From Acidimicrobiales bacterium (GTDB lineage: Bacteria > Actinomycetota > Acidimicrobiia > Acidimicrobiales > Aldehydirespiratoraceae), in NCBI GenBank assembly GCA_029247365.1, contig JAQWLJ010000067.1:1-57688 (forward strand): a DNA stretch of 57,688 nucleotides, read 5' to 3'. The notes beneath the pieces were generated by a model. The model saw only the letters and a program-made list of their open reading frames with translations. It made no database searches and was not told where the DNA came from. Position 1 is the stretch's first letter. Every line of letters starts with the position of its first letter. Shown piece by piece: positions 1 through 57,688 of this stretch. The translations under genes and the position numbers were made by a program.

Positions 1-747
1 TGTGAGTGTGAGATGGGTTCCGCGGATCTCAAAAAGGAGAGTGCCGCGGCCAAGGATGCTCGAGAACGCGGCCGAGTACTCGCTGCATCCGGTGAGAGGT
101 GCCACAGCGAGCGTGACGGCGATCTCGGTTACCCGATAGGCGATTTCGAACGGACCGCAGCAGTCGAACCCTGCCACTTGCCCATCGGGCTCAAAGACGA
201 GGTGTGCAGGATTGTCGACGGCGTTCGACGTTGCGGTGATCGGGTCGAAGAAGCCCTCGACAACCCACTGGGTCTCGATGAGTGGATTGTCGGTCTCGAC
301 CACCTCACGGTCGACAAGTTCGATCATGGTTTTCGGGGTTGTGATGGTGAGTGTGTTGGTGCCGGTGGCGAGCGTCGGCTGGCTGTTCAAGACCTCGATG
401 ATGAATTCGTCCTGGGCGTGGCGCTCGGAATCGCACCCCATCTCAGTTGAGAACATGCTGTCGATAACCATGACGTTGTCATCGATCGCGTAGGTCCCGC
501 CGATGTTGTTGCACCCGGCGCCGACCCTGACTCCGCCCGCTTCGAAGCGCAGCGAGATACGAGTGCCCTCGGCCAAGGGTCGGTCTATTCCGCCCTCGTT
601 CACCGAAGTTGACCAGAACTCCTTGCCGTTGATGTTAATCCCGGGCGCGTCGGTGGCGGGGTCGTCCGGCGTGCGTTCGCGGCCACCGCATGCGGCGGCG
701 AGACCTGATCGCAAGCATGAAAGGCGACAACGTCGTGCGACCGACAT
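1..747 (-). CDS. META-domain lipoprotein (3' end beyond window)
   Basis: Open on the minus strand from ATG at 747 to the window edge, 249 codons with no stop. The N-terminus is basic and ends in a lipobox (GLAAAC, Cys at residue 20), so it is predicted to be an exported lipid-anchored protein. Two META (HslJ-like) domains can be read. The first has the GCNNIGG motif around residue 75, followed by the typical Met/Cys segment (STEMGCDSE). The second is near the window edge, with a TGCSEY segment and RGTHLTLT. META proteins are envelope proteins of poorly known function. The hydrophobic core of the signal is short because several Arg and Cys residues precede the lipobox, so the start is less certain than the domain call. 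Confidence 0.75.
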   Translation of the reverse strand, partial: MSVARRCRLSCLRSGLAAACGGRERTPDDPATDAPGININGKEFWSTSVNEGGIDRPLAEGTRISLRFEAGGVRVGAGCNNIGGTYAIDDNVMVIDSMFSTEMGCDSERHAQDEFIIEVLNSQPTLATGTNTLTITTPKTMIELVDREVVETDNPLIETQWVVEGFFDPITATSNAVDNPAHLVFEPDGQVAGFDCCGPFEIAYRVTEIAVTLAVAPLTGCSEYSAAFSSILGRGTLLFEIRGTHLTLT

Positions 748-1162
748 CGGTATCAGCCAGCGGCCCAGACCCGGCTGTGTCGGTCTGGTTAGCGCGGCCC
801 AACAGCGCTTGGCACACCGAGTCGATAGCGCGGGCCACTGCAAGGAGCAGTGGGGGATCAGCAGAATTCAGTCTGGGATGAAACGGGGGCTGCTGCCTCG
901 ACGTCGGGTGCGGTTTCGGCACGGGTTTGCGACGTTGATCACGCGTAGCAGGCTGCGGGAGAGTCCGTGCCCACCGCCGTGTCAGAGGCGCTTTGATGGC
1001 CCAGTTGAATGCGATACCGGTGACGACGAACGTGAGGGTCGTCACCGGCAACTATTTGAACCCGCGCGACGAAGCCTGCTGCCGCCAGCGAGATGCGAGC
1101 GGATAAGACAGCCTGGCTGGCTCACAAACCATCGCTGGAAATACGTTTGAGAGGCGCTGGCT
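748..1162. other. Intergenic region, no convincing gene
   Basis: About 415 bases between the META lipoprotein start and the end of the DinB-like gene. Open frames on both strands are arginine-rich, overlap each other and have no recognisable domain. The only structure I see is the perfect inverted repeat at 1017-1048. Confidence 0.5.
1017..1048 (-). terminator. Perfect 11-bp stem-loop, possible terminator
   Basis: The arms CCGGTGACGAC (1017-1027) and GTCGTCACCGG (1038-1048) are exact reverse complements around a 10-base loop. It lies 115 bases past the stop of the minus-strand gene ending at 1163. There is no T-tract, as is common for actinobacterial terminators. An operator for the downstream lipoprotein is the alternative reading. 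Confidence 0.4.
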
Positions 1163-1744
1163 TCAGGGTGTGCGACCGCAGAACGCCAGCATTCGGTCGA
1201 AGCTGGTTGCGTCGGCCGGCACAGCGACTTCTGGTCCGAACGCACCGCTGGCTCGAGAGTCTTCGGTGATGAAGGAACTGAAGAACGACGCAGCGGCTTC
1301 GGTGAGGTGCGCTGGTGGCTCAAACTCTTGTCCGGTTGCGCGGGCTAGATCCCAACAGTGGACGTAGTTGTCAGCTGAGAGCATTTGCAGTGCGTAGCCG
1401 GCAGGCATCTCGCCGAACACGAGATTCACGTTTTCGCTTACGTCTTCAACGCCTGCGACGGCGTTATCGATCGCTGCGGTGGCCTGTCGGTAGGTCTCGT
1501 GGTGATCGTCGCCGAGCACGTCGCCGAGTTGGGCCGGCATTGTTGTCACGAGTTCTTGTTGGCGTTCGTCATCACCGGCCATTCCGGCACCGAAGATGAA
1601 GCGTCCAAGAGTGAAATGACCGATCAGGTCTCGAACAGTGAAGCCGTCACATGGCGAGTCACTTGCCAGTTGGGCTGAAGCAGTGCCTTCGACCAGCGGT
1701 GTTAGAAGGTCGCTGACCTCTCGAAAGAACTCTTTGGGATGCAT
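1163..1744 (-). CDS. DinB-like TIGR03086-type metal-binding protein
   Basis: 193 aa from ATG 1744, chosen because GGAGGA sits 8 bases upstream; the frame continues upstream with low-complexity basic sequence that is not protein-like. The fold is that of the mycothiol-dependent maleylpyruvate isomerase/DinB superfamily. Visible marks are the N-terminal DGFTVRDLIGH segment, a central VHCWDLARATGQ segment with a candidate metal His, and a C-terminal FGPEVAVPADA...RMLAF block. Members bind a divalent metal through three His residues and many use mycothiol, but the substrate here is unknown. A copy of the dispersed hairpin repeat lies about 150 bases upstream. Confidence 0.8.
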   Translation of the reverse strand: MHPKEFFREVSDLLTPLVEGTASAQLASDSPCDGFTVRDLIGHFTLGRFIFGAGMAGDDERQQELVTTMPAQLGDVLGDDHHETYRQATAAIDNAVAGVEDVSENVNLVFGEMPAGYALQMLSADNYVHCWDLARATGQEFEPPAHLTEAAASFFSSFITEDSRASGAFGPEVAVPADATSFDRMLAFCGRTP

Positions 1745-1890
1745 GTTTCGTCTCCTCCGTATTAAGCAGTTGCGGCTGGTCTGTCTCGTCCCGCCTCTGC
1801 GTGCTGGCCAAGCATGTCTATCTTTTTGGAAAGCTCCGTGTCGACACTTCTTGAACCGTTCACTTTGGAGCTGCAAGTCTCGACGGGGTC

Positions 1891-1937
1891 AGCAGAACCC
1901 GGTTAATTTTTGTGAGAGAAACCGGCAAATTGCAAGA
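1891..1937 (+). repeat. Dispersed double-hairpin repeat, copy A
   Basis: Most diverged of four related copies (others at 2671, 6502, 7340), all in one orientation. It starts GCAGAACCCGG and keeps GAGAAACCGG in the middle, but the right-hand arms have decayed. It lies between the DinB-like gene and the 3' end of the lipoprotein gene at 2058-2549. Confidence 0.65.
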
Positions 1938-2001
1938 TTCCCTCAAGACCGGGGGAGCCCTAGAAGTCCGTTGGGCTGCCCTGACGAAGTTCTTGAGTGG
2001 G

Positions 2002-2034
2002 GCCGGACGACCTCGGTGCTGGTGGTCGTCCGGC
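2002..2034 (-). terminator. Perfect 11-bp stem-loop after lipoprotein gene
   Basis: The arms GCCGGACGACC (2002-2012) and GGTCGTCCGGC (2024-2034) are exact reverse complements with an 11-base loop. It sits 23 bases past the stop of the minus-strand lipoprotein gene, which is where a terminator should be, but has no T-tract. The 313-base gap 1745-2057 contains only this hairpin and repeat copy A. Confidence 0.55.
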
Positions 2035-2057
2035 ATGCCCGTTCTAGCGTGAACGCG

Positions 2058-2549
2058 CTACTCGTCGAAGCCCCCACAGGTAAACATGACTTCGAAGACG
2101 ACGGCCATCAGCGCCTCCTCTTCCTCTGGGGAGGGATCGGCACCCGTCAACTCTGCGGTCATCATCGTCTCAAGAGTTTCCGCGTCGAGCGCGCCGGCGA
2201 AGCATTCGGCCTCGTCCTGAGTTGCGCCATCGGCGACCATCGAATCAACCATCAGCTGATTCATATCGACACAGTCAAAGAGTGACTCGATCAAGACGAG
2301 CTCTGCGCCTTCGGGCGGGTCGTCTTTAGGGTCGCCGGCGAGAAGCTCATCGAGCAGGTTGTCGTCGAGGCCGGCAACGAGAGCTTCTGCCAGGCAACGG
2401 TTCTCGCTATCGGTCAACTGGACGTCGTCGACGGCGCTTTCCTCTTCGAGAAAAGCTACGAGTTCGTCGACGCGAGGGTCACCGCCAGAGTCACCTCCGC
2501 AGGCGACTGCAAAAAGGGCAATAAATGTGATGACGGCGAGGCTCTTCAT
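2058..2549 (-). CDS. Small acidic secreted lipoprotein
   Basis: 163 aa. The signal is short: a Lys at residue 2, a hydrophobic stretch, then the lipobox LFAVAC with Cys 17, followed by a Gly/Asp linker typical of lipoproteins. The mature part is strongly acidic and has four further Cys residues spaced across it (RCLAEAL, FDCVD, AECFAGAL, MFTCG). This pattern suggests two disulfides and an internally repeated helical domain. I do not recognise a named family. The gene stands alone, with hairpin-repeat copies A and B on its two sides and a stem-loop 23 bases past its stop. Confidence 0.75.
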   Translation of the reverse strand: MKSLAVITFIALFAVACGGDSGGDPRVDELVAFLEEESAVDDVQLTDSENRCLAEALVAGLDDNLLDELLAGDPKDDPPEGAELVLIESLFDCVDMNQLMVDSMVADGATQDEAECFAGALDAETLETMMTAELTGADPSPEEEEALMAVVFEVMFTCGGFDE

Positions 2550-2670
2550 TCTGAAAGTGTCGCACCTTTATGCGAGCCACGCTTTGAAGGTGCGGAAATA
2601 ACGAGACCGGGAACGTCAGCGGCCGCGGTGGCCGAGGTTCAGGCACGGGCGAGAATGGCGTGGAGGGCTC

Positions 2671-2716
2671 GCAGAACCCGGCTGATTTCCGCGAGAGAAA
2701 CCGCCGAATTTTCCTA
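2671..2716 (+). repeat. Dispersed double-hairpin repeat, copy B
   Basis: Reads CGCAGAACCCGGCTGATTTC, then CGCGAGAGAAACCGCCGAAT, followed by a C-run as in copies C and D. Same orientation as the other copies. It lies upstream of the lipoprotein gene and abuts the 3' end of the small gene ending at 2714. Confidence 0.7.
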
Positions 2717-2920
2717 ACCCCCCTGATCGGGGTCGGTGTGCTGCGACACCGGGTTCTCCATGACGTCATCGAACATCTGGGGGGGGGTGCCGCGCTCGTC
2801 GTAGTCGAAGATCCGACGGATGATTTCGCGCTCTTCATCGGTGGGATCCGTCGCTGCGGACCCTAGCGCCTTCCGCATGGATGGCTTATCGCTCTCCGAG
2901 AGGGCTCCGACCGCGCACAT
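2714..2920 (-). CDS. Small hypothetical protein
   Basis: 68 aa from ATG 2920; a GTG at 2950 is an alternative with a weak GGCGGA upstream. The C-terminal half reads like real protein: an acidic amphipathic stretch (TDEEREIIRRIFDYDERG) followed by a Pro/Gln/Asp tail. The longer frame upstream to 3088 is antisense to the hydrolase signal peptide and was not used. No family recognised. It is divergent from the CocE-type hydrolase with about 50 bases between the starts. Confidence 0.4.
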   Translation of the reverse strand: MCAVGALSESDKPSMRKALGSAATDPTDEEREIIRRIFDYDERGTPPQMFDDVMENPVSQHTDPDQGG

Positions 2921-2971
2921 ACGATGCTCGACGGCGAACTCGCTCGGCACGATCCGCCGACTTAGTCTGGT

Positions 2972-5290
2972 GTGATGCTTCCCTCTTGCTTTGCTCTCCG
3001 ACCCACGCTCCGTCTGGCGACCGTCGTGATCCTCAGCCTGTCGCTGCTCGCTGTCGGCTGCGGCGACGGGGACGGGGACGCAGCGCAACCCCCTGACGAG
3101 AACTCCGACACCACCGCCGTCACCGATGGGCCTGCCGATGGTTCTTCTGCGGAGACCAGCACCAATTCTGACGATGCAGGATCCAGCGCGAGCGAAGCAA
3201 CGACGATTCCGGCCGACTTCTCAACGGTTGCCGCGGCTGGTCAGATCACTGTGACAGGGGCTGCGACGGGCACCGAGTTGACGCTGCGGGGACCAGGGGC
3301 CGAGCAGGTCGACACGGTTGATGATTTCGGCAACCTGCTGTTCCGGCAGGTCGAGCCAGGTGAAGGCTGGCAGGTACTTGCGCTCAGCACCGATCCGGTG
3401 CGGAGCAGCGACGAAGTGCGCGTGCCTGACTTCGACGAACACCCCGACCAGGCGTTCTTCGACGGTCAGGAGATCGGTGAGGGGTTCAACTACGTCGAGA
3501 TGCGCGACGGCACCTTGCTGAGCGCAACGGTGCGGTTGCCGGGGCCGATCGAGGATGGCCCTTATCCGACGGTGATCGAGTACTCCGGTTACGACCCGTC
3601 GAGTCCCTACGAGATCGAGCCTGCGATTAATATTTACGGTTTGTTGGGCTGGGCAACCGTCGGCGTCAACATGCGCGGGTCGGGGTGTTCGGGCGGGGCG
3701 TTCGACTACTTCGAACCGATGCAGTCGATCGACGGCTACGACGTCGTTGAGGCGATCGCCGCGCAGGACTGGGTGTATGAGAACCATGTCGGCATGGTCG
3801 GGATCAGCTACTCGGGCATCAGTCAGCTTTTCGTCGCGCAGACCCAGCCACCTAACCTCGCAGCGATCACACCGATTTCGGTGATCGAAGATTCGTATCG
3901 GTCGGTTGTGTGGCCCGGCGGCATCTACAACAACGGGTTCGCGAAAAGCTGGGGTGAGAGCCGTCAGGGCGCCAACGAGGCGTACGGTTCGGCGTGGGTC
4001 AATCAGCGCATCGACGAGGACGGCGACGAAATCTGTGATGCCAATCAGTTGTTGCGCAGCCAGAACCGCAATCTGGGAGAGGCGGCGGCCGAGACCGCGT
4101 TCTGGACCGATGCCCAAGGCGATCCCTTGTCGCCTCGGACCTTCGTCGGCCAGATCACGGTGCCGACCTTCCTGGCCGGCTCATGGCAGGACGAACAAAC
4201 CGGGGGTCGGTTCGCCACGATGCTCGATGACTTCACTGGCACAACGGTGTTCAAGGCCCACTTATACAACGGTGCACACGCCGATTCACTCGGGCCGCAG
4301 AGTCTCGCGGCAGCGATCGAACTACTCGACGTCTATGTCGCTGAGCGGACTCCGCAGGTGAGCCCGCTTGTTCGTCTCGGTGCCCCCGCCCTGTATGAGT
4401 CGGCGTTTGGCGTGGGCGGCATTGAGTTGCCACCCGATCGTTTCGCTTCGTTGGAGGAGGCCCGAGCCGCTCTGGAAAGCGAACCGGCGATCACCGTGTT
4501 TCTCGAAAATGGCGCGAACCCGGCAGCGTTGGGGGCACCCGTACCGCGCGAGTCGGTGTCATTCGAGCAGTGGCCACCGAGCGTTGCCGAAGCGGTGACC
4601 TGGAATCTCGGCGATCTGACCGGTGGGGAGTCGACAGCAGCGTTCACCGTCGATGTCGCACGATCTCAGTTGTTGACCAAGGCAGCCGATGAGGACGGCG
4701 ACGAGTTCGAGAATCTGCAGTGGGAGCCGCTAGAGGCGGGCAAGGCCATCGTGTTCGAAACAGCGCCGTTCTCCGAAGATCTGGTGTTGACCGGATCGGG
4801 CCGGGTGTCGTTGAGCGTGCATGCCGACGAGGCCGATGCCGATCTGCAGGTGACGATCAGCGAAGTGCGGCCCGATGGGCTCGAGATGTATGTGCAGTCG
4901 GGGTGGCTGCGGGCCTCGCATCGGGCATTGGACGACACCGAGTCGACCGAGGTCCTGCCGTGGCATCTGTTCACCGAAGCTGCAAGCGAGCTGTTGCCGG
5001 CCGGAGTATTCACCCAGGTTGATGTCGAGATCTTTCCGGCCGGACACGTGTTCCGGGCTGGTTCGGTCTTGCGCCTGATCATCGACAGTCCTGGCGGCAA
5101 CCGAAATCTGTGGGCGTTCGACGTGTTGGGGTTCGACGGGTCCCAGGTGCGGATCGATCCGGCAACGTCGTCGCTAACGCTGCCATTTGTGTCGGGCGTG
5201 GATGTTCCGGCGGAGCACCCTGATTGTGAGCACACCCGCAGCCAGCCATGCCGGCCCTGGCTGCCGTTCATGAATACGCAGGCGCCGTGA
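2972..5290 (+). CDS. CocE/NonD family hydrolase, lipoprotein
   Basis: 772 aa with GTG 2972 directly followed by ATG 2975, either of which could start it. A signal peptide ends in the lipobox LLAVGC, then a Ser/Thr/Asp-rich linker runs to about residue 75. The alpha/beta-hydrolase core follows. It has the oxyanion-side motif RGSGCSGG, the nucleophile elbow GISYSG and a catalytic-His region (NGAHADS), with SWQDEQTG as the likely Asp region. The last 200 residues are the beta-rich X-Pro dipeptidyl-peptidase C-terminal domain. The family (peptidase S15 type) hydrolyses esters and amides, including cocaine esterase and glutaryl-acylase relatives; the substrate here is unknown. It is probably anchored outside the membrane. 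The next gene overlaps its stop by GTGA. Confidence 0.88.
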   Translation: MMLPSCFALRPTLRLATVVILSLSLLAVGCGDGDGDAAQPPDENSDTTAVTDGPADGSSAETSTNSDDAGSSASEATTIPADFSTVAAAGQITVTGAATGTELTLRGPGAEQVDTVDDFGNLLFRQVEPGEGWQVLALSTDPVRSSDEVRVPDFDEHPDQAFFDGQEIGEGFNYVEMRDGTLLSATVRLPGPIEDGPYPTVIEYSGYDPSSPYEIEPAINIYGLLGWATVGVNMRGSGCSGGAFDYFEPMQSIDGYDVVEAIAAQDWVYENHVGMVGISYSGISQLFVAQTQPPNLAAITPISVIEDSYRSVVWPGGIYNNGFAKSWGESRQGANEAYGSAWVNQRIDEDGDEICDANQLLRSQNRNLGEAAAETAFWTDAQGDPLSPRTFVGQITVPTFLAGSWQDEQTGGRFATMLDDFTGTTVFKAHLYNGAHADSLGPQSLAAAIELLDVYVAERTPQVSPLVRLGAPALYESAFGVGGIELPPDRFASLEEARAALESEPAITVFLENGANPAALGAPVPRESVSFEQWPPSVAEAVTWNLGDLTGGESTAAFTVDVARSQLLTKAADEDGDEFENLQWEPLEAGKAIVFETAPFSEDLVLTGSGRVSLSVHADEADADLQVTISEVRPDGLEMYVQSGWLRASHRALDDTESTEVLPWHLFTEAASELLPAGVFTQVDVEIFPAGHVFRAGSVLRLIIDSPGGNRNLWAFDVLGFDGSQVRIDPATSSLTLPFVSGVDVPAEHPDCEHTRSQPCRPWLPFMNTQAP

Positions 5291-5850
5291 CGGCACCGAG
5301 ACCCGGCATCGCGATGAATGTTCAACCTTCCGCTCAGCGGCGTAGCCAAGGTCTCTCGATCACGCGGTCAATCTCGGCCCGGCAAGACGAGGTCTGGGAC
5401 GTAATCTCGGCTCCCGGCCACCTTGAGCTGGTTCATCCCTTCTGTGAGAGCAACGTTGTCTTTGAGTGGCCGGGAGAAGCAGCGGTGGACCAGATCCGCT
5501 ATCGAAGCGGATGGGTTTACGACCGGCATTTCAAAAAGTGGATCGACGGAGTCGGCTACGACCTCGAAATTGGTGCAGCAAACGAACCGACCTCACGAGT
5601 TTCTTGGAGGCTTGAGCAAAAAGACGGTGACGTGACCAACTTGACGATCAGTCTTTGGCCTCGCGTTATCGTCGACGTCCCGGGATTTCGGGGTTTGGTC
5701 CGTTGGGGGGTCGTTGGGCCGATGATGCGCCGTTACCTGCGTTCGGTCACTGCGGGGGTGGACTGGTTCGTGATCCATCGAACCCCAGTGCGGGCTGACC
5801 AGTTCGGCTTTCACCCTTGGTTCTCTTCGAAGCGACGTTCACGCGTGTGA
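5287..5850 (+). CDS. SRPBCC/START-like domain protein
   Basis: 187 aa if translation starts at GTG 5287, which overlaps the hydrolase stop as GTGA and suggests coupling; ATG 5314 is the alternative. It has the polyketide cyclase/Bet v1-like arrangement: an N-terminal strand (SITRSISARQDEVWDVI), a helix with HLELVHPFCES, then strands and a C-terminal helix ending MMRRYLRSVTAGVDWF. Such domains bind hydrophobic ligands or act as cyclases and aromatases. No catalytic residues can be assigned, so the function is unknown. Confidence 0.7.
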   Translation: MTAPRPGIAMNVQPSAQRRSQGLSITRSISARQDEVWDVISAPGHLELVHPFCESNVVFEWPGEAAVDQIRYRSGWVYDRHFKKWIDGVGYDLEIGAANEPTSRVSWRLEQKDGDVTNLTISLWPRVIVDVPGFRGLVRWGVVGPMMRRYLRSVTAGVDWFVIHRTPVRADQFGFHPWFSSKRRSRV

Positions 5851-5960
5851 GGGGCTCTGGGGTGTCGAAGTTTCCTTGCGTCAGGGGTTGAGCCAGAACC
5901 CGAGGACAAACGCCGACGGTTGGCGATTGTTGACCCTCAAACCCCTTTAGTCTGCAGCTT

Positions 5961-6437
5961 GTGCCGAGTTCGTTGCCGCGCGGAGGACCAAACGGGCCGA
6001 TTGCAAAGTTGGTCGCAACACAGTGGTTCCGAGCCATAGGACCGAAGATCCTGCCGCCGGTGCATCGCTTCATCCGTCGAGTTACCGCCGACAGGTTCGT
6101 ACCTGGAGCAGCACTCGTCCTTTTTTCAACAGGGGCAAAAACGGGGTTCGTCAGGGAGACCCCGCTCGAGTCGTTCCGCGACGATGGCTCATGGTTTCTC
6201 GTGGGATCCAACTTTGCTCAACACCACCACCCGGCCTGGACGGCAAATCTCCTTGCCAATCCCCAATGCGAAGTCTTGATCAGGGGACGACGAACGCGAG
6301 CTATAGCGACCCTACTTTCAGGCACGGAGCGCCGTGCTGCATGGGAATCAGCCGTTGAGCACTTCGGTGGCTGGTCCAACTACCCGAACCTTACGGATCG
6401 AGAGTTTCGGATTTTCGAACTGACTCTCACAGACTGA
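5961..6437 (+). CDS. Deazaflavin (F420)-dependent nitroreductase family protein
   Basis: 158 aa from GTG 5961. The split-barrel Ddn-type pattern is clear: HRFIRRVTADR, then LVLFSTGAKTGFVRETPLE, then GSWFLVGSNFAQHHHPAWTANLLANP and a final ERRAAW/FPN-like block with YPNLTDREFRIFEL. Characterised relatives in mycobacteria reduce quinones or nitroimidazoles with F420H2, or bind other flavins. The gene is monocistronic, about 110 bases after the SRPBCC gene. Cofactor use is by family analogy. Confidence 0.82.
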   Translation: MPSSLPRGGPNGPIAKLVATQWFRAIGPKILPPVHRFIRRVTADRFVPGAALVLFSTGAKTGFVRETPLESFRDDGSWFLVGSNFAQHHHPAWTANLLANPQCEVLIRGRRTRAIATLLSGTERRAAWESAVEHFGGWSNYPNLTDREFRIFELTLTD

Positions 6438-6501
6438 CGACCATCATCGGCCGAGTTGCCGTCGACGGAACGCTCAGGCGGTAAAATGTCGACGCGAGAC
6501 C

Positions 6502-6550
6502 AGTAGAGCCCGAGTGGGTTTCTGCGACAGAGACCGCCGAATTCTGCGAG
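6502..6550 (+). repeat. Dispersed double-hairpin repeat, copy C
   Basis: Nearly identical to copy D over its second half (TTTCTGCGACAGAGACCGCC, then GAATTCTGCGAG). It is followed by CCCCCgtagtGGGGG, which can form an extra hairpin. It lies past the 3' end of the SLH/propeller gene. Confidence 0.75.
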
Positions 6551-6657
6551 GCCCCCGTAGTGGGGGATTCGAAGAATTCAGTGGGGCCAGTGCTTGAGCG
6601 GAAGCCGGCATCACTCGTGCTGTATCTCGGTCGTCGCTGTAGTCGTCGCTGCGGCCG

Positions 6658-7233
6658 TTACCCGACCGGGATTTTCGACACCGAGTTATCGCCGTTGTTG
6701 GCGGTCCAGATGTGGGTGCCGTCAAACGCCACCCCCCTCGGTTCGTTACCGACGTCGATGGTGGCTGCGACTGCACCGGTGGCGGCCACAATCTTTGACA
6801 CCGTGCTGTCGCTGTAGTTGGCGGTCCAGATGTGGGTGCCGTCAAACGCCACGCCGAACGGGCTGTTGCCGACCGTGATGGTCTCTTGCCACCATTGCAA
6901 CAGCGCCACCCGTTGCCCAGGAGCGTCAACCCTCTCACCTAGCACGTCAGCAGCCGTTTGTGCCCCGTCCGCGGTTGTTTGGGCGGTGATGACGTCGGTC
7001 GTGATGTTGTCGAGTGCGGGTTGGACGACGTTTTGGTCGTAGCGGTACGCGAACGTCACGTTCTGGGCGCGTGTCACCGCGTTCTCTGGCGAAAACGTTG
7101 TTGCTGATGTGCCGGTCGTGACCCCGTTGTCAGCAGCCCACTGGACTGCGTCGGTGTAGTAGCGGCCTTCGTCAACATCAGTAAACGTGTTCGACGCAAA
7201 AGCCACCGACGCACCCAAACCAACCAGCCTCAA
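6658..7233 (-). CDS. SLH-like plus beta-propeller repeat protein, 5' end disrupted
   Basis: The frame opens at TTG 7233 and gives 191 aa. An SLH-like module (NTFTDVDEGRYYTDAVQWA, then GVTTGTSATTFSPENAVTRAQ) is followed by a helical linker and two beta-propeller-type repeats with GVAFDGTHIWTAN. Such modules are typical of surface proteins. The signal peptide is broken. ATG 7287 would give a basic and then hydrophobic leader ending SVAFA, but the four decamers at 7221-7260 create an in-frame TGA at 7242-7240 after 15 codons. Either translation restarts at TTG 7233 with a shortened leader or the gene is inactive in this copy. It is short for the type, ending in VSKIPVG, and is bracketed by repeat copies C and D. 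Confidence 0.65.
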   Translation of the reverse strand: MRLVGLGASVAFASNTFTDVDEGRYYTDAVQWAADNGVTTGTSATTFSPENAVTRAQNVTFAYRYDQNVVQPALDNITTDVITAQTTADGAQTAADVLGERVDAPGQRVALLQWWQETITVGNSPFGVAFDGTHIWTANYSDSTVSKIVAATGAVAATIDVGNEPRGVAFDGTHIWTANNGDNSVSKIPVG

Positions 7234-7260
7234 CCAGGCTCAACCAGGCTCAACCAGCCT
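7221..7260. repeat. Four tandem 10-bp repeats over signal-peptide codons
   Basis: The plus strand reads CAACCAGCCT, CAACCAGGCT, CAACCAGGCT, CAACCAGCCT with no spacer, then a partial CAACC. The array covers the predicted signal-peptide codons of the minus-strand SLH gene. With one unit the leader is open; with two or three it is out of frame; with four it is in frame but contains TGA. Confidence 0.95.
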
Positions 7261-7339
7261 CAACCGACGCCACACAACAAACCCCATCCCACGAACCAGA
7301 CGGCTCGCTTAAACAAAGTTGGCACAAAGCACCCAGACC

Positions 7340-7388
7340 CGCAGAACCCGGGCCGATTTCTGCGACAGAAACCGCCGAATTCTGCGAG
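7340..7388 (+). repeat. Dispersed double-hairpin repeat, copy D (best preserved)
   Basis: Two hairpins sit side by side. The first is CGCAGAA, an 11-base loop, then TTCTGCG; the second is CAGAA, a 9-base loop, then TTCTG. A C-run follows. The plus strand codes nothing here; translated in reverse the repeat yields the fragment RRFLSQKSA. Apart from this repeat and the array at 7221-7260, the gap from 7234 to 7676 shows nothing recognisable. Confidence 0.8.
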
Positions 7389-7676
7389 TCCCCCAAGCCT
7401 CCACCCGCGGTTTTGGCCGTTGGCGCCGTGTGTATTGAATCCCGACCCGGTCACAGTTTCTGGCGTGAGCGCTTATTTGCTGCTTGACGCCGCCACTGTT
7501 CGCTTCCGCTTCACCGAGAAGCGTTCTGCTATCGAAGCACGCGCCGCTACAGGCGAACCTCTTGCTGTAATCGACCTGAACCGGGCATTTCAAAGGCGCA
7601 GGCTGCTGCCGACCAGCGTCTGTCGCCGAAAGCCCTCTCACTTGTGGCCTCGGCACCGGGCTGGCACCGTTGGCCG

Positions 7677-8528
7677 ATGCAGGAACTCTCAAGCAAGACA
7701 GCAGTGGTGACAGGCGCAGCGAGCGGAATAGGTCTCGGATTCGCCGAGGCATTCGCCGCGCAAGGGATGAACGTCGTGATGACCGACGTCGAATCCGGCC
7801 CGCTCGCAATCGAAGCGGAGCGGATCGCTCAGAGCGCCGAGGTGCTCTCGATGGTGGTCGATGTCTCCAAGCTCGATCAGATCGAAGCGATGCACGCAGC
7901 CACGCTCGAACGCTTCGGGGCCGCGCACGTGCTCTGTAACAACGCGGGCGTCGGTGGCGGAGGCGACGTGGCCGACTGCCCGATCGACATGTGGGAATGG
8001 GTCCTCAACGTCGATCTGTGGGGTGTCATCTACGGCTGCAAAACGTTCCTTCCCGACATGCTCGAGCAGGGTGAGGGGCACATCATCAACACGGCCTCGA
8101 TCTGTGGTCAGCTCGCGTTCGGCGGCAACGGGCCTTACAACGTCGCAAAGTTCGGTGTGGTCGCCTTGTCGGAGACAATCGCCGAGGAAGTCGCCGATAC
8201 CGGGGTCAGCGTAAGCTGTCTCTGCCCGGGGTTCGTCGCGACGCGCATCATCGAGTCGAGACGAAACCTGCCCGAGGACATGGCCGCCCAGCAGGGCGAG
8301 CCGACGGCCGAGGAGTTGGCGATCCGCAACGCGATCCTCGAACAGTTCTCGCAACGCAAGCCGCCATCGGAGGTCGCCGATCTCGTGGTGAACGCGATCA
8401 AGGACGAGCAGTTCTGGATCTTCACCGACGATCACTTCCAGCCGCGCATGGCCGACCGGGCCGAGGCGATTCAGGTCGGGACGTCGCGGCCCATGCTCGG
8501 TCGCATGGCCGACACTTTCTTCGAGTAG
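7677..8528 (+). CDS. Short-chain dehydrogenase/reductase
   Basis: 283 aa from ATG 7677 (MQELSSKTAVVTG); an in-frame upstream ATG at 7644 would add 11 residues that do not look like SDR sequence. Classical SDR marks are all present: TGAASGIG for the cofactor, NNAG around residue 85, the catalytic Ser in the NTASICG block, and YNVAK with the Tyr/Lys pair. An Asp (TDVES) at the end of the second strand suggests NAD rather than NADP preference. The substrate cannot be told. The gene stands alone and is followed by a stem-loop shared with the convergent HTH gene. Confidence 0.88.
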   Translation: MQELSSKTAVVTGAASGIGLGFAEAFAAQGMNVVMTDVESGPLAIEAERIAQSAEVLSMVVDVSKLDQIEAMHAATLERFGAAHVLCNNAGVGGGGDVADCPIDMWEWVLNVDLWGVIYGCKTFLPDMLEQGEGHIINTASICGQLAFGGNGPYNVAKFGVVALSETIAEEVADTGVSVSCLCPGFVATRIIESRRNLPEDMAAQQGEPTAEELAIRNAILEQFSQRKPPSEVADLVVNAIKDEQFWIFTDDHFQPRMADRAEAIQVGTSRPMLGRMADTFFE

Positions 8529-8532
8529 CGCA

Positions 8533-8553
8533 CGACCGCCCAAGCAGCGGTCG
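8533..8553. terminator. Stem-loop between convergent genes
   Basis: The arms CGACCGC (8533-8539) and GCGGTCG (8547-8553) surround a 7-base loop, just after the SDR stop and just past the end of the convergent HTH gene at 8558. It probably serves as a bidirectional terminator. Confidence 0.55.
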
Positions 8554-8557
8554 CTCT

Positions 8558-8782
8558 TCAGTCGCCGCTGCCAGCGACCTCGGGGTAGAGATGGCTCATG
8601 GTCCCCGGCTGGACACGGGAGGCCTCGATGAACGCTTCGACATCGACGCGCTGCAGGCGGATCACGCGCCCAAACTTGTAGGCAGCGATCTGCCCTTCGT
8701 CGATAAAGCGATACAGCGTGCGGTTCGTAATGCCGAGATACTCGGCTGCAGCGGCCGTAGACATCCACTCAATCTCGCTCAT
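8558..8782 (-). CDS. Excisionase/BldC-type helix-turn-helix protein
   Basis: 74 aa from ATG 8782; the TTG two codons upstream is less likely. It has the MerR-like HTH_17 pattern: WMSTAAAAEYLGITNRTLYRFIDEGQIAAYKFGRVIRLQRVDVEAFI. The first helices read the DNA and the R-V-I-R-L wing follows. Small actinobacterial proteins of this type include BldC regulators and phage excisionases. No integrase or phage gene is nearby, so a regulator is more likely than an excisionase. A short hydrophilic tail follows the domain. Confidence 0.85.
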   Translation of the reverse strand: MSEIEWMSTAAAAEYLGITNRTLYRFIDEGQIAAYKFGRVIRLQRVDVEAFIEASRVQPGTMSHLYPEVAGSGD

Positions 8783-9156
8783 CCCCAAAACCTAGCCGGT
8801 CTCAAACCCGAAACTCGGCCGCGACTCCTCACGGCCTTTCATGAAGTTCGACATGTATTCGGACCTCGACCATGACGAATGGGAAGAGAGCGGTCGCCGC
8901 GGTACGAACGAGCAGAGCAGCGTGACGACAGTGGCTGAGACAGACCCGTTCCACGCACCGCGCCCCTCACCACGCACGATCCAAGCCCGACGGACACTCC
9001 CGAGCAGCCGGGCGGTCCCACCGACATCGACAACCTTGACCTGCGCTGTCATCAGTGCCACGGGGTCGTCCACCGGAAAGCCGAACGAAGAACCGCCGCC
9101 TGAGCGAGGGCTCGGGCGGCTGATCGCACCGGCGTGCCGGACTAACGTCGTTTTCC
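8783..9156. other. Leader region upstream of nitrile hydratase, no clear gene
   Basis: 374 bases. Open frames on either strand (for example from 8841) lack domain-like composition and run into neighbouring genes, so none is called. The region should contain the promoter for the nitrile hydratase operon. The one clear element is the hairpin at 9095-9120. Confidence 0.45.
9095..9120 (+). promoter_or_regulatory. Strong stem-loop 36 bases upstream of nthB
   Basis: GCCGCC-T-GAGC, a 4-base loop (GAGG), then GCTC-G-GGCGGC: an 11-step stem with a single T-G wobble. It is not followed by a T-run. It could be a terminator insulating the operon or a 5'-UTR structure that controls it. Confidence 0.45.
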
Positions 9157-9741
9157 ATGGAAGGCATCCACGACATGGGCGGCAGTTACGAGTTCCCATC
9201 CAGCCTCGCCGAACGAGACCAGGAGGTCTTTCACGCCGAGTGGGAAGCGCGCGCGTTTGTGCTGTCGAATGCCTACACGGGCGCAGGGTGCGCCAACGTC
9301 GACCAGTTTCGCCATGCCATCGAACGACTCGATCCTGAGGCGTACCTCAGCGACGGTTACTTCGGCCGCTGGCTCGGCTCGATCGAGTTGATGATCGCTG
9401 ACGCCGACGGCCACGTGATCCCGGGTCGCTATACCGACCACACCGCAGCCCGCAACCTTCATGCAACACCGAGGTTCGCCGTTGGCGACATCGTCCGCAC
9501 CACAAACCACAACCCACCCGGCCACACCCGGCTGCCCAGCTACGTGCGCAACCGGACCGGCCGGGTCACCCTCGTGCAGGGTGGATGGGTCTATCCCGAT
9601 ACCCACGCGCATCACGAGGGTGAGAACCCCGAACCCGTCTACGCCGTGCGCTTCGACGGCGAAGAGCTGTGGGGAACCGAAGCCGAACCCCACACGTCGG
9701 TCACCGTCGACCTGTTCGAGAGCTACTTGGAGTCGACATGA
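9157..9741 (+). CDS. nthB: Nitrile hydratase beta subunit
   Basis: 194 aa. The start MEGIHDMGG matches the conserved beta-subunit N-terminus (usually MDGIHDxGG), which fixes ATG 9157. The C-terminal half carries the usual beta-barrel signature: [20 protein letters not shown], an [11 protein letters not shown] turn, a [10 protein letters not shown] stretch and YAVRF. It pairs with the alpha subunit to form the enzyme that hydrates nitriles to amides in the cytoplasm. It is a little shorter than many beta subunits (about 210-230 aa). The next gene overlaps its stop by ATGA. Confidence 0.92.
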
Positions 9742-10319
9742 GCCACGATCACGATCCCCGAGCCATCCGCACGGAGGCCCTCGAGCGACTGCTCGTAGAT
9801 CAAGGGCTGATCACATCGGCCGCGATCGACACGATCATCGAGCGTTACGAAACCGACGTCGGGCCCCTCAACGGTGCGCGCGTTGTCGCAAAAGCCTGGA
9901 CCGACTCCGAGTACCGGACCCGGCTCCTCAACGACGGCACCGCCGCGATCGCGGAGCTTGCTATCGGCGGGGCGCAGGGCGAGAAGATGGTCGTCGTTGA
10001 AAACACGCCCGACGTGCACAACGTCGTCGTCTGCACACTGTGCTCGTGCTACCCCTGGCCCGTCCTCGGCCTGCCGCCAGCGTGGTACAAGGATCCGGCC
10101 TACCGCTCCCGGATTGTGCGCGAGCCGCGCAAGGTCCTGGGCGAGTTCGGGCTGACTCTCGACGACAACATCGAGATCCGGGTCTGGGACTCCAGCGCCG
10201 AGATCCGTTACCTCGTGCTGCCTGAGCGACCCGAATCGGTAATCGATGACGACGAGGAGGCGCTGGCCGAGCTCGTCACCCGCGACTCCATGATCGGTGT
10301 GGCGAGGATCGACGCATGA
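9738..10319 (+). CDS. nthA: Nitrile hydratase alpha subunit, cobalt type
   Basis: 193 aa from ATG 9738, overlapping the beta stop as ATGA. The metal claw [12 protein letters not shown] is present near residue 95; Thr in CTLCSC is the established mark of the cobalt class, whereas iron enzymes have Ser. Downstream [18 protein letters not shown] and the region around [20 protein letters not shown] are family hallmarks. The second and third Cys of the claw are normally oxidised to sulfinic and sulfenic forms. The order beta-alpha-accessory also fits known cobalt-type operons. The accessory gene overlaps the stop by ATGA, so the three genes are tightly coupled. Confidence 0.95.
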
Positions 10320-10678
10320 CGCCTCTATCCGATACCACCCTGCTTCCCGCCGACGGTCCCACTGCTCCCCCACGAGCGAACGGTGAGCTCGTCTTTGACG
10401 CACCGTGGCAGACCCGTATCTTCGGCGCCACCGTTGCGCTCTGCGAGGCCGGCCGATTCGAGTGGCCAGAATTCCAGCAACGGCTCATCAACGCGATCAG
10501 CGCCCACGAGGCAGCGATTGACGCAGAGACCCCCGGCGAAGGCAGTGACTACGACTACTGGGGCTGCTGGCTCGACGCCTTTCGCTCCCTCGCCGATGCG
10601 CACGGCTGGGCGGGGGCCGAGACACTGCACGACATGGAACACGAGCTGGAGGCGCGGCCGGTGGGCCACGACCACTGA
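10316..10678 (+). CDS. Nitrile hydratase accessory protein (cobalt maturation)
   Basis: 120 aa. It has the small activator pattern: [35 protein letters not shown], then [20 protein letters not shown]. This resembles the N-terminal part of the beta subunit, as expected for this family. Such proteins (P14K/NhhG type) form a complex with the alpha subunit and help insert and oxidise the cobalt site. Last gene of the operon; it converges on galE with 15 bases between. Confidence 0.88.
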
Positions 10679-10693
10679 GCTTCGCTCGCGCCC

Positions 10694-11710
10694 TTAGTCG
10701 GCGAAACCGTTGGGGTTGTTCGACTGCCAGTTCCAGTGATCGCGCATCATCTCGGCAAGGTTGCGCTGGCTCCGCCAACCCAGGACCTCTTCGGCGTAGG
10801 CCGGGTCGGCGTAGATCTGCGCGACGTCACCAGGGCGACGATCGACGATCTCGTAGGCGATCGGTTCGCCGACCGCCGCTTCGGCCGCGGCAACAACCTC
10901 GAGCACCGACGAACCGACGCCCGTCCCCAGGTTGACGGCGGTACAGGCTCCGCGCAGCTTTGCGTCGAGCGCCTCGAGCGCCGACACGTGCCCCTCGGCG
11001 AGGTCGACAACGTGAATGTAATCGCGGATGCAAGTTCCGTCGGGCGTGTCGTAATCGTCGCCAAACACGCCGAGCTTTTTGAGCCGGCCGACTGCTACTT
11101 GCATCACGAACGGCACCAAGTTGTCGGGGATGCCATTCGGATCTTCGCCAATCGCGCCGCTCTCGTGGGCACCGACCGGATTGAAGTACCGAAGCAGCGC
11201 GACATCGAGGTCTGCAGCCTCGGCGACATCTCGCAAGATCTGCTCAGACATGTGCTTGGTCTGGCCGTAAGGACTTTCGGCGCCGGTCGGCGCGCGCTCC
11301 GTCACCGGAATGGCATCGGGCTGGCCGTAGACGGTGCACGACGACGAGAAGACGAGCTTTCGCACGCCATGTTCGACCATCGTCTCGGCCACCGCAATGG
11401 TGGAACCGAGGTTGTTGCCGTAGTACTCAAGCGGTATCGCAATGCTCTCGCCGACAGCCTTGTGGGCTGCGAAGTGGACAACTTCGTCGATGTCGTGGGC
11501 CTCGAAAACCGCGTTGAGCTGCCCCCGGTCGCGGAGATCAGCTTCGACGCAGACGAGGTCGGGCGTAGTCAGGGATCGGATCGCCTCGACTGCGGCCGGT
11601 GAGCTGTTGTTGAAGTTGTCAATCAGCACAACCTCACGGCCAGACTCGTGGAGCGCGACCGCTGTGTGCGAGCCGATGTAGCCAGCGCCGCCAGTGACGA
11701 GAACGGCCAT
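10694..11710 (-). CDS. galE: UDP-glucose 4-epimerase
   Basis: 338 aa, the usual length. The Rossmann motif GGAGYIGSH is at the N-terminus, followed by DNFNNSS, the VHFAAHKAVGES block, the SSSCTVYG stretch with the catalytic Ser region, and YGQTK with the Tyr/Lys pair. RYFNPVGAHESG and the C-terminal RRPGD complete the GalE signature. It interconverts UDP-Glc and UDP-Gal for glycan synthesis. Its ATG overlaps the stop of the pyrophosphorylase gene upstream (ATGA), so the two form an operon. Confidence 0.95.
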   Translation of the reverse strand: MAVLVTGGAGYIGSHTAVALHESGREVVLIDNFNNSSPAAVEAIRSLTTPDLVCVEADLRDRGQLNAVFEAHDIDEVVHFAAHKAVGESIAIPLEYYGNNLGSTIAVAETMVEHGVRKLVFSSSCTVYGQPDAIPVTERAPTGAESPYGQTKHMSEQILRDVAEAADLDVALLRYFNPVGAHESGAIGEDPNGIPDNLVPFVMQVAVGRLKKLGVFGDDYDTPDGTCIRDYIHVVDLAEGHVSALEALDAKLRGACTAVNLGTGVGSSVLEVVAAAEAAVGEPIAYEIVDRRPGDVAQIYADPAYAEEVLGWRSQRNLAEMMRDHWNWQSNNPNGFAD

Positions 11711-12714
11711 CAGCCGCTCTCCGGAATCTTCACACCGTCGAGAAGAGCACCGGCCGGAGCGAGGGCATCATCGCCCAGCATGGCGAGGCCGGTGAGCTTG
11801 GCGCTCGACTCGACCGTAGCCCCGGGGCCGACGATTGAACCGTCGACGACAGCGTTCGTCGCCACCCGCGCTCCAGTCGAGACGACCGAGTCGCGCACAA
11901 CCGCGCCCGCTTCGACGGTGGCGCCCGCCATGACAACCGAGTGGTCAACGTAAGCGGTGGCATCGACCTTCGCCGAGTCGGCGATGCCCTTGTGGGCGGA
12001 ACCGCGAACGCCGTCGATCAGATCGAGTTGGATGTCGATGTAGGTCTGCGGTGTGCCAGCGTCGACCCAGTAAGCATCGCTTTGCACCGCCCAGAGGCCA
12101 CCGTCGGCGACGATGGCAGGAAACGTCTCGCGTTCGATCGACACCTTTCGGCCCGAGTCGATGCGCTGCAAGACCGACGGTTCGAGCACGTAGGTACCGG
12201 CGTTGATCCAGTTGGTGGGAGCGTCGCCACTCTGGGGCTTCTCGACAAACCCGAGCACCTTCCCGTTCTCTTCGGTCGTCACCACGCCGAAGCGAGACGG
12301 GTCGTCGACGGGAGTGAGTGCGATCGTGCCCTCGGCACCAACCTCATGGTGTCGGTTCCACACCTCCGTCACGTCAAGGTCGGTGAAGACATCGCCGTTG
12401 ACAACGATGAACGTCTCGTCGATACCGGCCGCGTCAGCAGCAAAGCGAACCGCTCCAGCGGTGTCGAGCGGTTCGGGTTCGACTGCGTACTTCAGCGCAA
12501 CGTCGGCGCATTCGCCGTCAGGATAGGCATTGCGAAAGACATCTTCTCTGTAGCCGAGCGACAGGACCACCTCGTCAACCCCGTGGGCACCAAGGCCGCC
12601 GATGACGTGCTCAAGCATCGTCCGATTGAGGACCGGCAACATCTGCTTGGGTGTCGTGAGCGTGAGTGGGCGCAGGCGGGTTCCGAACCCTCCTACCAAC
12701 ACGACCGCCTTCAT
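11710..12714 (-). CDS. NDP-sugar pyrophosphorylase, probably mannose-1-phosphate guanylyltransferase
   Basis: 334 aa from ATG 12714, chosen for AGGAGG 8 bases upstream. The nucleotidyltransferase motif GGFGTRLRPLT is at residues 8-18, then PKQMLPV, VVNGDVFTDLD and FVEKP. The segment NWINAGTYVLEPSVL and the RETFPAIV motif resemble mycobacterial GDP-mannose pyrophosphorylases. From about residue 240 the protein has left-handed beta-helix hexapeptides. GDP-mannose is therefore the likely product, and would feed the GDP-fucose synthase at 18003; a glucose-1-phosphate nucleotidyltransferase is the alternative. The gene is translationally coupled to galE. Confidence 0.82.
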   Translation of the reverse strand: MKAVVLVGGFGTRLRPLTLTTPKQMLPVLNRTMLEHVIGGLGAHGVDEVVLSLGYREDVFRNAYPDGECADVALKYAVEPEPLDTAGAVRFAADAAGIDETFIVVNGDVFTDLDVTEVWNRHHEVGAEGTIALTPVDDPSRFGVVTTEENGKVLGFVEKPQSGDAPTNWINAGTYVLEPSVLQRIDSGRKVSIERETFPAIVADGGLWAVQSDAYWVDAGTPQTYIDIQLDLIDGVRGSAHKGIADSAKVDATAYVDHSVVMAGATVEAGAVVRDSVVSTGARVATNAVVDGSIVGPGATVESSAKLTGLAMLGDDALAPAGALLDGVKIPESG

Positions 12715-12850
12715 CTGAGACACCTCCTGGGCGCTCTGTCGAGCGTTCAAGCCGTCCTCCTCATCGATGGAGAAAGCCCGATGTGAAGACGCTAACGCCT
12801 GTCTTGCCCAGCGCTGCAGCAGGCCCCCGGCCGAAGCTGCAGTGCCAGGT

Positions 12851-13534
12851 TTACTCGCCCTCAGCGTCGAGCGGAACGGTGTCGGTCGAAATCAACGAGC
12901 TGCCGGTGGAGGCATCGAGCTGAGCGAGCGACGCAGCGCTCGGCGGCGGTGGGTTCTCGCCGACAGCCACCTTGGCGATCGAGAACGCCTCACGGTCCTG
13001 AAGAAGCTGGATATCTTCGAAGTCGTCGTCGAAGACCGAGACGATCTGAACACCACCATCAACCTGGTAGCGAGCCACCTTGATTACCGCTGGCTCGCCG
13101 TCACATCCGTCGGCCGCAGAGATGACGCCCGCTTCTGGCGTAGTGATCGCATCGCGGCTGACGGTGGCCCGCATGGCCTCGAACAGGACGCCAAGGGTGG
13201 CATCGTCTCCGGTGGCTGAGCTGTTGAACGGGTGGATGTGCACAAGGCTGTCCTGGTGGCTGTGAATGCCATCGGGGTCGGCACTGCCCTGGAAGAACGG
13301 CCTCTCGGTTCCGCATTCGTAGATCGAGTAGGCGGCATGCCAGTGGTCACCGATCACCGGCGGCGAGGCAGGCGCCCGGTTCTCGCGAGCGAGGAACACG
13401 AGCCCGATGCCAAGGACGACAATGAGACCAACGACCAGGGGGAAGCCGAGCTCGCGCGACTCGGACGCACCACGCGAAGAGGCCGCGGCCTTGGCCGCCC
13501 GCTGGACCTTCTTGGACGAACTTGCTTTACCCAC
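12851..13534 (-). CDS. Membrane-anchored extracytoplasmic protein, unknown function
   Basis: About 227 aa from GTG 13534 (a TTG 9 bases upstream is possible). The N-terminus is Lys/Ser/Ala-rich, followed by one transmembrane segment at about residues 32-50 (FPLVVGLIVVLGIGLVFLA). The outside domain begins with GDHWHAAYSIYECG and has a His-rich run (HSHQDSLVHIHPF). The His clusters suggest metal binding. The C-terminus is Pro/Ser-rich. I do not recognise a named family. It stands between the pyrophosphorylase and the GT4 operon, all on the minus strand. Confidence 0.7.
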   Translation of the reverse strand: MGKASSSKKVQRAAKAAASSRGASESRELGFPLVVGLIVVLGIGLVFLARENRAPASPPVIGDHWHAAYSIYECGTERPFFQGSADPDGIHSHQDSLVHIHPFNSSATGDDATLGVLFEAMRATVSRDAITTPEAGVISAADGCDGEPAVIKVARYQVDGGVQIVSVFDDDFEDIQLLQDREAFSIAKVAVGENPPPPSAASLAQLDASTGSSLISTDTVPLDAEGE

Positions 13535-13600
13535 GGCACGCAACGCTAGCGGCGCGAACCACGCTTGAGTCGGACAGCTCGCAATCGTGGCCGAGCGAAC

Positions 13601-14824
13601 TCATGCCAACTCGTCGAAGAGCTCCTGATACGTCATGGCAACCGCCGCTGGCGATGCCCAGCTCTCGACAAAGGTGCGCCCCCGCTCTCCCATCCGCGTG
13701 CGGTCACTGGTCGCTGCGACCAACTCAGCAAGCGCTGATTCGAAGGCATCAAGGTCCTCAGGCGGCACCGAGACACCACACTGATTCTCCTCAAGTATCC
13801 GGCTCACCTCGGTGCCTGGATCGATCGAGGCGAACACCGGGCGGCCCGCGGCGAGAATCGAGTACAGCTTCGACGGGACCGAGGAGCGGGCCAGACCCTT
13901 CCGTAAGGCGATCAGATGAATATCGCCCGACGCAAGCACCTCCGGCAGGCGTTCAGGCGGCTGGAAGTCGACGAAAACAACCGAGTCGAGATCGCGAGCC
14001 GACGCTTCGAGCCGGGCCCGTTCCGAGCCGGTGCCATTGATCACGAACAAGACATCGTCGCGTTCAGTCCATCGTCGAGCTGTGTCGAGCATCAACTCGA
14101 GTGGCTGGGAGAACCCGATGTTGCCCGCATACATCACGACGGTGCGATCACCAGCACCAACCTCACGCCGATACGCAGTATCAGAGGCCGCCGGCTGAAT
14201 ACGTTGGGTGTCGACGAAGTTTGGAATGACTCGAACCTTCGCCGGGTCCTGGCCACCAATCTTGGCCGCAACGTTGTCGCGCAGATCGCTCGACAACACC
14301 GTGATGGCGTCGGCGCGCTTATAGACGAACGACTCGAGCCCCTGCAGCGTCCGAACCAACCGAGGCGAAGAGATCGCGCCAACCTCGATCGCGACATCGG
14401 GAAAGATGTCCTGCACGTTGAACACACAGGCTGCACGCCGAAGTCGAGCGACGACCAAGCCAGAAAGACCCAACGTCAGTGGCGGCGACATCGTGAGCAC
14501 GACATCGGGCCGGCGCCGCTGGAAGAGCGCGCCAAGGAAGGCCATCACGGTGAACCCGGCGAACCCCAAGGCCCGTGCTGGGATGTTCGTCTTGTCCGTC
14601 GGGAACGGATGAACTCGGGTGATGGAACCCCACGCCGTCTTCTCTCGCCGCCAAGGCCGCCCTTTCCAACTCTCCTCGATTCGGTGCTTTTCGTACCAGG
14701 GCAGCGACGTGACGATGTGGAGCTCGTGGCCGAGCCTGATCAGCTGCTCGGCCATTTCGGTCATCACGACAGCCGTAGGTGCCATATCAGGGGCGTAGTG
14801 AGGGCAGATCACCACGACGCGCAT
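13601..14824 (-). CDS. Glycosyltransferase family 4, WbuB-like
   Basis: 407 aa from ATG 14824, which overlaps the stop of the upstream epimerase gene as ATGA. The N-terminal MRVVVICPHYAPDMAP and the HIVTSLPWYEKHR block are typical of the WbuB-type group. In the C-terminal domain MYAGNIGFSQPLE and the donor-site stretch SSVPSKLYSILAAGRPV are seen in place of the usual E-x7-E. A hydrophobic stretch around residues 90-115 may associate with the membrane. Relatives add aminosugars to lipid-linked O-units. Last gene of a four-gene coupled operon. Confidence 0.88.
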   Translation of the reverse strand: MRVVVICPHYAPDMAPTAVVMTEMAEQLIRLGHELHIVTSLPWYEKHRIEESWKGRPWRREKTAWGSITRVHPFPTDKTNIPARALGFAGFTVMAFLGALFQRRRPDVVLTMSPPLTLGLSGLVVARLRRAACVFNVQDIFPDVAIEVGAISSPRLVRTLQGLESFVYKRADAITVLSSDLRDNVAAKIGGQDPAKVRVIPNFVDTQRIQPAASDTAYRREVGAGDRTVVMYAGNIGFSQPLELMLDTARRWTERDDVLFVINGTGSERARLEASARDLDSVVFVDFQPPERLPEVLASGDIHLIALRKGLARSSVPSKLYSILAAGRPVFASIDPGTEVSRILEENQCGVSVPPEDLDAFESALAELVAATSDRTRMGERGRTFVESWASPAAVAMTYQELFDELA

Positions 14825-15789
14825 CAGCAAGCCTCCTGCGCGTCGAACCACTCGGTGGTCGCCGCGACCGCAGCGGCAAGGCCGACCCGGTCGACACCGT
14901 AACGCCGGGTGACGAGCTCATCGATCTCGGTTGTGTCGAACCGGCTCGACGTCAGCATGTTGCGTAAACGGAACGAGGTCATTGGCGGCGCCGCCATCAG
15001 CCCGATCCGCTTGGCGAGATCGCCACCCAACCCGACGAGACGGAGCAGGCCGACAGGGGCCGTTCGTACCTGACGCCCGTTGGCGGCTGCGACGTGCTCC
15101 GCGAAGGACCGAACGGTGTACTCGAACGGGTCAGTCACATAGTGAGTCGATCCCGACGAGGCCTCCGCCGCAGCCGAGACAAGCTGCTGCGTGACATTAC
15201 CAACGAAGCCAAACGCCTTGATGACCTCGCTTCGACCCGGGTGCATGTAGCGCCCGGCCCGAACCGTGTCGAAGAAGTCGCGGTACGGCGCCCCAAACCA
15301 TGGCCCCCAGATCGAGGTGGGCCGACAGATCACCCACTCAAGGGAAGACGCCCGTACAGCCTGCTCCGCTGCAACCTTGCTCTCGCCGTAGGGCGTGTCG
15401 GGCCGGTAGTCGGTGACGTGCTCAGGCACCGAGCCGTTGCGGCACACAAGCATGCTCGAGACCAAGACGAGGCGGCCTGAGAAGCCAGCTTCGGTAAGGG
15501 CACCAACCAGGTTGTTGGTGCCATCGACGTTGACCTTGTAGTCGGCTACCGCAGCGCCGTCGAGATCGGTCCGGGCTGCAAGGTGGTACACGATGTTGGG
15601 CTCGACCCGAGCGACCACATCGTCGATTGCGGCACGGTCGAGCACATCGAGCGACTCGAATCCATCGATGTGCGCCGGGACCTGCGGGGGTCGGACATCG
15701 GCGCTGACGACCCTGCCTCCCTCGGCGCGCAGCAGGCCAACGAGATTGGTACCAAGAAACCCGGAACCGCCGGTGACGAGCGCTGTCAT
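14824..15789 (-). CDS. NAD-dependent epimerase/dehydratase (extended SDR)
   Basis: 321 aa. It starts MTALVTGGSGFLGTNLVGLL (cofactor motif GGSGFLG), has YHLAARTDLDG, then LVLVSSMLVC with the Ser site and YGESK with the catalytic Tyr/Lys. The central PTSIWGPWFG is typical of NDP-sugar epimerases and reductases. The substrate cannot be named. It sits between GT4 genes and overlaps both neighbours by ATGA, so it probably makes or modifies a sugar for those transferases. Confidence 0.88.
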   Translation of the reverse strand: MTALVTGGSGFLGTNLVGLLRAEGGRVVSADVRPPQVPAHIDGFESLDVLDRAAIDDVVARVEPNIVYHLAARTDLDGAAVADYKVNVDGTNNLVGALTEAGFSGRLVLVSSMLVCRNGSVPEHVTDYRPDTPYGESKVAAEQAVRASSLEWVICRPTSIWGPWFGAPYRDFFDTVRAGRYMHPGRSEVIKAFGFVGNVTQQLVSAAAEASSGSTHYVTDPFEYTVRSFAEHVAAANGRQVRTAPVGLLRLVGLGGDLAKRIGLMAAPPMTSFRLRNMLTSSRFDTTEIDELVTRRYGVDRVGLAAAVAATTEWFDAQEAC

Positions 15790-16883
15790 CGCACGGCCTC
15801 GAACAGGACCGCGGCCGTCTCATCAGCCGCCCGGTCCCAGGAGAATCGTTTGACGTTGCGATACCCGGCAACACGGAGCGCCTCAGCCACATCGTCTTCT
15901 GACAACACCATCGCAATGCTCGTGGCATAGCTCGCGGCATCGACGGCCGGCGGATAGTGCGCACCGAACCCGGCGACTTCAGGCAGTGCGCCGCCCTGGC
16001 TGCAGATGACCGGCGCCCCGAGCATCTGTGCTTCGACCACCGGCAAGCCGAACCCTTCGTAGACCGAGGCCGTGACGTACGCACCCGCGCTGCGGTACAG
16101 ACCGGCCAACTCGGCCTCGCTGACCCGTTCACGGTGGATCACCCACTCCTCGTGCCCATCGACCGCTGCGGCCAGCAAGCCGAACGGGTCAGCCCCAACG
16201 ACCACGAGGCGGAGGTCGTGGCCCTCGGCACGCAGACGCGACACCGCTCCGACGATGACGGGCATGCGTTTGTTGGCGGTGGCCGCAGCAACTGCAAGAA
16301 CATACGGGGCCTTGACCTCTGGCACGATCGGTTCGACCGTTGCCAGCGTCGTCCGAACCCCATGGAGCACGACGCGAACGCCGCCCGTTCGTTCGTCACC
16401 CAGCTCAGCGATGAGATCGTTCGCCGTCTTCGCCGAGCACACGATGACGCGCCGAGCCCGACGAACGGTAGCCGGCACCAGCCAACGGAAGTAGTGACGC
16501 CTCAGGCCAGCGACAGCACCGGGCACATGCCGGTAGTACAGGTCATGAATCGTGGCGACCTGGGGGCCCCGCACCGCCAACGGTGCGACGTAGCCGGCCG
16601 ACCACAACACGTCGAGATCGTGGCGAAAGGCTCGGACGGCCAACACCGTCTGTTCGTATGCGATCCGAGCGATAGCCGACGAGAACCGGGGCGCTGGCAC
16701 AACCTCGACGCGGTCGCGTAGGTCGTCGGGCACCCAGCCCCCCTGGGCGAAGACCACCAAATCGAGGTCGTTGCGGTCGGCGAGCCGGCGTAGCAGCTCC
16801 CACGTGTAGGTGCCGGTGCCGCTCACCTCCGCAGGGCGAAGGAACAAGGCGTTCACGCCAACCCGAACGGGCGGCCTATTCAT
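15786..16883 (-). CDS. Glycosyltransferase family 4
   Basis: 365 aa. N-terminal domain with VGVNALFLRPAEVSGTGTYT (acceptor-side glycine loop), DVLWSAGYVAPLAVRGPQVATIHDLYY in the middle, and the C-terminal donor site YEGFGLPVVEAQMLGAPVI with both Glu of E-x7-E. This is the mannosyl/rhamnosyl-type GT4 architecture; donor and acceptor are unknown. Second gene of the operon running from 17980 to 13601. Confidence 0.9.
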   Translation of the reverse strand: MNRPPVRVGVNALFLRPAEVSGTGTYTWELLRRLADRNDLDLVVFAQGGWVPDDLRDRVEVVPAPRFSSAIARIAYEQTVLAVRAFRHDLDVLWSAGYVAPLAVRGPQVATIHDLYYRHVPGAVAGLRRHYFRWLVPATVRRARRVIVCSAKTANDLIAELGDERTGGVRVVLHGVRTTLATVEPIVPEVKAPYVLAVAAATANKRMPVIVGAVSRLRAEGHDLRLVVVGADPFGLLAAAVDGHEEWVIHRERVSEAELAGLYRSAGAYVTASVYEGFGLPVVEAQMLGAPVICSQGGALPEVAGFGAHYPPAVDAASYATSIAMVLSEDDVAEALRVAGYRNVKRFSWDRAADETAAVLFEAVR

Positions 16884-17980
16884 GCGACCGCCTCTCGGTA
16901 CACGTCAGCGAGTAGAGCCCCGGTGTGCTGCCAGGTGAAACCGGCCGCCCGGGCGCGAGCTGCGGCGCCGAGGCGCGTGCGCGCCGCTTCGTCGGCGAGC
17001 AGCGATGTCAATGCACCGGCCAATGCATCGGCGTCGTCGGGAGCAACCGTGACCCCCGCATCGCCGACGACCTCCTCGGTCGCCGTCCCAGAACTGGTGA
17101 CGACCGCAGCACCTTGGGCCATGGCGTCCAGCACGGGCATTCCGAAGCCCTCGGCATGGCTTGGCAGCGTGAAGACCGTTGCGAGGTCGTAGAGGGGAGC
17201 CAGGTCGGCGGCTGGGACAGCACCGAGCCGCAGCACGCGGTCCGACGACGAAACATCGACATCACCCCAACCCTCGGGACCGACCACCACAAGCGCAACG
17301 CCGGGCACCGACCGATGGGCGTGTAGCAGCCCGGTGAGATTCTTGCGGGGCTCAAGGGTTCCGACCCACAAGATGAACCGGGACGGCAGGTTGTAGCGAT
17401 CGCGTACTCGAGCCCGGTCTGCATCGGTCACCACTGCGGGGCGACATCCCCACGGGATGATGCGAAGGCGGGTCGGGTCGACTCCCGCAGCGACGCACGC
17501 CGCCTTGGTGGCAGCCGAGGGAACCGAGATCAGGGTTGCTTCGTCGCGAGCCAACTCAAACCCCCGTGTCGCAAGCCGAAACCCGCGTGCCGTCGACTGC
17601 GCCGGACGGTTCAGAAAAGCGAGGTCGTGGACCGAAGCGACAAGCGCAGCGCCACCCGCAGGGGGGACCACCGCATCGGTCGCGTGGACAACGTCTACGT
17701 CGCCAACCCAGGGACCCAGCCCAGGTCGGCGGGCACGGTGCCAGAGGTCGTAGAGCACCGGCCGCGGCAGCGGGATCGCTGAGATGGGAATTGCGGGCGT
17801 AAGCCCCTCGGCCGGATCGGATCGGTGCCACGCATGGACACCTATGAGATCGAGGTCGGGGTGCTCTGCCGCCGCGTGGAGGCTGTGATGCGTGGCGTTC
17901 GCAATACCTCCTGGCACGCGATGCCATGCAGATTCGACGGTCGCGGCGACGCGGAGGCTCACGAAACAGGATTGTGTCAC
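16880..17980 (-). CDS. Glycosyltransferase family 4
   Basis: 366 aa from GTG 17980. Middle region WVGDVDVVHATDAVVPPAGG, then FILWVGTLEPRKNLTGLLHA and the donor site EGFGMPVLDAMAQGAAVV, where the second Glu of the usual E-x7-E is Asp. First gene of the coupled four-gene operon. It is divergent from the GDP-fucose synthase with only 22 bases between start codons, so the two promoters must overlap or lie inside the opposite gene. Confidence 0.88.
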   Translation of the reverse strand: MTQSCFVSLRVAATVESAWHRVPGGIANATHHSLHAAAEHPDLDLIGVHAWHRSDPAEGLTPAIPISAIPLPRPVLYDLWHRARRPGLGPWVGDVDVVHATDAVVPPAGGAALVASVHDLAFLNRPAQSTARGFRLATRGFELARDEATLISVPSAATKAACVAAGVDPTRLRIIPWGCRPAVVTDADRARVRDRYNLPSRFILWVGTLEPRKNLTGLLHAHRSVPGVALVVVGPEGWGDVDVSSSDRVLRLGAVPAADLAPLYDLATVFTLPSHAEGFGMPVLDAMAQGAAVVTSSGTATEEVVGDAGVTVAPDDADALAGALTSLLADEAARTRLGAAARARAAGFTWQHTGALLADVYREAVA

Positions 17981-18002
17981 GAGCGACTACGATCTCCTCC
18001 TC

Positions 18003-18965
18003 ATGGGGACCGGCTTCGAGACAAAGCGCTTCTTCATCACCGGCGGCACAGGATTCCTCGGCGGGGCCGTTCAGGCAGCACTCCGGGACCGCGGCGTGAC
18101 CAACGTCCTCGCCCCCTCGAGCGCCGAGGTCGACTTTCGCGACGCAACGGCAAGCCATGCTGCGATCGAGGCAGCCAAACCCAACATCGTCATTCACCTT
18201 GCGGCTCGGGTTGGCGGGATCGGTGCCAACCTCCGGTCGCCCGCCAACCTGTACCTCGAGAATCTGATGCTCGGCACCAACGTCATCGAGGCGTCTCGTC
18301 ACACCGGTGTCGACAAGACGGTTGTGGTCGGCACAATCTGTTCGTACCCGAAGCACACACCAGTTCCGTTCCAGGAAACCTCGCTTTGGACTGGTTATCC
18401 GGAGGAAACCAACGCGCCGTACGGCATCGCCAAGCTCGCCCAGCTCGTGCATCTGCAGGCAAACCGTTCGCAATACGGTCAGAACGGCGTCTACCTGATG
18501 CCGACGAACCTCTTTGGTCCTGGCGACAAGTTCCACCCCGATATCAGCCATGTCATCCCCGCTCTCATCCGCAAGTGCGTGATCGCTCGCGAGTCGGGCG
18601 CGCCAGAGGTTGAGGTATGGGGCACTGGCAGCGCCAGTCGCGAGTTCCTCTACGTCGACGATGCCGCAGCCGGGATTGTGCTCGCGGCCGAGCACTACGA
18701 CGACCCCGAGCCCGTCAACCTCGGTGCCACAAAAGAGACCCTCATCAAGGAGTTGGTCGAAATCGTCGCCGAAGAGACCAATTTCCAGGGCCGCATCGTC
18801 TGGGATGACACAAAGCCCGACGGCCAGCCGCGGCGCAGCGTCGACGCCTCCCGCGCCCGCAAGGAGTTCGGGTTCGAAGCCAAGGTCGACCTGCGCGATG
18901 GCCTGCGCCGCACGATCGAGTGGTTCGAAGCGAACCGCGAGGTGTCCGAAGCCCGCCGTCACTGA
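18003..18965 (+). CDS. fcl: GDP-L-fucose synthase
   Basis: 320 aa from ATG 18003. Rossmann motif GGTGFLGG, the GFS-specific stretch ARVGGIGANLRSPANLYLEN, TICSYPKHTPVPFQE with the catalytic Ser/Cys region, and APYGIAKLAQ with Tyr/Lys. TNLFGPGDKFHPDISHVIPALIRK is also diagnostic, as is GSASREFLYVDDAA. It converts GDP-4-keto-6-deoxymannose to GDP-L-fucose by epimerisation and NADPH reduction. The partner GDP-mannose 4,6-dehydratase is not in this window. It is a single gene, convergent with the UDP-xylose synthase. Confidence 0.93.
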   Translation: MGTGFETKRFFITGGTGFLGGAVQAALRDRGVTNVLAPSSAEVDFRDATASHAAIEAAKPNIVIHLAARVGGIGANLRSPANLYLENLMLGTNVIEASRHTGVDKTVVVGTICSYPKHTPVPFQETSLWTGYPEETNAPYGIAKLAQLVHLQANRSQYGQNGVYLMPTNLFGPGDKFHPDISHVIPALIRKCVIARESGAPEVEVWGTGSASREFLYVDDAAAGIVLAAEHYDDPEPVNLGATKETLIKELVEIVAEETNFQGRIVWDDTKPDGQPRRSVDASRARKEFGFEAKVDLRDGLRRTIEWFEANREVSEARRH

Positions 18966-18990
18966 TCAATCGTCTGTCGCGATGGTGGTT

Positions 18991-19923
18991 TCAGATACTG
19001 GTGCGGAAGTACTCGACAGTCCGCTCGATGCCCTCGCGCAGCTGGATCTGCGGCTCCCAGCCGAGGATCTCGCGCGCCCGGGTGATTTCAGGCTTGCGTT
19101 GGCTTGGATCGTCGGTGGGCAGCGGGTGCCGCTCGATTGTCGATGAGGAACCGGTCACCTCGAGCACGATCTTGGCGAGTTCGAGAATCGTGAACTCATT
19201 CGGGTTGCCGATGTTCACGGGGTTGTTTTCGTCGGAGTCGAGCAAGGCAATCAGGCCGCGTACCTCGTCGTCAACGAAGCAGAAACTTCGGGTCTGGCTG
19301 CCGTCGCCATAGACGGTGAGGGGCTCACGCTTCAGCGCCTGCACGATGAAGTTAGAGACGACTCGTCCGTCGTCGGGACGCATGCGTGGGCCGTACGTGT
19401 TAAAGATTCGAACGATGCGCGTATCGAGGCCGTGATAGCGCTGGTACGCCATCGTCATAGCTTCAGAGAAGCGCTTTGCCTCGTCGTACACACCACGGGG
19501 ACCGACCGGATTGACGTTGCCCCAGTAGTCCTCAGTCTGCGGGTGGACGTGTGGTTCGCCATAGACCTCAGAGGTTGAGGCAAGGAAGTAGGCCGCATTC
19601 TTGGCCTTGGCCAAGCCCAGCGTGTTGTGAGTGCCGAGCGAACCAACCTTGAGGGTCTGGATCGGCATCTCGAGATAGTCGATTGGTGATGCCGGGCTGG
19701 CGAAGTGGAGAACTGCGTCGACGTCGTCCGGGACCCAGACATAGTTCGAGACGTCGTGCTCGACGAACGTGAACCCAGGCGCACCAAACAGGTGCTCGAT
19801 GTTGGCCCTGTTCCCGGTGATCAGATTGTCGATGGCGACGACATCATCACCGCGTGCCACGAGCGCGTCGGCAAGGTGCGAACCAAGGAACCCTGCTCCT
19901 CCGGTAATGACGACTCGGGCCAT
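18991..19923 (-). CDS. UDP-glucuronate decarboxylase (UDP-xylose synthase)
   Basis: 310 aa. [18 protein letters not shown] at the N-terminus, [14 protein letters not shown], then [21 protein letters not shown], which is highly typical of [11 protein letters not shown] carries the Ser site and [11 protein letters not shown] the Tyr/Lys pair; [18 protein letters not shown] follows. It makes UDP-xylose from UDP-glucuronate. Its ATG overlaps the stop of the UDP-glucose dehydrogenase (ATGA), so the two consecutive steps UDP-Glc to UDP-GlcA to UDP-Xyl are encoded as a pair. Confidence 0.93.
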
Positions 19924-21194
19924 CAGTTCCGCCCCACACCCTGGTACGTAAAGCCGCGCCGGCGCAGCGCGCCTCGGTCGAGCAGGTTGCGAGCATCGAC
20001 GACATTGCGCGCCGTGACTACGTCGGCGATCCTGTCAAAATCGAGCCACTTGAAGTCGTCCCACTCGGTGGCGATGACGATGGCCGAGGCGCCTTCGCAA
20101 GCTGAGTACGCGTCGCCGACCACTTCGACGCCATCGAGTTCAACCGATGTGACAGCCGGATCGTACGCCTTGACTTTGGCGCCCTTTGCAACCAGGCGCT
20201 TCATCACCTCGAGCGCAGGCGACTCCCGGGTGTCATCGGTGTTGGCCTTGAACGCAATGCCCAAAACACTCACCGTGGTGCCGTCGACATCGATCACCGA
20301 CTCGACCTTGCCGACGATGCGATCAAATTGCTCCTCGTTGACGGCGACGACACCCCGCATCAGCGAGAAGTCGTACCCAGCGTCTTCGGCGATCGTGATG
20401 ATGGCCTTGGAATCCTTCGGGAAACACGAGCCACCCCAGCCCGGACCGGGACGGAGGAACTCGTGACCGATGCGATGGTCGTAGCCCATCCCGAGGAGGA
20501 CGTCGTTGACGTCGGCCCCAACCGCTTCGCACACGGCGGCGATCGCGTTGGTGAACGACAACTTAGTGGCCAGGAAGGCGTTGGCGGCGTACTTGCAGGT
20601 CTCGGCAGATGCAGGGTCAGTGACCATGATTGGTGCTCGCACACCCAGGTGCAGCGAGGCAACTCGGCCCGCCGCGGCGTGATCATCGGCACCGATCACT
20701 ACCCGGTCGGGGTTGAGAAAGTCGTCGACTGCCGTTCCCTCGCGCAAGAACTCGGGGTTCGACACCACCGGGATATCGGACCGGCCCAGCGCCTGCTCAA
20801 CGAGCAGCGTCGAGCCGACCGGGACGGTCGACTTGTTGACGACGATCGTCCCGGGCCGCAGCTTTGCGCTGATCTCGGAGGCGGCAGCCTGCAGGTAGCT
20901 CAGATCGGCGGAACCATCAGCCGACTGAGGGGTTGGCACACAGAGATAGACAAACTCGGCTTCGGCGACGGCGTTCTCTGCACCGAGGACAAACGTGAGG
21001 TTGCCCGAGTCGAGACCCACTCGCACGAGCTCCTCCAGCCGGGCTTCGTGGATCGGGATCTCACCGCGCTGAAGCTGGTCGATCTTCTCGGGAACGATGT
21101 CTGCACAAATGACGCAGTGACCGAGGTGGGCAAAGCACGCACCCGTCGTCAGACCGACGTAGCCGGTGCCGATCACGGCAATGGTACTGGTCAT
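19923..21194 (-). CDS. ugd: UDP-glucose 6-dehydrogenase
   Basis: 423 aa from ATG 21194 with an AGGAG upstream; the longer frame to 21245 is not needed. It starts [51 protein letters not shown] and the nucleophile motif GGSCFPKD (Cys near residue 256) identify the family, followed by [13 protein letters not shown]. It oxidises UDP-glucose to UDP-glucuronate with two NAD+. It lies downstream of an LCP gene on the same strand and is coupled to the UDP-xylose synthase. Confidence 0.95.
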
Positions 21195-21284
21195 AGTGGG
21201 AGCTCCTGGTGGGTGAGCTGCGTCCAGGTCGGCATGTGAGACCACGCTGGGAGTGTAGAAGCCGCGACACCACCCGCTGCGGCG

Positions 21285-22805
21285 CTAACTACAGGACTCA
21301 CCTTCCGGCGCGCGCCCCGGCGGCATCGTGTTGGTCGACGGCATCGTGGTGGTCGTCGTGGACGTGGTCGTGGTTGGGGCGGCCGAGCTCGTGGTCGAGA
21401 CGGGCGCGGATATGGCTTCGTCGAGGTCAGGGATGGCGACCTCGCCCAACGCTGCGATCGCAGCGGTCGTCTCTGCCTCTCCGGCCGGGAAGAAAAACGA
21501 CACGTCGCGATGGTCAGTGCCTAGTACCAGCGTCATCTCCGTTGCTACCAGATTCTCGACGACCGCCGGCGTGGGGACGACGTAGCGGGCGAGCAGCTCG
21601 GCATATTCTCGCTGTCCAGCCGGATGCACGATCACGCTGTCGCTTCCACTGCTGCTGATCAGTCGCTCACGAGCCACCGAGAAGCCCAGTTGGCGCAGAA
21701 GCTCAGCATCATCAACAACCGTCGCCTCGTTGGTACCAGCCACGGTAAAGGTCACCTCAACACGCGGGATCGCATCGGCGACGCCCCGCATGATCTGAAA
21801 CATCTCGGCATCGAGCGGTTCGATCAGCTGCAGTCCAATCCACGCGTCATCGCGAACGATGTCGGCAACAGCGGGCGAGAAGGTGACAAGCGAATCGGAG
21901 GTGAAGTCGGTGAAGGCCTCGGCGAGCTGGATCAACTCGGCCGGAGTCAGACCCTGGTCGAGCACAACGCTGTCGGCGGCCGCGCTGATCAGTGCTGACA
22001 ACGACGTCGGGTTACGGGCCCCGCGTGCGATCACCCGCTCGATGGCGGCGACAACGAACGACTGTTGCCGCTGGATCCGTCCGAGATCGGCGTTCCCGAC
22101 ATCAACCCACTCGCCGTCCCGGAACTCCTGGTATTTTCGGGAGCGGACAAAGTTGAGAGCCTGCGCCCCATCGAGCTTGTAGCAGCCCGGCTCGACCACG
22201 ACGAAACCGGTCATTGGGTCGCGGGCTGCGTACGGAAACCAGATCGGAACTCCATCGAGTTCGTCGACTACGTCGCGGAACGCAAGGAAGTCGAGCTGCA
22301 CATAGTGATTGATCTGGATGATCAGCGCGTCGGACACTGCTTCGACCAGACAAGGCCCACCGCCGACCAGTGACGCCGCATTGATCCGAAGCTCAGGAGT
22401 GCGAGCGCAAGGGATCGGCACGACGAGATCACGAGGAATCGAGATCGCCCAGGCCTTCCCACCAATGGGGTCGACTCGCAGAATACTGATCGAATCGGCG
22501 TTATGCGTGCCCCGCTCGTCGTACTGCCGACCGATCGCCGCCGAGTCGTCAGAGTCGAGACCGACGGCGCTGTCGAGGCCAACAATCAAAAAGTTGACGG
22601 GCTCAGAGGGGCTCGTGTCGGTCTGTAGCAGATCGCCGCTGAACTGGACCCGACCAATGTCGGCCACGCCTTCGTAGAGTTCTGTCACAAAGAACGACGC
22701 CGCGATCGCCGATCCGATCACGCCAAGGCAGGCGAGGATGGCGATGCGCTGCGGCCATGTCCGCCGAAGCAGGACGGTTTCGCTCCTGGTCTCCGGCGTC
22801 GTCAC
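21285..22805 (-). CDS. LytR-CpsA-Psr family wall-polymer ligase
   Basis: 506 aa. One transmembrane helix at about residues 20-42, then the LCP catalytic domain: NFLIVGLDS, RGTHNADSISILRVDP with the conserved Asp and Arg, AISIPRDLVVPIP, and the block KLDGAQALNFVRSRKYQ with DLGRIQRQQ. A LytR C-terminal-type domain follows at about 345-460. The tail is Ser/Thr/Pro-rich (runs of Thr) and ends close to a Cys. LCP enzymes transfer lipid-linked glycans to peptidoglycan or arabinogalactan, so it may attach the polysaccharide made by this region. It lies 90 bases upstream of ugd, in the same direction. Confidence 0.92.
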   Translation of the reverse strand: MTTPETRSETVLLRRTWPQRIAILACLGVIGSAIAASFFVTELYEGVADIGRVQFSGDLLQTDTSPSEPVNFLIVGLDSAVGLDSDDSAAIGRQYDERGTHNADSISILRVDPIGGKAWAISIPRDLVVPIPCARTPELRINAASLVGGGPCLVEAVSDALIIQINHYVQLDFLAFRDVVDELDGVPIWFPYAARDPMTGFVVVEPGCYKLDGAQALNFVRSRKYQEFRDGEWVDVGNADLGRIQRQQSFVVAAIERVIARGARNPTSLSALISAAADSVVLDQGLTPAELIQLAEAFTDFTSDSLVTFSPAVADIVRDDAWIGLQLIEPLDAEMFQIMRGVADAIPRVEVTFTVAGTNEATVVDDAELLRQLGFSVARERLISSSGSDSVIVHPAGQREYAELLARYVVPTPAVVENLVATEMTLVLGTDHRDVSFFFPAGEAETTAAIAALGEVAIPDLDEAISAPVSTTSSAAPTTTTSTTTTTMPSTNTMPPGRAPEGESCS

Positions 22806-22826
22806 GGCTGCGGATCGTAGCCTGGG

Positions 22827-23606
22827 TCAGTCGGTCGTCGTCCGCAGGTGGACCACATCCCCGACGCTCACGGTGTGAACCACACCTCCGGACCTGACCT
22901 GGAGGGCACCGGCGTCATCAAGGCCAACCGCCTCACCGACAAGATCACTGTCGGCTCGTTGAACCCGAACTCGCATACCGACGGTTGCGGAGTGGGCAAG
23001 GAGCAGGTCGCGAACTCGCGCAGGCTCGGCGAGCAGACCCCGAAGGCCACCGAGCAAGGCAGCGAGGATGTCATCTCGGCTGATCGAACCACCTTCACCA
23101 TGAACGGATGCCGAGCCCTCGAACGGCGAGGTCTCAACGTTGAGTCCCATCCCGAGGATCACCGTCGGCTCGGCACCGTCGACGTACTCGCCCAGGTAAC
23201 CCGCCAGCTTCGAGAAACTTCCGTCGCGACGACGAACGCCGAGATCATTCGGCCACTTAATCAGCGCAGGGACACCGTCGGCCGCGACGGTGGAGCGGAC
23301 GAGCACGGCCACAGCAGCACCAATCAACGACACGTCGGCCCATGTCGTCGGGATTCGCATGCTGACCATGAGTTGGCCCGCGGCGTCGTCGACCCACGCG
23401 CGATTGAGCCGACCTCGTCCTGCGCTCTGGTGATCGGTGACGAGCACCGCCGCGCTGCATTCGCCAGCGCGAGCTTCGTTCGCAAGATCGGCGTTGGTGG
23501 ACCCAGTACTGCGGACATGACGAAAGGACGAGAACCCTGCTTTCTCGGCAGCCGCACGGCTCGCCGCAAAGATTCCGGGCTCAGGTGTCGCATCCAGGGG
23601 TGTCAT
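22827..23606 (-). CDS. birA: Biotin-[acetyl-CoA-carboxylase] ligase
   Basis: 259 aa from ATG 23606; upstream sequence in the frame is antisense to the carboxylase gene. The catalytic domain has STNADLANE, DHQSAGRGRLNRAW (biotinyl-AMP loop) and IKWPNDLGV, then LGMGLNVE. A short C-terminal domain ends VVHLRTTTD. No N-terminal DNA-binding domain, so it is a monofunctional ligase. It faces the carboxylase alpha gene, its likely substrate, with 18 bases between start codons. Confidence 0.93.
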   Translation of the reverse strand: MTPLDATPEPGIFAASRAAAEKAGFSSFRHVRSTGSTNADLANEARAGECSAAVLVTDHQSAGRGRLNRAWVDDAAGQLMVSMRIPTTWADVSLIGAAVAVLVRSTVAADGVPALIKWPNDLGVRRRDGSFSKLAGYLGEYVDGAEPTVILGMGLNVETSPFEGSASVHGEGGSISRDDILAALLGGLRGLLAEPARVRDLLLAHSATVGMRVRVQRADSDLVGEAVGLDDAGALQVRSGGVVHTVSVGDVVHLRTTTD

Positions 23607-23624
23607 TCGGCTAGTCAATAGCAC

Positions 23625-25370
23625 GTGTTCGCCAAAGTTCTGATCGCCAACCGAGGTGAGATCGCCGTGCGAGTGATCCGCGCCTGCCGAGAGCTCGGCG
23701 TCGGGTCCGTCGCCGTGTACAGCGAACTTGATCGTGACGCACTCCACGTCCGTCTTGCTGACGAGGCTTACTCCCTCGGTGGGCAGACGGCCGCCGAGTC
23801 CTACCTCAACACCGACGCAATACTCGACGCCATCGAGAAGTCGGGTGCCGACGCCGTTCACCCTGGCTACGGCTTTTTCTCAGAGAACGCCGACTTCGCT
23901 CGTGCCATCACCGAGCGCGGCGTCACCTTCATCGGACCACCGCCCGCCGCGATCGAGGTTATGGGTGACAAGATCAGCGCCCGCGAAGCGGCCGAGAAGG
24001 TCGACGTGCACGGCGTGCCTGGCAGTACCGCAATTCTCACCGATCCATCCGACGTCGTCGAGTTCGGCGACGAGAACGGTTGGCCGGTTGCAATCAAGGC
24101 TGCCTACGGGGGCGGCGGGCGCGGCATGAAAGTTGTTGCCAACGCTCAGGAGGCTGCTGATCAACTCGCATCGGCACAGCGCGAAGCACTTGCCTACTTC
24201 GGCCGCGACGAGTGCTACCTGGAGCGCTACCTGACCAGCCCTCGCCACGTCGAAGTTCAGGTGTTGGCCGACACCCACGGCAACGCGGTCTACCTCGGCA
24301 CCCGCGACTGCTCAGCCCAGCGACGCCACCAGAAGCTGATCGAAGAGGCACCCGCGGCCGGTATCCCTGACGACATCATCCGTCAGATGGGCGAGGCGGC
24401 TGTCGCAGTTGCCAAGGGGTGTGATTACACCAACGCCGGCACGGTCGAGTTTCTCTACGAGGATGGCGGCTTCTACTACCTCGAGATGAACACCCGGCTG
24501 CAAGTCGAACACCCGGCCACCGAACTCATCACCGGCATCGATCTCGTTGAACAGCAGCTTCGGATCGCCAGCGGCGAGCAGCTTCCGTTCACCCAAGACG
24601 GCATCGAGATTCGCGGTCACGCAATCGAGATTCGCATCAACGCCGAGGATCCGGCGGGCGGTGCGTTTCTTCCCTCGCCCGGTCCGATTACTGCGCTCAC
24701 GCCGCCCGACGGCTTCGGTATCCGGTGGGATACCGGTTACGAAGCGGGCGACGAGATCAGCCAGTTCTACGACAATCTCGTGGGAAAGTTGATCGTGTGG
24801 GGCCGCGACCGCGACGTCGCGATCAACCGAGCATTGCGAGCCATAGGGGAGATGAAGGTTGAGGGCATTGCCACCACGATCCCGGCCGACATCGCCATCC
24901 TCAGACATGTCGACTTCCGCGCCAACGAGCACTCCACAAAGTGGGTTGAAGAAGTTCTTGATCTCTCCGCCGTGTCGGCAACACCTGCCGCAGCTTCAAC
25001 CGACAACGAACCGAAGATCAAGCGCGAGGTCGACGTGGAGGTCAACGGGAAGCGGTTCTCGGTCGCCATGTGGGTCCCCGAGTCCGGTGCGGCTATGCCT
25101 GCCGGTGGCAGCGCCCGCCGGCGAAGTGGTGGGGCCGCTGGCAGCGGGGCCAGCGGCAGCGGCGACGTCACCGTTCCAATGCAGGGAACAATCGTCAAGG
25201 TCAACGTGTCGGCCGGTGACACGGTCGAGGTGGGTGACGCCATCGTCGTCCTCGAGGCCATGAAAATGGAGAACAACGTCACGGCCGAGAAGGCGGGTAC
25301 GGTCACCGAGATCCGGGTCACCGAGGGTGACTCGGTTGGCGGCGGCGACGTTGTCGCAATCATCGAGTAG
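23625..25370 (+). CDS. Acyl-CoA carboxylase alpha subunit (biotin carboxylase plus biotin carrier)
   Basis: 581 aa from GTG 23625. The biotin carboxylase part starts KVLIANRGEIAVRVIRACRELG. It includes YGGGGRGMKVV in the ATP-grasp, RDCSAQRRHQKLIEEAP and EMNTRLQVEHPATE. A Ser/Gly/Ala-rich linker at about residues 490-510 leads to the biotinyl domain with EAMKMEN, biotin on Lys 547. In actinobacteria such A-chains pair with separate beta subunits to carboxylate acetyl- or propionyl-CoA for lipid synthesis. No beta subunit is in the window. The plus-strand gene is alone, followed by the convergent LpdA-like gene. Confidence 0.94.
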   Translation: MFAKVLIANRGEIAVRVIRACRELGVGSVAVYSELDRDALHVRLADEAYSLGGQTAAESYLNTDAILDAIEKSGADAVHPGYGFFSENADFARAITERGVTFIGPPPAAIEVMGDKISAREAAEKVDVHGVPGSTAILTDPSDVVEFGDENGWPVAIKAAYGGGGRGMKVVANAQEAADQLASAQREALAYFGRDECYLERYLTSPRHVEVQVLADTHGNAVYLGTRDCSAQRRHQKLIEEAPAAGIPDDIIRQMGEAAVAVAKGCDYTNAGTVEFLYEDGGFYYLEMNTRLQVEHPATELITGIDLVEQQLRIASGEQLPFTQDGIEIRGHAIEIRINAEDPAGGAFLPSPGPITALTPPDGFGIRWDTGYEAGDEISQFYDNLVGKLIVWGRDRDVAINRALRAIGEMKVEGIATTIPADIAILRHVDFRANEHSTKWVEEVLDLSAVSATPAAASTDNEPKIKREVDVEVNGKRFSVAMWVPESGAAMPAGGSARRRSGGAAGSGASGSGDVTVPMQGTIVKVNVSAGDTVEVGDAIVVLEAMKMENNVTAEKAGTVTEIRVTEGDSVGGGDVVAIIE

Positions 25371-25387
25371 GGCCGTCGAGCAAGCCC

Positions 25388-26752
25388 CTACTCAGCAGCT
25401 TCGCTGAGCGCCTCCCCAAGCGTCGGGTGCACCAGCAGCGACTCGTGGATGTCGGCGACTGTCAGGTTGTTCGTGACCGCAACGGCGAGTACGGAGATGA
25501 GCTCCGCGGCGTGGCGCCCGACGATCGAACCGCCCAACACAACACCAGTGGCGGGGTCGGAGATGATCTTGACGAACCCGCGTGGGTCGTCATTGATCAA
25601 GGCCTTAGCGTTCGTCGCGAACGGCACCTTGGTAACCCGGACCTTGCGGCCCTCGGCGAAGGCATCAACTTCGGCAAGACCGACATCGGCGACCTCGGGC
25701 TCGGTGAAGATTGCGGAAGCCGCCTTGTCGTAGTCGATCTCGCGATCCTTGGTGTGGGAGTACATCCCCATCGCATGTTCGGCGATCTTGCGACCTTGCA
25801 TCGTTGCTACCGACGACAGCGGCAACCGGCCAGAGAGGTCGCCGGCCGCGTAGATGTGAGGCACGTTTGACTGCATCTGGTTGTCAACCGGAACGTATCC
25901 GCCATCGGTTTCGATGCCGGCCGCTTCGAGATTGAGGCCCTCACTGTTCGGAATGGAGCCAATGGCGAGCAGGGCGTGTGACCCCCGAGCGATGCGACCG
26001 TCGTCACAGTTGACGACCACCTCATCGCCGTTACGGACGATTGACTTGGCGCGGGCCCCCTTGAAGAGCTTCACACCCCGCCGGAGGAAGTCTTCCTCAA
26101 GCGCGGCGGCCACTTCCGCGTCTTTCGCCGGCAGGACCTGCTGACGGCTCACGACCAGCGTCACGTCGGAACCCATCGACTCAAACATGTGGACGAACTC
26201 CACACCGGTCACGCCAGAACCGATCACGATGACATGCGCCGGCATGATCTTGGGCGGGTACGCGTCGCGGGTTGTCAGCACGCGCTCGCCGTCGACCGGC
26301 GCCCACTCGGGCACGCGAGGGCGACTTCCCGTTGATAACACGACAACGTCGGCGTCGAAGGCTCGCTCAGAGCCGTCAGGCAGTGTCGCAATAATGCGGT
26401 TTGCGCCTTCGAAGCGGCCAATTCCGTCGACCAGCTCGACCCGTTGACTGGCGAGCAGGCTCCGGACGGTGGTTTCGAGTCGACCTTCAATGCTTCGGAG
26501 GCGATCAGTGAGCTGCTGGGGGTCGACGTCGGTACCGACCTCGCTCAGCCCCATGCGAGCCGAGCGGCGTAGGAACGAACGCGCATTGCCGGTGGCGATC
26601 ATTGCCTTGGACGGGATGCAGTCCCAGAGGTGCGCAGCACCGCCGATCGTGTCGCGCTCAATCAGCACGACCTCAGCGCCGAGCCGAGCGGCTGTCGTGG
26701 CACAACTGTTCCCGGCCGGACCACCACCGATGATGACCATGCGTGTCGTCAC
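25388..26752 (-). CDS. LpdA-like flavoprotein quinone reductase
   Basis: 454 aa from GTG 26752 (ATG 26740 is possible). FAD motif GGGPAGNSCA, central NAD(P) motif VIGSGVTGVEF, the second FAD site IYAAGDLSG and a C-terminal dimerisation domain with VHPTLGEA. In lipoamide dehydrogenases the redox disulfide is in GGTCLNVGCIPSK; here the matching segment is GGAAHLWDCIPSK, so the first Cys is lost. This matches the mycobacterial LpdA type (Rv3303c), described as lacking lipoamide activity and reducing quinones. The gene is therefore not annotated as a pyruvate dehydrogenase component. Confidence 0.88.
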   Translation of the reverse strand: MTTRMVIIGGGPAGNSCATTAARLGAEVVLIERDTIGGAAHLWDCIPSKAMIATGNARSFLRRSARMGLSEVGTDVDPQQLTDRLRSIEGRLETTVRSLLASQRVELVDGIGRFEGANRIIATLPDGSERAFDADVVVLSTGSRPRVPEWAPVDGERVLTTRDAYPPKIMPAHVIVIGSGVTGVEFVHMFESMGSDVTLVVSRQQVLPAKDAEVAAALEEDFLRRGVKLFKGARAKSIVRNGDEVVVNCDDGRIARGSHALLAIGSIPNSEGLNLEAAGIETDGGYVPVDNQMQSNVPHIYAAGDLSGRLPLSSVATMQGRKIAEHAMGMYSHTKDREIDYDKAASAIFTEPEVADVGLAEVDAFAEGRKVRVTKVPFATNAKALINDDPRGFVKIISDPATGVVLGGSIVGRHAAELISVLAVAVTNNLTVADIHESLLVHPTLGEALSEAAE

Positions 26753-26805
26753 TGCGGGCAGGCTAACCACCCAAAGCTCTGCTCAGGGGCTACTTTCAGA
26801 GCGTT

Positions 26806-27870
26806 GTGCGCGTCGGACTCGATCTCACCCCACTCCTCGGGCCCCCGACAGGCATCCACCAGCACACCCGCGCCCTTCTCGACGAACTTGTGGCCCGCAA
26901 CGACATCGATGTGCAGGGCTGGCTGCTCACCGGCCGAGGCCGAGCGACCGGCATCGAGGTTCCGGTTTGGCGTTTTCGCGTTCCAGCCGGCCTCGCACAA
27001 CAGACGTGGCGCTTCGGGGGCTTTCCCGGTCGGCGCCTCGTCGCAGGCAATGTCGATGTCGTCCACGGCATCAACTTCCTCGCTCCGCCCCGCGCCGGGA
27101 CCGTGGTCACCATCCACGACACCACCCCGCTCGCAGGCGCCGATCTCACGCAACCTGCGATCGCAGCCAAGGCGGGCGCGATCCGTCGCCTCCTGCGATC
27201 ATCGGCACTGATCCATGTGCCTGCCCAGGGGATCGCCGATGAACTGATCGCCGAGCACGGCGCCGAAGCCGATCGCGTCGTCGTCGTACCCCATGGCCTG
27301 CGGCCCGCCCCCTCGGTCGTGCCCCACGAGGGCGTCCCAAGCTATGAGCGCTACCTCATCACGGTGGGGCGAACCGAACGGCGTAAACGCGTTCCAACGA
27401 TCGTCGAGATGCTCGATGACCTGCCCGATGATGTAGCCCTCGTGATCGCCGGGCCGATCGGCGACGACGAGAACCGACTAGCGAGTGCGGTACGAAAGCT
27501 CGGTGACCCCAACCGGGTGGTGCGGGTCACCGCAGCCTCCGACGCGACTCGCGACTCGCTCATCGCCGGCTCCGCCGGGCTCGTACTTGCATCGGAGTAC
27601 GAGGGCTTCGGTTTCACCCCCCTCGAAGCTATCCAGCTCAATGTGCCGGTAGCAGCGACCGCGGTCGGGGCGCTCCCTGATCTGATCGGCGATGGCTTTG
27701 ACCTCGTCGCCCCCCGCTCACCCGACCTCAGCGCGGCGCTGGCGGCCGCGACGCTACGTGTCCTCGACTCAGCGGTACCGGCGACTGTGCATCGACGCAT
27801 CGATGCGCTTCGGTGGGCCGACACCGCCGAAGCGATGGTCGAGTTGTACCGCCGAGCGACTCTGACCTAG
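26806..27870 (+). CDS. Glycosyltransferase family 4
   Basis: 354 aa from GTG 26806. Starts VRVGLDLTPLLGPPTGIHQHT, then DVVHGINFLAPPRAGTVVTIHD, YLITVGRTERRKR and the donor site YEGFGFTPLEAIQLNVPVA with both Glu. It is convergent with the FG-GAP/SLH pseudogene; the two stop codons share a CTAG at 27867-27870. No other GT gene is on this strand nearby, so its pathway partner is uncertain. Confidence 0.88.
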   Translation: MRVGLDLTPLLGPPTGIHQHTRALLDELVARNDIDVQGWLLTGRGRATGIEVPVWRFRVPAGLAQQTWRFGGFPGRRLVAGNVDVVHGINFLAPPRAGTVVTIHDTTPLAGADLTQPAIAAKAGAIRRLLRSSALIHVPAQGIADELIAEHGAEADRVVVVPHGLRPAPSVVPHEGVPSYERYLITVGRTERRKRVPTIVEMLDDLPDDVALVIAGPIGDDENRLASAVRKLGDPNRVVRVTAASDATRDSLIAGSAGLVLASEYEGFGFTPLEAIQLNVPVAATAVGALPDLIGDGFDLVAPRSPDLSAALAAATLRVLDSAVPATVHRRIDALRWADTAEAMVELYRRATLT

Positions 27871-28909
27871 GCGAGAGCAGCGCTCGCTTCTCGGTAGAGG
27901 AACGCAGCAGCCTGGCATCGCGTTACCGAGTCGTTCGGGGAGAACGTGGTGATCGACGTGCCCTGCGTGGTGTTGTTCACTTTCGCCCACGCGACCGGAA
28001 CGGTGAGATACTCGCCGGCAGGAACGTCGCTGAAGCCGGATCGGGCCAGCCACCTGGCTTCCCTGAGCGGCGCCAAAGCAGCGTGACAAGCTGACCTCGG
28101 GTGACGTTCTCGGCCGGTGAGAACGTCGTCAAGGAGGTGCCTCTCGTGATTCCCTCAGCCTTCGCCCACGCCGCGGCGAGCTCGTAGAGCGAGTCTCCGG
28201 GCACGTCGATGAAACCGTGGTCGGCGCAGCCGGTGGGCTCGCCTTCTTGGCGCCACAGGAAGGTGATCATCTGCGCATGGTCGAGGAGGAGATCCGGGCC
28301 GAACTGGAAGGCGTTGATGCCCGTGGTGATTTCCTCGGTAACCATCCAGTCGACAGCTTCGCTGGAGTAGGTGCCGTTGGAAATGTCACAGAAACAAGCG
28401 CATGACACATCGGGGCCGACCCCTGTGCGTTCGGCGTTGTGCCGGAAGATCGGCCATGCGTCGACGGTCGCGGTCGAGCCCGGCAAGTCAAAGGCTGCGA
28501 CTCGGGTGGTTCCATTGGGCGTGTCGAAGCCGGCGAACACGATCTGACGGGTGCCGTCGAGGATGCCGACGGCAGGAGCCGACTCGAAGCTCCAACCTGC
28601 ACCCATGCGGAACTGCCACTCGAGACCGTTCTCGAACGAGGCTCCCGTGTGGCCCTCAAGCAGCGCGAGCCCGGCGTAGGTGCCGACAGCGACGTCCTGA
28701 TCGCCGTCGCCGTTGAGATCGGCGATCACCGGCGATGAACTGCGGTTCCAACAGCGGGGTTGCTATTCGGTATCGAGACAGCCTGACGAATCGATGGTGT
28801 CCCAGTGCTGTTGGAAGGGCAGCGGGTCCGAAGCAGAGGAAGGTGCTGCGTTCACGATCGCTGCAGCTACTCAGACGACGAGCGTGATGCTGAACGGGCG
28901 CTTGGACAT
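27867..28909 (-). pseudogene. FG-GAP/SLH surface protein gene, inactivated
   Basis: A reading frame begins at ATG 28909 (MSKRPFSITLVV). It hits TGA at codon 13 (28873-28871), continues as a signal-like VAAAIVNAAPSSA, and hits TAG at codon 49 (28765-28763). It then runs as FG-GAP-type sequence (VIADLNGDGDQDVAVGTY) and two SLH-like modules (TTGINAFQF; TRGTSLTTFSP). Around 28030-28045 the frame shifts by one base and a third SLH-like module (GFSDVPAGEY; TQGTSITTFSP) finishes at 27867. Two nonsense codons and a frameshift show decay rather than a single sequencing error. The intact protein would have been about 345 aa and exported. Confidence 0.88.
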
Positions 28910-28999
28910 ACGATCTCTATCGTCCCAGTTCGCTGCAATCTTGAGATCAAATTCACCTTTCACCGTCGAGCGAAGCCCTCCGGCGTAGGCTCTCGGGCA

Positions 29000-29941
29000 A
29001 TGAGCCCCGACGCCCCGGAACTCGACGTCTCGATCGTTTTGCCCGTCCACAATGAGGCCGGCCATCTTCAGGCTGAACTCGACCGAATCTCCGAATCGAT
29101 GGACCGCTCCGAGCTGTCCTGGGAATTGATCATCGTCGACGACGGATCCAGCGATGGCTCGACCGACATCGCGCTGGCATCGAACCGCTGCCGGGTCATC
29201 CGCAGTGAACGCAACCGCGGCGCCGGATCAGCTCGTCGTCTCGGCACCGAGACCGCTCGCGGGCGCATCGTGGTCTGGTCCGACGCCGACATGTCGTATC
29301 CGAACGACAAGATCCCCGAGTTGATCACGGCGATGGGTGATGCCGACCACATCATCGGTGCCCGAACGAGCGAGCAGGGCACTCTCAAGATCTTCCGGGT
29401 TCCGGCCAAGTGGCTGATCCGGCATCTCGCTCAATACCTGACCCAGACGAAGATCCCCGATCTGAACACTGGTTTCCGGGCATTTCGGCGCGATGTCGCA
29501 CTGCAGTACACGCACCAACTGCCACCGGGGTTCAGCTGCGTCACCACGATCACAATGGCGTTCCTCATGAACGGGTACCGGGTCGACTTCGTCCCGATCG
29601 AGTACGAGCCGCGCGCAGGCGAGTCGAAATTCCACTGGCTCAGAGACACCCGCAGATACGGGCTCCAGGTCATCCGTATGATGCTGTCCTACGAGCCCCT
29701 TCGGGTGACGCTGCCACTCGCGTCCCTGTTGGGTGTCGTGTTCGCAGCGAAACTCGGCTACGACCTTGTCGACAAGGACCTGCGCCCAGCCGCGAACACG
29801 ATGCTCCTCGGCTTCGCAGTGCTCCAGATACTGGCGGTCGGACTTCTCGCCGATCTCGTCGTGCGGCTCACCAGGCCGGCTCAGACGGTACCGCCGACCG
29901 ACATCCGAGAGCTCGACGCCTCAAGCCAGCCGCTCGAGTAG
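29000..29941 (+). CDS. Glycosyltransferase family 2, polyprenyl-phosphate sugar synthase-like
   Basis: 313 aa from ATG 29000. DPM1/GtrB-type start VSIVLPVHNEAGHLQAELD, IIVDDGSSDGS, VVWSDADMSYP (DxD-like metal site) and NTGFRAFRR, then two hydrophobic segments in the last 80 residues. Such enzymes load a sugar onto polyprenyl phosphate for use outside the membrane. It is divergent from the pseudogene and its last 21 bases overlap the convergent GT4 gene. Confidence 0.88.
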   Translation: MSPDAPELDVSIVLPVHNEAGHLQAELDRISESMDRSELSWELIIVDDGSSDGSTDIALASNRCRVIRSERNRGAGSARRLGTETARGRIVVWSDADMSYPNDKIPELITAMGDADHIIGARTSEQGTLKIFRVPAKWLIRHLAQYLTQTKIPDLNTGFRAFRRDVALQYTHQLPPGFSCVTTITMAFLMNGYRVDFVPIEYEPRAGESKFHWLRDTRRYGLQVIRMMLSYEPLRVTLPLASLLGVVFAAKLGYDLVDKDLRPAANTMLLGFAVLQILAVGLLADLVVRLTRPAQTVPPTDIRELDASSQPLE

Positions 29942-31093
29942 CGCCTCGTAGCGAGTCCGTACGGCATCCCAGGAGAACATCGACTGCACGTAGGTGCTGC
30001 CTCCGGCCCCAAGGCGGGCGCGAAGCGAAGAATCTTTGAGCAACTTCTCAAGGGCGACCTCGAAGTCGGCAACCCCGGTGTACCAGAGACCTCCCGCACT
30101 ATTTTCGCAGTGCTCCCGCATCGGTTCACACCACCCATTGATCAGTACGGGCGTTCCGACGAGCATCGCCTCGGGAACCACCATGGAGAAGCTCTCGTGC
30201 GGTGACGGGTTGATCAACACGTCCGCAGCTGCGAGCAAGCCGTACTTGTGCTCGGCCGGGACAGGGCCGAGCACCTCGACACCAACGGTTTCCGGCGGCC
30301 GGTCAATAACAGGCCCGGCGAGAAGAAGCCGACCGCTCCCCCGGCGCTGCCGAAAGCGCCCAAAGCGCTCGACGAGGTCATGGACGCCCTTCCCTCGATC
30401 AAGGCGCCCGAGATAAACAGCGAAGGGCTCGTCGCCCAGTGAGAGGGCTCGTCGAGCCTCATCAGCGTCGCATGGCGCGTCGATCTCGATGGGCAAGCCC
30501 AGCACCACCTGGGGCTTTTCGGCCGCAACCGGGAACCGGCTCAAGACGAGGTTCTGCTCGGCACGGCTGCCGTGGACGAGGCCGTCAGCGGTCCCGAAAA
30601 CCGTCTCGAAGACGGGGAGACTCAGCGGTGGCTCGGGATGCGACGCCGCGTGAAGGCAGGTTGGGACCTTGGCCCGCTGAATGCCTCGGACCGTGGGTTG
30701 GTACAGGTATGGGTAGGGCGCGATAACGCCATCACTGACCGCCTCGACTGCGTCGAGCAGATCGGGGCTGTCGGGGCCTTGCCGATCGATCCAGTCGTAG
30801 GCATCGCCCTCGCTGACAGGCTTACCGGAGAAGAGACGGGCGCTCAAGGCATCGAGGTTGGTGTCGCGCTGCTGGCGAACCTGGCACCTTGTGACCTCAA
30901 CCCCTTCCTCAACCGTCGTCCCCGCTTCGTAGTGGTCCTCCCATGTGACGATGTCGAGCGCACACGAGGTGATGACCCGCACCGTCCACCCGTCTTTCAC
31001 CATTCGCACGGCGTAGGACCGGGCGCCTTGCTCGGCGCCACCGAGGACGTCGGCACCGTAGCGAGGGGTGACGAAGGTGAGCGTGCGGTTCAT
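29921..31093 (-). CDS. Glycosyltransferase family 4
   Basis: 390 aa from ATG 31093, overlapping the upstream gene's stop (ATGA). N-terminal FVTPRYGADVLGGAEQGARS with a glycine loop, AVYLGRLDRGKGVHDLVE, and the donor site HESFSMVVPEAMLVGTPVL, in which an E-x7-E is kept. Last gene of the minus-strand operon that begins at 36802. Confidence 0.87.
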   Translation of the reverse strand: MNRTLTFVTPRYGADVLGGAEQGARSYAVRMVKDGWTVRVITSCALDIVTWEDHYEAGTTVEEGVEVTRCQVRQQRDTNLDALSARLFSGKPVSEGDAYDWIDRQGPDSPDLLDAVEAVSDGVIAPYPYLYQPTVRGIQRAKVPTCLHAASHPEPPLSLPVFETVFGTADGLVHGSRAEQNLVLSRFPVAAEKPQVVLGLPIEIDAPCDADEARRALSLGDEPFAVYLGRLDRGKGVHDLVERFGRFRQRRGSGRLLLAGPVIDRPPETVGVEVLGPVPAEHKYGLLAAADVLINPSPHESFSMVVPEAMLVGTPVLINGWCEPMREHCENSAGGLWYTGVADFEVALEKLLKDSSLRARLGAGGSTYVQSMFSWDAVRTRYEALLERLA

Positions 31094-32124
31094 CGCGCCA
31101 CAAGCCCGTCAAAGGCAGCACGGTGAGCCTTGCTGCTCACGGCGAGGGAGAAGTCGTCGGCGCGCTGCCTCCCACGATCAATCAGATGCTGTTCCAGCCC
31201 AGGCTCGTCAAGAACCCGGGCAACCGCGGTGGCGACCGCGTGCGGGGTCTTGTCGCCGAGCAGGATGCCAGCGTCGCCGACTGTCTCGGACAGCACCGCT
31301 GCGTCATATGCAATCACGGGTACCCCGGCCGCCATCGCTTCCACGACGGGGACACAAAACCCCTCGTGCTCGCTCAGGCACAGAAACACCGCCGCGTTGG
31401 CAAGGTGGGCAGCGAGCGTGGCATCGTCGACGGCTCCGACGAAGTCGACGTGACCGCCCACGCCGAGCCGCTTCGCGAAGGCATCGAGGGCTCGCTGGTA
31501 GGACTCGGATGCTGGTGAGCCGACGACGACCAGGCGCGCTGTCGGGTGAGTCGTGGTGAGCGCAGCGAGCGCGGCGATGAGGTCGTGATGGCACTTGTTG
31601 GCCGCGACTCGTCCGACGAAGAGGATTACCGGCGCGTCGTGATCGACCTGGCGATCGTTTCCCTTGCGGACGTTCCAGAGCACCGGTGCAACTCGGACAT
31701 CAGCGAACCCGACGTCGATCAGTTCGTTTGCGTTGTACTGCGAGTCCGCCACAGCCCGCGGCGCGAGCGGCGCAAGCTGATGGAGCTGGGCGCGGCCCCA
31801 TCGCAGGCCGGCGATGTGATCGGCATCCCACGCCTCGACGAACTCGGGTGGGGTGATGTTGTGGTAGTTCAAAACCGCCGGAAGCCGCCGCTTGATCACC
31901 GCTTCGGCGAGCAGCGATCCGATCCCGTGCTGCAGCACGATCAGGTCGCCGGGCTTCTTCCATGCTGAGACAAGAAGGACGTCTTCATTCATCGAACTCG
32001 GCTGCTGAGCCACGAAGCGGACCGTCGCACCCTGCGCGACAAAAACGTCGCGGAGCAGGAGGGTGTGGGCGCCGATGGCGTCACCCGACTTCAGCTCGGG
32101 CACAAGCAGGTCGACCGAACTCAT
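31090..32124 (-). CDS. Glycosyltransferase family 4, paralog 1
   Basis: 344 aa from ATG 32124 (overlap ATGA with the upstream gene). Central NYHNITPPEFVEAWD, then VILFVGRVAANKCHHDLIAA and the donor site EHEGFCVPVVEAMAAGVPVI. It shares long stretches with the next gene upstream (CLSEHEGFCVPV, VGDAGILL), so the two are tandem duplicates. It probably adds related residues to the same repeat unit. The N-terminal Rossmann half is more divergent, consistent with a different acceptor. Confidence 0.87.
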   Translation of the reverse strand: MSSVDLLVPELKSGDAIGAHTLLLRDVFVAQGATVRFVAQQPSSMNEDVLLVSAWKKPGDLIVLQHGIGSLLAEAVIKRRLPAVLNYHNITPPEFVEAWDADHIAGLRWGRAQLHQLAPLAPRAVADSQYNANELIDVGFADVRVAPVLWNVRKGNDRQVDHDAPVILFVGRVAANKCHHDLIAALAALTTTHPTARLVVVGSPASESYQRALDAFAKRLGVGGHVDFVGAVDDATLAAHLANAAVFLCLSEHEGFCVPVVEAMAAGVPVIAYDAAVLSETVGDAGILLGDKTPHAVATAVARVLDEPGLEQHLIDRGRQRADDFSLAVSSKAHRAAFDGLVAR

Positions 32125-33185
32125 ACACACCTGTCGATAGCTGCGCTCAACGCTTTGCGCATACGTATGCGACTGCTTTCGGGCGAGAACGTCGTCGCCC
32201 TCGCCTGACCTTGTTCGACGAGCCAGGCGCGGAGTTCGCAGTCGGTGAGAACGCGTTCGAGCGCAACCGCCACGTTCGTAGGCGACTTGTCGTCGAGCAG
32301 AATTCCGGCATCGCCGATCGTTTCCGGGAGCACCGTTGCTGCGTAGGCCACTACAGGCGTACCGGCTGCCATCGACTCGATTACCGGCACGCAGAACCCT
32401 TCGTGCTCGCTGAGGCATACAAAAACATCGGCGGCAGCGTACGCATCGGCCAAGTCCGTCTCACTAACCGAACCGGCGAATTCCACCCCGCCAGGGCAGA
32501 CCCGAACGGCGTGGTCGCGTAGTGCGGCCTCGTAGCGATGTGACGAGGTTCCGCCGATCAGTTTCAGCCGAACGTCAGGTATCCAGCTCCGCAACGCCGC
32601 TGTGGCCGAGATGAGATCTTCTTGGCACTTGTTGGGCGACAGCCGTCCAACAAAGAGCAGGGTCGGGGGCTCACCTACGTGGGCCGAGGTGAACGGACGT
32701 AGCGGAGGAGGCTCGAATAGAACGGGCGCGACGACGACGTCGTCGAGGCCGGCCGCCTCGAGTTCGTCAGCGTTGAAGCGGCTGTCGGCCAAGCCCTGCG
32801 AGGCCCTGCGGGCCAACCGCGCGAGCTGCCGGCGCCCGAAATCGAGCTCGGCACTGATGTGCGGCTCCCAGGGTTCGAACAACGCGGCGGGCGTGAGGTT
32901 GTGGTAGTCGATGACGAGTGGTTCGTTCCGGCCAAGGAGGTAGTCAGCCACCGGTGATCCAGTCGACGCCTGATAGAGCAGCACATCGGCATCGAGGCCG
33001 TCGTGGTCGCGGTAATCACGCCCGCGGCTGCGGAGATCAGGATGTACATGCTGGGCGAAGATCTCTGTCTCGTACCCCAACTGGCGGAGCAGCGTATCGA
33101 CTTCGAGTGTGTGGTGGCTCACCGCGTCGCGTGTGCTGAGCGAGGCGGTGAACTGATGAACCCGCACCGCGCTCACTGGGGCCAC
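32121..33185 (-). CDS. Glycosyltransferase family 4, paralog 2
   Basis: 354 aa from GTG 33185, 4 bases past the methyltransferase stop; GTG 33173 is an alternative. DYHNLTPAALFEPWEP, LLFVGRLSPNKCQEDLISA and EHEGFCVPVIESMAAGTPVV parallel the neighbouring paralog. Donor specificity is unknown. Third gene of the 36802-29921 operon. Confidence 0.86.
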   Translation of the reverse strand: MAPVSAVRVHQFTASLSTRDAVSHHTLEVDTLLRQLGYETEIFAQHVHPDLRSRGRDYRDHDGLDADVLLYQASTGSPVADYLLGRNEPLVIDYHNLTPAALFEPWEPHISAELDFGRRQLARLARRASQGLADSRFNADELEAAGLDDVVVAPVLFEPPPLRPFTSAHVGEPPTLLFVGRLSPNKCQEDLISATAALRSWIPDVRLKLIGGTSSHRYEAALRDHAVRVCPGGVEFAGSVSETDLADAYAAADVFVCLSEHEGFCVPVIESMAAGTPVVAYAATVLPETIGDAGILLDDKSPTNVAVALERVLTDCELRAWLVEQGQARATTFSPESSRIRMRKALSAAIDRCV

Positions 33186-33189
33186 CGAG

Positions 33190-34131
33190 TCACGCGAGCC
33201 GGGCGACGACGAGCGTGCGAAGCCGCGGGTCGGCAGTTTCGACGAGGTCGACTGTGGCGCCGGTTCGCCCAAATAGGTAGGCCCACGTCGCTGGCGAGAG
33301 CCCTCGTCCCACTCGCAGTTCTCGGTCGATCACGTCGCGATCTGCGGGGTCACCCGTGGCAATCACCACCGTGCCATTGCCCACTGCGGCGATTGCTTGC
33401 TCGACAACCCGCTGGGCCGCAGCGGGACCCAGGTCTTCGACGAAACCGGCGGCGACAACCGCGCCGAACTCCCCGGCCCGTGCTGCCGCGAGGTGCGAGG
33501 CCGGTTCGCCGGCACGAAGATCGAGGCCGCTACGCACGCCCGGCAGGATCGCCAGTGCGTCGACATCAACCCCGTGGACCGCAACTCCCGCATCGTGCAG
33601 TGGACGCACGAGCACACCACTGCCGCATCCGAGGACCACCACTCGACCGGCATGGTCGGCGAGGATCGACGCCACAGTGTCGGCCACAGCGCCATCAGGT
33701 TCGGGGACGGGGTCAACAAGACCGCCGACATCGGCCACCGCCGCTGCATCCTCGAGGGAACTGATGCGCTCGTCGAACCGGCGCAGCAGCCGAGTGAGGA
33801 CATTGTTCAGCGCGTTGACCTGATCGGTGACGTACCGGAGATACCAATAGACCCCCTTGCGAATCGACCCCTTCAGTTGGCGAATGCCGGGCTTCGTCCC
33901 GAGCGGGGCGTCAACATCGATCATGGAAAGACGGTCGGCCCGATCGAGTAAGAGCTCACCCTGCGAGCCAGCCGCCCCAGGCGGGGCAACCTCGATCCAG
34001 GCGCGCTCGATCTCGCGCTCCTGGCGCTGCAGTTCGGGATCGCGGCGACGCCGGGTCTCGGCCTCGGCTTCGATCTCTGCGCGAACCCGATTGATGTAGG
34101 CCTGCGAATCGGTGGCGTTCGGTTGCGTCAC
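33190..34131 (-). CDS. SAM-dependent methyltransferase with long helical N-terminus
   Basis: 313 aa from GTG 34131; the frame is open to TTG 34206, which would overlap the previous gene by 38 bases. The first 130 residues are Arg/Glu-rich and probably helical (VRAEIEAEAETRRRRDPEL). The Rossmann domain starts at about residue 160 with the SAM motif VVVLGCGSGVLVRPL, then GVDVDAL and a late GNGTVVIATGDP. The methyl acceptor is not known; its place in a glycosyltransferase operon suggests a glycan-capping or sugar O-methylation role. Confidence 0.78.
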   Translation of the reverse strand: MTQPNATDSQAYINRVRAEIEAEAETRRRRDPELQRQEREIERAWIEVAPPGAAGSQGELLLDRADRLSMIDVDAPLGTKPGIRQLKGSIRKGVYWYLRYVTDQVNALNNVLTRLLRRFDERISSLEDAAAVADVGGLVDPVPEPDGAVADTVASILADHAGRVVVLGCGSGVLVRPLHDAGVAVHGVDVDALAILPGVRSGLDLRAGEPASHLAAARAGEFGAVVAAGFVEDLGPAAAQRVVEQAIAAVGNGTVVIATGDPADRDVIDRELRVGRGLSPATWAYLFGRTGATVDLVETADPRLRTLVVARLA

Positions 34132-34168
34132 GGCCTGGGACGCTACCAGGCGACTCGAGTCACTCTGA

Positions 34169-36802
34169 TCAGCCCTGGAGTCGCTGCGGTCGAAGGACGT
34201 GGGCAAGCACGGCGCCCAGTCCGAGCATTGCCACGAGTGACGACCACCAGAGATGCGGTGGCCGGTACCGGAGTTCGACGATGTGCTCGCCGCTGCCCAC
34301 CCAAACCGCTGCGAAGGCGACGTCGGCCGTCAGCACCTCGGCCGAGCGGCCATCGACCTCGGCCCGCCACCCCGGAGCCACAGGCACATCGAACACGACC
34401 ATGCCGGCGCCTGTCACCGTCACCTCGGCAGTTACCCGGTCGTTCGCCCGGTAAGCCTGCACTTGCGCCGTGGCGCCAGGACTGACGGCAACGGGCATCG
34501 CACGCACGACAGCCGTCGGCGACGATCCATCCCACCTATCGACCAATGCGGCAGCGTTGGCCGAGTCGCCCGCTACCACGAATTCACCGGCGAAACGGGC
34601 AAGAGGCGTCGGACGGTGTAAGACGAGGATCGGCTCGACCGCGACAAGTTCCATTGCGGTGTCGCCCGCGATGACACCTACTCGGGTGGTGGTGCCCTCA
34701 TGGAGTCCAATGAACGCAACGGAAGGTTCGCCGAAGACGCGAACGACGATGTCAGCTGCCACGGCCGGCAGGTCCTCCCCAGCGATCGGCACGACAAGCG
34801 TTTCCGCCTCCGACGGCGCGACAGCCATACTGCTCCGACGCACATCGCCAGCGATGCCGACCTCGACCTCGACCTCGACGGGAGCAGTCGTCGAGAAGTC
34901 CAGCACGACCGCGCGCAGGCCTCCATCGGGAATCATCACCTCACCCAAGATGGGTTGCAGGACCGCATCGGAACGGCGGATCGCCGGCGGGGCGGCGGTG
35001 AACTCGCCTGGCGGCGTGGAGGCTGCGGGCGCAACGAGAACGTCGGCCCCCATCGCTGCCCAGACGCCGCTCTCGAGCGAAGCCTCGCGCTGGGGTCTTG
35101 GGGTATCGGTCGCCCCACCGACACCGACCCGGAGGCTGTTGGCATCGGCCGCCTCGAACAGCGCAAGGAGCGCCGGCGATCGTGGCGCGTGCGCACGGAT
35201 ATCGCCGATGCCGAAGGCGGGTGAGACCGCGGGGGCCATGACGTCGCCGATCCCGCCCACCCGACCGTCGGGCCCAGCATGGTCGGCGACGAGTTCATGG
35301 ACCATCGTGGCGGCGAGGCGTTCATCCCGCTCAGTTGCGGTCGGGATTGCCATGCCGAACGAAAGCAGCTCGAACACAGCGAGACCACACGCCGCGATGC
35401 CCACGAATCTGCCGTCGGCTGCTCCTCGCCGCCAGGCCACCACAATCCCGACCCCGACGAGCAGGGCAACCAGGGATGTTGCCGATGTAGCGATGGTCAC
35501 CCGACGAGCGTTTACCCCGCCGATCACATCATTCCAACGCCAAGCCGCGCTGAGCCCGACCACCGCAACAACAGATACGAACGGCACAGCCCGCCGCAGC
35601 GCAACGTCGAACTGACGCTGTGGCCGGTGCTCGTCGACCAAGAGCGCGAGCCCATCGGCTGCGGCGAGCGCCAGCGGCAGGACGATGAGAAAGCGCGCGT
35701 GCGTGGGCACAGCCACATCACCTGCGACGAGGTCGAGCAAGGTCTCGAACGGACCACCGATCCATGCCACTGCAAATCCAGCGGCGACGAGGGATGGAAT
35801 GCTGGCTGCGGTAGCAAAGCTGGCCGAGCCGAGCGAACGCCCAACCCCGATCACCGCGAGGGCCACGACGACTGCACCGGCGAACCCGACTGACGTCTGC
35901 AGGGAGCCGCCGATGAACCATGGGATCGCCTCCGCATCGTTGCCGAAGATCGAGCCGAAGGGGATGGTGAGGACTGTCGCCCAGTCGGCGGAGCTATCGG
36001 AGATGGACCGGCTTCCCGCATCGACCCACCGGGTGTGCGCGTGCGACGCGGCCAGGTGCGGCGCTGCCAGCGCAACGCCCATCGTCATGCCGAGCACAAG
36101 CGAGCGGGACCGAAGGTGCGCGTCTCGGTCGGAAGCGACCATCACTGCACCACCGAACACTGCCAAGACGGCAATAGAGAAGACGCCACACCACAACAGG
36201 GCGGCCAAGACCGCCGCGAACGCGGCTGCCGGTGGACCAGGCCGACGGGTACGCGCCGCTACGATCGCCGTCGACCAGAGCCATGGGACCAGCGCGAGGG
36301 CTGTGGCATGGGGCCAACCGAACCAAACGAACAGAAGCCCCGAGCAGCCATAGGCCACGCCGGCAAAGAGCGCGGGAAATTCAGAGGCGCCACGGCGTCG
36401 GGCGAGGTCGCGAGCTCCCAAGATGGCGACCGTCATCGCCACGGCGGCGACGAGCCCGGGAGCAAACCAACCAGGGACGACGACGTACAGGAGATGGGTG
36501 AACGGAACCCCGTCGCGAAAGACTGGAACACCGCCTGCAACGTCATGATCCCAAAAGCTGAAGTCGCCGCTGCGCCACGCCACGGCCCGGTCGACCCAAC
36601 CAGCATGGATCGCTGCAGCATCCGGCGGTGCCGCCTCGATCTGCACAACGTCCGACGCTTCGGAGGCGAACGGTTCGATCCCCCAGACCTGATCGACCGG
36701 CGACAATGTGGCCCCAGCGAACAGTGGCCGCCAGAAGGCGAACAGCACAACGGTGGCGACGACGAGCATCGGGAGTCGACGATCCAGCACGCGACGCGAC
36801 AT
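34169..36802 (-). CDS. YfhO-like large integral membrane protein
   Basis: 877 aa. Roughly a dozen membrane segments occupy residues 10-480, beginning MLVVATVVLFAFWRPLFAG and including FPALFAGVAYGCSGLLFVWF. A beta-rich extracytoplasmic region follows (about 500-840), with a final membrane helix at about 850 (WWSSLVAMLGLGAVLAHVL). This arrangement is that of YfhO-type GT-C-like proteins, which are thought to transfer sugars from lipid carriers to wall polymers. An early Asp in SPVDQVWG may be the acidic catalytic residue. First gene of the five-gene operon. Confidence 0.8.
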   Translation of the reverse strand: MSRRVLDRRLPMLVVATVVLFAFWRPLFAGATLSPVDQVWGIEPFASEASDVVQIEAAPPDAAAIHAGWVDRAVAWRSGDFSFWDHDVAGGVPVFRDGVPFTHLLYVVVPGWFAPGLVAAVAMTVAILGARDLARRRGASEFPALFAGVAYGCSGLLFVWFGWPHATALALVPWLWSTAIVAARTRRPGPPAAAFAAVLAALLWCGVFSIAVLAVFGGAVMVASDRDAHLRSRSLVLGMTMGVALAAPHLAASHAHTRWVDAGSRSISDSSADWATVLTIPFGSIFGNDAEAIPWFIGGSLQTSVGFAGAVVVALAVIGVGRSLGSASFATAASIPSLVAAGFAVAWIGGPFETLLDLVAGDVAVPTHARFLIVLPLALAAADGLALLVDEHRPQRQFDVALRRAVPFVSVVAVVGLSAAWRWNDVIGGVNARRVTIATSATSLVALLVGVGIVVAWRRGAADGRFVGIAACGLAVFELLSFGMAIPTATERDERLAATMVHELVADHAGPDGRVGGIGDVMAPAVSPAFGIGDIRAHAPRSPALLALFEAADANSLRVGVGGATDTPRPQREASLESGVWAAMGADVLVAPAASTPPGEFTAAPPAIRRSDAVLQPILGEVMIPDGGLRAVVLDFSTTAPVEVEVEVGIAGDVRRSSMAVAPSEAETLVVPIAGEDLPAVAADIVVRVFGEPSVAFIGLHEGTTTRVGVIAGDTAMELVAVEPILVLHRPTPLARFAGEFVVAGDSANAAALVDRWDGSSPTAVVRAMPVAVSPGATAQVQAYRANDRVTAEVTVTGAGMVVFDVPVAPGWRAEVDGRSAEVLTADVAFAAVWVGSGEHIVELRYRPPHLWWSSLVAMLGLGAVLAHVLRPQRLQG

Positions 36803-36830
36803 CTCGGGACGCTACCGTCATGTCACCTTC

Positions 36831-38288
36831 ATGGCCGTGCTTCTTATCGTCTCCGAGTTCGGGCCCCCGCCCCCAGGTAGCCCTCTGGCGCGGTCGGTGC
36901 GCAAAATCAACGCGGCCGACCACGTGACCGTCGATACCGGTTCAAACGTCATCGCCACGCTGATGACGGACTCGACTACAACGGTCTGTGCTGGCGCGAT
37001 CGAGCGTCTCGTCCATCACCTTGCGACCCGGCCCGAACTTGACGTGTTCTACGGTGATTCGAGCTTCGGGCCCAGCACCGACACAACGACCTTGCGCCCG
37101 GCGTGGTCCCCGATTCGCCTTCTTACGATGCCAACCGACCTCGACCACCTCGTCGTGCGGGGCCGGCACACCGCGGGGTCGCTGACCGACCGTATCGAGG
37201 TGCTGACGACAGTCGACGCAGACCGCATCGGCCATATTCCCGACGTTCTGGTTGAGGTCTCCGTCCTACCTGAACTCGACGCCGCGGCGCGCTCAGCGCT
37301 CGAGCGCGCCGCCATGACCCGTTCGGTAACGCTCGAGCCGTTCCGACCAGATCGATTCCGACTGACGCCGACCACAGTCGATGCCATCTCCGTGGTCATC
37401 CCGACCGCCGCGACTGCCGGCGCTGACGGTCGCCCTCTGGTCGAGGATGCCATCGCCGCGTGCCTCGCCACCGAGATCGCCAAGCTAGAGATACTCCTCG
37501 TCGTAGGCGATGAGTGCCGCGTCGACCCAACAATGCTCACCGCCGACTCGCGGGTCCGAGCGGTACGGCGGTCACCTGGCACGTGGAACTTCTCAGCTGC
37601 GGTCAACCGCGGGATCCTTGCATCAAGCCATCCGACCGTCCTCGTCCTCAACGACGATGTCGAGCTCATCAGCGCCGACTGGGTCGCTCGCATGGCCTCC
37701 CACCTCGCCGACCCCTCCGTTGGCGCCGTCGGGGCGCTCCTGCTCTACCCCGACCTCACATGCCAGCACGTCGGGATGGTCACCGACGACGCGTTCCCGC
37801 TGCACCCGTTCGTCGGTCGGACTGTCGAGCAACTCGAAGCCCTCGATGCGGATCTCGCCCACGACCGGATCGCCGTGACTGCGGCCTGTCTGCTCGCCCG
37901 CCGGGCCGACCTCCTCGCCGTTGGCGGCTTCTCCAATGAGCTTCCCTTCGGATTCAACGATGTCGACCTCTGTTTCAAGCTCCACCGTGCCGGGCTGCGC
38001 GTGGTGGTGGAGCCATCGGCCCGTCTGGTCCACCACGAAAGCGCAAGCCGAACGCCGGTCACCCGCGCATGGGAGTGGGACCGCTTCATCGCCCGTTGGG
38101 GTGAGGTCGTCGACCCCTGGTATCACCCGGGGTACCACCGGCCCGACGACCCTGACGAGCGTCGACACAACGCTGATCATCTTCCTCCCACTCAGCCGCA
38201 CCACGGTCTGCCCCGCACCACGGCGATCCACTCACGCATCCACCATGCCCGGCTCGGAGCTACCGACCGGGCTGACAGCGCCAGCTAG
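36831..38288 (+). CDS. Glycosyltransferase family 2 with extra N-terminal domain
   Basis: 485 aa from ATG 36831. Residues 1-190 form a degenerate GT-A-like region (LLIVSEFGPPPPGS; DVFYGDSSFGP), and the complete GT2 domain follows: ISVVIPTAATAGADGRP, VRRSPGTWNFSAAVNRGI, LVLNDDVELIS (metal site), HHESASR at the end. Similar two-part proteins extend O-antigen-type chains. It is divergent from the YfhO-like gene with about 28 bases between starts. A small protein gene follows after 10 bases. Confidence 0.85.
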   Translation: MAVLLIVSEFGPPPPGSPLARSVRKINAADHVTVDTGSNVIATLMTDSTTTVCAGAIERLVHHLATRPELDVFYGDSSFGPSTDTTTLRPAWSPIRLLTMPTDLDHLVVRGRHTAGSLTDRIEVLTTVDADRIGHIPDVLVEVSVLPELDAAARSALERAAMTRSVTLEPFRPDRFRLTPTTVDAISVVIPTAATAGADGRPLVEDAIAACLATEIAKLEILLVVGDECRVDPTMLTADSRVRAVRRSPGTWNFSAAVNRGILASSHPTVLVLNDDVELISADWVARMASHLADPSVGAVGALLLYPDLTCQHVGMVTDDAFPLHPFVGRTVEQLEALDADLAHDRIAVTAACLLARRADLLAVGGFSNELPFGFNDVDLCFKLHRAGLRVVVEPSARLVHHESASRTPVTRAWEWDRFIARWGEVVDPWYHPGYHRPDDPDERRHNADHLPPTQPHHGLPRTTAIHSRIHHARLGATDRADSAS

Positions 38289-38298
38289 GGTCGCTTCG

Positions 38299-38538
38299 GT
38301 GAGCGACGATCCGATCAACTCCGACGACCCGATCGTCCTACGAGCTGAGATTCTCGCCCTGCGAGATCAGCTTGCAGTTGCCGGCAGCGGCAAGGAGATG
38401 CTCCACGACATCGTCGCGGAACGCGACTGCCACATCGCCGAACTCGACGCTCGTGCGAGTGCACTCGCCGAGGAACTCGCACGTAACCCCATCGTGAGGG
38501 TGGGCCGCGCCGTCATGCAACGACTGGGACGTCGATGA
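38299..38538 (+). CDS. Small coiled-coil protein between GT2 genes
   Basis: 79 aa from GTG 38299. The central part has heptad-like spacing of Leu/Ile and charged residues (VLRAEILALRDQLAVAG; MLHDIVAERDCHIAELDARA), so a coiled coil is likely, and the C-terminus is basic (RVGRAVMQRLGRR). It overlaps the following GT2 gene by ATGA. The placement is like small chain-length or scaffold partners, but no family is recognised. The longer frame from 37921 is antisense-like and not used. Confidence 0.65.
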   Translation: MSDDPINSDDPIVLRAEILALRDQLAVAGSGKEMLHDIVAERDCHIAELDARASALAEELARNPIVRVGRAVMQRLGRR

Positions 38539-39527
38539 CCGGACCGATCGGCGACCTGTGCGGTCCGGCTGGCCCACACCCCGCATTTACCCCCGATGGG
38601 CCGGTTCGCTTCAGCGTGATTGTCCGCACCCAAGGCACCAGACCGACGTCTCTTCGCGAAGCGCTCAACTCACTCGCTGGCCAGACCCATCGGGCTCATC
38701 AGGTCCTCGTGATGGTGCACACCGACGATGACGCCGTCACGAGCGCTGTCGTAGCGCAAACCGCCGACATCAACGTTGCGAGCGAGATCCACCAAGTCGC
38801 AACCGGTCTGCGAACCGCACCGCTCAACGCCGGTCTTAATGCAGCGACGGGCGACTACGTCTGCTTCCTTGACGACGACGACCTTGCCCGACCTGACTGG
38901 TTGACCGCCTTCGACCTGGCAATTCAGGCTCACCCGGGCCAGGTCGCCCGGGCGCGCACCGGCGTGCAGCAGTGGTCGACGGAGGGAACCGGTGAGCCCC
39001 GCCACCCCCAGGGCCGGGTCGACGAGCCGTTCGCAGTGACGTTCGACCTCCTCGCTCACGTCAGCCACAACGAGACCCCAATTTGTTCCATTGCGGTTCC
39101 GCTTGGGGCGATCCGGCACCACGGAATTCAATTTGCCGCCGACCTCCCGGTACTCGAGGACTGGGACTTCCTCATGCACATCGCACCCCTCACGGGTGTT
39201 ATCTCGATCAATGCCCAGACCTCGCTCTACCGCCAACTCGACGACGGCAACGCTTTCGCTGCCGAGACGGTCGAGACCTGGCAACGGGCGCACGCCCAGG
39301 TGATCGATCGCCTCTCGGCTCGACCGCTGCTCCTGCCCCCTGGTGACGCCCGACGCGTTGCAAGTGCCCACTTTGCACCGGCAGGCGGCAGTCGCCATGA
39401 GGACGACCTCGCCGACCTTGCGACAGAGCTCGATCAGCTCACGAAGTCACCACTGCGGTGGGGACGTCGATTCGGTGCTCGGATCGCGTCCGGGGTCCGG
39501 GCCCGAATCGCAGCGCCGCTGCGATGA
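38535..39527 (+). CDS. Glycosyltransferase family 2
   Basis: 330 aa. FSVIVRTQGTRPTSLREALNSLAGQTH, then APLNAGLNAATGDYVCFLDDDDL with the acidic metal site, LEDWDFLMHIAPLTG as the acceptor-side ED motif, and a basic C-terminus (WGRRFGARIASGVRARIA). Its final 89 bases overlap the 3' end of the convergent polymerase gene. Third of three co-directional genes starting at 36831. Confidence 0.86.
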   Translation: MTGPIGDLCGPAGPHPAFTPDGPVRFSVIVRTQGTRPTSLREALNSLAGQTHRAHQVLVMVHTDDDAVTSAVVAQTADINVASEIHQVATGLRTAPLNAGLNAATGDYVCFLDDDDLARPDWLTAFDLAIQAHPGQVARARTGVQQWSTEGTGEPRHPQGRVDEPFAVTFDLLAHVSHNETPICSIAVPLGAIRHHGIQFAADLPVLEDWDFLMHIAPLTGVISINAQTSLYRQLDDGNAFAAETVETWQRAHAQVIDRLSARPLLLPPGDARRVASAHFAPAGGSRHEDDLADLATELDQLTKSPLRWGRRFGARIASGVRARIAAPLR

Positions 39528-40632
39528 GCAGCACCCAGTTGTAGCTGAACCACAACACGAAACTTTCGGTCAAGTTCTCGACAACAAGAAAGACGACGAG
39601 CGCGCCCCAGGTCCACGCCTCGGCTCCCGGCTCGCGCCACATCGTGCGGGCGACGCCAACCAACGCAGAAATCACAACCACCAACCACAACACAAGGCCA
39701 ACTACGCCAACGCCAAGCAGAAGTTCGGGGACCGAGCCATGAGCGCTCCCCCTCTGCAGCAGTTCGTGGTTATGCAACTCGGGTGTGTACCAGAACGCCT
39801 CCCAGCCCACGCCATGCCATCGGGCATCAGCTGCGATGTCGCCAACCAGATCCCAGATCGTGCGGCGCTGCTGGAACGTGGGTTCGTTCCAGAACCGCCG
39901 GATGCCCGCTACCAGGCCTACGGCACCGATCGTGCCGAGGCCGGCTGCCATCCCGACAGCGCCTCGCCTCCGGGCGAGGAGCGAAACCGACGCGATGCCG
40001 AGGGCCAGCAGTAGCGCGAACCAGGCGGTACGGCTGCCACTGCCGAGAAGGCCCACAACCCCGAACACAACGAGGAGAGCGCCGGAATACCGACGACGCT
40101 CGGCGATCAGTCCGCAGCCCACGATCAGCGCCACCCCGCAGATTGGAGCGAGCGAGTTTCGACCGGTCATCACACCGCGCCAGTCGTCATTTTGGTCGAG
40201 CGCGACAGACGGCCACAGCACCACGAGCGCAATGCTGATGCCCGTGAGGGCCAGCCCTGCAGCACCCAGAGCAGCGACCAACCGATCGTGATCAAGGCCA
40301 GCCATGACCCACGCGACGAATGGCAGCCCAATGTAGAGCAGCCCTCGCCACAGTGTCTGTTCGGGCTGCAGGCTCCATTCGGTACTCGCCGCGGCCCAGA
40401 TGCCGAACGCAATCGCAGCCGCCGCCGGAACCGCCGCAACGACGGGGCGTTGCAGTGCTGCGATCATCACCACCCCCGCCGCGATCGTCAACACGATCGC
40501 CGGCTGCATTACCGGTCCCTCCCACAGACCTGGGAGTCCGAGCACCCGTCGCTCGATGAAGAACAACGGTCCGTTCGCAAATACGACCAGCGAGGTCGCC
40601 GCCAGCGTTCTCTGCATCGGCGCCTGAACCAT
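39439..40632 (-). CDS. O-antigen ligase/polymerase family protein (Wzy-like)
   Basis: 397 aa from ATG 40632. About 11 hydrophobic segments; the largest extracytoplasmic loop lies at about residues 270-315 (FWNEPTFQQRRTIWDLVGD; WEAFWYTPELHNHELL). The HNHELL stretch is the typical WzyC/RfaL motif, and the SGSRTAWFALLLALG segment is also usual. It would polymerise lipid-linked repeat units or ligate a chain to its anchor. It is divergent from the ABC permease, with 61 bases between starts. Confidence 0.85.
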   Translation of the reverse strand: MVQAPMQRTLAATSLVVFANGPLFFIERRVLGLPGLWEGPVMQPAIVLTIAAGVVMIAALQRPVVAAVPAAAAIAFGIWAAASTEWSLQPEQTLWRGLLYIGLPFVAWVMAGLDHDRLVAALGAAGLALTGISIALVVLWPSVALDQNDDWRGVMTGRNSLAPICGVALIVGCGLIAERRRYSGALLVVFGVVGLLGSGSRTAWFALLLALGIASVSLLARRRGAVGMAAGLGTIGAVGLVAGIRRFWNEPTFQQRRTIWDLVGDIAADARWHGVGWEAFWYTPELHNHELLQRGSAHGSVPELLLGVGVVGLVLWLVVVISALVGVARTMWREPGAEAWTWGALVVFLVVENLTESFVLWFSYNWVLLIAAALRFGPGPRTRSEHRIDVPTAVVTS

Positions 40633-40693
40633 GGGTGCATCGTAGGCGCGCAGTAGATCGGTAGGATCGCACCTGCCTTGAGGGCCGACTCCC

Positions 40694-41506
40694 ATGCTGA
40701 CCCTGTCTCCCGCAGCGCGAAAGAGCGCCAATCTCATCTACCACTTTGCCCAGCGCGAGTCGAAGGCCCGCTACAAGCGGAGCCTGCTGGGCTGGTTCTG
40801 GTCATTCGCGAACCCCCTCACCACCGTCGCGGTCTACAGCTTCGTTTTCGGTGTCGTGTACCGAGCGACGCCGCCCGCAACCGAGAACGGCAACGCGGAG
40901 AACTTCGGCCTCTTCCTGTTCACCGGCCTGATTTCCTGGAGCCTGTTCGTCGGCATCATCAACGGCTGTATGGGTTGGCTGCAAGGAGTCAGTGACCTTC
41001 GAAAGAAGATCTACTTCCCTACCGAGACCGCCCTGCTCGGCGGGGCGGCGTCAAACGCAGTGCAAACAAGTCTCGAAGCGCTCGTGCTCGTCGTGATCAT
41101 GGTGGTGCTCTCGAACATCTCGTGGACTGTCCTCTTCCTTTTCGTTGCACTCATCCTCACGATGGCCTTCGGTCTCGGCATCGGTTTCATCGCAGCGATC
41201 ATGAACGCCCGCTATCGCGACATTCTCTACCTCGTCGGCGTCTTGCTGAACGTGGGCTTCTTCCTCGTTCCGATCGTCTACCCACTCAGCTTGGTCCCCG
41301 ACGAGAAGTGGGGCCTTCCGGTTCGCACGCTCGTCGAGTGGAATCCGCCTGCGCTGTTCGTCGGCATCGCACGCGACGGCGTCTACTTCCTGCAGGTACC
41401 AAGCCTCAGTCGCCTCGCTGCGGCTACTGCGTGGGCGGGTGTCACATTCACCATCGGCTGGGTGTACTTCCGGGCCCGAAGCATGGAGATCAGCGAGGAA
41501 CCGTGA
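40694..41506 (+). CDS. wzm: Polysaccharide ABC exporter permease
   Basis: 270 aa. ABC-2 type permease of the Wzm/TagG/RfbD group: N-terminal RESKARYKRSLLGWFWSFANPLTT, six membrane segments, and the central MNARYRDILYLVGVLLNVGFFLVPIVYP before the last helices. It pairs with the ATPase overlapping its stop (GTGA). It exports lipid-linked polysaccharide across the membrane. Confidence 0.92.
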   Translation: MLTLSPAARKSANLIYHFAQRESKARYKRSLLGWFWSFANPLTTVAVYSFVFGVVYRATPPATENGNAENFGLFLFTGLISWSLFVGIINGCMGWLQGVSDLRKKIYFPTETALLGGAASNAVQTSLEALVLVVIMVVLSNISWTVLFLFVALILTMAFGLGIGFIAAIMNARYRDILYLVGVLLNVGFFLVPIVYPLSLVPDEKWGLPVRTLVEWNPPALFVGIARDGVYFLQVPSLSRLAAATAWAGVTFTIGWVYFRARSMEISEEP

Positions 41507-42270
41507 CCGTCGGCCAGATCACCGTCCGCGACGTCTCGAAGCGTTTCCGCCTCGAACGGAACCGCCCGAGCAGTCTCAAAGAAGCGCTCTTGCGAGCGCG
41601 TCGTCGTCGAGACGTCGACGACTTTTGGGTGCTCCGCGGCATTGATTTCGACATCGAACCCGGTTCCTTCTTCGGTTTGATCGGCCACAACGGCAGCGGC
41701 AAGTCGACCCTGCTGCGCCTGATGGCCAACATCCACCGCCCGACGATGGGCGAGATCAGCACCGAAGGACGGATGTCAGCGCTGCTCGAGCTCGGATCCG
41801 GGTTCCACCCTGACCTCACCGGCCGCGAGAACGTCTACCTCAACGGTGCCATGCTCGGGCTCAGCCGCCGCCACATGCACGAGGCGATGGACGAGATCAT
41901 CGAGTTCAGCGGTATCGGCGAGTTCATCGACGAACCAGTGAAAATCTACTCGTCGGGCATGTACGTGCGGCTCGGGTTCGCAGTATCGGTCAACGTCGAC
42001 CCCGAGATACTGCTCGTTGACGAGGTAATCGCCGTTGGCGACGAAGAGTTCCAGCTCCGCTGCATGGACCACATGAACCAACTCCGAGACAAGGGCTGCA
42101 CGATCGTGCTCGTGAGCCACAACGCAGCATTGATGGAAAGCCTGTGCGACACCGTCGCCTGGCTCGACCACGGCCGCGTGCTCGAGATCGGCGAACCAAC
42201 GCCTGTACTGCGGAAGTACCTCGATCACATGCGGGGTGGCGGCGATACCACCCTCACGACCCGCGACTGA
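41503..42270 (+). CDS. wzt: Polysaccharide ABC exporter ATPase
   Basis: 255 aa from GTG 41503. Walker A GHNGSGKST, the Q-loop region LLELGSGFHPDLTGREN (typical of Wzt/TagH), signature YSSGMYVRLGFA, Walker B ILLVDEVIAVGDEEF and H-loop VSHN. It ends soon after the ATPase core, so it lacks the C-terminal carbohydrate-binding domain of E. coli-type Wzt. The symbol refers to the family, not to a known substrate. Its stop abuts the convergent GT2 stop. Confidence 0.92.
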   Translation: MTVGQITVRDVSKRFRLERNRPSSLKEALLRARRRRDVDDFWVLRGIDFDIEPGSFFGLIGHNGSGKSTLLRLMANIHRPTMGEISTEGRMSALLELGSGFHPDLTGRENVYLNGAMLGLSRRHMHEAMDEIIEFSGIGEFIDEPVKIYSSGMYVRLGFAVSVNVDPEILLVDEVIAVGDEEFQLRCMDHMNQLRDKGCTIVLVSHNAALMESLCDTVAWLDHGRVLEIGEPTPVLRKYLDHMRGGGDTTLTTRD

Positions 42271-43221
42271 TCAGCGTCCAACAAGAAAACCGGTGCCCCA
42301 CGCAAGGTGCATCGTGACGAAGGCAGCGGCGACGCGAACCTTCGATTCGCCGCATGAACACAGTGCTGCGACGACAACCGCAACCATATAAAGAACGGGG
42401 ATCACCAACGCCAGCGGCGACGCGACCGCCAAGGCCAACGCGGAAGCCACCACCCCGACAATCAGTGCGGGGGCAAAAAGTTGGCGCAGCCGCACCGACC
42501 TCGGATTGGCCACGAGCACCCTTCGCTTCCAACGTCCGTATTGCCAGTACTGAGAGGCGAGCGCCCGGAGCGAACCTCTGGGGTGATATTCGACGGCGAT
42601 CGTCGGGTCGAACCACACGACATGGCCTGCGTCGCGCAGCCGCCAGTTCAGCTCGTAGTCCTGATTGCGGATGAGGTTGTCGTCGTACCCACCGACCGCC
42701 TCCAATGCATCGCGACGGAACGCTCCGAGGTACACAGTGTCGGCCGGTCCAGCTGCTCCGTCACCGCGAAAGGCCGCCGGTCCTGCTCCGAACCAGGATG
42801 CCATCGCGGCAGCAATTGCGCTCGACCAAGTGTCGTTGCCGACCGGGACTTGACGGCCACCGACGTTGGCAGCTCCGGTTGCATGCGCGATGTCGGCCAC
42901 AGCGGCCAGATAGCCGGCGGGGATCTGCGACTGTGCATCGACCCGCACCACTAGCGCGCCATCGCTGGCAGCTATCGCTGCGTTGAGTGCGCTGGGCGTG
43001 CGTCCGGAGGGGTTTTCGACACGGTGAACCCGGGAGTCATGCGCAGCGCGGGCATCAACGCGGGCTCGAGTGTTGTCGGTCGATGGCCCGACTGCGACCC
43101 ACACGTCGAACGCAGGGCAGCCACTTTGGGCGAGCACTGCGTCGAGGCAGCGATCGATAACCAAACCGGCATCGAGCGCCGGAACGACGACCGAGATCGA
43201 GCCGATCTGCACCGAACTCAA
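42271..43221 (-). CDS. Glycosyltransferase family 2, ExoA-like, membrane-associated
   Basis: 316 aa from TTG 43221, which overlaps the upstream stop as TTGA; GTG 43212 is an alternative. ISVVVPALDAGLVIDRCLDAVLAQ, then VRVDAQSQIPAGYL with the metal site, GGYDDNLIRNQDYELNWRL as the ED-type acceptor motif and QYWQYGRWKR (Q/RxxRW-like). Two or three helices follow from about residue 245. The architecture resembles succinoglycan ExoA-type enzymes. Confidence 0.86.
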   Translation of the reverse strand: MSSVQIGSISVVVPALDAGLVIDRCLDAVLAQSGCPAFDVWVAVGPSTDNTRARVDARAAHDSRVHRVENPSGRTPSALNAAIAASDGALVVRVDAQSQIPAGYLAAVADIAHATGAANVGGRQVPVGNDTWSSAIAAAMASWFGAGPAAFRGDGAAGPADTVYLGAFRRDALEAVGGYDDNLIRNQDYELNWRLRDAGHVVWFDPTIAVEYHPRGSLRALASQYWQYGRWKRRVLVANPRSVRLRQLFAPALIVGVVASALALAVASPLALVIPVLYMVAVVVAALCSCGESKVRVAAAFVTMHLAWGTGFLVGR

Positions 43222-44588
43222 CGGCCGGATCGGCGAACTATCACGCCGATCGTCTGGGCCAGGATCAGCAGGTCGAGAATCGGTGACCAGTTTACGATGT
43301 ACTGCAGATCGTGGCCGAGCTTGAAGCCTGGGTCGGTCTGATAATGCCCCCGGATCTGAGCGAGACCAGTGATACCCGGCGGGATGTCGTGCCGTCGGCC
43401 GTATCCGGGCAACAGTTCCTCGAACTGGGCGACGAATGTGGGGCGCTCGGGACGAGGCCCCACCAACGACATTTCGCCCCGAGCAACGTTCCAGAGTTGT
43501 GGCAGCTCATCGATGCGTGAGGCACGGATCCACCGCATACCGGGAGCCACCCGGTCGTCGTTCGTTGTGGCTGCGACTGCTCCCGTTCGGGCTTCGGCAT
43601 CGGGGATCATCGAGCGAAACTTATACAGCGTGAAGATCCGTCCTCGGTGACCGACGCGCTCCTGGTGGTAGATGATGCCGCGGCCAACCCTGAACCGGAC
43701 ATAGAGGGCAGCTACGCCGAGGACGACCAGTGCAATCGGCGCGGCGAGAAGCAAGAACAGCAGATCGAGCAGACGTTTGAGGCGGAGCCGGTAGGTCGGT
43801 ACCGCATGGGTGCGAAGGGCGACGAACGGCATCCCTGCAATCTCGCGGCTTCGCTGTAGACCGAGCAGTGTGTCGACCGGGAGAACACGACGGTAAACAC
43901 CGATGAGACGCTGCTCGAGCTCATCAAGTGGCGCTGGGTAGATCTCCTCGAGCGATTCGCCTCCGAGGAGCAAAACGTCGGTGGCATCCATCCCCTCGAT
44001 GCTGGCTATCAGATTTGTTGTGTTCGGTACGTGGCCAGCCACCTCTGCACTCGCGCCAGTGTCATCTAGATGGCTCTCGGCCAGCACAATGTCGTCCGGC
44101 GTGCCGACCAAGAGCACACGTGGTACTCCAAACCGGCGAGAGCGCACCCGGCGCGCCACCCATCGGTTGATGCTCACGATGAAGGTAGCTGCCACGAATA
44201 AGCCGACGAGGTTGCCTCGCGGCATCAGGTAACGGCCGGTAGAGAGCGCTACTCCAGCACTGAGAAGCACGGCGACACCGGTGAGCACGCTGGCCTTCGG
44301 AAGCCACGGTGGCCGACCAAGCCGCTGCTCGTACTCGTACAGACCACCGAAGTAGTAGACGGTTAAGAGGATGAGCGTCGCAAGGGTGAACCCAACGACG
44401 TAATGCGGGTAGGAAAACGTTGGCCAGTCGAACCCGAACCGCAGGGCCGTGACCAGATGAAGAGCAGCGAAGAGTGTGATTGCGTCGATCACGTGCAGAA
44501 AGCGAAAGCCCATCGCCCGCAGCCGCGGCACGAACGCCCGAGAGGGCGGTGATTCGATAGCAGAAAGAGGGGCAGGATGGGTACGCAT
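43218..44588 (-). CDS. Polyprenyl-phosphate sugar-1-phosphate transferase (WcaJ/WbaP-like)
   Basis: 456 aa from ATG 44588. Four N-terminal membrane helices, a Rossmann-like middle (VPRVLLVGTPDDI), a fifth hydrophobic segment, then the catalytic C-terminal domain: YHQERVGHRGRIFTLYKFRSM, RASRIDELPQLWNV, GEMSLVGPRPERPTF and the PGITGLAQIRG block. It starts glycan assembly by adding a sugar-phosphate to the lipid carrier. It is the only initiating enzyme seen in the window and is upstream of the ExoA-like gene. Confidence 0.93.
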   Translation of the reverse strand: MRTHPAPLSAIESPPSRAFVPRLRAMGFRFLHVIDAITLFAALHLVTALRFGFDWPTFSYPHYVVGFTLATLILLTVYYFGGLYEYEQRLGRPPWLPKASVLTGVAVLLSAGVALSTGRYLMPRGNLVGLFVAATFIVSINRWVARRVRSRRFGVPRVLLVGTPDDIVLAESHLDDTGASAEVAGHVPNTTNLIASIEGMDATDVLLLGGESLEEIYPAPLDELEQRLIGVYRRVLPVDTLLGLQRSREIAGMPFVALRTHAVPTYRLRLKRLLDLLFLLLAAPIALVVLGVAALYVRFRVGRGIIYHQERVGHRGRIFTLYKFRSMIPDAEARTGAVAATTNDDRVAPGMRWIRASRIDELPQLWNVARGEMSLVGPRPERPTFVAQFEELLPGYGRRHDIPPGITGLAQIRGHYQTDPGFKLGHDLQYIVNWSPILDLLILAQTIGVIVRRSGR

Positions 44589-44701
44589 AGGCAATGCAGT
44601 TGGATCAGACGATCCGCCAGATAGTCAGAGGATAGTGCGGTGCCCTCCCCACCTTTGGATCACGTCAGCGGCCCCGACAGTCCGGCTACGGTTGCGCTGC
44701 C

Positions 44702-45436
44702 ATGAGCGCTCTGAAAAAGTCCCCTCGCCTCAGCGTCGTCATGCCGTGTTTCAACGAAGCCGCAACGATCGTAGAGATCGTCGACCGGGTTCTGGCCAGC
44801 CCACACACCGCCGAGTTGATAATCGTCGACGACGGGTCCACCGACGGCACCCGTGAAATCATCGCCGAATTCCGCGACCCGCGGATCCGGGTTCTGCTCC
44901 AAGCTGATAATCAAGGCAAAGGGACGGCGATCCGACGCGGGTTCCAGGAGGCCACCGCTGACTTCGTGATCGTGCAGGACGCCGACCTTGAGTACGACCC
45001 GGTCGATTACGACCTCGTCATGGAACCCCTCCTGCTCGGCCGAGCCGATGTGGTGTTCGGCTCGCGATTCCAGTCGGGGAGACCCCGACGCGTGCTGTAC
45101 TTCTGGCACTCGGTCGGTAACCGCCTGCTCACCCTGCTGTCGAACATGTTCACTGATCTCAACCTCACCGACATGGAGACCTGCTACAAGGCCTTCCGGC
45201 GCGAAGTCATCCAGTCAATCGACCTCGAGCAGGAGCGATTTGGGATCGAGCCGGAGATCACTGCGAAGGTCGCGGCCGGTGGGTGGCGGGTGTGGGAGGT
45301 TGGGATCTCGTACTCGGGCCGAACCTACGCTGAGGGGAAAAAGATTCACTGGCGCGACGGCTTCCAAGCCTTGCAGTGCATCGTCAAGTACGGCCTTCAG
45401 GGCAAGGGCAAGAGCAGCAGCGGGCTCTGGCCCTGA
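44702..45436 (+). CDS. Glycosyltransferase family 2, polyprenol-phosphate sugar synthase-like
   Basis: 244 aa from ATG 44702. RLSVVMPCFNEAATIVEIVD, LIIVDDGSTDGTREI, NQGKGTAIRRGF, VIVQDADLEYDP with the metal site, and MFTDLNLTDMETCYKAF, then ISYSGRTYAEGKKIHWRDG. No C-terminal membrane helices, as in the soluble DPM-like group. Probably loads a sugar on polyprenyl phosphate. Divergent from the phosphoglycosyltransferase by 113 bases. Confidence 0.9.
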   Translation: MSALKKSPRLSVVMPCFNEAATIVEIVDRVLASPHTAELIIVDDGSTDGTREIIAEFRDPRIRVLLQADNQGKGTAIRRGFQEATADFVIVQDADLEYDPVDYDLVMEPLLLGRADVVFGSRFQSGRPRRVLYFWHSVGNRLLTLLSNMFTDLNLTDMETCYKAFRREVIQSIDLEQERFGIEPEITAKVAAGGWRVWEVGISYSGRTYAEGKKIHWRDGFQALQCIVKYGLQGKGKSSSGLWP

Positions 45437-45993
45437 GCCGAGCTTTCGAGGTTCTGCAGGCTCGATAGGCATCCGAATTAAACAGACGGGTGTCGTCGAA
45501 TCCCTCGGGACTCACTCGCAGCGTCCGTGTGCGCCAACGGTGAGCAGTTTCCCAGCGTCGACGATCTCAGCAACAGGTTGCTCGAGGCTGCCGTCGCTCT
45601 ACTCTTCATCACCGACGATGCCTTGCTCAACCCCCCTGATTCTCGGTAAGTAATCAGCGAACCTCATTTCAGGTGAAATCGCTCACGACGCGTCCGTCAC
45701 CATCCACTGGGGCCGAACCGGTTGCGACAACACTTGGGATGTGAATCAATTGCAGGGTCTCAGTCTCAAGGCCTGTTCCCTAATGCAGCGACCACGACGC
45801 TGTCGGTTACGAGAGCGGACGGCAAGACTGCCAAGGCAATGAGGCGGAGAACCGGCATGAGATCGAGATACGACTATTGACTGTTCCGAGAGACCGTGGG
45901 CGCCTTCGCTGAAGGACCATGCTGAGGTGTCAGGGCCGTAATGAGATAGAAAAGGTGGTCGTGAGCGGACGGTTAGCCGATGGAGAAGCCGGT
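45437..45993. other. Gene-poor stretch with decayed coding sequence
   Basis: No intact gene. At about 45493-45649 a plus-strand frame reads protein-like sequence (ANGEQFPSVDDLSNRLLEAA, then ALLFITDDALLNPPDSR) without a start codon. The relic at 45654-45880 follows in other frames. The promoter and GGAG site of the SpoIID gene must be at the right end. Confidence 0.5.
45654..45880 (+). pseudogene. Fragment of an Ig-like surface protein (frameshifted)
   Basis: One frame gives HDASVTIHWGRTGCDNTWDV, NQLQGLSLK; at 45770 the sense moves to another frame and continues GLFPNAATTTLSVTRADGKT, AKAMRRR to TGA 45878-45880. Together these read as one beta-sandwich-like domain end with a single lost G near 45770. 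No start codon or signal is present, so this is a remnant rather than a gene. Confidence 0.5.
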
Positions 45994-47955
45994 ATGTTCC
46001 GGAGAACAATCGCAAGATTCAGTATCCTGAGCCTTGCCGCTTCCGGGCTTGCGCTGAGCTCGGCCGCCCCAGTGAACGCCGATCACGATGTGTCCTACAT
46101 CACGTTCGAGGGTGGAGGTTTCGGCCACGGCGTTGGGATGAGCCAGTACGGCGCCTTTAGCCGAGCGGAGGCTGGTTCCTCGGCCGAGGACATCTTGTCC
46201 TACTACTACGACGGCACGACGGTTGAGGACCGCAGCGAGGCGCTCGGAGAGCTCTTCGGCGACGGTATCCGAGTTCGCCTGAGCCCTAGCTACCAATCGT
46301 TCAACCGGCCTGACGGCGTCACGGTTACTGCGCGTGATGGTGCACTGCTCACCGTACGGTTCAACGAGGCGAACGTTCATACCGCTAACTCCATCTACCT
46401 CGAACAGGCCGGCCAGTTTGCAGGTTCGAATAACAGCATCACCGGGGCCGATGACAGTTGGTACTGGATTGTCAAGCTTGACGGCTCGGATGAAGACGTG
46501 TGCGCAGGTTGCATAGCCAGCAGCGCCACAATCGAACGGCCCGATGGCGCGATCATCGACATCGTCGACGATGTTGGGTCGCAGGGCGCTCACGACGCGG
46601 GCGACCTCACTCTGGTTGGACGGGACACAGCCAGCGGATCGACACCGGACTCGGTCTTCGTTGTCTTGCAGCTCCCGTTGGAGGACTATCTCCACGGCAT
46701 CGACGAGGTGCCAGCAAGTTGGCCCGGCGAAGCACTCGAGGCGCAAGCAATCGCAGCTCGGAGTTACGCATCGGCCCAGGCCCTAGGGCGTCGTGCTGCC
46801 GGCTGGAGCTTCGACGTATTCGACAGCGTCCAGGACCAAGTCTACGACGGCTACGAGGACCGGAACGGCAACGTCATCGAGTACTCGACGCGACTTGCAG
46901 CGGTCGAAGCCACCACTGGTCAGGTAGTCGTCTACGAAGATGCAATCGTGCGAACGTTCTACAGTTCGTCCAACGGTGGCTACACAGCGGCATCGGAAGA
47001 CTCCTTCATCACCCCCGAGCCGTTCCACATCGCCAAACCCGATCCGTTCGACGCTGCCCTCGACATCAACGGCAGCCCGCAGAACCCGTTTCCGTCTCGA
47101 CAGTTCTCGTACACCCGCGAAGCCCTTAGTCGTTGGTTCGAGCGTGACAACTTTGGCGTCGGCATCGTTCAATCGCTCACCTTCAACGATCCGGTCCCGT
47201 CGGGCCGAGTTAACGACATCACGGTGACCATCGTCGGTTCGGACCGGCCGGAGGGTCGCACGGTGAGAGGCAGCAGCGTCCGTTGGGCGATCGTCAACGG
47301 CTGCCAGGAGGACGACGCCGATCCCGACCTCGACTTCGAATGTGAGGACTACCCGCGCTCAAGTCACCTGCGACTAGCGCAGCCACCATTCGAGGACGTC
47401 CCGTTCAATGCCTACTACTACCAACCCGTCGTCTGGACGACAGCGGAGGGTATTTCCAACGGCGTCGGCGACAATCTGTTCGCCCCTGAGCGCGTGATCA
47501 CACGTGCCGAGGTCAGCACCTTCATCTGGCGCTTTTGGGACTCACCCGAACCAACCGGGCCCAACGGCTTCGAAGACGTCGACTCCGGGGCCTACTTCGC
47601 GGACGCTGTCGCGTGGATGAAGGAGGTGCAAGTCACCACCGGCACCAGCCCGACCACGTTCTCTCCAGACCAAGATCTAACCCGCGGCATGTTTGCAACG
47701 TTCCTCTGGCGGCTCGCGGGAAGGCCGAACGCACCAGTCAGCGAGCAGTTCACCGACGTACCCGAGAATCGGTACTTCACTGAGGCCGTGCACTGGATGT
47801 TGCACCACGGCATCACCACCGGCACCAGCCCGACCACGTTCTCTCCAGAGGAAGCTCTGACCCGCGGCCAAATCGCCGCGTTCCTCTGGCGCCTTGCCGG
47901 AACCTCCGAAGCATTCGCGGTGGACATCGAGCTGCCGTCCACAATGCGGGTGTGA
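45994..47955 (+). CDS. SpoIID/LytB-domain protein with C-terminal SLH-like repeats
   Basis: 653 aa from ATG 45994 (GGAG 9 bases upstream). Signal peptide ends SSAAPVNA. GGGFGHGVGMSQYGA appears right after it, then the SpoIID domain with VLQLPLEDYLHGIDEVPASW, EALEAQAIAARSYA, where the catalytic Glu is expected, and FYSSSNGGYTA. From about residue 460 three SLH-like modules follow, with TTGTSPTTFSP twice. SpoIID enzymes are lytic transglycosylases on denuded glycan; this organism gives no sign of sporulation, so a wall-remodelling role is likely. The next gene overlaps by GTGA. Confidence 0.9.
   Translation: MFRRTIARFSILSLAASGLALSSAAPVNADHDVSYITFEGGGFGHGVGMSQYGAFSRAEAGSSAEDILSYYYDGTTVEDRSEALGELFGDGIRVRLSPSYQSFNRPDGVTVTARDGALLTVRFNEANVHTANSIYLEQAGQFAGSNNSITGADDSWYWIVKLDGSDEDVCAGCIASSATIERPDGAIIDIVDDVGSQGAHDAGDLTLVGRDTASGSTPDSVFVVLQLPLEDYLHGIDEVPASWPGEALEAQAIAARSYASAQALGRRAAGWSFDVFDSVQDQVYDGYEDRNGNVIEYSTRLAAVEATTGQVVVYEDAIVRTFYSSSNGGYTAASEDSFITPEPFHIAKPDPFDAALDINGSPQNPFPSRQFSYTREALSRWFERDNFGVGIVQSLTFNDPVPSGRVNDITVTIVGSDRPEGRTVRGSSVRWAIVNGCQEDDADPDLDFECEDYPRSSHLRLAQPPFEDVPFNAYYYQPVVWTTAEGISNGVGDNLFAPERVITRAEVSTFIWRFWDSPEPTGPNGFEDVDSGAYFADAVAWMKEVQVTTGTSPTTFSPDQDLTRGMFATFLWRLAGRPNAPVSEQFTDVPENRYFTEAVHWMLHHGITTGTSPTTFSPEEALTRGQIAAFLWRLAGTSEAFAVDIELPSTMRV
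47633..47849 (+). repeat. Two exact 37-bp copies within SLH modules
   Basis: Positions 47633-47669 and 47813-47849 are identical, covering the TTGTSPTTFSP codons of the second and third modules. Neighbouring codons differ, so this looks like recent gene conversion or strong constraint on a short motif. Confidence 0.9.
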
Positions 47956-48857
47956 TTGACAACCTGCGACGGCTATTTGAGAGAAGAGCTGAACCGCTCC
48001 CGCCCTCGCTCCGCCGTGCCTTGTTGGTCGTTGCGGTCCTCAGCCTCATCATCGCGATGGCGTGGGCGTGGGATCGATCGGGCCTGGCGCTCAGTGACCT
48101 TGAATGGGGATCCCTTGCAGCGCTAGCGCTGATAGCTGCGCCGCTGAGCCTCCTCCTCAAGGCGGGCGAGTTCACGCTCGCCGCTCGAATCGCCGATCAA
48201 CGCCCATCTCGGCGTGATGCCTTCGAGATCTCCGTGGTGTCAGCGGCGGCCAACCTGCTGCCACTCCCCGGCTCGCTACTCGTCACCATTCAGACGCTTG
48301 CGTCCAACGGGGCCGGATACGGGCAGGCGATCAGGGCAAGTGCCGTCCCGGGTGTCGCCTGGCTCGGAGTGACGGGCGTAATCGGCGGCGCCGCCATCGC
48401 CATCGCCGGCCCGGTTGTGCTCGGTGTGCTCGTGCTCCTCACCGGCGCTGGGGCACTTGGCGTTGCTTCGTTCATGTTTCACAGCACCGCTCCGGCCCAT
48501 GGCCGAGCGGCTCTTGCGTCGGCCGTTCTAGTGATCGAACTCGCATGGCTCGCAGTCAGTGGGCTCCGCTTCACCCTCGCCGCGGCGGCGTTGGGTGTCG
48601 ACCTCGAGCCAAGCCAGGCGCTCGCCTTGTCGGTCGCTGGAGCGGCCACGGTGGCGATCGGCTTCGTGCCAGGGGGGCTCGGTCTGCGCGAGGCCCTCAT
48701 TGCCGTGCTAGCGCCCCTGATCGGGCTTGATATCGAGACTGGAATCCTGCTCGGCGTCATTGACCGGGTTGTGTGGCTCAGCTTCCTTAGCCTCGCCGGC
48801 CTCACCCTGTCGGGTCGGCGAAACTCGGTGGGCAGGTCCAACAAAGCAGCTTCTTAG
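47952..48857 (+). CDS. LPG synthase TM-like (flippase-like) membrane protein
   Basis: 301 aa from GTG 47952, overlapping the SpoIID stop. About eight membrane helices; the middle segment SAAANLLPLPGSLLVTIQTL and the late FVPGGLGLREALIAVLAPLIG are the typical signature of the lysylphosphatidylglycerol synthase transmembrane/UPF0104 family. It lacks the C-terminal synthase domain. Roles in this group range from lipid flipping to glycolipid synthesis. Coupled to the SpoIID-SLH gene. Confidence 0.82.
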   Translation: MIDNLRRLFERRAEPLPPSLRRALLVVAVLSLIIAMAWAWDRSGLALSDLEWGSLAALALIAAPLSLLLKAGEFTLAARIADQRPSRRDAFEISVVSAAANLLPLPGSLLVTIQTLASNGAGYGQAIRASAVPGVAWLGVTGVIGGAAIAIAGPVVLGVLVLLTGAGALGVASFMFHSTAPAHGRAALASAVLVIELAWLAVSGLRFTLAAAALGVDLEPSQALALSVAGAATVAIGFVPGGLGLREALIAVLAPLIGLDIETGILLGVIDRVVWLSFLSLAGLTLSGRRNSVGRSNKAAS

Positions 48858-48941
48858 GCTTGCAGCGGCGAGCCGCCGAGCAAACGCCACGCAGCATGGT
48901 CGAGGAGGGAGCTTGCGGGCTGGAGCAGGGAGGGATCGGCC

Positions 48942-49169
48942 CTAGCGTTCGGTATGGCGCGGCCAGGTCAGATTTGTTGGGTGGGCAGCCTCCTGAATGA
49001 AGTTGAACCACGCCACTGATCCACTCTTGGTTAGGTGAAAGATGCCCGGGGTTGACTCAAGGGCAAGCCCGGCGATCACAACCGCCGAGCCAGATGCCAA
49101 CGTCTTCGAGCCGCGCTCACCGTGAACGAACCGCAGCGTGGTCTCACCGGCAAGCAGTCGCGGGCGCAT
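48942..49169 (-). pseudogene. C-terminal fragment of an RmlD-like dTDP-rhamnose reductase
   Basis: 75 codons. The piece LALESTPGIFHLTKSGSVAW, FNFIQEA resembles the C-terminal block of dTDP-4-dehydrorhamnose reductases (xGxYHLTNxGxxSWYxFA). The preceding HGERGSKTLASGSAVVIAG matches the usual NDQxGSPTxxxDLA region but has lost its Pro and Asp. No Rossmann half is present upstream, where the flippase gene lies. It is probably a remnant of a rhamnose locus. Confidence 0.5.
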
Positions 49170-49198
49170 GGACCATTTTCGCGATATTCCCTCCGAAC

Positions 49199-50455
49199 TT
49201 ACACCGCTGACGACATGCGGCCAGCGGCGCGATGTCGACCGAACTCGAAGCGTAAGAGCGCTGCGTGCGTCAGCGCACCGACGACCACTGCTGCCAGCAG
49301 GCCGATCTCAACCTGCAGGAACGGTTCGTCGGCGAACTGCAGCGCGATCGGGAACGTGACGACGGCAGCAACGAACCCCACGATTGCCAATCGGGTGTGG
49401 TCAAGGGCTACGAGGCCGAGCGACAGCGATATCAGCACCATTAAACCGCCACCCGACGCTGACAGGAGGGCGAGATCGCGGTGGCCGAGGGCGTGTTCGG
49501 AAAACAGGAATTCAACGAGCCACGGCCCCATGAACGAGATCACCAACGTCGACAGGCTGGCCACCACGAGCACGGCGCCAACGAGGCGAAGTTGGACCTC
49601 GCGGAATCCGTCCAGGTCGCCGTCGGCTGCGCTCTTGGTTAGTGCGGGAAGAAGGGAGGCCTTTACCGCCTGGAAGAAAAACAGTGGGATACGGGAGATG
49701 ATTAGGCCGTTGAGGAAGACGCCCGGCGCTTCCTCCCCTAGCTCGTCGCCGATAATTGAGACCGCGACCGGTCCGACATTGAGGAGGAATGCCTCGCAGA
49801 TCGATGTCGCAAGCAGCAGGCCCAGGGCGGGCGTGATCTCGCTCAGGTGTGATTCGGGACCCGGGTGCACGAACGGGCGCATCCACCAGACGGCCGCAAG
49901 GGTGCCCATAAGAAAGGCGGCCGCCATAGTCATTGCGTAGAGCCCGACGACCTCGACACCAAACACCATGAGAACAACGGCAATGAGCATGCGGCTCGTG
50001 CCCTCGGCTGCGAAGTAGCGGCCGTACTCGTTGAATTTGTGCCGACCAGAGAGCACGCCGCGGCAGAGTTCGGCGACTGCGAAAGCTGCGAGACCGAGCA
50101 GCAGGGCGACCAAGAGATCGACGCGGTTGTCGAGCATCCCAGCCAGGCCCAGCGGCCACGACACCAGCACACCTACAAACACCACTGCGAGGGCGATGGA
50201 GCCGACCTTCGTGGCCTGGCGGAGAACGGGTGCGCTTCCTTCGCCCCGGGATCCGCGTGCGGCGGTCGCTCGTGCGAGTTCCTGCTCTAGTGGCTGGAAA
50301 AGACCTGGTCCGAGGATGTAGACCAGCGCCCAGAGCACAGCAAGGCCACCGTACGCCTGATCACCGATCGCTCTGTGGGCGAGGACGAGAAAGCCGTACG
50401 TGCTCAATCCGTTGATGACGAGTCCAAGCACGATCGGTGTGGTACCGACGGGCAA
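49199..50455 (-). CDS. Wzx-like polysaccharide flippase (MOP superfamily)
   Basis: 418 aa from TTG 50455; about 12 membrane helices in two halves. PIVLGLVINGLSTYGFLVLA opens it, and PGLFQPLEQELARATAARG, GVFLNGLIISRIPLFFFQAV and SALLPAL-like ASLLPALTKSA are typical of Wzx-type proteins. The frame continues upstream in a basic, coding-like stretch (RPTGAAIRRLITQFRERSP) to a TAA near 50566 with no ATG or GTG, so the true start is uncertain. It would move lipid-linked units across the membrane. Confidence 0.82.
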   Translation of the reverse strand: MPVGTTPIVLGLVINGLSTYGFLVLAHRAIGDQAYGGLAVLWALVYILGPGLFQPLEQELARATAARGSRGEGSAPVLRQATKVGSIALAVVFVGVLVSWPLGLAGMLDNRVDLLVALLLGLAAFAVAELCRGVLSGRHKFNEYGRYFAAEGTSRMLIAVVLMVFGVEVVGLYAMTMAAAFLMGTLAAVWWMRPFVHPGPESHLSEITPALGLLLATSICEAFLLNVGPVAVSIIGDELGEEAPGVFLNGLIISRIPLFFFQAVKASLLPALTKSAADGDLDGFREVQLRLVGAVLVVASLSTLVISFMGPWLVEFLFSEHALGHRDLALLSASGGGLMVLISLSLGLVALDHTRLAIVGFVAAVVTFPIALQFADEPFLQVEIGLLAAVVVGALTHAALLRFEFGRHRAAGRMSSAV

Positions 50456-50570
50456 CGGGCTGCGTTCACGGAACTGCGTGATCAGACGACGGATGGCGGC
50501 TCCAGTGGGGCGCGACGGAGAATCGGGAGAGCGTATCGGCGCGACGCGCGCCGACCGCGGTTAGCAGCGG

Positions 50571-51737
50571 TCAGGTCGAGCGGAGCGCGGGTAGACAGAG
50601 CCCGTCGAGTTCAACGACCTCAACGCGGTCGCGATTCTCCCAGGTGACCTCATTGTTCGGATTGACATTGAGCTTGAACTCTCGAAACACCAGATCGAGC
50701 GCGTCGAACACGAGAAGGCGACCAATCATCGGTTCGCCGATTCCAAGGACGAGCTTGATCGCCTCGAGCGCTTGCAGACTGCCGATGATGCCGGGTAGTA
50801 CGCCAATCACGCCGGCCTCGGCACACGACGGCGCGAACTCTGGTGGCGGGGCCTCGGGAAGCATGTCGCGGTAGGTAGGGCCATGGCGCGGGTCGAAGAC
50901 ACTGACTTGGCCCTCGAAACGGAAAATTGAACCGTGGACCACTGGGATACCCGCCTTCACCGAGGCGTCGTTGAGCAGGTAGCGCGAGGGGAAATTGTCA
51001 GCGCCGTCGACGATCACGTCGTAGCCAGCGATGATATCCATCACGTTGTCAGCCGCCAGCCGGGTGTGGTGAGTCACGACTGTCACATCGGGGTTGAGTG
51101 CCTCGATGGCAGCCTTCGCAGAGTCGACTTTGCGTTCCCCCACCCGGTCGAGACGATGGATGACCTGTCGCTGCAGGTTCGACTCGTCGACGACGTCCAT
51201 GTCGACGATGCCGAGCGTACCGACGCCGGCGGCGGCGAGGTACAGCGCTGCAGGTGAGCCGAGACCGCCAGCACCGAGAAGAAGGATCTTGGCATCGAGC
51301 AGCGCCAGCTGACCTTCTTCGCCGACTTCCGGCAACAACAGATGGCGCTGATAGCGATTCCGGCTGGCAGTGCCGAGCGTGCGGGGTGTGCCCCAGGGTT
51401 TGCCAGCGTCTTTCCAGCCATTGAACCCGCCGGCCATCGATGTGACGTCGGTGTAACCCAGTTGGCCGAGCGTTTGCGCAGCGAACGCTGAGCGAGTGCC
51501 CCCTGCGCAAAGCACAACGATCGGTGTGTCGCGATCGGTAATGCGGCTCTCGATCACCGTCTCGAGTGTCCCTCGAGAAATGTGGATCGAGCCGGGAATC
51601 GCGCCCTGCTCGTACTCGTCCGGCTCCCGAACGTCGAGCAGCACATGGCCTTGGTCGAGGAGCGAGGCGCCGACATCGACGTCGACCTCACAGATCGAGT
51701 CCCTCGCCGATCGCAGGAGATCGCGGAACGTCACCAT
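50571..51737 (-). CDS. Rhodanese-MoeB fusion adenylyltransferase
   Basis: 388 aa. Residues 20-115 are a rhodanese domain with the Cys in VVLCAGGTRS. The E1-like part follows: RYQRHLLLPEVGEEGQLALL, GAGGLGSPAALYLAAAGVG, DMDVVDESNLQRQVIHR and DGADNFPSRYLLNDA, ending before ENRDRVEVVELDG. In most actinobacterial MoeZ proteins the rhodanese is at the C-terminus; here it leads. It activates a sulfur-carrier protein (MoaD/ThiS/CysO type) and could donate the sulfur. The stop of the Sir2 gene is 4 bases upstream, so they form an operon. Confidence 0.9.
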   Translation of the reverse strand: MVTFRDLLRSARDSICEVDVDVGASLLDQGHVLLDVREPDEYEQGAIPGSIHISRGTLETVIESRITDRDTPIVVLCAGGTRSAFAAQTLGQLGYTDVTSMAGGFNGWKDAGKPWGTPRTLGTASRNRYQRHLLLPEVGEEGQLALLDAKILLLGAGGLGSPAALYLAAAGVGTLGIVDMDVVDESNLQRQVIHRLDRVGERKVDSAKAAIEALNPDVTVVTHHTRLAADNVMDIIAGYDVIVDGADNFPSRYLLNDASVKAGIPVVHGSIFRFEGQVSVFDPRHGPTYRDMLPEAPPPEFAPSCAEAGVIGVLPGIIGSLQALEAIKLVLGIGEPMIGRLLVFDALDLVFREFKLNVNPNNEVTWENRDRVEVVELDGLCLPALRST

Positions 51738-51741
51738 GAGA

Positions 51742-52533
51742 TCAGGCTAGGTCAGAGCGCACGATCCTGGGCAGAGTGCGGCTGATCCCGGCCTTGATCA
51801 CGACGTCAGCCAGTGAATCCATCGCCGTTTCTTCGCCGTTCAGGATCACGATCTTCGCCCCGGTCTGCTTGGCAATCGGCACCGTTTCGTTGATCGGATA
51901 CACGGCGAGGGTCGTGCCGACCGCCAGCAGTAGGTCGCACTCGACTGCGGCTGCCTGGGCACGGCGCAGGTCCATGGCGTCGAGTGACTGCCCAAAGCTG
52001 ACCGTCGCCGACTTGAGTAGACCTCCACACATCTCACAGGTTGGGTCGGGATCGCCCGCTCTCACCCGGTCGAGTACGACCTCAATCTCATCTCGCCATT
52101 CGCACTCAAGACACATCGCCTTGCGAGTCGTGCCATGGATCTCAACGATCTTCCCTGGCGATGATCCGGCCCGCTGGTGCAATTCGTCGACGTTCTGAGT
52201 GACGAGGGTATGCAGCTTCTCTCGGTGTTCGAGTTGCACCAGAGCTCGGTGACCGTCGTTGGCTTCGACGTCGGTCCACAGCTCGCCTGCCGCTCGGCGC
52301 TCCCAATTCACCTTCCGAACATCGGGGTCACTCACGTAGTGCTGGATGTTCGAGGCCTTCTCGGCAGCTGGATCCTTGGTCCACAGCCCCTGCGGGCCTC
52401 GGAAGTCAGGAATTCCCGAGTCTGTCGAGATGCCCGCTCCTGTGAGTACCGAGATGTTTTCGGCCTCATCGACCAGCCGGGTCGCTTCAGCGATCGCAGC
52501 TTCAGTCTCGGTGGACACGGTCGGATGTTCCAT
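51742..52533 (-). CDS. cobB: Sir2-type NAD-dependent protein deacylase
   Basis: 263 aa. GAGISTDSGIPDFRGPQGLW, TQNVDELHQRAG, the catalytic His in VEIHGTTRKAMC, zinc Cys pairs in CLEC and CEMC and a final VGTTLAVYP give a complete sirtuin. It removes acyl groups from lysines using NAD. First gene of the pair with the rhodanese-MoeB protein. Confidence 0.93.
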   Translation of the reverse strand: MEHPTVSTETEAAIAEATRLVDEAENISVLTGAGISTDSGIPDFRGPQGLWTKDPAAEKASNIQHYVSDPDVRKVNWERRAAGELWTDVEANDGHRALVQLEHREKLHTLVTQNVDELHQRAGSSPGKIVEIHGTTRKAMCLECEWRDEIEVVLDRVRAGDPDPTCEMCGGLLKSATVSFGQSLDAMDLRRAQAAAVECDLLLAVGTTLAVYPINETVPIAKQTGAKIVILNGEETAMDSLADVVIKAGISRTLPRIVRSDLA

Positions 52534-53043
52534 GGGCGCACCGTAGCGAGCGGGTGACGCTTCGGTGACGGCCGTGGGTGAACGGTTCTCTCCACGACCC
52601 GGCCCGGCACCGCCGGGTTCGCCACACGACAGCGGCTGGGAGTGACGACGCCAGACGCTGGTTTAAACGCTCAACAGGAAGACTTCTGCCCTCCAAGAAG
52701 GGAATCTAGCGCGATTGTGCCGAAGCAAACCGAGTCGCTTCACTGCCGAAGCGGTGAGGGAATTAAGACGATGGGGTACACCCTAGATGGCTATCAATTA
52801 CCCGGTCCTGTCCCCATTCGGTCACAAGTCGCATCGACGACGAGTGTGTTCCCAGCCTAGTTAGGTACACCCTTCTCTCGGCTGCCACCACCGAGGTCTG
52901 CGTTGCAGTAGTGACTGCTCTTGGCGAGTTAGCCTTTGAGGACTTGTTCGAGGTCAGCTAGCGCCTACTGGGTCTGACCGAGCCAGACTCAACGAATGGC
53001 GACCTCTTGGAAGCACCATTCGGTGTTTTTGGGCGAAAATCAA
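52534..53043. other. Gap with no recognisable gene
   Basis: 510 bases between sirtuin start and aminopeptidase stop. The open frame at 52642-52860 has no domain or plausible ribosome site. The stretch around 52850-53040 is noticeably lower in GC than the neighbours. It should hold the sirtuin promoter. Confidence 0.45.
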
Positions 53044-54486
53044 TCAGGCCGGCTTTTGGAAGTTCGAGGCCAGATCGGCAAGCAAACGCACGCCGAAGCC
53101 GGTGCCACCCTTGCTCCACTCCCCATCCTCAGCATCGGTGAATGCCGGACCGGCAATGTCGAGATGAGCCCACGGGATCCCGTCGCCAACGAACTGCTGC
53201 AGGATCAGACCCGCAGTCAGTGCTCCGCCGTGCGAGCCGCCGATGTTTTTCATATCGGCGATTGGCGAGTCGCACATCCTCATATAGTCGTCGGGCAGCG
53301 GCAGGTGCCAAACCCGCTCGCCCGTCGCTGACGACGCTGCTTCGATCTGCTCAACCCAGGCGTCGTTGTTGCTCATCAGGCCAGCGATCTTGGGACCGAG
53401 CGCAACCATGCAGGCCCCCGTAAGTGTGGCGAGGTCGACAATGGCATCAGGCTTCGCCTCTGAAGCGAGCGACAAACCGTCGGCAAGGACCAAGCGTCCC
53501 TCGGCATCGGTGTTGAGAACCTCGATGGTCTTGCCGTTGCGAATCTTCAGGACATCGCCTGGCCGGGTCGCGTCGCCACCGAGCATGTTGTCGGTCATCG
53601 GGATCCACGCTCGGACCTTGCAGGGCACCTGTAGATCCTTGAGCACCGACATGGCACCGACAACCGCTGCTGCGCCGCCCATGTCGCACTTCATCGTCAT
53701 CATGCCCTGCCCGGTCTTGATCGACAGGCCGCCAGCATCGAACGTAATCCCCTTGCCGACGAGGGCAAGGAACCCGTTCGACTTGCCCTTCGGCGTGTAG
53801 GTCAGCTCGACCAGCCGCGGCGGGTTGGTTGAGCCCCGGTTGACGCCAAGTAAGCCTCCAAGCTTGCCTTTCTTGATTGCGGCCTCGTCCCAGACCTTGA
53901 CCGCGAGGCCTTGTTCCTTGGCCATCGCCGAGGCGCGGCGGGCGAAGACCGGAGGCGTCAGCGAGCCACCAGGCTCGTTGACCAGATCGCGAGCGAGCAT
54001 CTGCCCGCGAGCGATTACCGCACCCCGATCGCAGGCAGCCTGGCTCTTGGCACCGTTTCCGCCGGCGACTTCGACGGTCATGAGCTTCGACGCCTTGCCA
54101 TCGGACTTGTAGGTGAGGAACGTGTACGCGCCGAGCGACAAACCTTCGACCAGCGCGGTGCGCGCCGCAGCACCGTCAAGCTCAGTGTCGGGTAGTTCAA
54201 CCCCGATCTTGCCGTAGCGGCCGAACTTCCGGGCCACGCCGGCCCCAGCGTTGCGGACCGCGGCCGGGGTGACGGATTCAGTCCCACCCATACCGATCAA
54301 GATCTCAGTGCGCTTACCATCGAGATAGACGTGAGTCTCCCCCGCCTTGCCGCTGAAGCCGGCTGAGTCGAGCTGCCCATCAGCTACTTCGCTCAACCCC
54401 GCCTCGACGGATTGGGAAGTGACGAGCCGGATACGGGCCTTCGTGGCCTTGGGAACAGAACGGACAGCGTTGAACATGATGGGCAT
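53044..54486 (-). CDS. pepA: Leucyl aminopeptidase (M17)
   Basis: 480 aa from ATG 54486 (ATG 54477 also possible); upstream codons in the open frame are not protein-like. N-terminal regulatory domain, then the catalytic domain with VGKGITFDAGGLSIKTG, MKCDMGGAAAVVGAM, and the M17 signature NTDAEGRLVLADGL. The metal-binding Lys, Asp and Glu residues are all in place. It removes N-terminal residues from peptides in the cytoplasm, probably as a hexamer. Single gene. Confidence 0.94.
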   Translation of the reverse strand: MPIMFNAVRSVPKATKARIRLVTSQSVEAGLSEVADGQLDSAGFSGKAGETHVYLDGKRTEILIGMGGTESVTPAAVRNAGAGVARKFGRYGKIGVELPDTELDGAAARTALVEGLSLGAYTFLTYKSDGKASKLMTVEVAGGNGAKSQAACDRGAVIARGQMLARDLVNEPGGSLTPPVFARRASAMAKEQGLAVKVWDEAAIKKGKLGGLLGVNRGSTNPPRLVELTYTPKGKSNGFLALVGKGITFDAGGLSIKTGQGMMTMKCDMGGAAAVVGAMSVLKDLQVPCKVRAWIPMTDNMLGGDATRPGDVLKIRNGKTIEVLNTDAEGRLVLADGLSLASEAKPDAIVDLATLTGACMVALGPKIAGLMSNNDAWVEQIEAASSATGERVWHLPLPDDYMRMCDSPIADMKNIGGSHGGALTAGLILQQFVGDGIPWAHLDIAGPAFTDAEDGEWSKGGTGFGVRLLADLASNFQKPA

Positions 54487-54790
54487 CGCGTGATAGTAGC
54501 CAGCTCCCCCTAGGTGACCCGAAAGCGAACAGATGAGTCCGCCGATGTTGAAGATTCTCGACTTATCGGGAATCGTCATGACTCGCTGGAAACGAATCGT
54601 GCGGGTCGACATGCCTTGGCGAACGACCATCTCACTGTTAGAGCGGGGGGAGGAGTGCCGACGCAGCACTCTCCTCCGAGCGCGAAAAGGTGAACAGCGC
54701 GCTTCGCTCACTCCGTTTCGACCCCGGGTGTGACATTCGACCGGGGCAGAGAGTTACCCGACCGGCCCGACGACCCCGTACCGTCGCTCG
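54487..54790. other. Divergent intergenic region with imperfect hairpin
   Basis: 304 bases between divergent pepA and the efflux gene, so it should carry both promoters. At 54649-54677 GGAGGAGTGC pairs with GCAC and TCCTCC around a 7-base loop, with a two-base bulge. Nothing else is recognised. Confidence 0.5.
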
Positions 54791-56023
54791 ATGCCCGCCA
54801 TGACCACCACCGTCGACGCCAACCGGCGGCACCCGATGGGACAGCGAGAGCTCTTAACCTTCGTCTCGGCTGCGATCGGCCTGATGGCACTTGCGATCGA
54901 CGCCATGCTCCCAGCATTCGACGAGATGCGGGAAACCTTCGGCATGGCGCCTGGCTCGACGCAGATCGGCCACACGCTCACCGCGTTCTTTGCCGGGATT
55001 GCCATCGGTCAACTGGCGTGGGGACCCCTGACCGACCGGTACGGCCGCCGGTCGGTCCTGTACGCCGGACTGGTCTTCTACATCGTGGGAGCGGTCGCCT
55101 CTGCGCTTGCCCCGTCGCTCGGGACCCTCATCGCGGCTCGATTCTTCTGGGGCCTCGGCGCCGGTGGCCCGCGCGTCGTCGTGACGGCGATCGTGCGCGA
55201 CGCCTATGTCGGCCAGGAGATGGCCCGGGCTATGTCGCAGGTGATGGCTGTCTTCATCCTCGTGCCTATCGTGGCTCCCTCGCTCGGCGCTGCCCTCATG
55301 GTCGTCGCCCCGTGGGAAGCGATCTTCTGGCTGTGCGCTTTGGCCGGCGTGGGACTCGGCGTGTGGGCGATCCGACTGCCGGAGACGCTTAGCGAGGACA
55401 ACCGGCGGCCTCTCCGGTTGGGCGAGCTGAGCGATGCCGGTCGCCGAATCGTTCGGACGCGTGTCACGCTCCGCACCACGGTGGCGTCAATCGTCATCCA
55501 AGGAGCGATGACGCTCTACCTCACGACGTCTGAGGTGATCGTCGGCAGGGTCTACGACCGCGACTCCTGGTTCCCCTTCGTGTTCGGGGCGATCGCCGTG
55601 TGTCTTGCGCTCGCCTCGATTACCAACGGTCGCCTCGTCACCCGCGTCGGCCTGTCGCGCAGCATCAGCATGCAGTCGAGGGCGATGGCGGCGACATCAG
55701 CTGGGCTCGTTGCGATCACCGTGGCGTTCGACCTGCCGAACTTTTATGTCTTCCACGCAGCACTGGCGCTGACGGTGTCGTCCTACATGATGATCTCGCC
55801 GAACCTGAATGCGGCAGGCATGGTCCCCATGGGTGACATGGCGGGAACGGCCTCATCGGTGATCAGCGCGACCCGTCTTGGCTTCGGCGCGTTAATCGCT
55901 GCGCTCATGACCGGGGTGATCGGCGACTCGCTGATCGGATTCACGATTGCCACAGCTGCCTTTGCCACGACGGCGGCGGCCGTGGCCGCCGTCTCCATGC
56001 CCGATGACATTGAACTCGCCTAA
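54791..56023 (+). CDS. Bcr/CflA-family drug efflux transporter
   Basis: 410 aa from ATG 54791 (ATG 54800 possible). Twelve membrane segments of the major facilitator fold. Motif A is GPLTDRYGRRSVLYAGLV, and AARFFWGLGAGGPRVVVTAIVRD matches the conserved fourth and fifth helix region of Bcr/CflA proteins. Members expel drugs or small metabolites by proton exchange. Its last bases overlap the convergent small gene. Confidence 0.88.
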   Translation: MPAMTTTVDANRRHPMGQRELLTFVSAAIGLMALAIDAMLPAFDEMRETFGMAPGSTQIGHTLTAFFAGIAIGQLAWGPLTDRYGRRSVLYAGLVFYIVGAVASALAPSLGTLIAARFFWGLGAGGPRVVVTAIVRDAYVGQEMARAMSQVMAVFILVPIVAPSLGAALMVVAPWEAIFWLCALAGVGLGVWAIRLPETLSEDNRRPLRLGELSDAGRRIVRTRVTLRTTVASIVIQGAMTLYLTTSEVIVGRVYDRDSWFPFVFGAIAVCLALASITNGRLVTRVGLSRSISMQSRAMAATSAGLVAITVAFDLPNFYVFHAALALTVSSYMMISPNLNAAGMVPMGDMAGTASSVISATRLGFGALIAALMTGVIGDSLIGFTIATAAFATTAAAVAAVSMPDDIELA

Positions 56024-56214
56024 TCGGTCGGTGGCTTGAGGATCCCTTTGGTGTGGGAACGGATCGTCGGCGAGTCAGCGCCGCCGAGTCCCCGTCCGTA
56101 GATGTCGCTCGAGTCGCGGTAGTACTCCCGCCGCTCGGGCATGGCGACCGCTTCCTTCCGACTCGCCCACATGTCGGTCATGAAGAACTTCACCGCCCCA
56201 AATAGCCGGCGCAT
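56020..56214 (-). CDS. Small hypothetical protein, second of a related pair
   Basis: 64 aa from ATG 56214, overlapping the stop of the next gene upstream as ATGA. It starts MRRLFGAVKFFMTDMWASRK, similar in pattern to the partner protein's start (FLKEIRFMIRDAWATR). A Tyr/Asp/Gly-rich stretch and a Pro/Lys tail follow. No family recognised. Confidence 0.65.
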   Translation of the reverse strand: MRRLFGAVKFFMTDMWASRKEAVAMPERREYYRDSSDIYGRGLGGADSPTIRSHTKGILKPPTD

Positions 56215-56435
56215 CAGTGTCCTTTCTTGAACGACTTCACGTAGTTGTCGGCGCCAGCCTCGGCGTGACGTTGGGCGTTGGTGCGCCAGGCGCTGCCGTG
56301 GCCACCTGCACGGGTGACGTGCGACGACTCCTTGATCGTCTTGGCGAGGGAGTGATCGACCTCGTCTTTGGGTGTACCCCGAGTCGCCCATGCGTCCCGG
56401 ATCATGAAACGGATTTCTTTCAGGAAGTGCGTCAT
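56214..56435 (-). CDS. Small hypothetical protein, first of a related pair
   Basis: 73 aa from ATG 56435. An N-terminal amphipathic helix (MTHFLKEIRFMIRDAWATR) is followed by a Lys/His/Gly-rich hydrophilic stretch (HSLAKTIKESSHVTRAGGHG). It resembles the following gene over the first 20 residues, so the two are probably a diverged duplication translated together. Function unknown. Confidence 0.65.
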   Translation of the reverse strand: MTHFLKEIRFMIRDAWATRGTPKDEVDHSLAKTIKESSHVTRAGGHGSAWRTNAQRHAEAGADNYVKSFKKGH

Positions 56436-56578
56436 CGTGCCACCACGATGACAGAACAATCCGAAAAGGGCAGTAAAGGGCCACCCGAACCTGTGGCACC
56501 ACGTGCTCGCTGGTTCGAACCAACTCACCGGTGACGTCGTCGCCCAGCCCGACATGGTCCGACAGCACACCAGGTTTG

Positions 56579-57442
56579 TCAGGCTGAGAGCAGTACCCGG
56601 GCCACGAGGTCTTGGCCGAAACCGGTGAGGATCGCCAGGTACATGAGGCCTGTGGCCGCCATGACCGCTGAGTACTGCCGCTCCTTCAGCGCTAAACGGC
56701 ACACCACGATAAGTGCACCAGTGCCGATCACCGATGCAACCCAGAACCAGCCGAGGAGTCCGTTGTAGGCGTCGTCGATGTCGCCGTTGAGCACCGAAAC
56801 CATGCCCGTGGGAATCAGGAAGACGATCGTTTCAGGCAGCCACAGGATCCAAGCCCACTTCACCTGCTCGAGAATTGGCGCGCGAGGCAGCCCGGGCTGC
56901 ACCAGATACCAATGCCCCAGCAACATCGCGTCCGACAGGACACCGAGGAACAGGGCCGAGGTGAGGCCCCGCAGCACGGAGAGCAGTTCCATGCTCTCGG
57001 CCATGCCTGCTTCCCAAGACGCCACGACCACTGCGATCATGCCAACCATCGCAGTGACGAGATCGAGTACCGGTGGGAACTCGTCTGCGGTCTTATCGAA
57101 TCGCTGCTCGTCACGGTCGATGCCGGTCATGTCGGCGACGCGTTGGCTACGACGCTCAACGACCTCACGCTGGCCGTCGACCCCGGCAGATTTGCGAGCG
57201 ACCGATACAGCCAGCGTGTACGTGCCAACCACGATGAAGGCGATCGTGCCGATTTCGCGCTCCCACGTCGGTGACGTGATGCCTGCTGCTGTCAGCGAAC
57301 CACCAGCGAGGGCGAGGAATACCAGCCGCTGCAGCCAGCCATACCCGAGCCCCACCTCACGACGGCGTGTGGTGACCCACAAGAACAGCCATCCACCCGC
57401 AGCCCACTGGAGAAGAACAGTCGCCCCGTCGAGTTCAATCAT
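56579..57442 (-). CDS. Multi-spanning membrane protein, unknown function
   Basis: 287 aa with about eight hydrophobic segments (for example LLQWAAGGWLFLWVTTRR, VLDLVTAMVGMIAVVVASW, AWILWLPETIVFLIPTGMV). A charged cytoplasmic loop lies at about residues 84-118 (GQREVVERRSQRV; IDRDEQRFDKTADE). A GHWYLVQPGL motif follows the fifth helix. No named family. Its ATG follows the M24 peptidase stop by 2 bases, so the two are co-transcribed. Confidence 0.75.
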   Translation of the reverse strand: MIELDGATVLLQWAAGGWLFLWVTTRRREVGLGYGWLQRLVFLALAGGSLTAAGITSPTWEREIGTIAFIVVGTYTLAVSVARKSAGVDGQREVVERRSQRVADMTGIDRDEQRFDKTADEFPPVLDLVTAMVGMIAVVVASWEAGMAESMELLSVLRGLTSALFLGVLSDAMLLGHWYLVQPGLPRAPILEQVKWAWILWLPETIVFLIPTGMVSVLNGDIDDAYNGLLGWFWVASVIGTGALIVVCRLALKERQYSAVMAATGLMYLAILTGFGQDLVARVLLSA

Positions 57443-57444
57443 CG

Positions 57445-57688
57445 ATTAGCCGAGAACGGCAAGGTGGTGGTCGACGGTATTGAGTGGGTCGGGGCCGTCG
57501 TCGTCGGCGACGACGATGTCTTCAAGGCGCATGCCCCACTTGCCGGGGATGTAGATGCCGGGCTCAACGGAGAAGGCGTTGCCAGCTTCGAGAGGCGTGG
57601 CGTTCCCTTCGACGATGTAGGGATCTTCGTGGGCTTCAACCCCGATGCCGTGACCGGTGCGGTGGATGAAGTAGCTGCCGTAGCCGGC
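57445..57688 (-). CDS. M24-family metallopeptidase, C-terminal part (5' end beyond window)
   Basis: The last 80 residues of a creatinase/prolidase-type enzyme, cut by the window edge. Visible: [17 protein letters not shown] with a metal His, [14 protein letters not shown] with a metal Glu, and [12 protein letters not shown] with the second Glu. Such enzymes cleave Xaa-Pro dipeptides or act as related aminopeptidases with two metals. It lies immediately upstream of the membrane protein gene, on the same strand. Confidence 0.9.

Follow-up and report, generated by a model that had tools for sequence, protein, structure and literature searches.

The gene for an S-layer homology (SLH) domain protein on contig JAQWLJ010000067.1 of an Acidimicrobiales bacterium was probably silenced recently. 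It belongs to a family of secreted SLH proteins, and the duplicate would have been lost by repeat growth in the DNA that encodes the core of its signal peptide. The whole stretch of 57,688 nucleotides analysed here is called the window. The features of the gene are as follows.

Positions 7221-7265, minus strand: decamer array of 4.5 copies, found by TRF and by reading of the letters, with the units GGTTGAGGCT, GGTTGAGCCT, GGTTGAGCCT, GGTTGAGGCT and GGTTG.
Positions 7240-7287, minus strand: interrupted leader, from ATG 7287 to TGA 7242-7240, 15 codons (MGFVVWRRLRLVEPG); the start is common to the paralogs on contigs C12 and C65.
Positions 7231-7233, minus strand: candidate TTG start within the final unit; it shares the frame of the SLH domain at any unit number and would leave a leader remnant of 13 residues.
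Positions 6658-7233, minus strand: open rest of the gene (191 aa frame), i.e., SLH domain, linker, two YVTN/NHL-like repeats and stop.

The array was detected by TRF with a period of 10, 4.5 copies, 94% matches and a score of 76. It lies in the signal-peptide region of the SLH-domain gene, on the minus strand. The unit consensus is GGTTGAGSCT, which has TGA inside and a length of 1 modulo 3. One hundred order-1 Markov randomisations were made from the window; one of them reached a best TRF score of 76 (mean best score, 48), and by this measure the array exceeds chance expectation. Arrays were also surveyed in 400,419 bases, i.e., 20 stretches and the window, approximately 13% of the 3.11 Mb genome. 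Fifty-five arrays with a score of 40 or more were found there, and the array at 7221-7265 was the sole one that combined a score of 50 or more with three or more copies and a period that 3 does not divide. Just below this cut fell an 8-bp array of three copies (score 48).

The pattern of two decamer units, searched with up to two mismatches, had no second occurrence in the genome of the bacterium itself. With up to one mismatch, it was found in 2 of 61 genomes, i.e., the own genome (G000) and the relative G009, in which positions 52086-52105 of contig C47 (L130) matched two units exactly. The match is followed by TTGGTTTGGTTGGG, which resembles the core of the paralog leaders. On inspection, the site was DNA without an SLH frame. 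It is likely a chance match in G/T-rich DNA, and it may also be a relic of common descent. The available text of the literature on leader repeats, on slippage and pseudogenes, and on phase variation in Acidimicrobi does not name this locus, and a literature search for S-layer homology in Acidimicrobiia found nothing.

The effect of the unit number was examined with a script that swapped the array for 0 to 9 units and read each version from ATG 7287. With one unit, the frame was open through LVGLGASVAFASNTFTDV, 199 codons in all. The frame was shifted with two units (stop after 29 aa) and with none (stop after 57). All versions from 3 to 9 units halted after 15 aa, at one and the same TGA. The cause is a unit with TGA inside whose length of 10 cannot be divided by 3: at 1 modulo 3, three tandem copies of such a unit show TGA in every frame. 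The stop of the window copy, TGA 7242-7240, sits in the hydrophobic core of the leader. The first-pass annotation had placed a stop codon of the array inside the signal peptide of an SLH protein and had stated that a single unit would leave the leader open into the mature part; the TRF array and the script bear out both statements. Its assignment of frames to unit numbers held for one (open), two (shifted) and four units (stopped), and needs correction for three, which it gave as shifted and which stop at the TGA. The one-unit leader has 21 residues and a best 10-residue hydropathy of 2.08. Judged by length and hydropathy, with no signal-peptide program, even this open state may export poorly.

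Relatives of the gene were searched in the same genome at the DNA level. At least 13 places besides the query were matched (among the best 40 of 59 candidates, which were scored), and the close gene copies among the scored matches were C12:205-614, C65:10708-11100, C65:11442-11653 and C62:323-907. The first three showed 90, 91 and 88% DNA identity to the window copy, respectively, from the leader through the start of the SLH domain. Their leaders read MGFVVWRRLRLVVAVVGLVGLGASVAFA and then SNTFTDV, and all three are open, without array or stop; decamer repeats were carried by 0 of these 3 leaders. In the alignments, the leader region of the window copy has a net gain of 9 bp against them. A more distant copy on contig C55 has a different leader, MTFRITKLKAAVALLVVALLVPATAFA, also without an array.

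Behind the leader, the copies differ. The longer C65 frame goes on into DELSC...GWRCAD, and the C12 frame stops shortly past DELSC. C65:11442-11653 keeps the leader and approximately 20 further codons, and then other sequence follows. The C62 copy has neither a leader nor the beginning of the SLH domain. YVTN-like repeats are present in the window copy and in C62. By sequence comparison, these copies share their front and differ behind, and the SLH family would be a shuffling one. At C65:10708-11653 (L011), two modules of leader and SLH domain face each other with approximately 340 bases between them at a contig end, and one of the two is truncated; a real inverted duplication and an assembly artefact are both possible. 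With the SLH query, the own genome gave 36 matches (E <= 0.01), many of which lie in multi-SLH frames of 470-1500 codons, and this SLH repertoire is large for a 3.1-Mb genome.

The history of the array can be sketched by comparison with these paralogs. The ancestral leader was likely MGFVVWRRLRLVVAVVGLVGLGASVAFA, surviving in the three paralogs, with a G/T-rich core that holds GGTTG words. There are two such words in the paralog leader, 21 bp apart. Excision of the separating 21 bp from the C12 leader yields the window stretch TTGAGGCTGGTTGGTTTGGGTGCGTCGGTGGC, letter for letter. An in-frame deletion of 21 bp between the two words would have taken away seven residues and left one near-decamer. 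Serial duplication of 10 bp would then have added three units. The path would also need three base differences in the units: a T to G change that makes the first unit whole, and a G to C change in each of units 2 and 3. The order, deletion and then duplications, is our inference, and this path of one 21-bp deletion and three duplications would be one parsimonious path among several. The units carry the TGA that halts translation from ATG 7287 after 15 codons. A restart at TTG 7233 would give a leader of 13 residues, probably too short for export. The copy is thus most likely a pseudogene of recent origin, and further copies in the family are broken too.

The gene was also compared with known silenced duplicates. 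The lost part is intact in paralogs, i.e., in three leaders without array or stop, and the inactivating lesion against these paralogs is the TGA at 7242-7240 in the leader core. The gene resembles a null allele or pseudogene made by slippage in its intact-leader paralogs, its private expansion, its early stop and the other broken copies. It differs from such an allele in two ways: the expansion would be paired with a deletion that is itself in frame, and the frame is kept, at a net gain of 9 bp. The loss is therefore due solely to the TGA in the unit. The first-pass annotation had offered either a switch or silencing by repeat expansion. The silencing part is favoured by the intact paralog leaders, the private array and the stop in the core; the switch part fares poorly, since the one-unit state alone is open.

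The rest of the gene was examined for its domains. The SLH domain was identified as PF00395 (Pfam E 2.9e-10), with 40.4 bits against a curated cut-off of 20.8. The NHL match, i.e., two beta-propeller-like repeats, had an E of 0.0055 and stayed below its cut-off. A 120-bp DNA repeat was found by TRF at 6677-6892, within the YVTN/NHL-like part. A search of a plasmid collection returned one record, a YncE-family gene that covered 16% of the query at 69% identity, and a phage collection returned zero matches to the query.

Substitutions were counted between the window copy and its paralogs. Over the first 61 codons past the leader, a cut that was picked after the table was seen (the linkers diverge), there were seven synonymous changes and one non-synonymous change against C12, and the same against C65a. 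Over 70 codons, synonymous to non-synonymous changes were 7 to 5 (C12) and 7 to 7 (C65a), because the linkers diverge. Against C62, the SLH part showed a dN of 0.02 and a dS of 0.19 (46 codons), and the linker a dN of 0.15 and a dS of 0.38 (39 codons). In the YVTN part (window 6661-6894 against L009), dN was 0.24 and dS 0.19, with 23 non-synonymous and 4 synonymous changes in 78 codons; this divergence may reflect blade shuffling, diversification or decay. These counts suggest an SLH core that was constrained until recently, which fits both a recent loss and no loss at all. Against silencing, it counts that the 191 remaining codons are open and that no relaxed constraint is demonstrable in the window copy.

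A dispersed element lies on both sides of the gene, in the same orientation.

Positions 7336-7401, minus strand: dispersed hairpin-like element, upstream of the leader.
Positions 6498-6570, minus strand: dispersed hairpin-like element, downstream of the gene.

A third copy in the window was placed at 2666-2732, also on the minus strand. The element has approximately 66 bases and a long predicted hairpin. It occupies nine places in the own genome, i.e., the three in the window, C12:555-620, one each on C22, C65 and C66, and two on C52. Among 41 genomes, 9 carry it, 8 of them from one genus, at 22 places in total once 3 antisense duplicates are taken from the 25 rows; BLAST-like copies also occur in G026 and G032, both outside the 41. 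Ten of the 22 places start at the 3' end of an RNA gene (tmRNA, 6; tRNA-Val, 3; tRNA-Ala, 1), and the C12 SLH paralog stands directly after a tmRNA and the hairpin-like element. The Rfam search of window positions 2400-7700 gave no match at E <= 1, and no compensatory changes in the predicted hairpin were found in any pair of copies.

Outside the genome, a scan of named genomes gave six loci, i.e., two from one Acidimicrobiales metagenome-assembled genome, one from an Acidimicrobiaceae metagenome-assembled genome and three from distant clades. The pattern of the leader start, searched with up to two mismatches, was found in 2 of 61 genomes, the own genome (G000) and G032, which belongs to another genus of the family. 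In G032, the ATG stretch is present on contig C13 with 0 mismatches, and a reading from its ATG misses the frame of the SLH part. Judged by coordinates, this contig is likely JAQWMR010000013.1, which is 84% identical over query residues 23-92. A reading by eye suggests a probable deletion across the core that damaged the leader. MAFFT kept the ATG stretch of this contig apart from that of the paralogs. Upstream, the SLH frame stays open over 49 codons that include no ATG, and therefore a different start may serve.

Several other explanations of the array were weighed. Translation may still yield the protein through TTG 7233, as a restart site or a weak start, so that the unit number would be irrelevant and a short-leader or cytoplasmic SLH protein would result. 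This is unlikely, even though the TTG keeps its frame at any unit number, the gap from TGA to TTG is 6 nt, the remaining frame is open and the SLH core is conserved. The leader from TTG 7233, MRLVGLGASVAFA, has 13 residues, whereas the paralog leaders have 28; its mean hydropathy over the best 10 residues is 2.08, and theirs is 2.96. By these two measures such a form would probably not be exported; by eye, no Shine-Dalgarno-like sequence was seen ahead of TTG 7233. A contingency locus, in which slippage of the decamer would toggle the SLH protein between cells, is improbable. The model for it is Neisseria opa, a contingency locus of a surface-protein gene with CTCTT repeats in the leader-coding 5' end, as described in the available text of PMC3960869. 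The likeness to this system, as far as that text goes, lies in short tandem repeats of a unit that is not a multiple of 3 at the leader-coding 5' end (PMC3960869), and here too the protein is of a surface type and a one-unit state would be open. However, CTCTT is stop-free in every frame (runs of CTCTT, CAAT and GCAA gave zero stops in all frames by script), whereas three or more decamers here always stop and two give a shifted frame. No unit number of three or more leaves the frame open, and the one-unit state is left without an array to slip. For this reason the gene would make a poor reversible switch. Repeats were also absent from the leaders of the three close paralogs, unlike what an Opa-like repertoire would show, and no second such array was present in the 400,419 bases. 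A variant of this idea, quite improbable as well, is a switch that works one way or returns rarely. Most cells would carry the stopped multi-unit form and rare one-unit cells would present the SLH protein, made with a shorter leader, while the slip-prone core would be hit repeatedly across the family, by expansion here and by the probable deletion in G032.

Control by a leader peptide was considered, in which the 15-codon repeat frame would tune the downstream frame by attenuation. A precedent is pil1 of Streptococcus gallolyticus, with GCAGA repeats in a leader-peptide frame according to the available text of PMC3894217; the likeness, within that text, is that of repeats in a short reading frame ahead of a surface-protein gene (PMC3894217). 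Three terminator-like sites were found in a scan of 6400-7700, all on the strand of the gene between 7333 and 7226, one of them in the array (7240-7226). This is a weak excess over the 1.5 +/- 1.0 expected from shuffles of the whole 1.3-kb region. The fold of the leader RNA had a z of 0.32, with 121 of 200 shuffles folding at least as well. In contrast to pil1, no strong terminator structure was apparent here from the scan and the fold, and the same stretch is a plain signal peptide in the paralogs. This makes attenuation very improbable. An error of assembly or consensus at a repeated module is also very unlikely. In its favour, the assembly has 75 contigs, several members of the family sit at or close to a contig end with possible collapse or misassembly at repeats, the window copy is flanked by repeated elements, and the three related Acidimicrobiales loci of the named scan all come from metagenome-assembled genomes. 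Nevertheless, the copy is internal to a 57.7-kb contig and the 45-bp array is shorter than ordinary reads. The array was not borrowed from a sister copy, because its sequence occurs nowhere else in the genome, which also counts against such an error.

The probable silencing has a meaning beyond this locus. Repeat growth can kill the gene of a secreted protein and yet keep its frame, the stop being part of the unit. This also gives a filter for claims of contingency loci, since a unit that contains a stop and has a length that is not a multiple of 3 is unusable as a frame switch at three or more copies. If the deletion reading of the G032 contig is true, the leader core of this family has suffered two or more such events, one an expansion and one a deletion. 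If the rare-return switch were true, the signal-peptide core of these genes would be a hot spot of mutations that shut down surface proteins.
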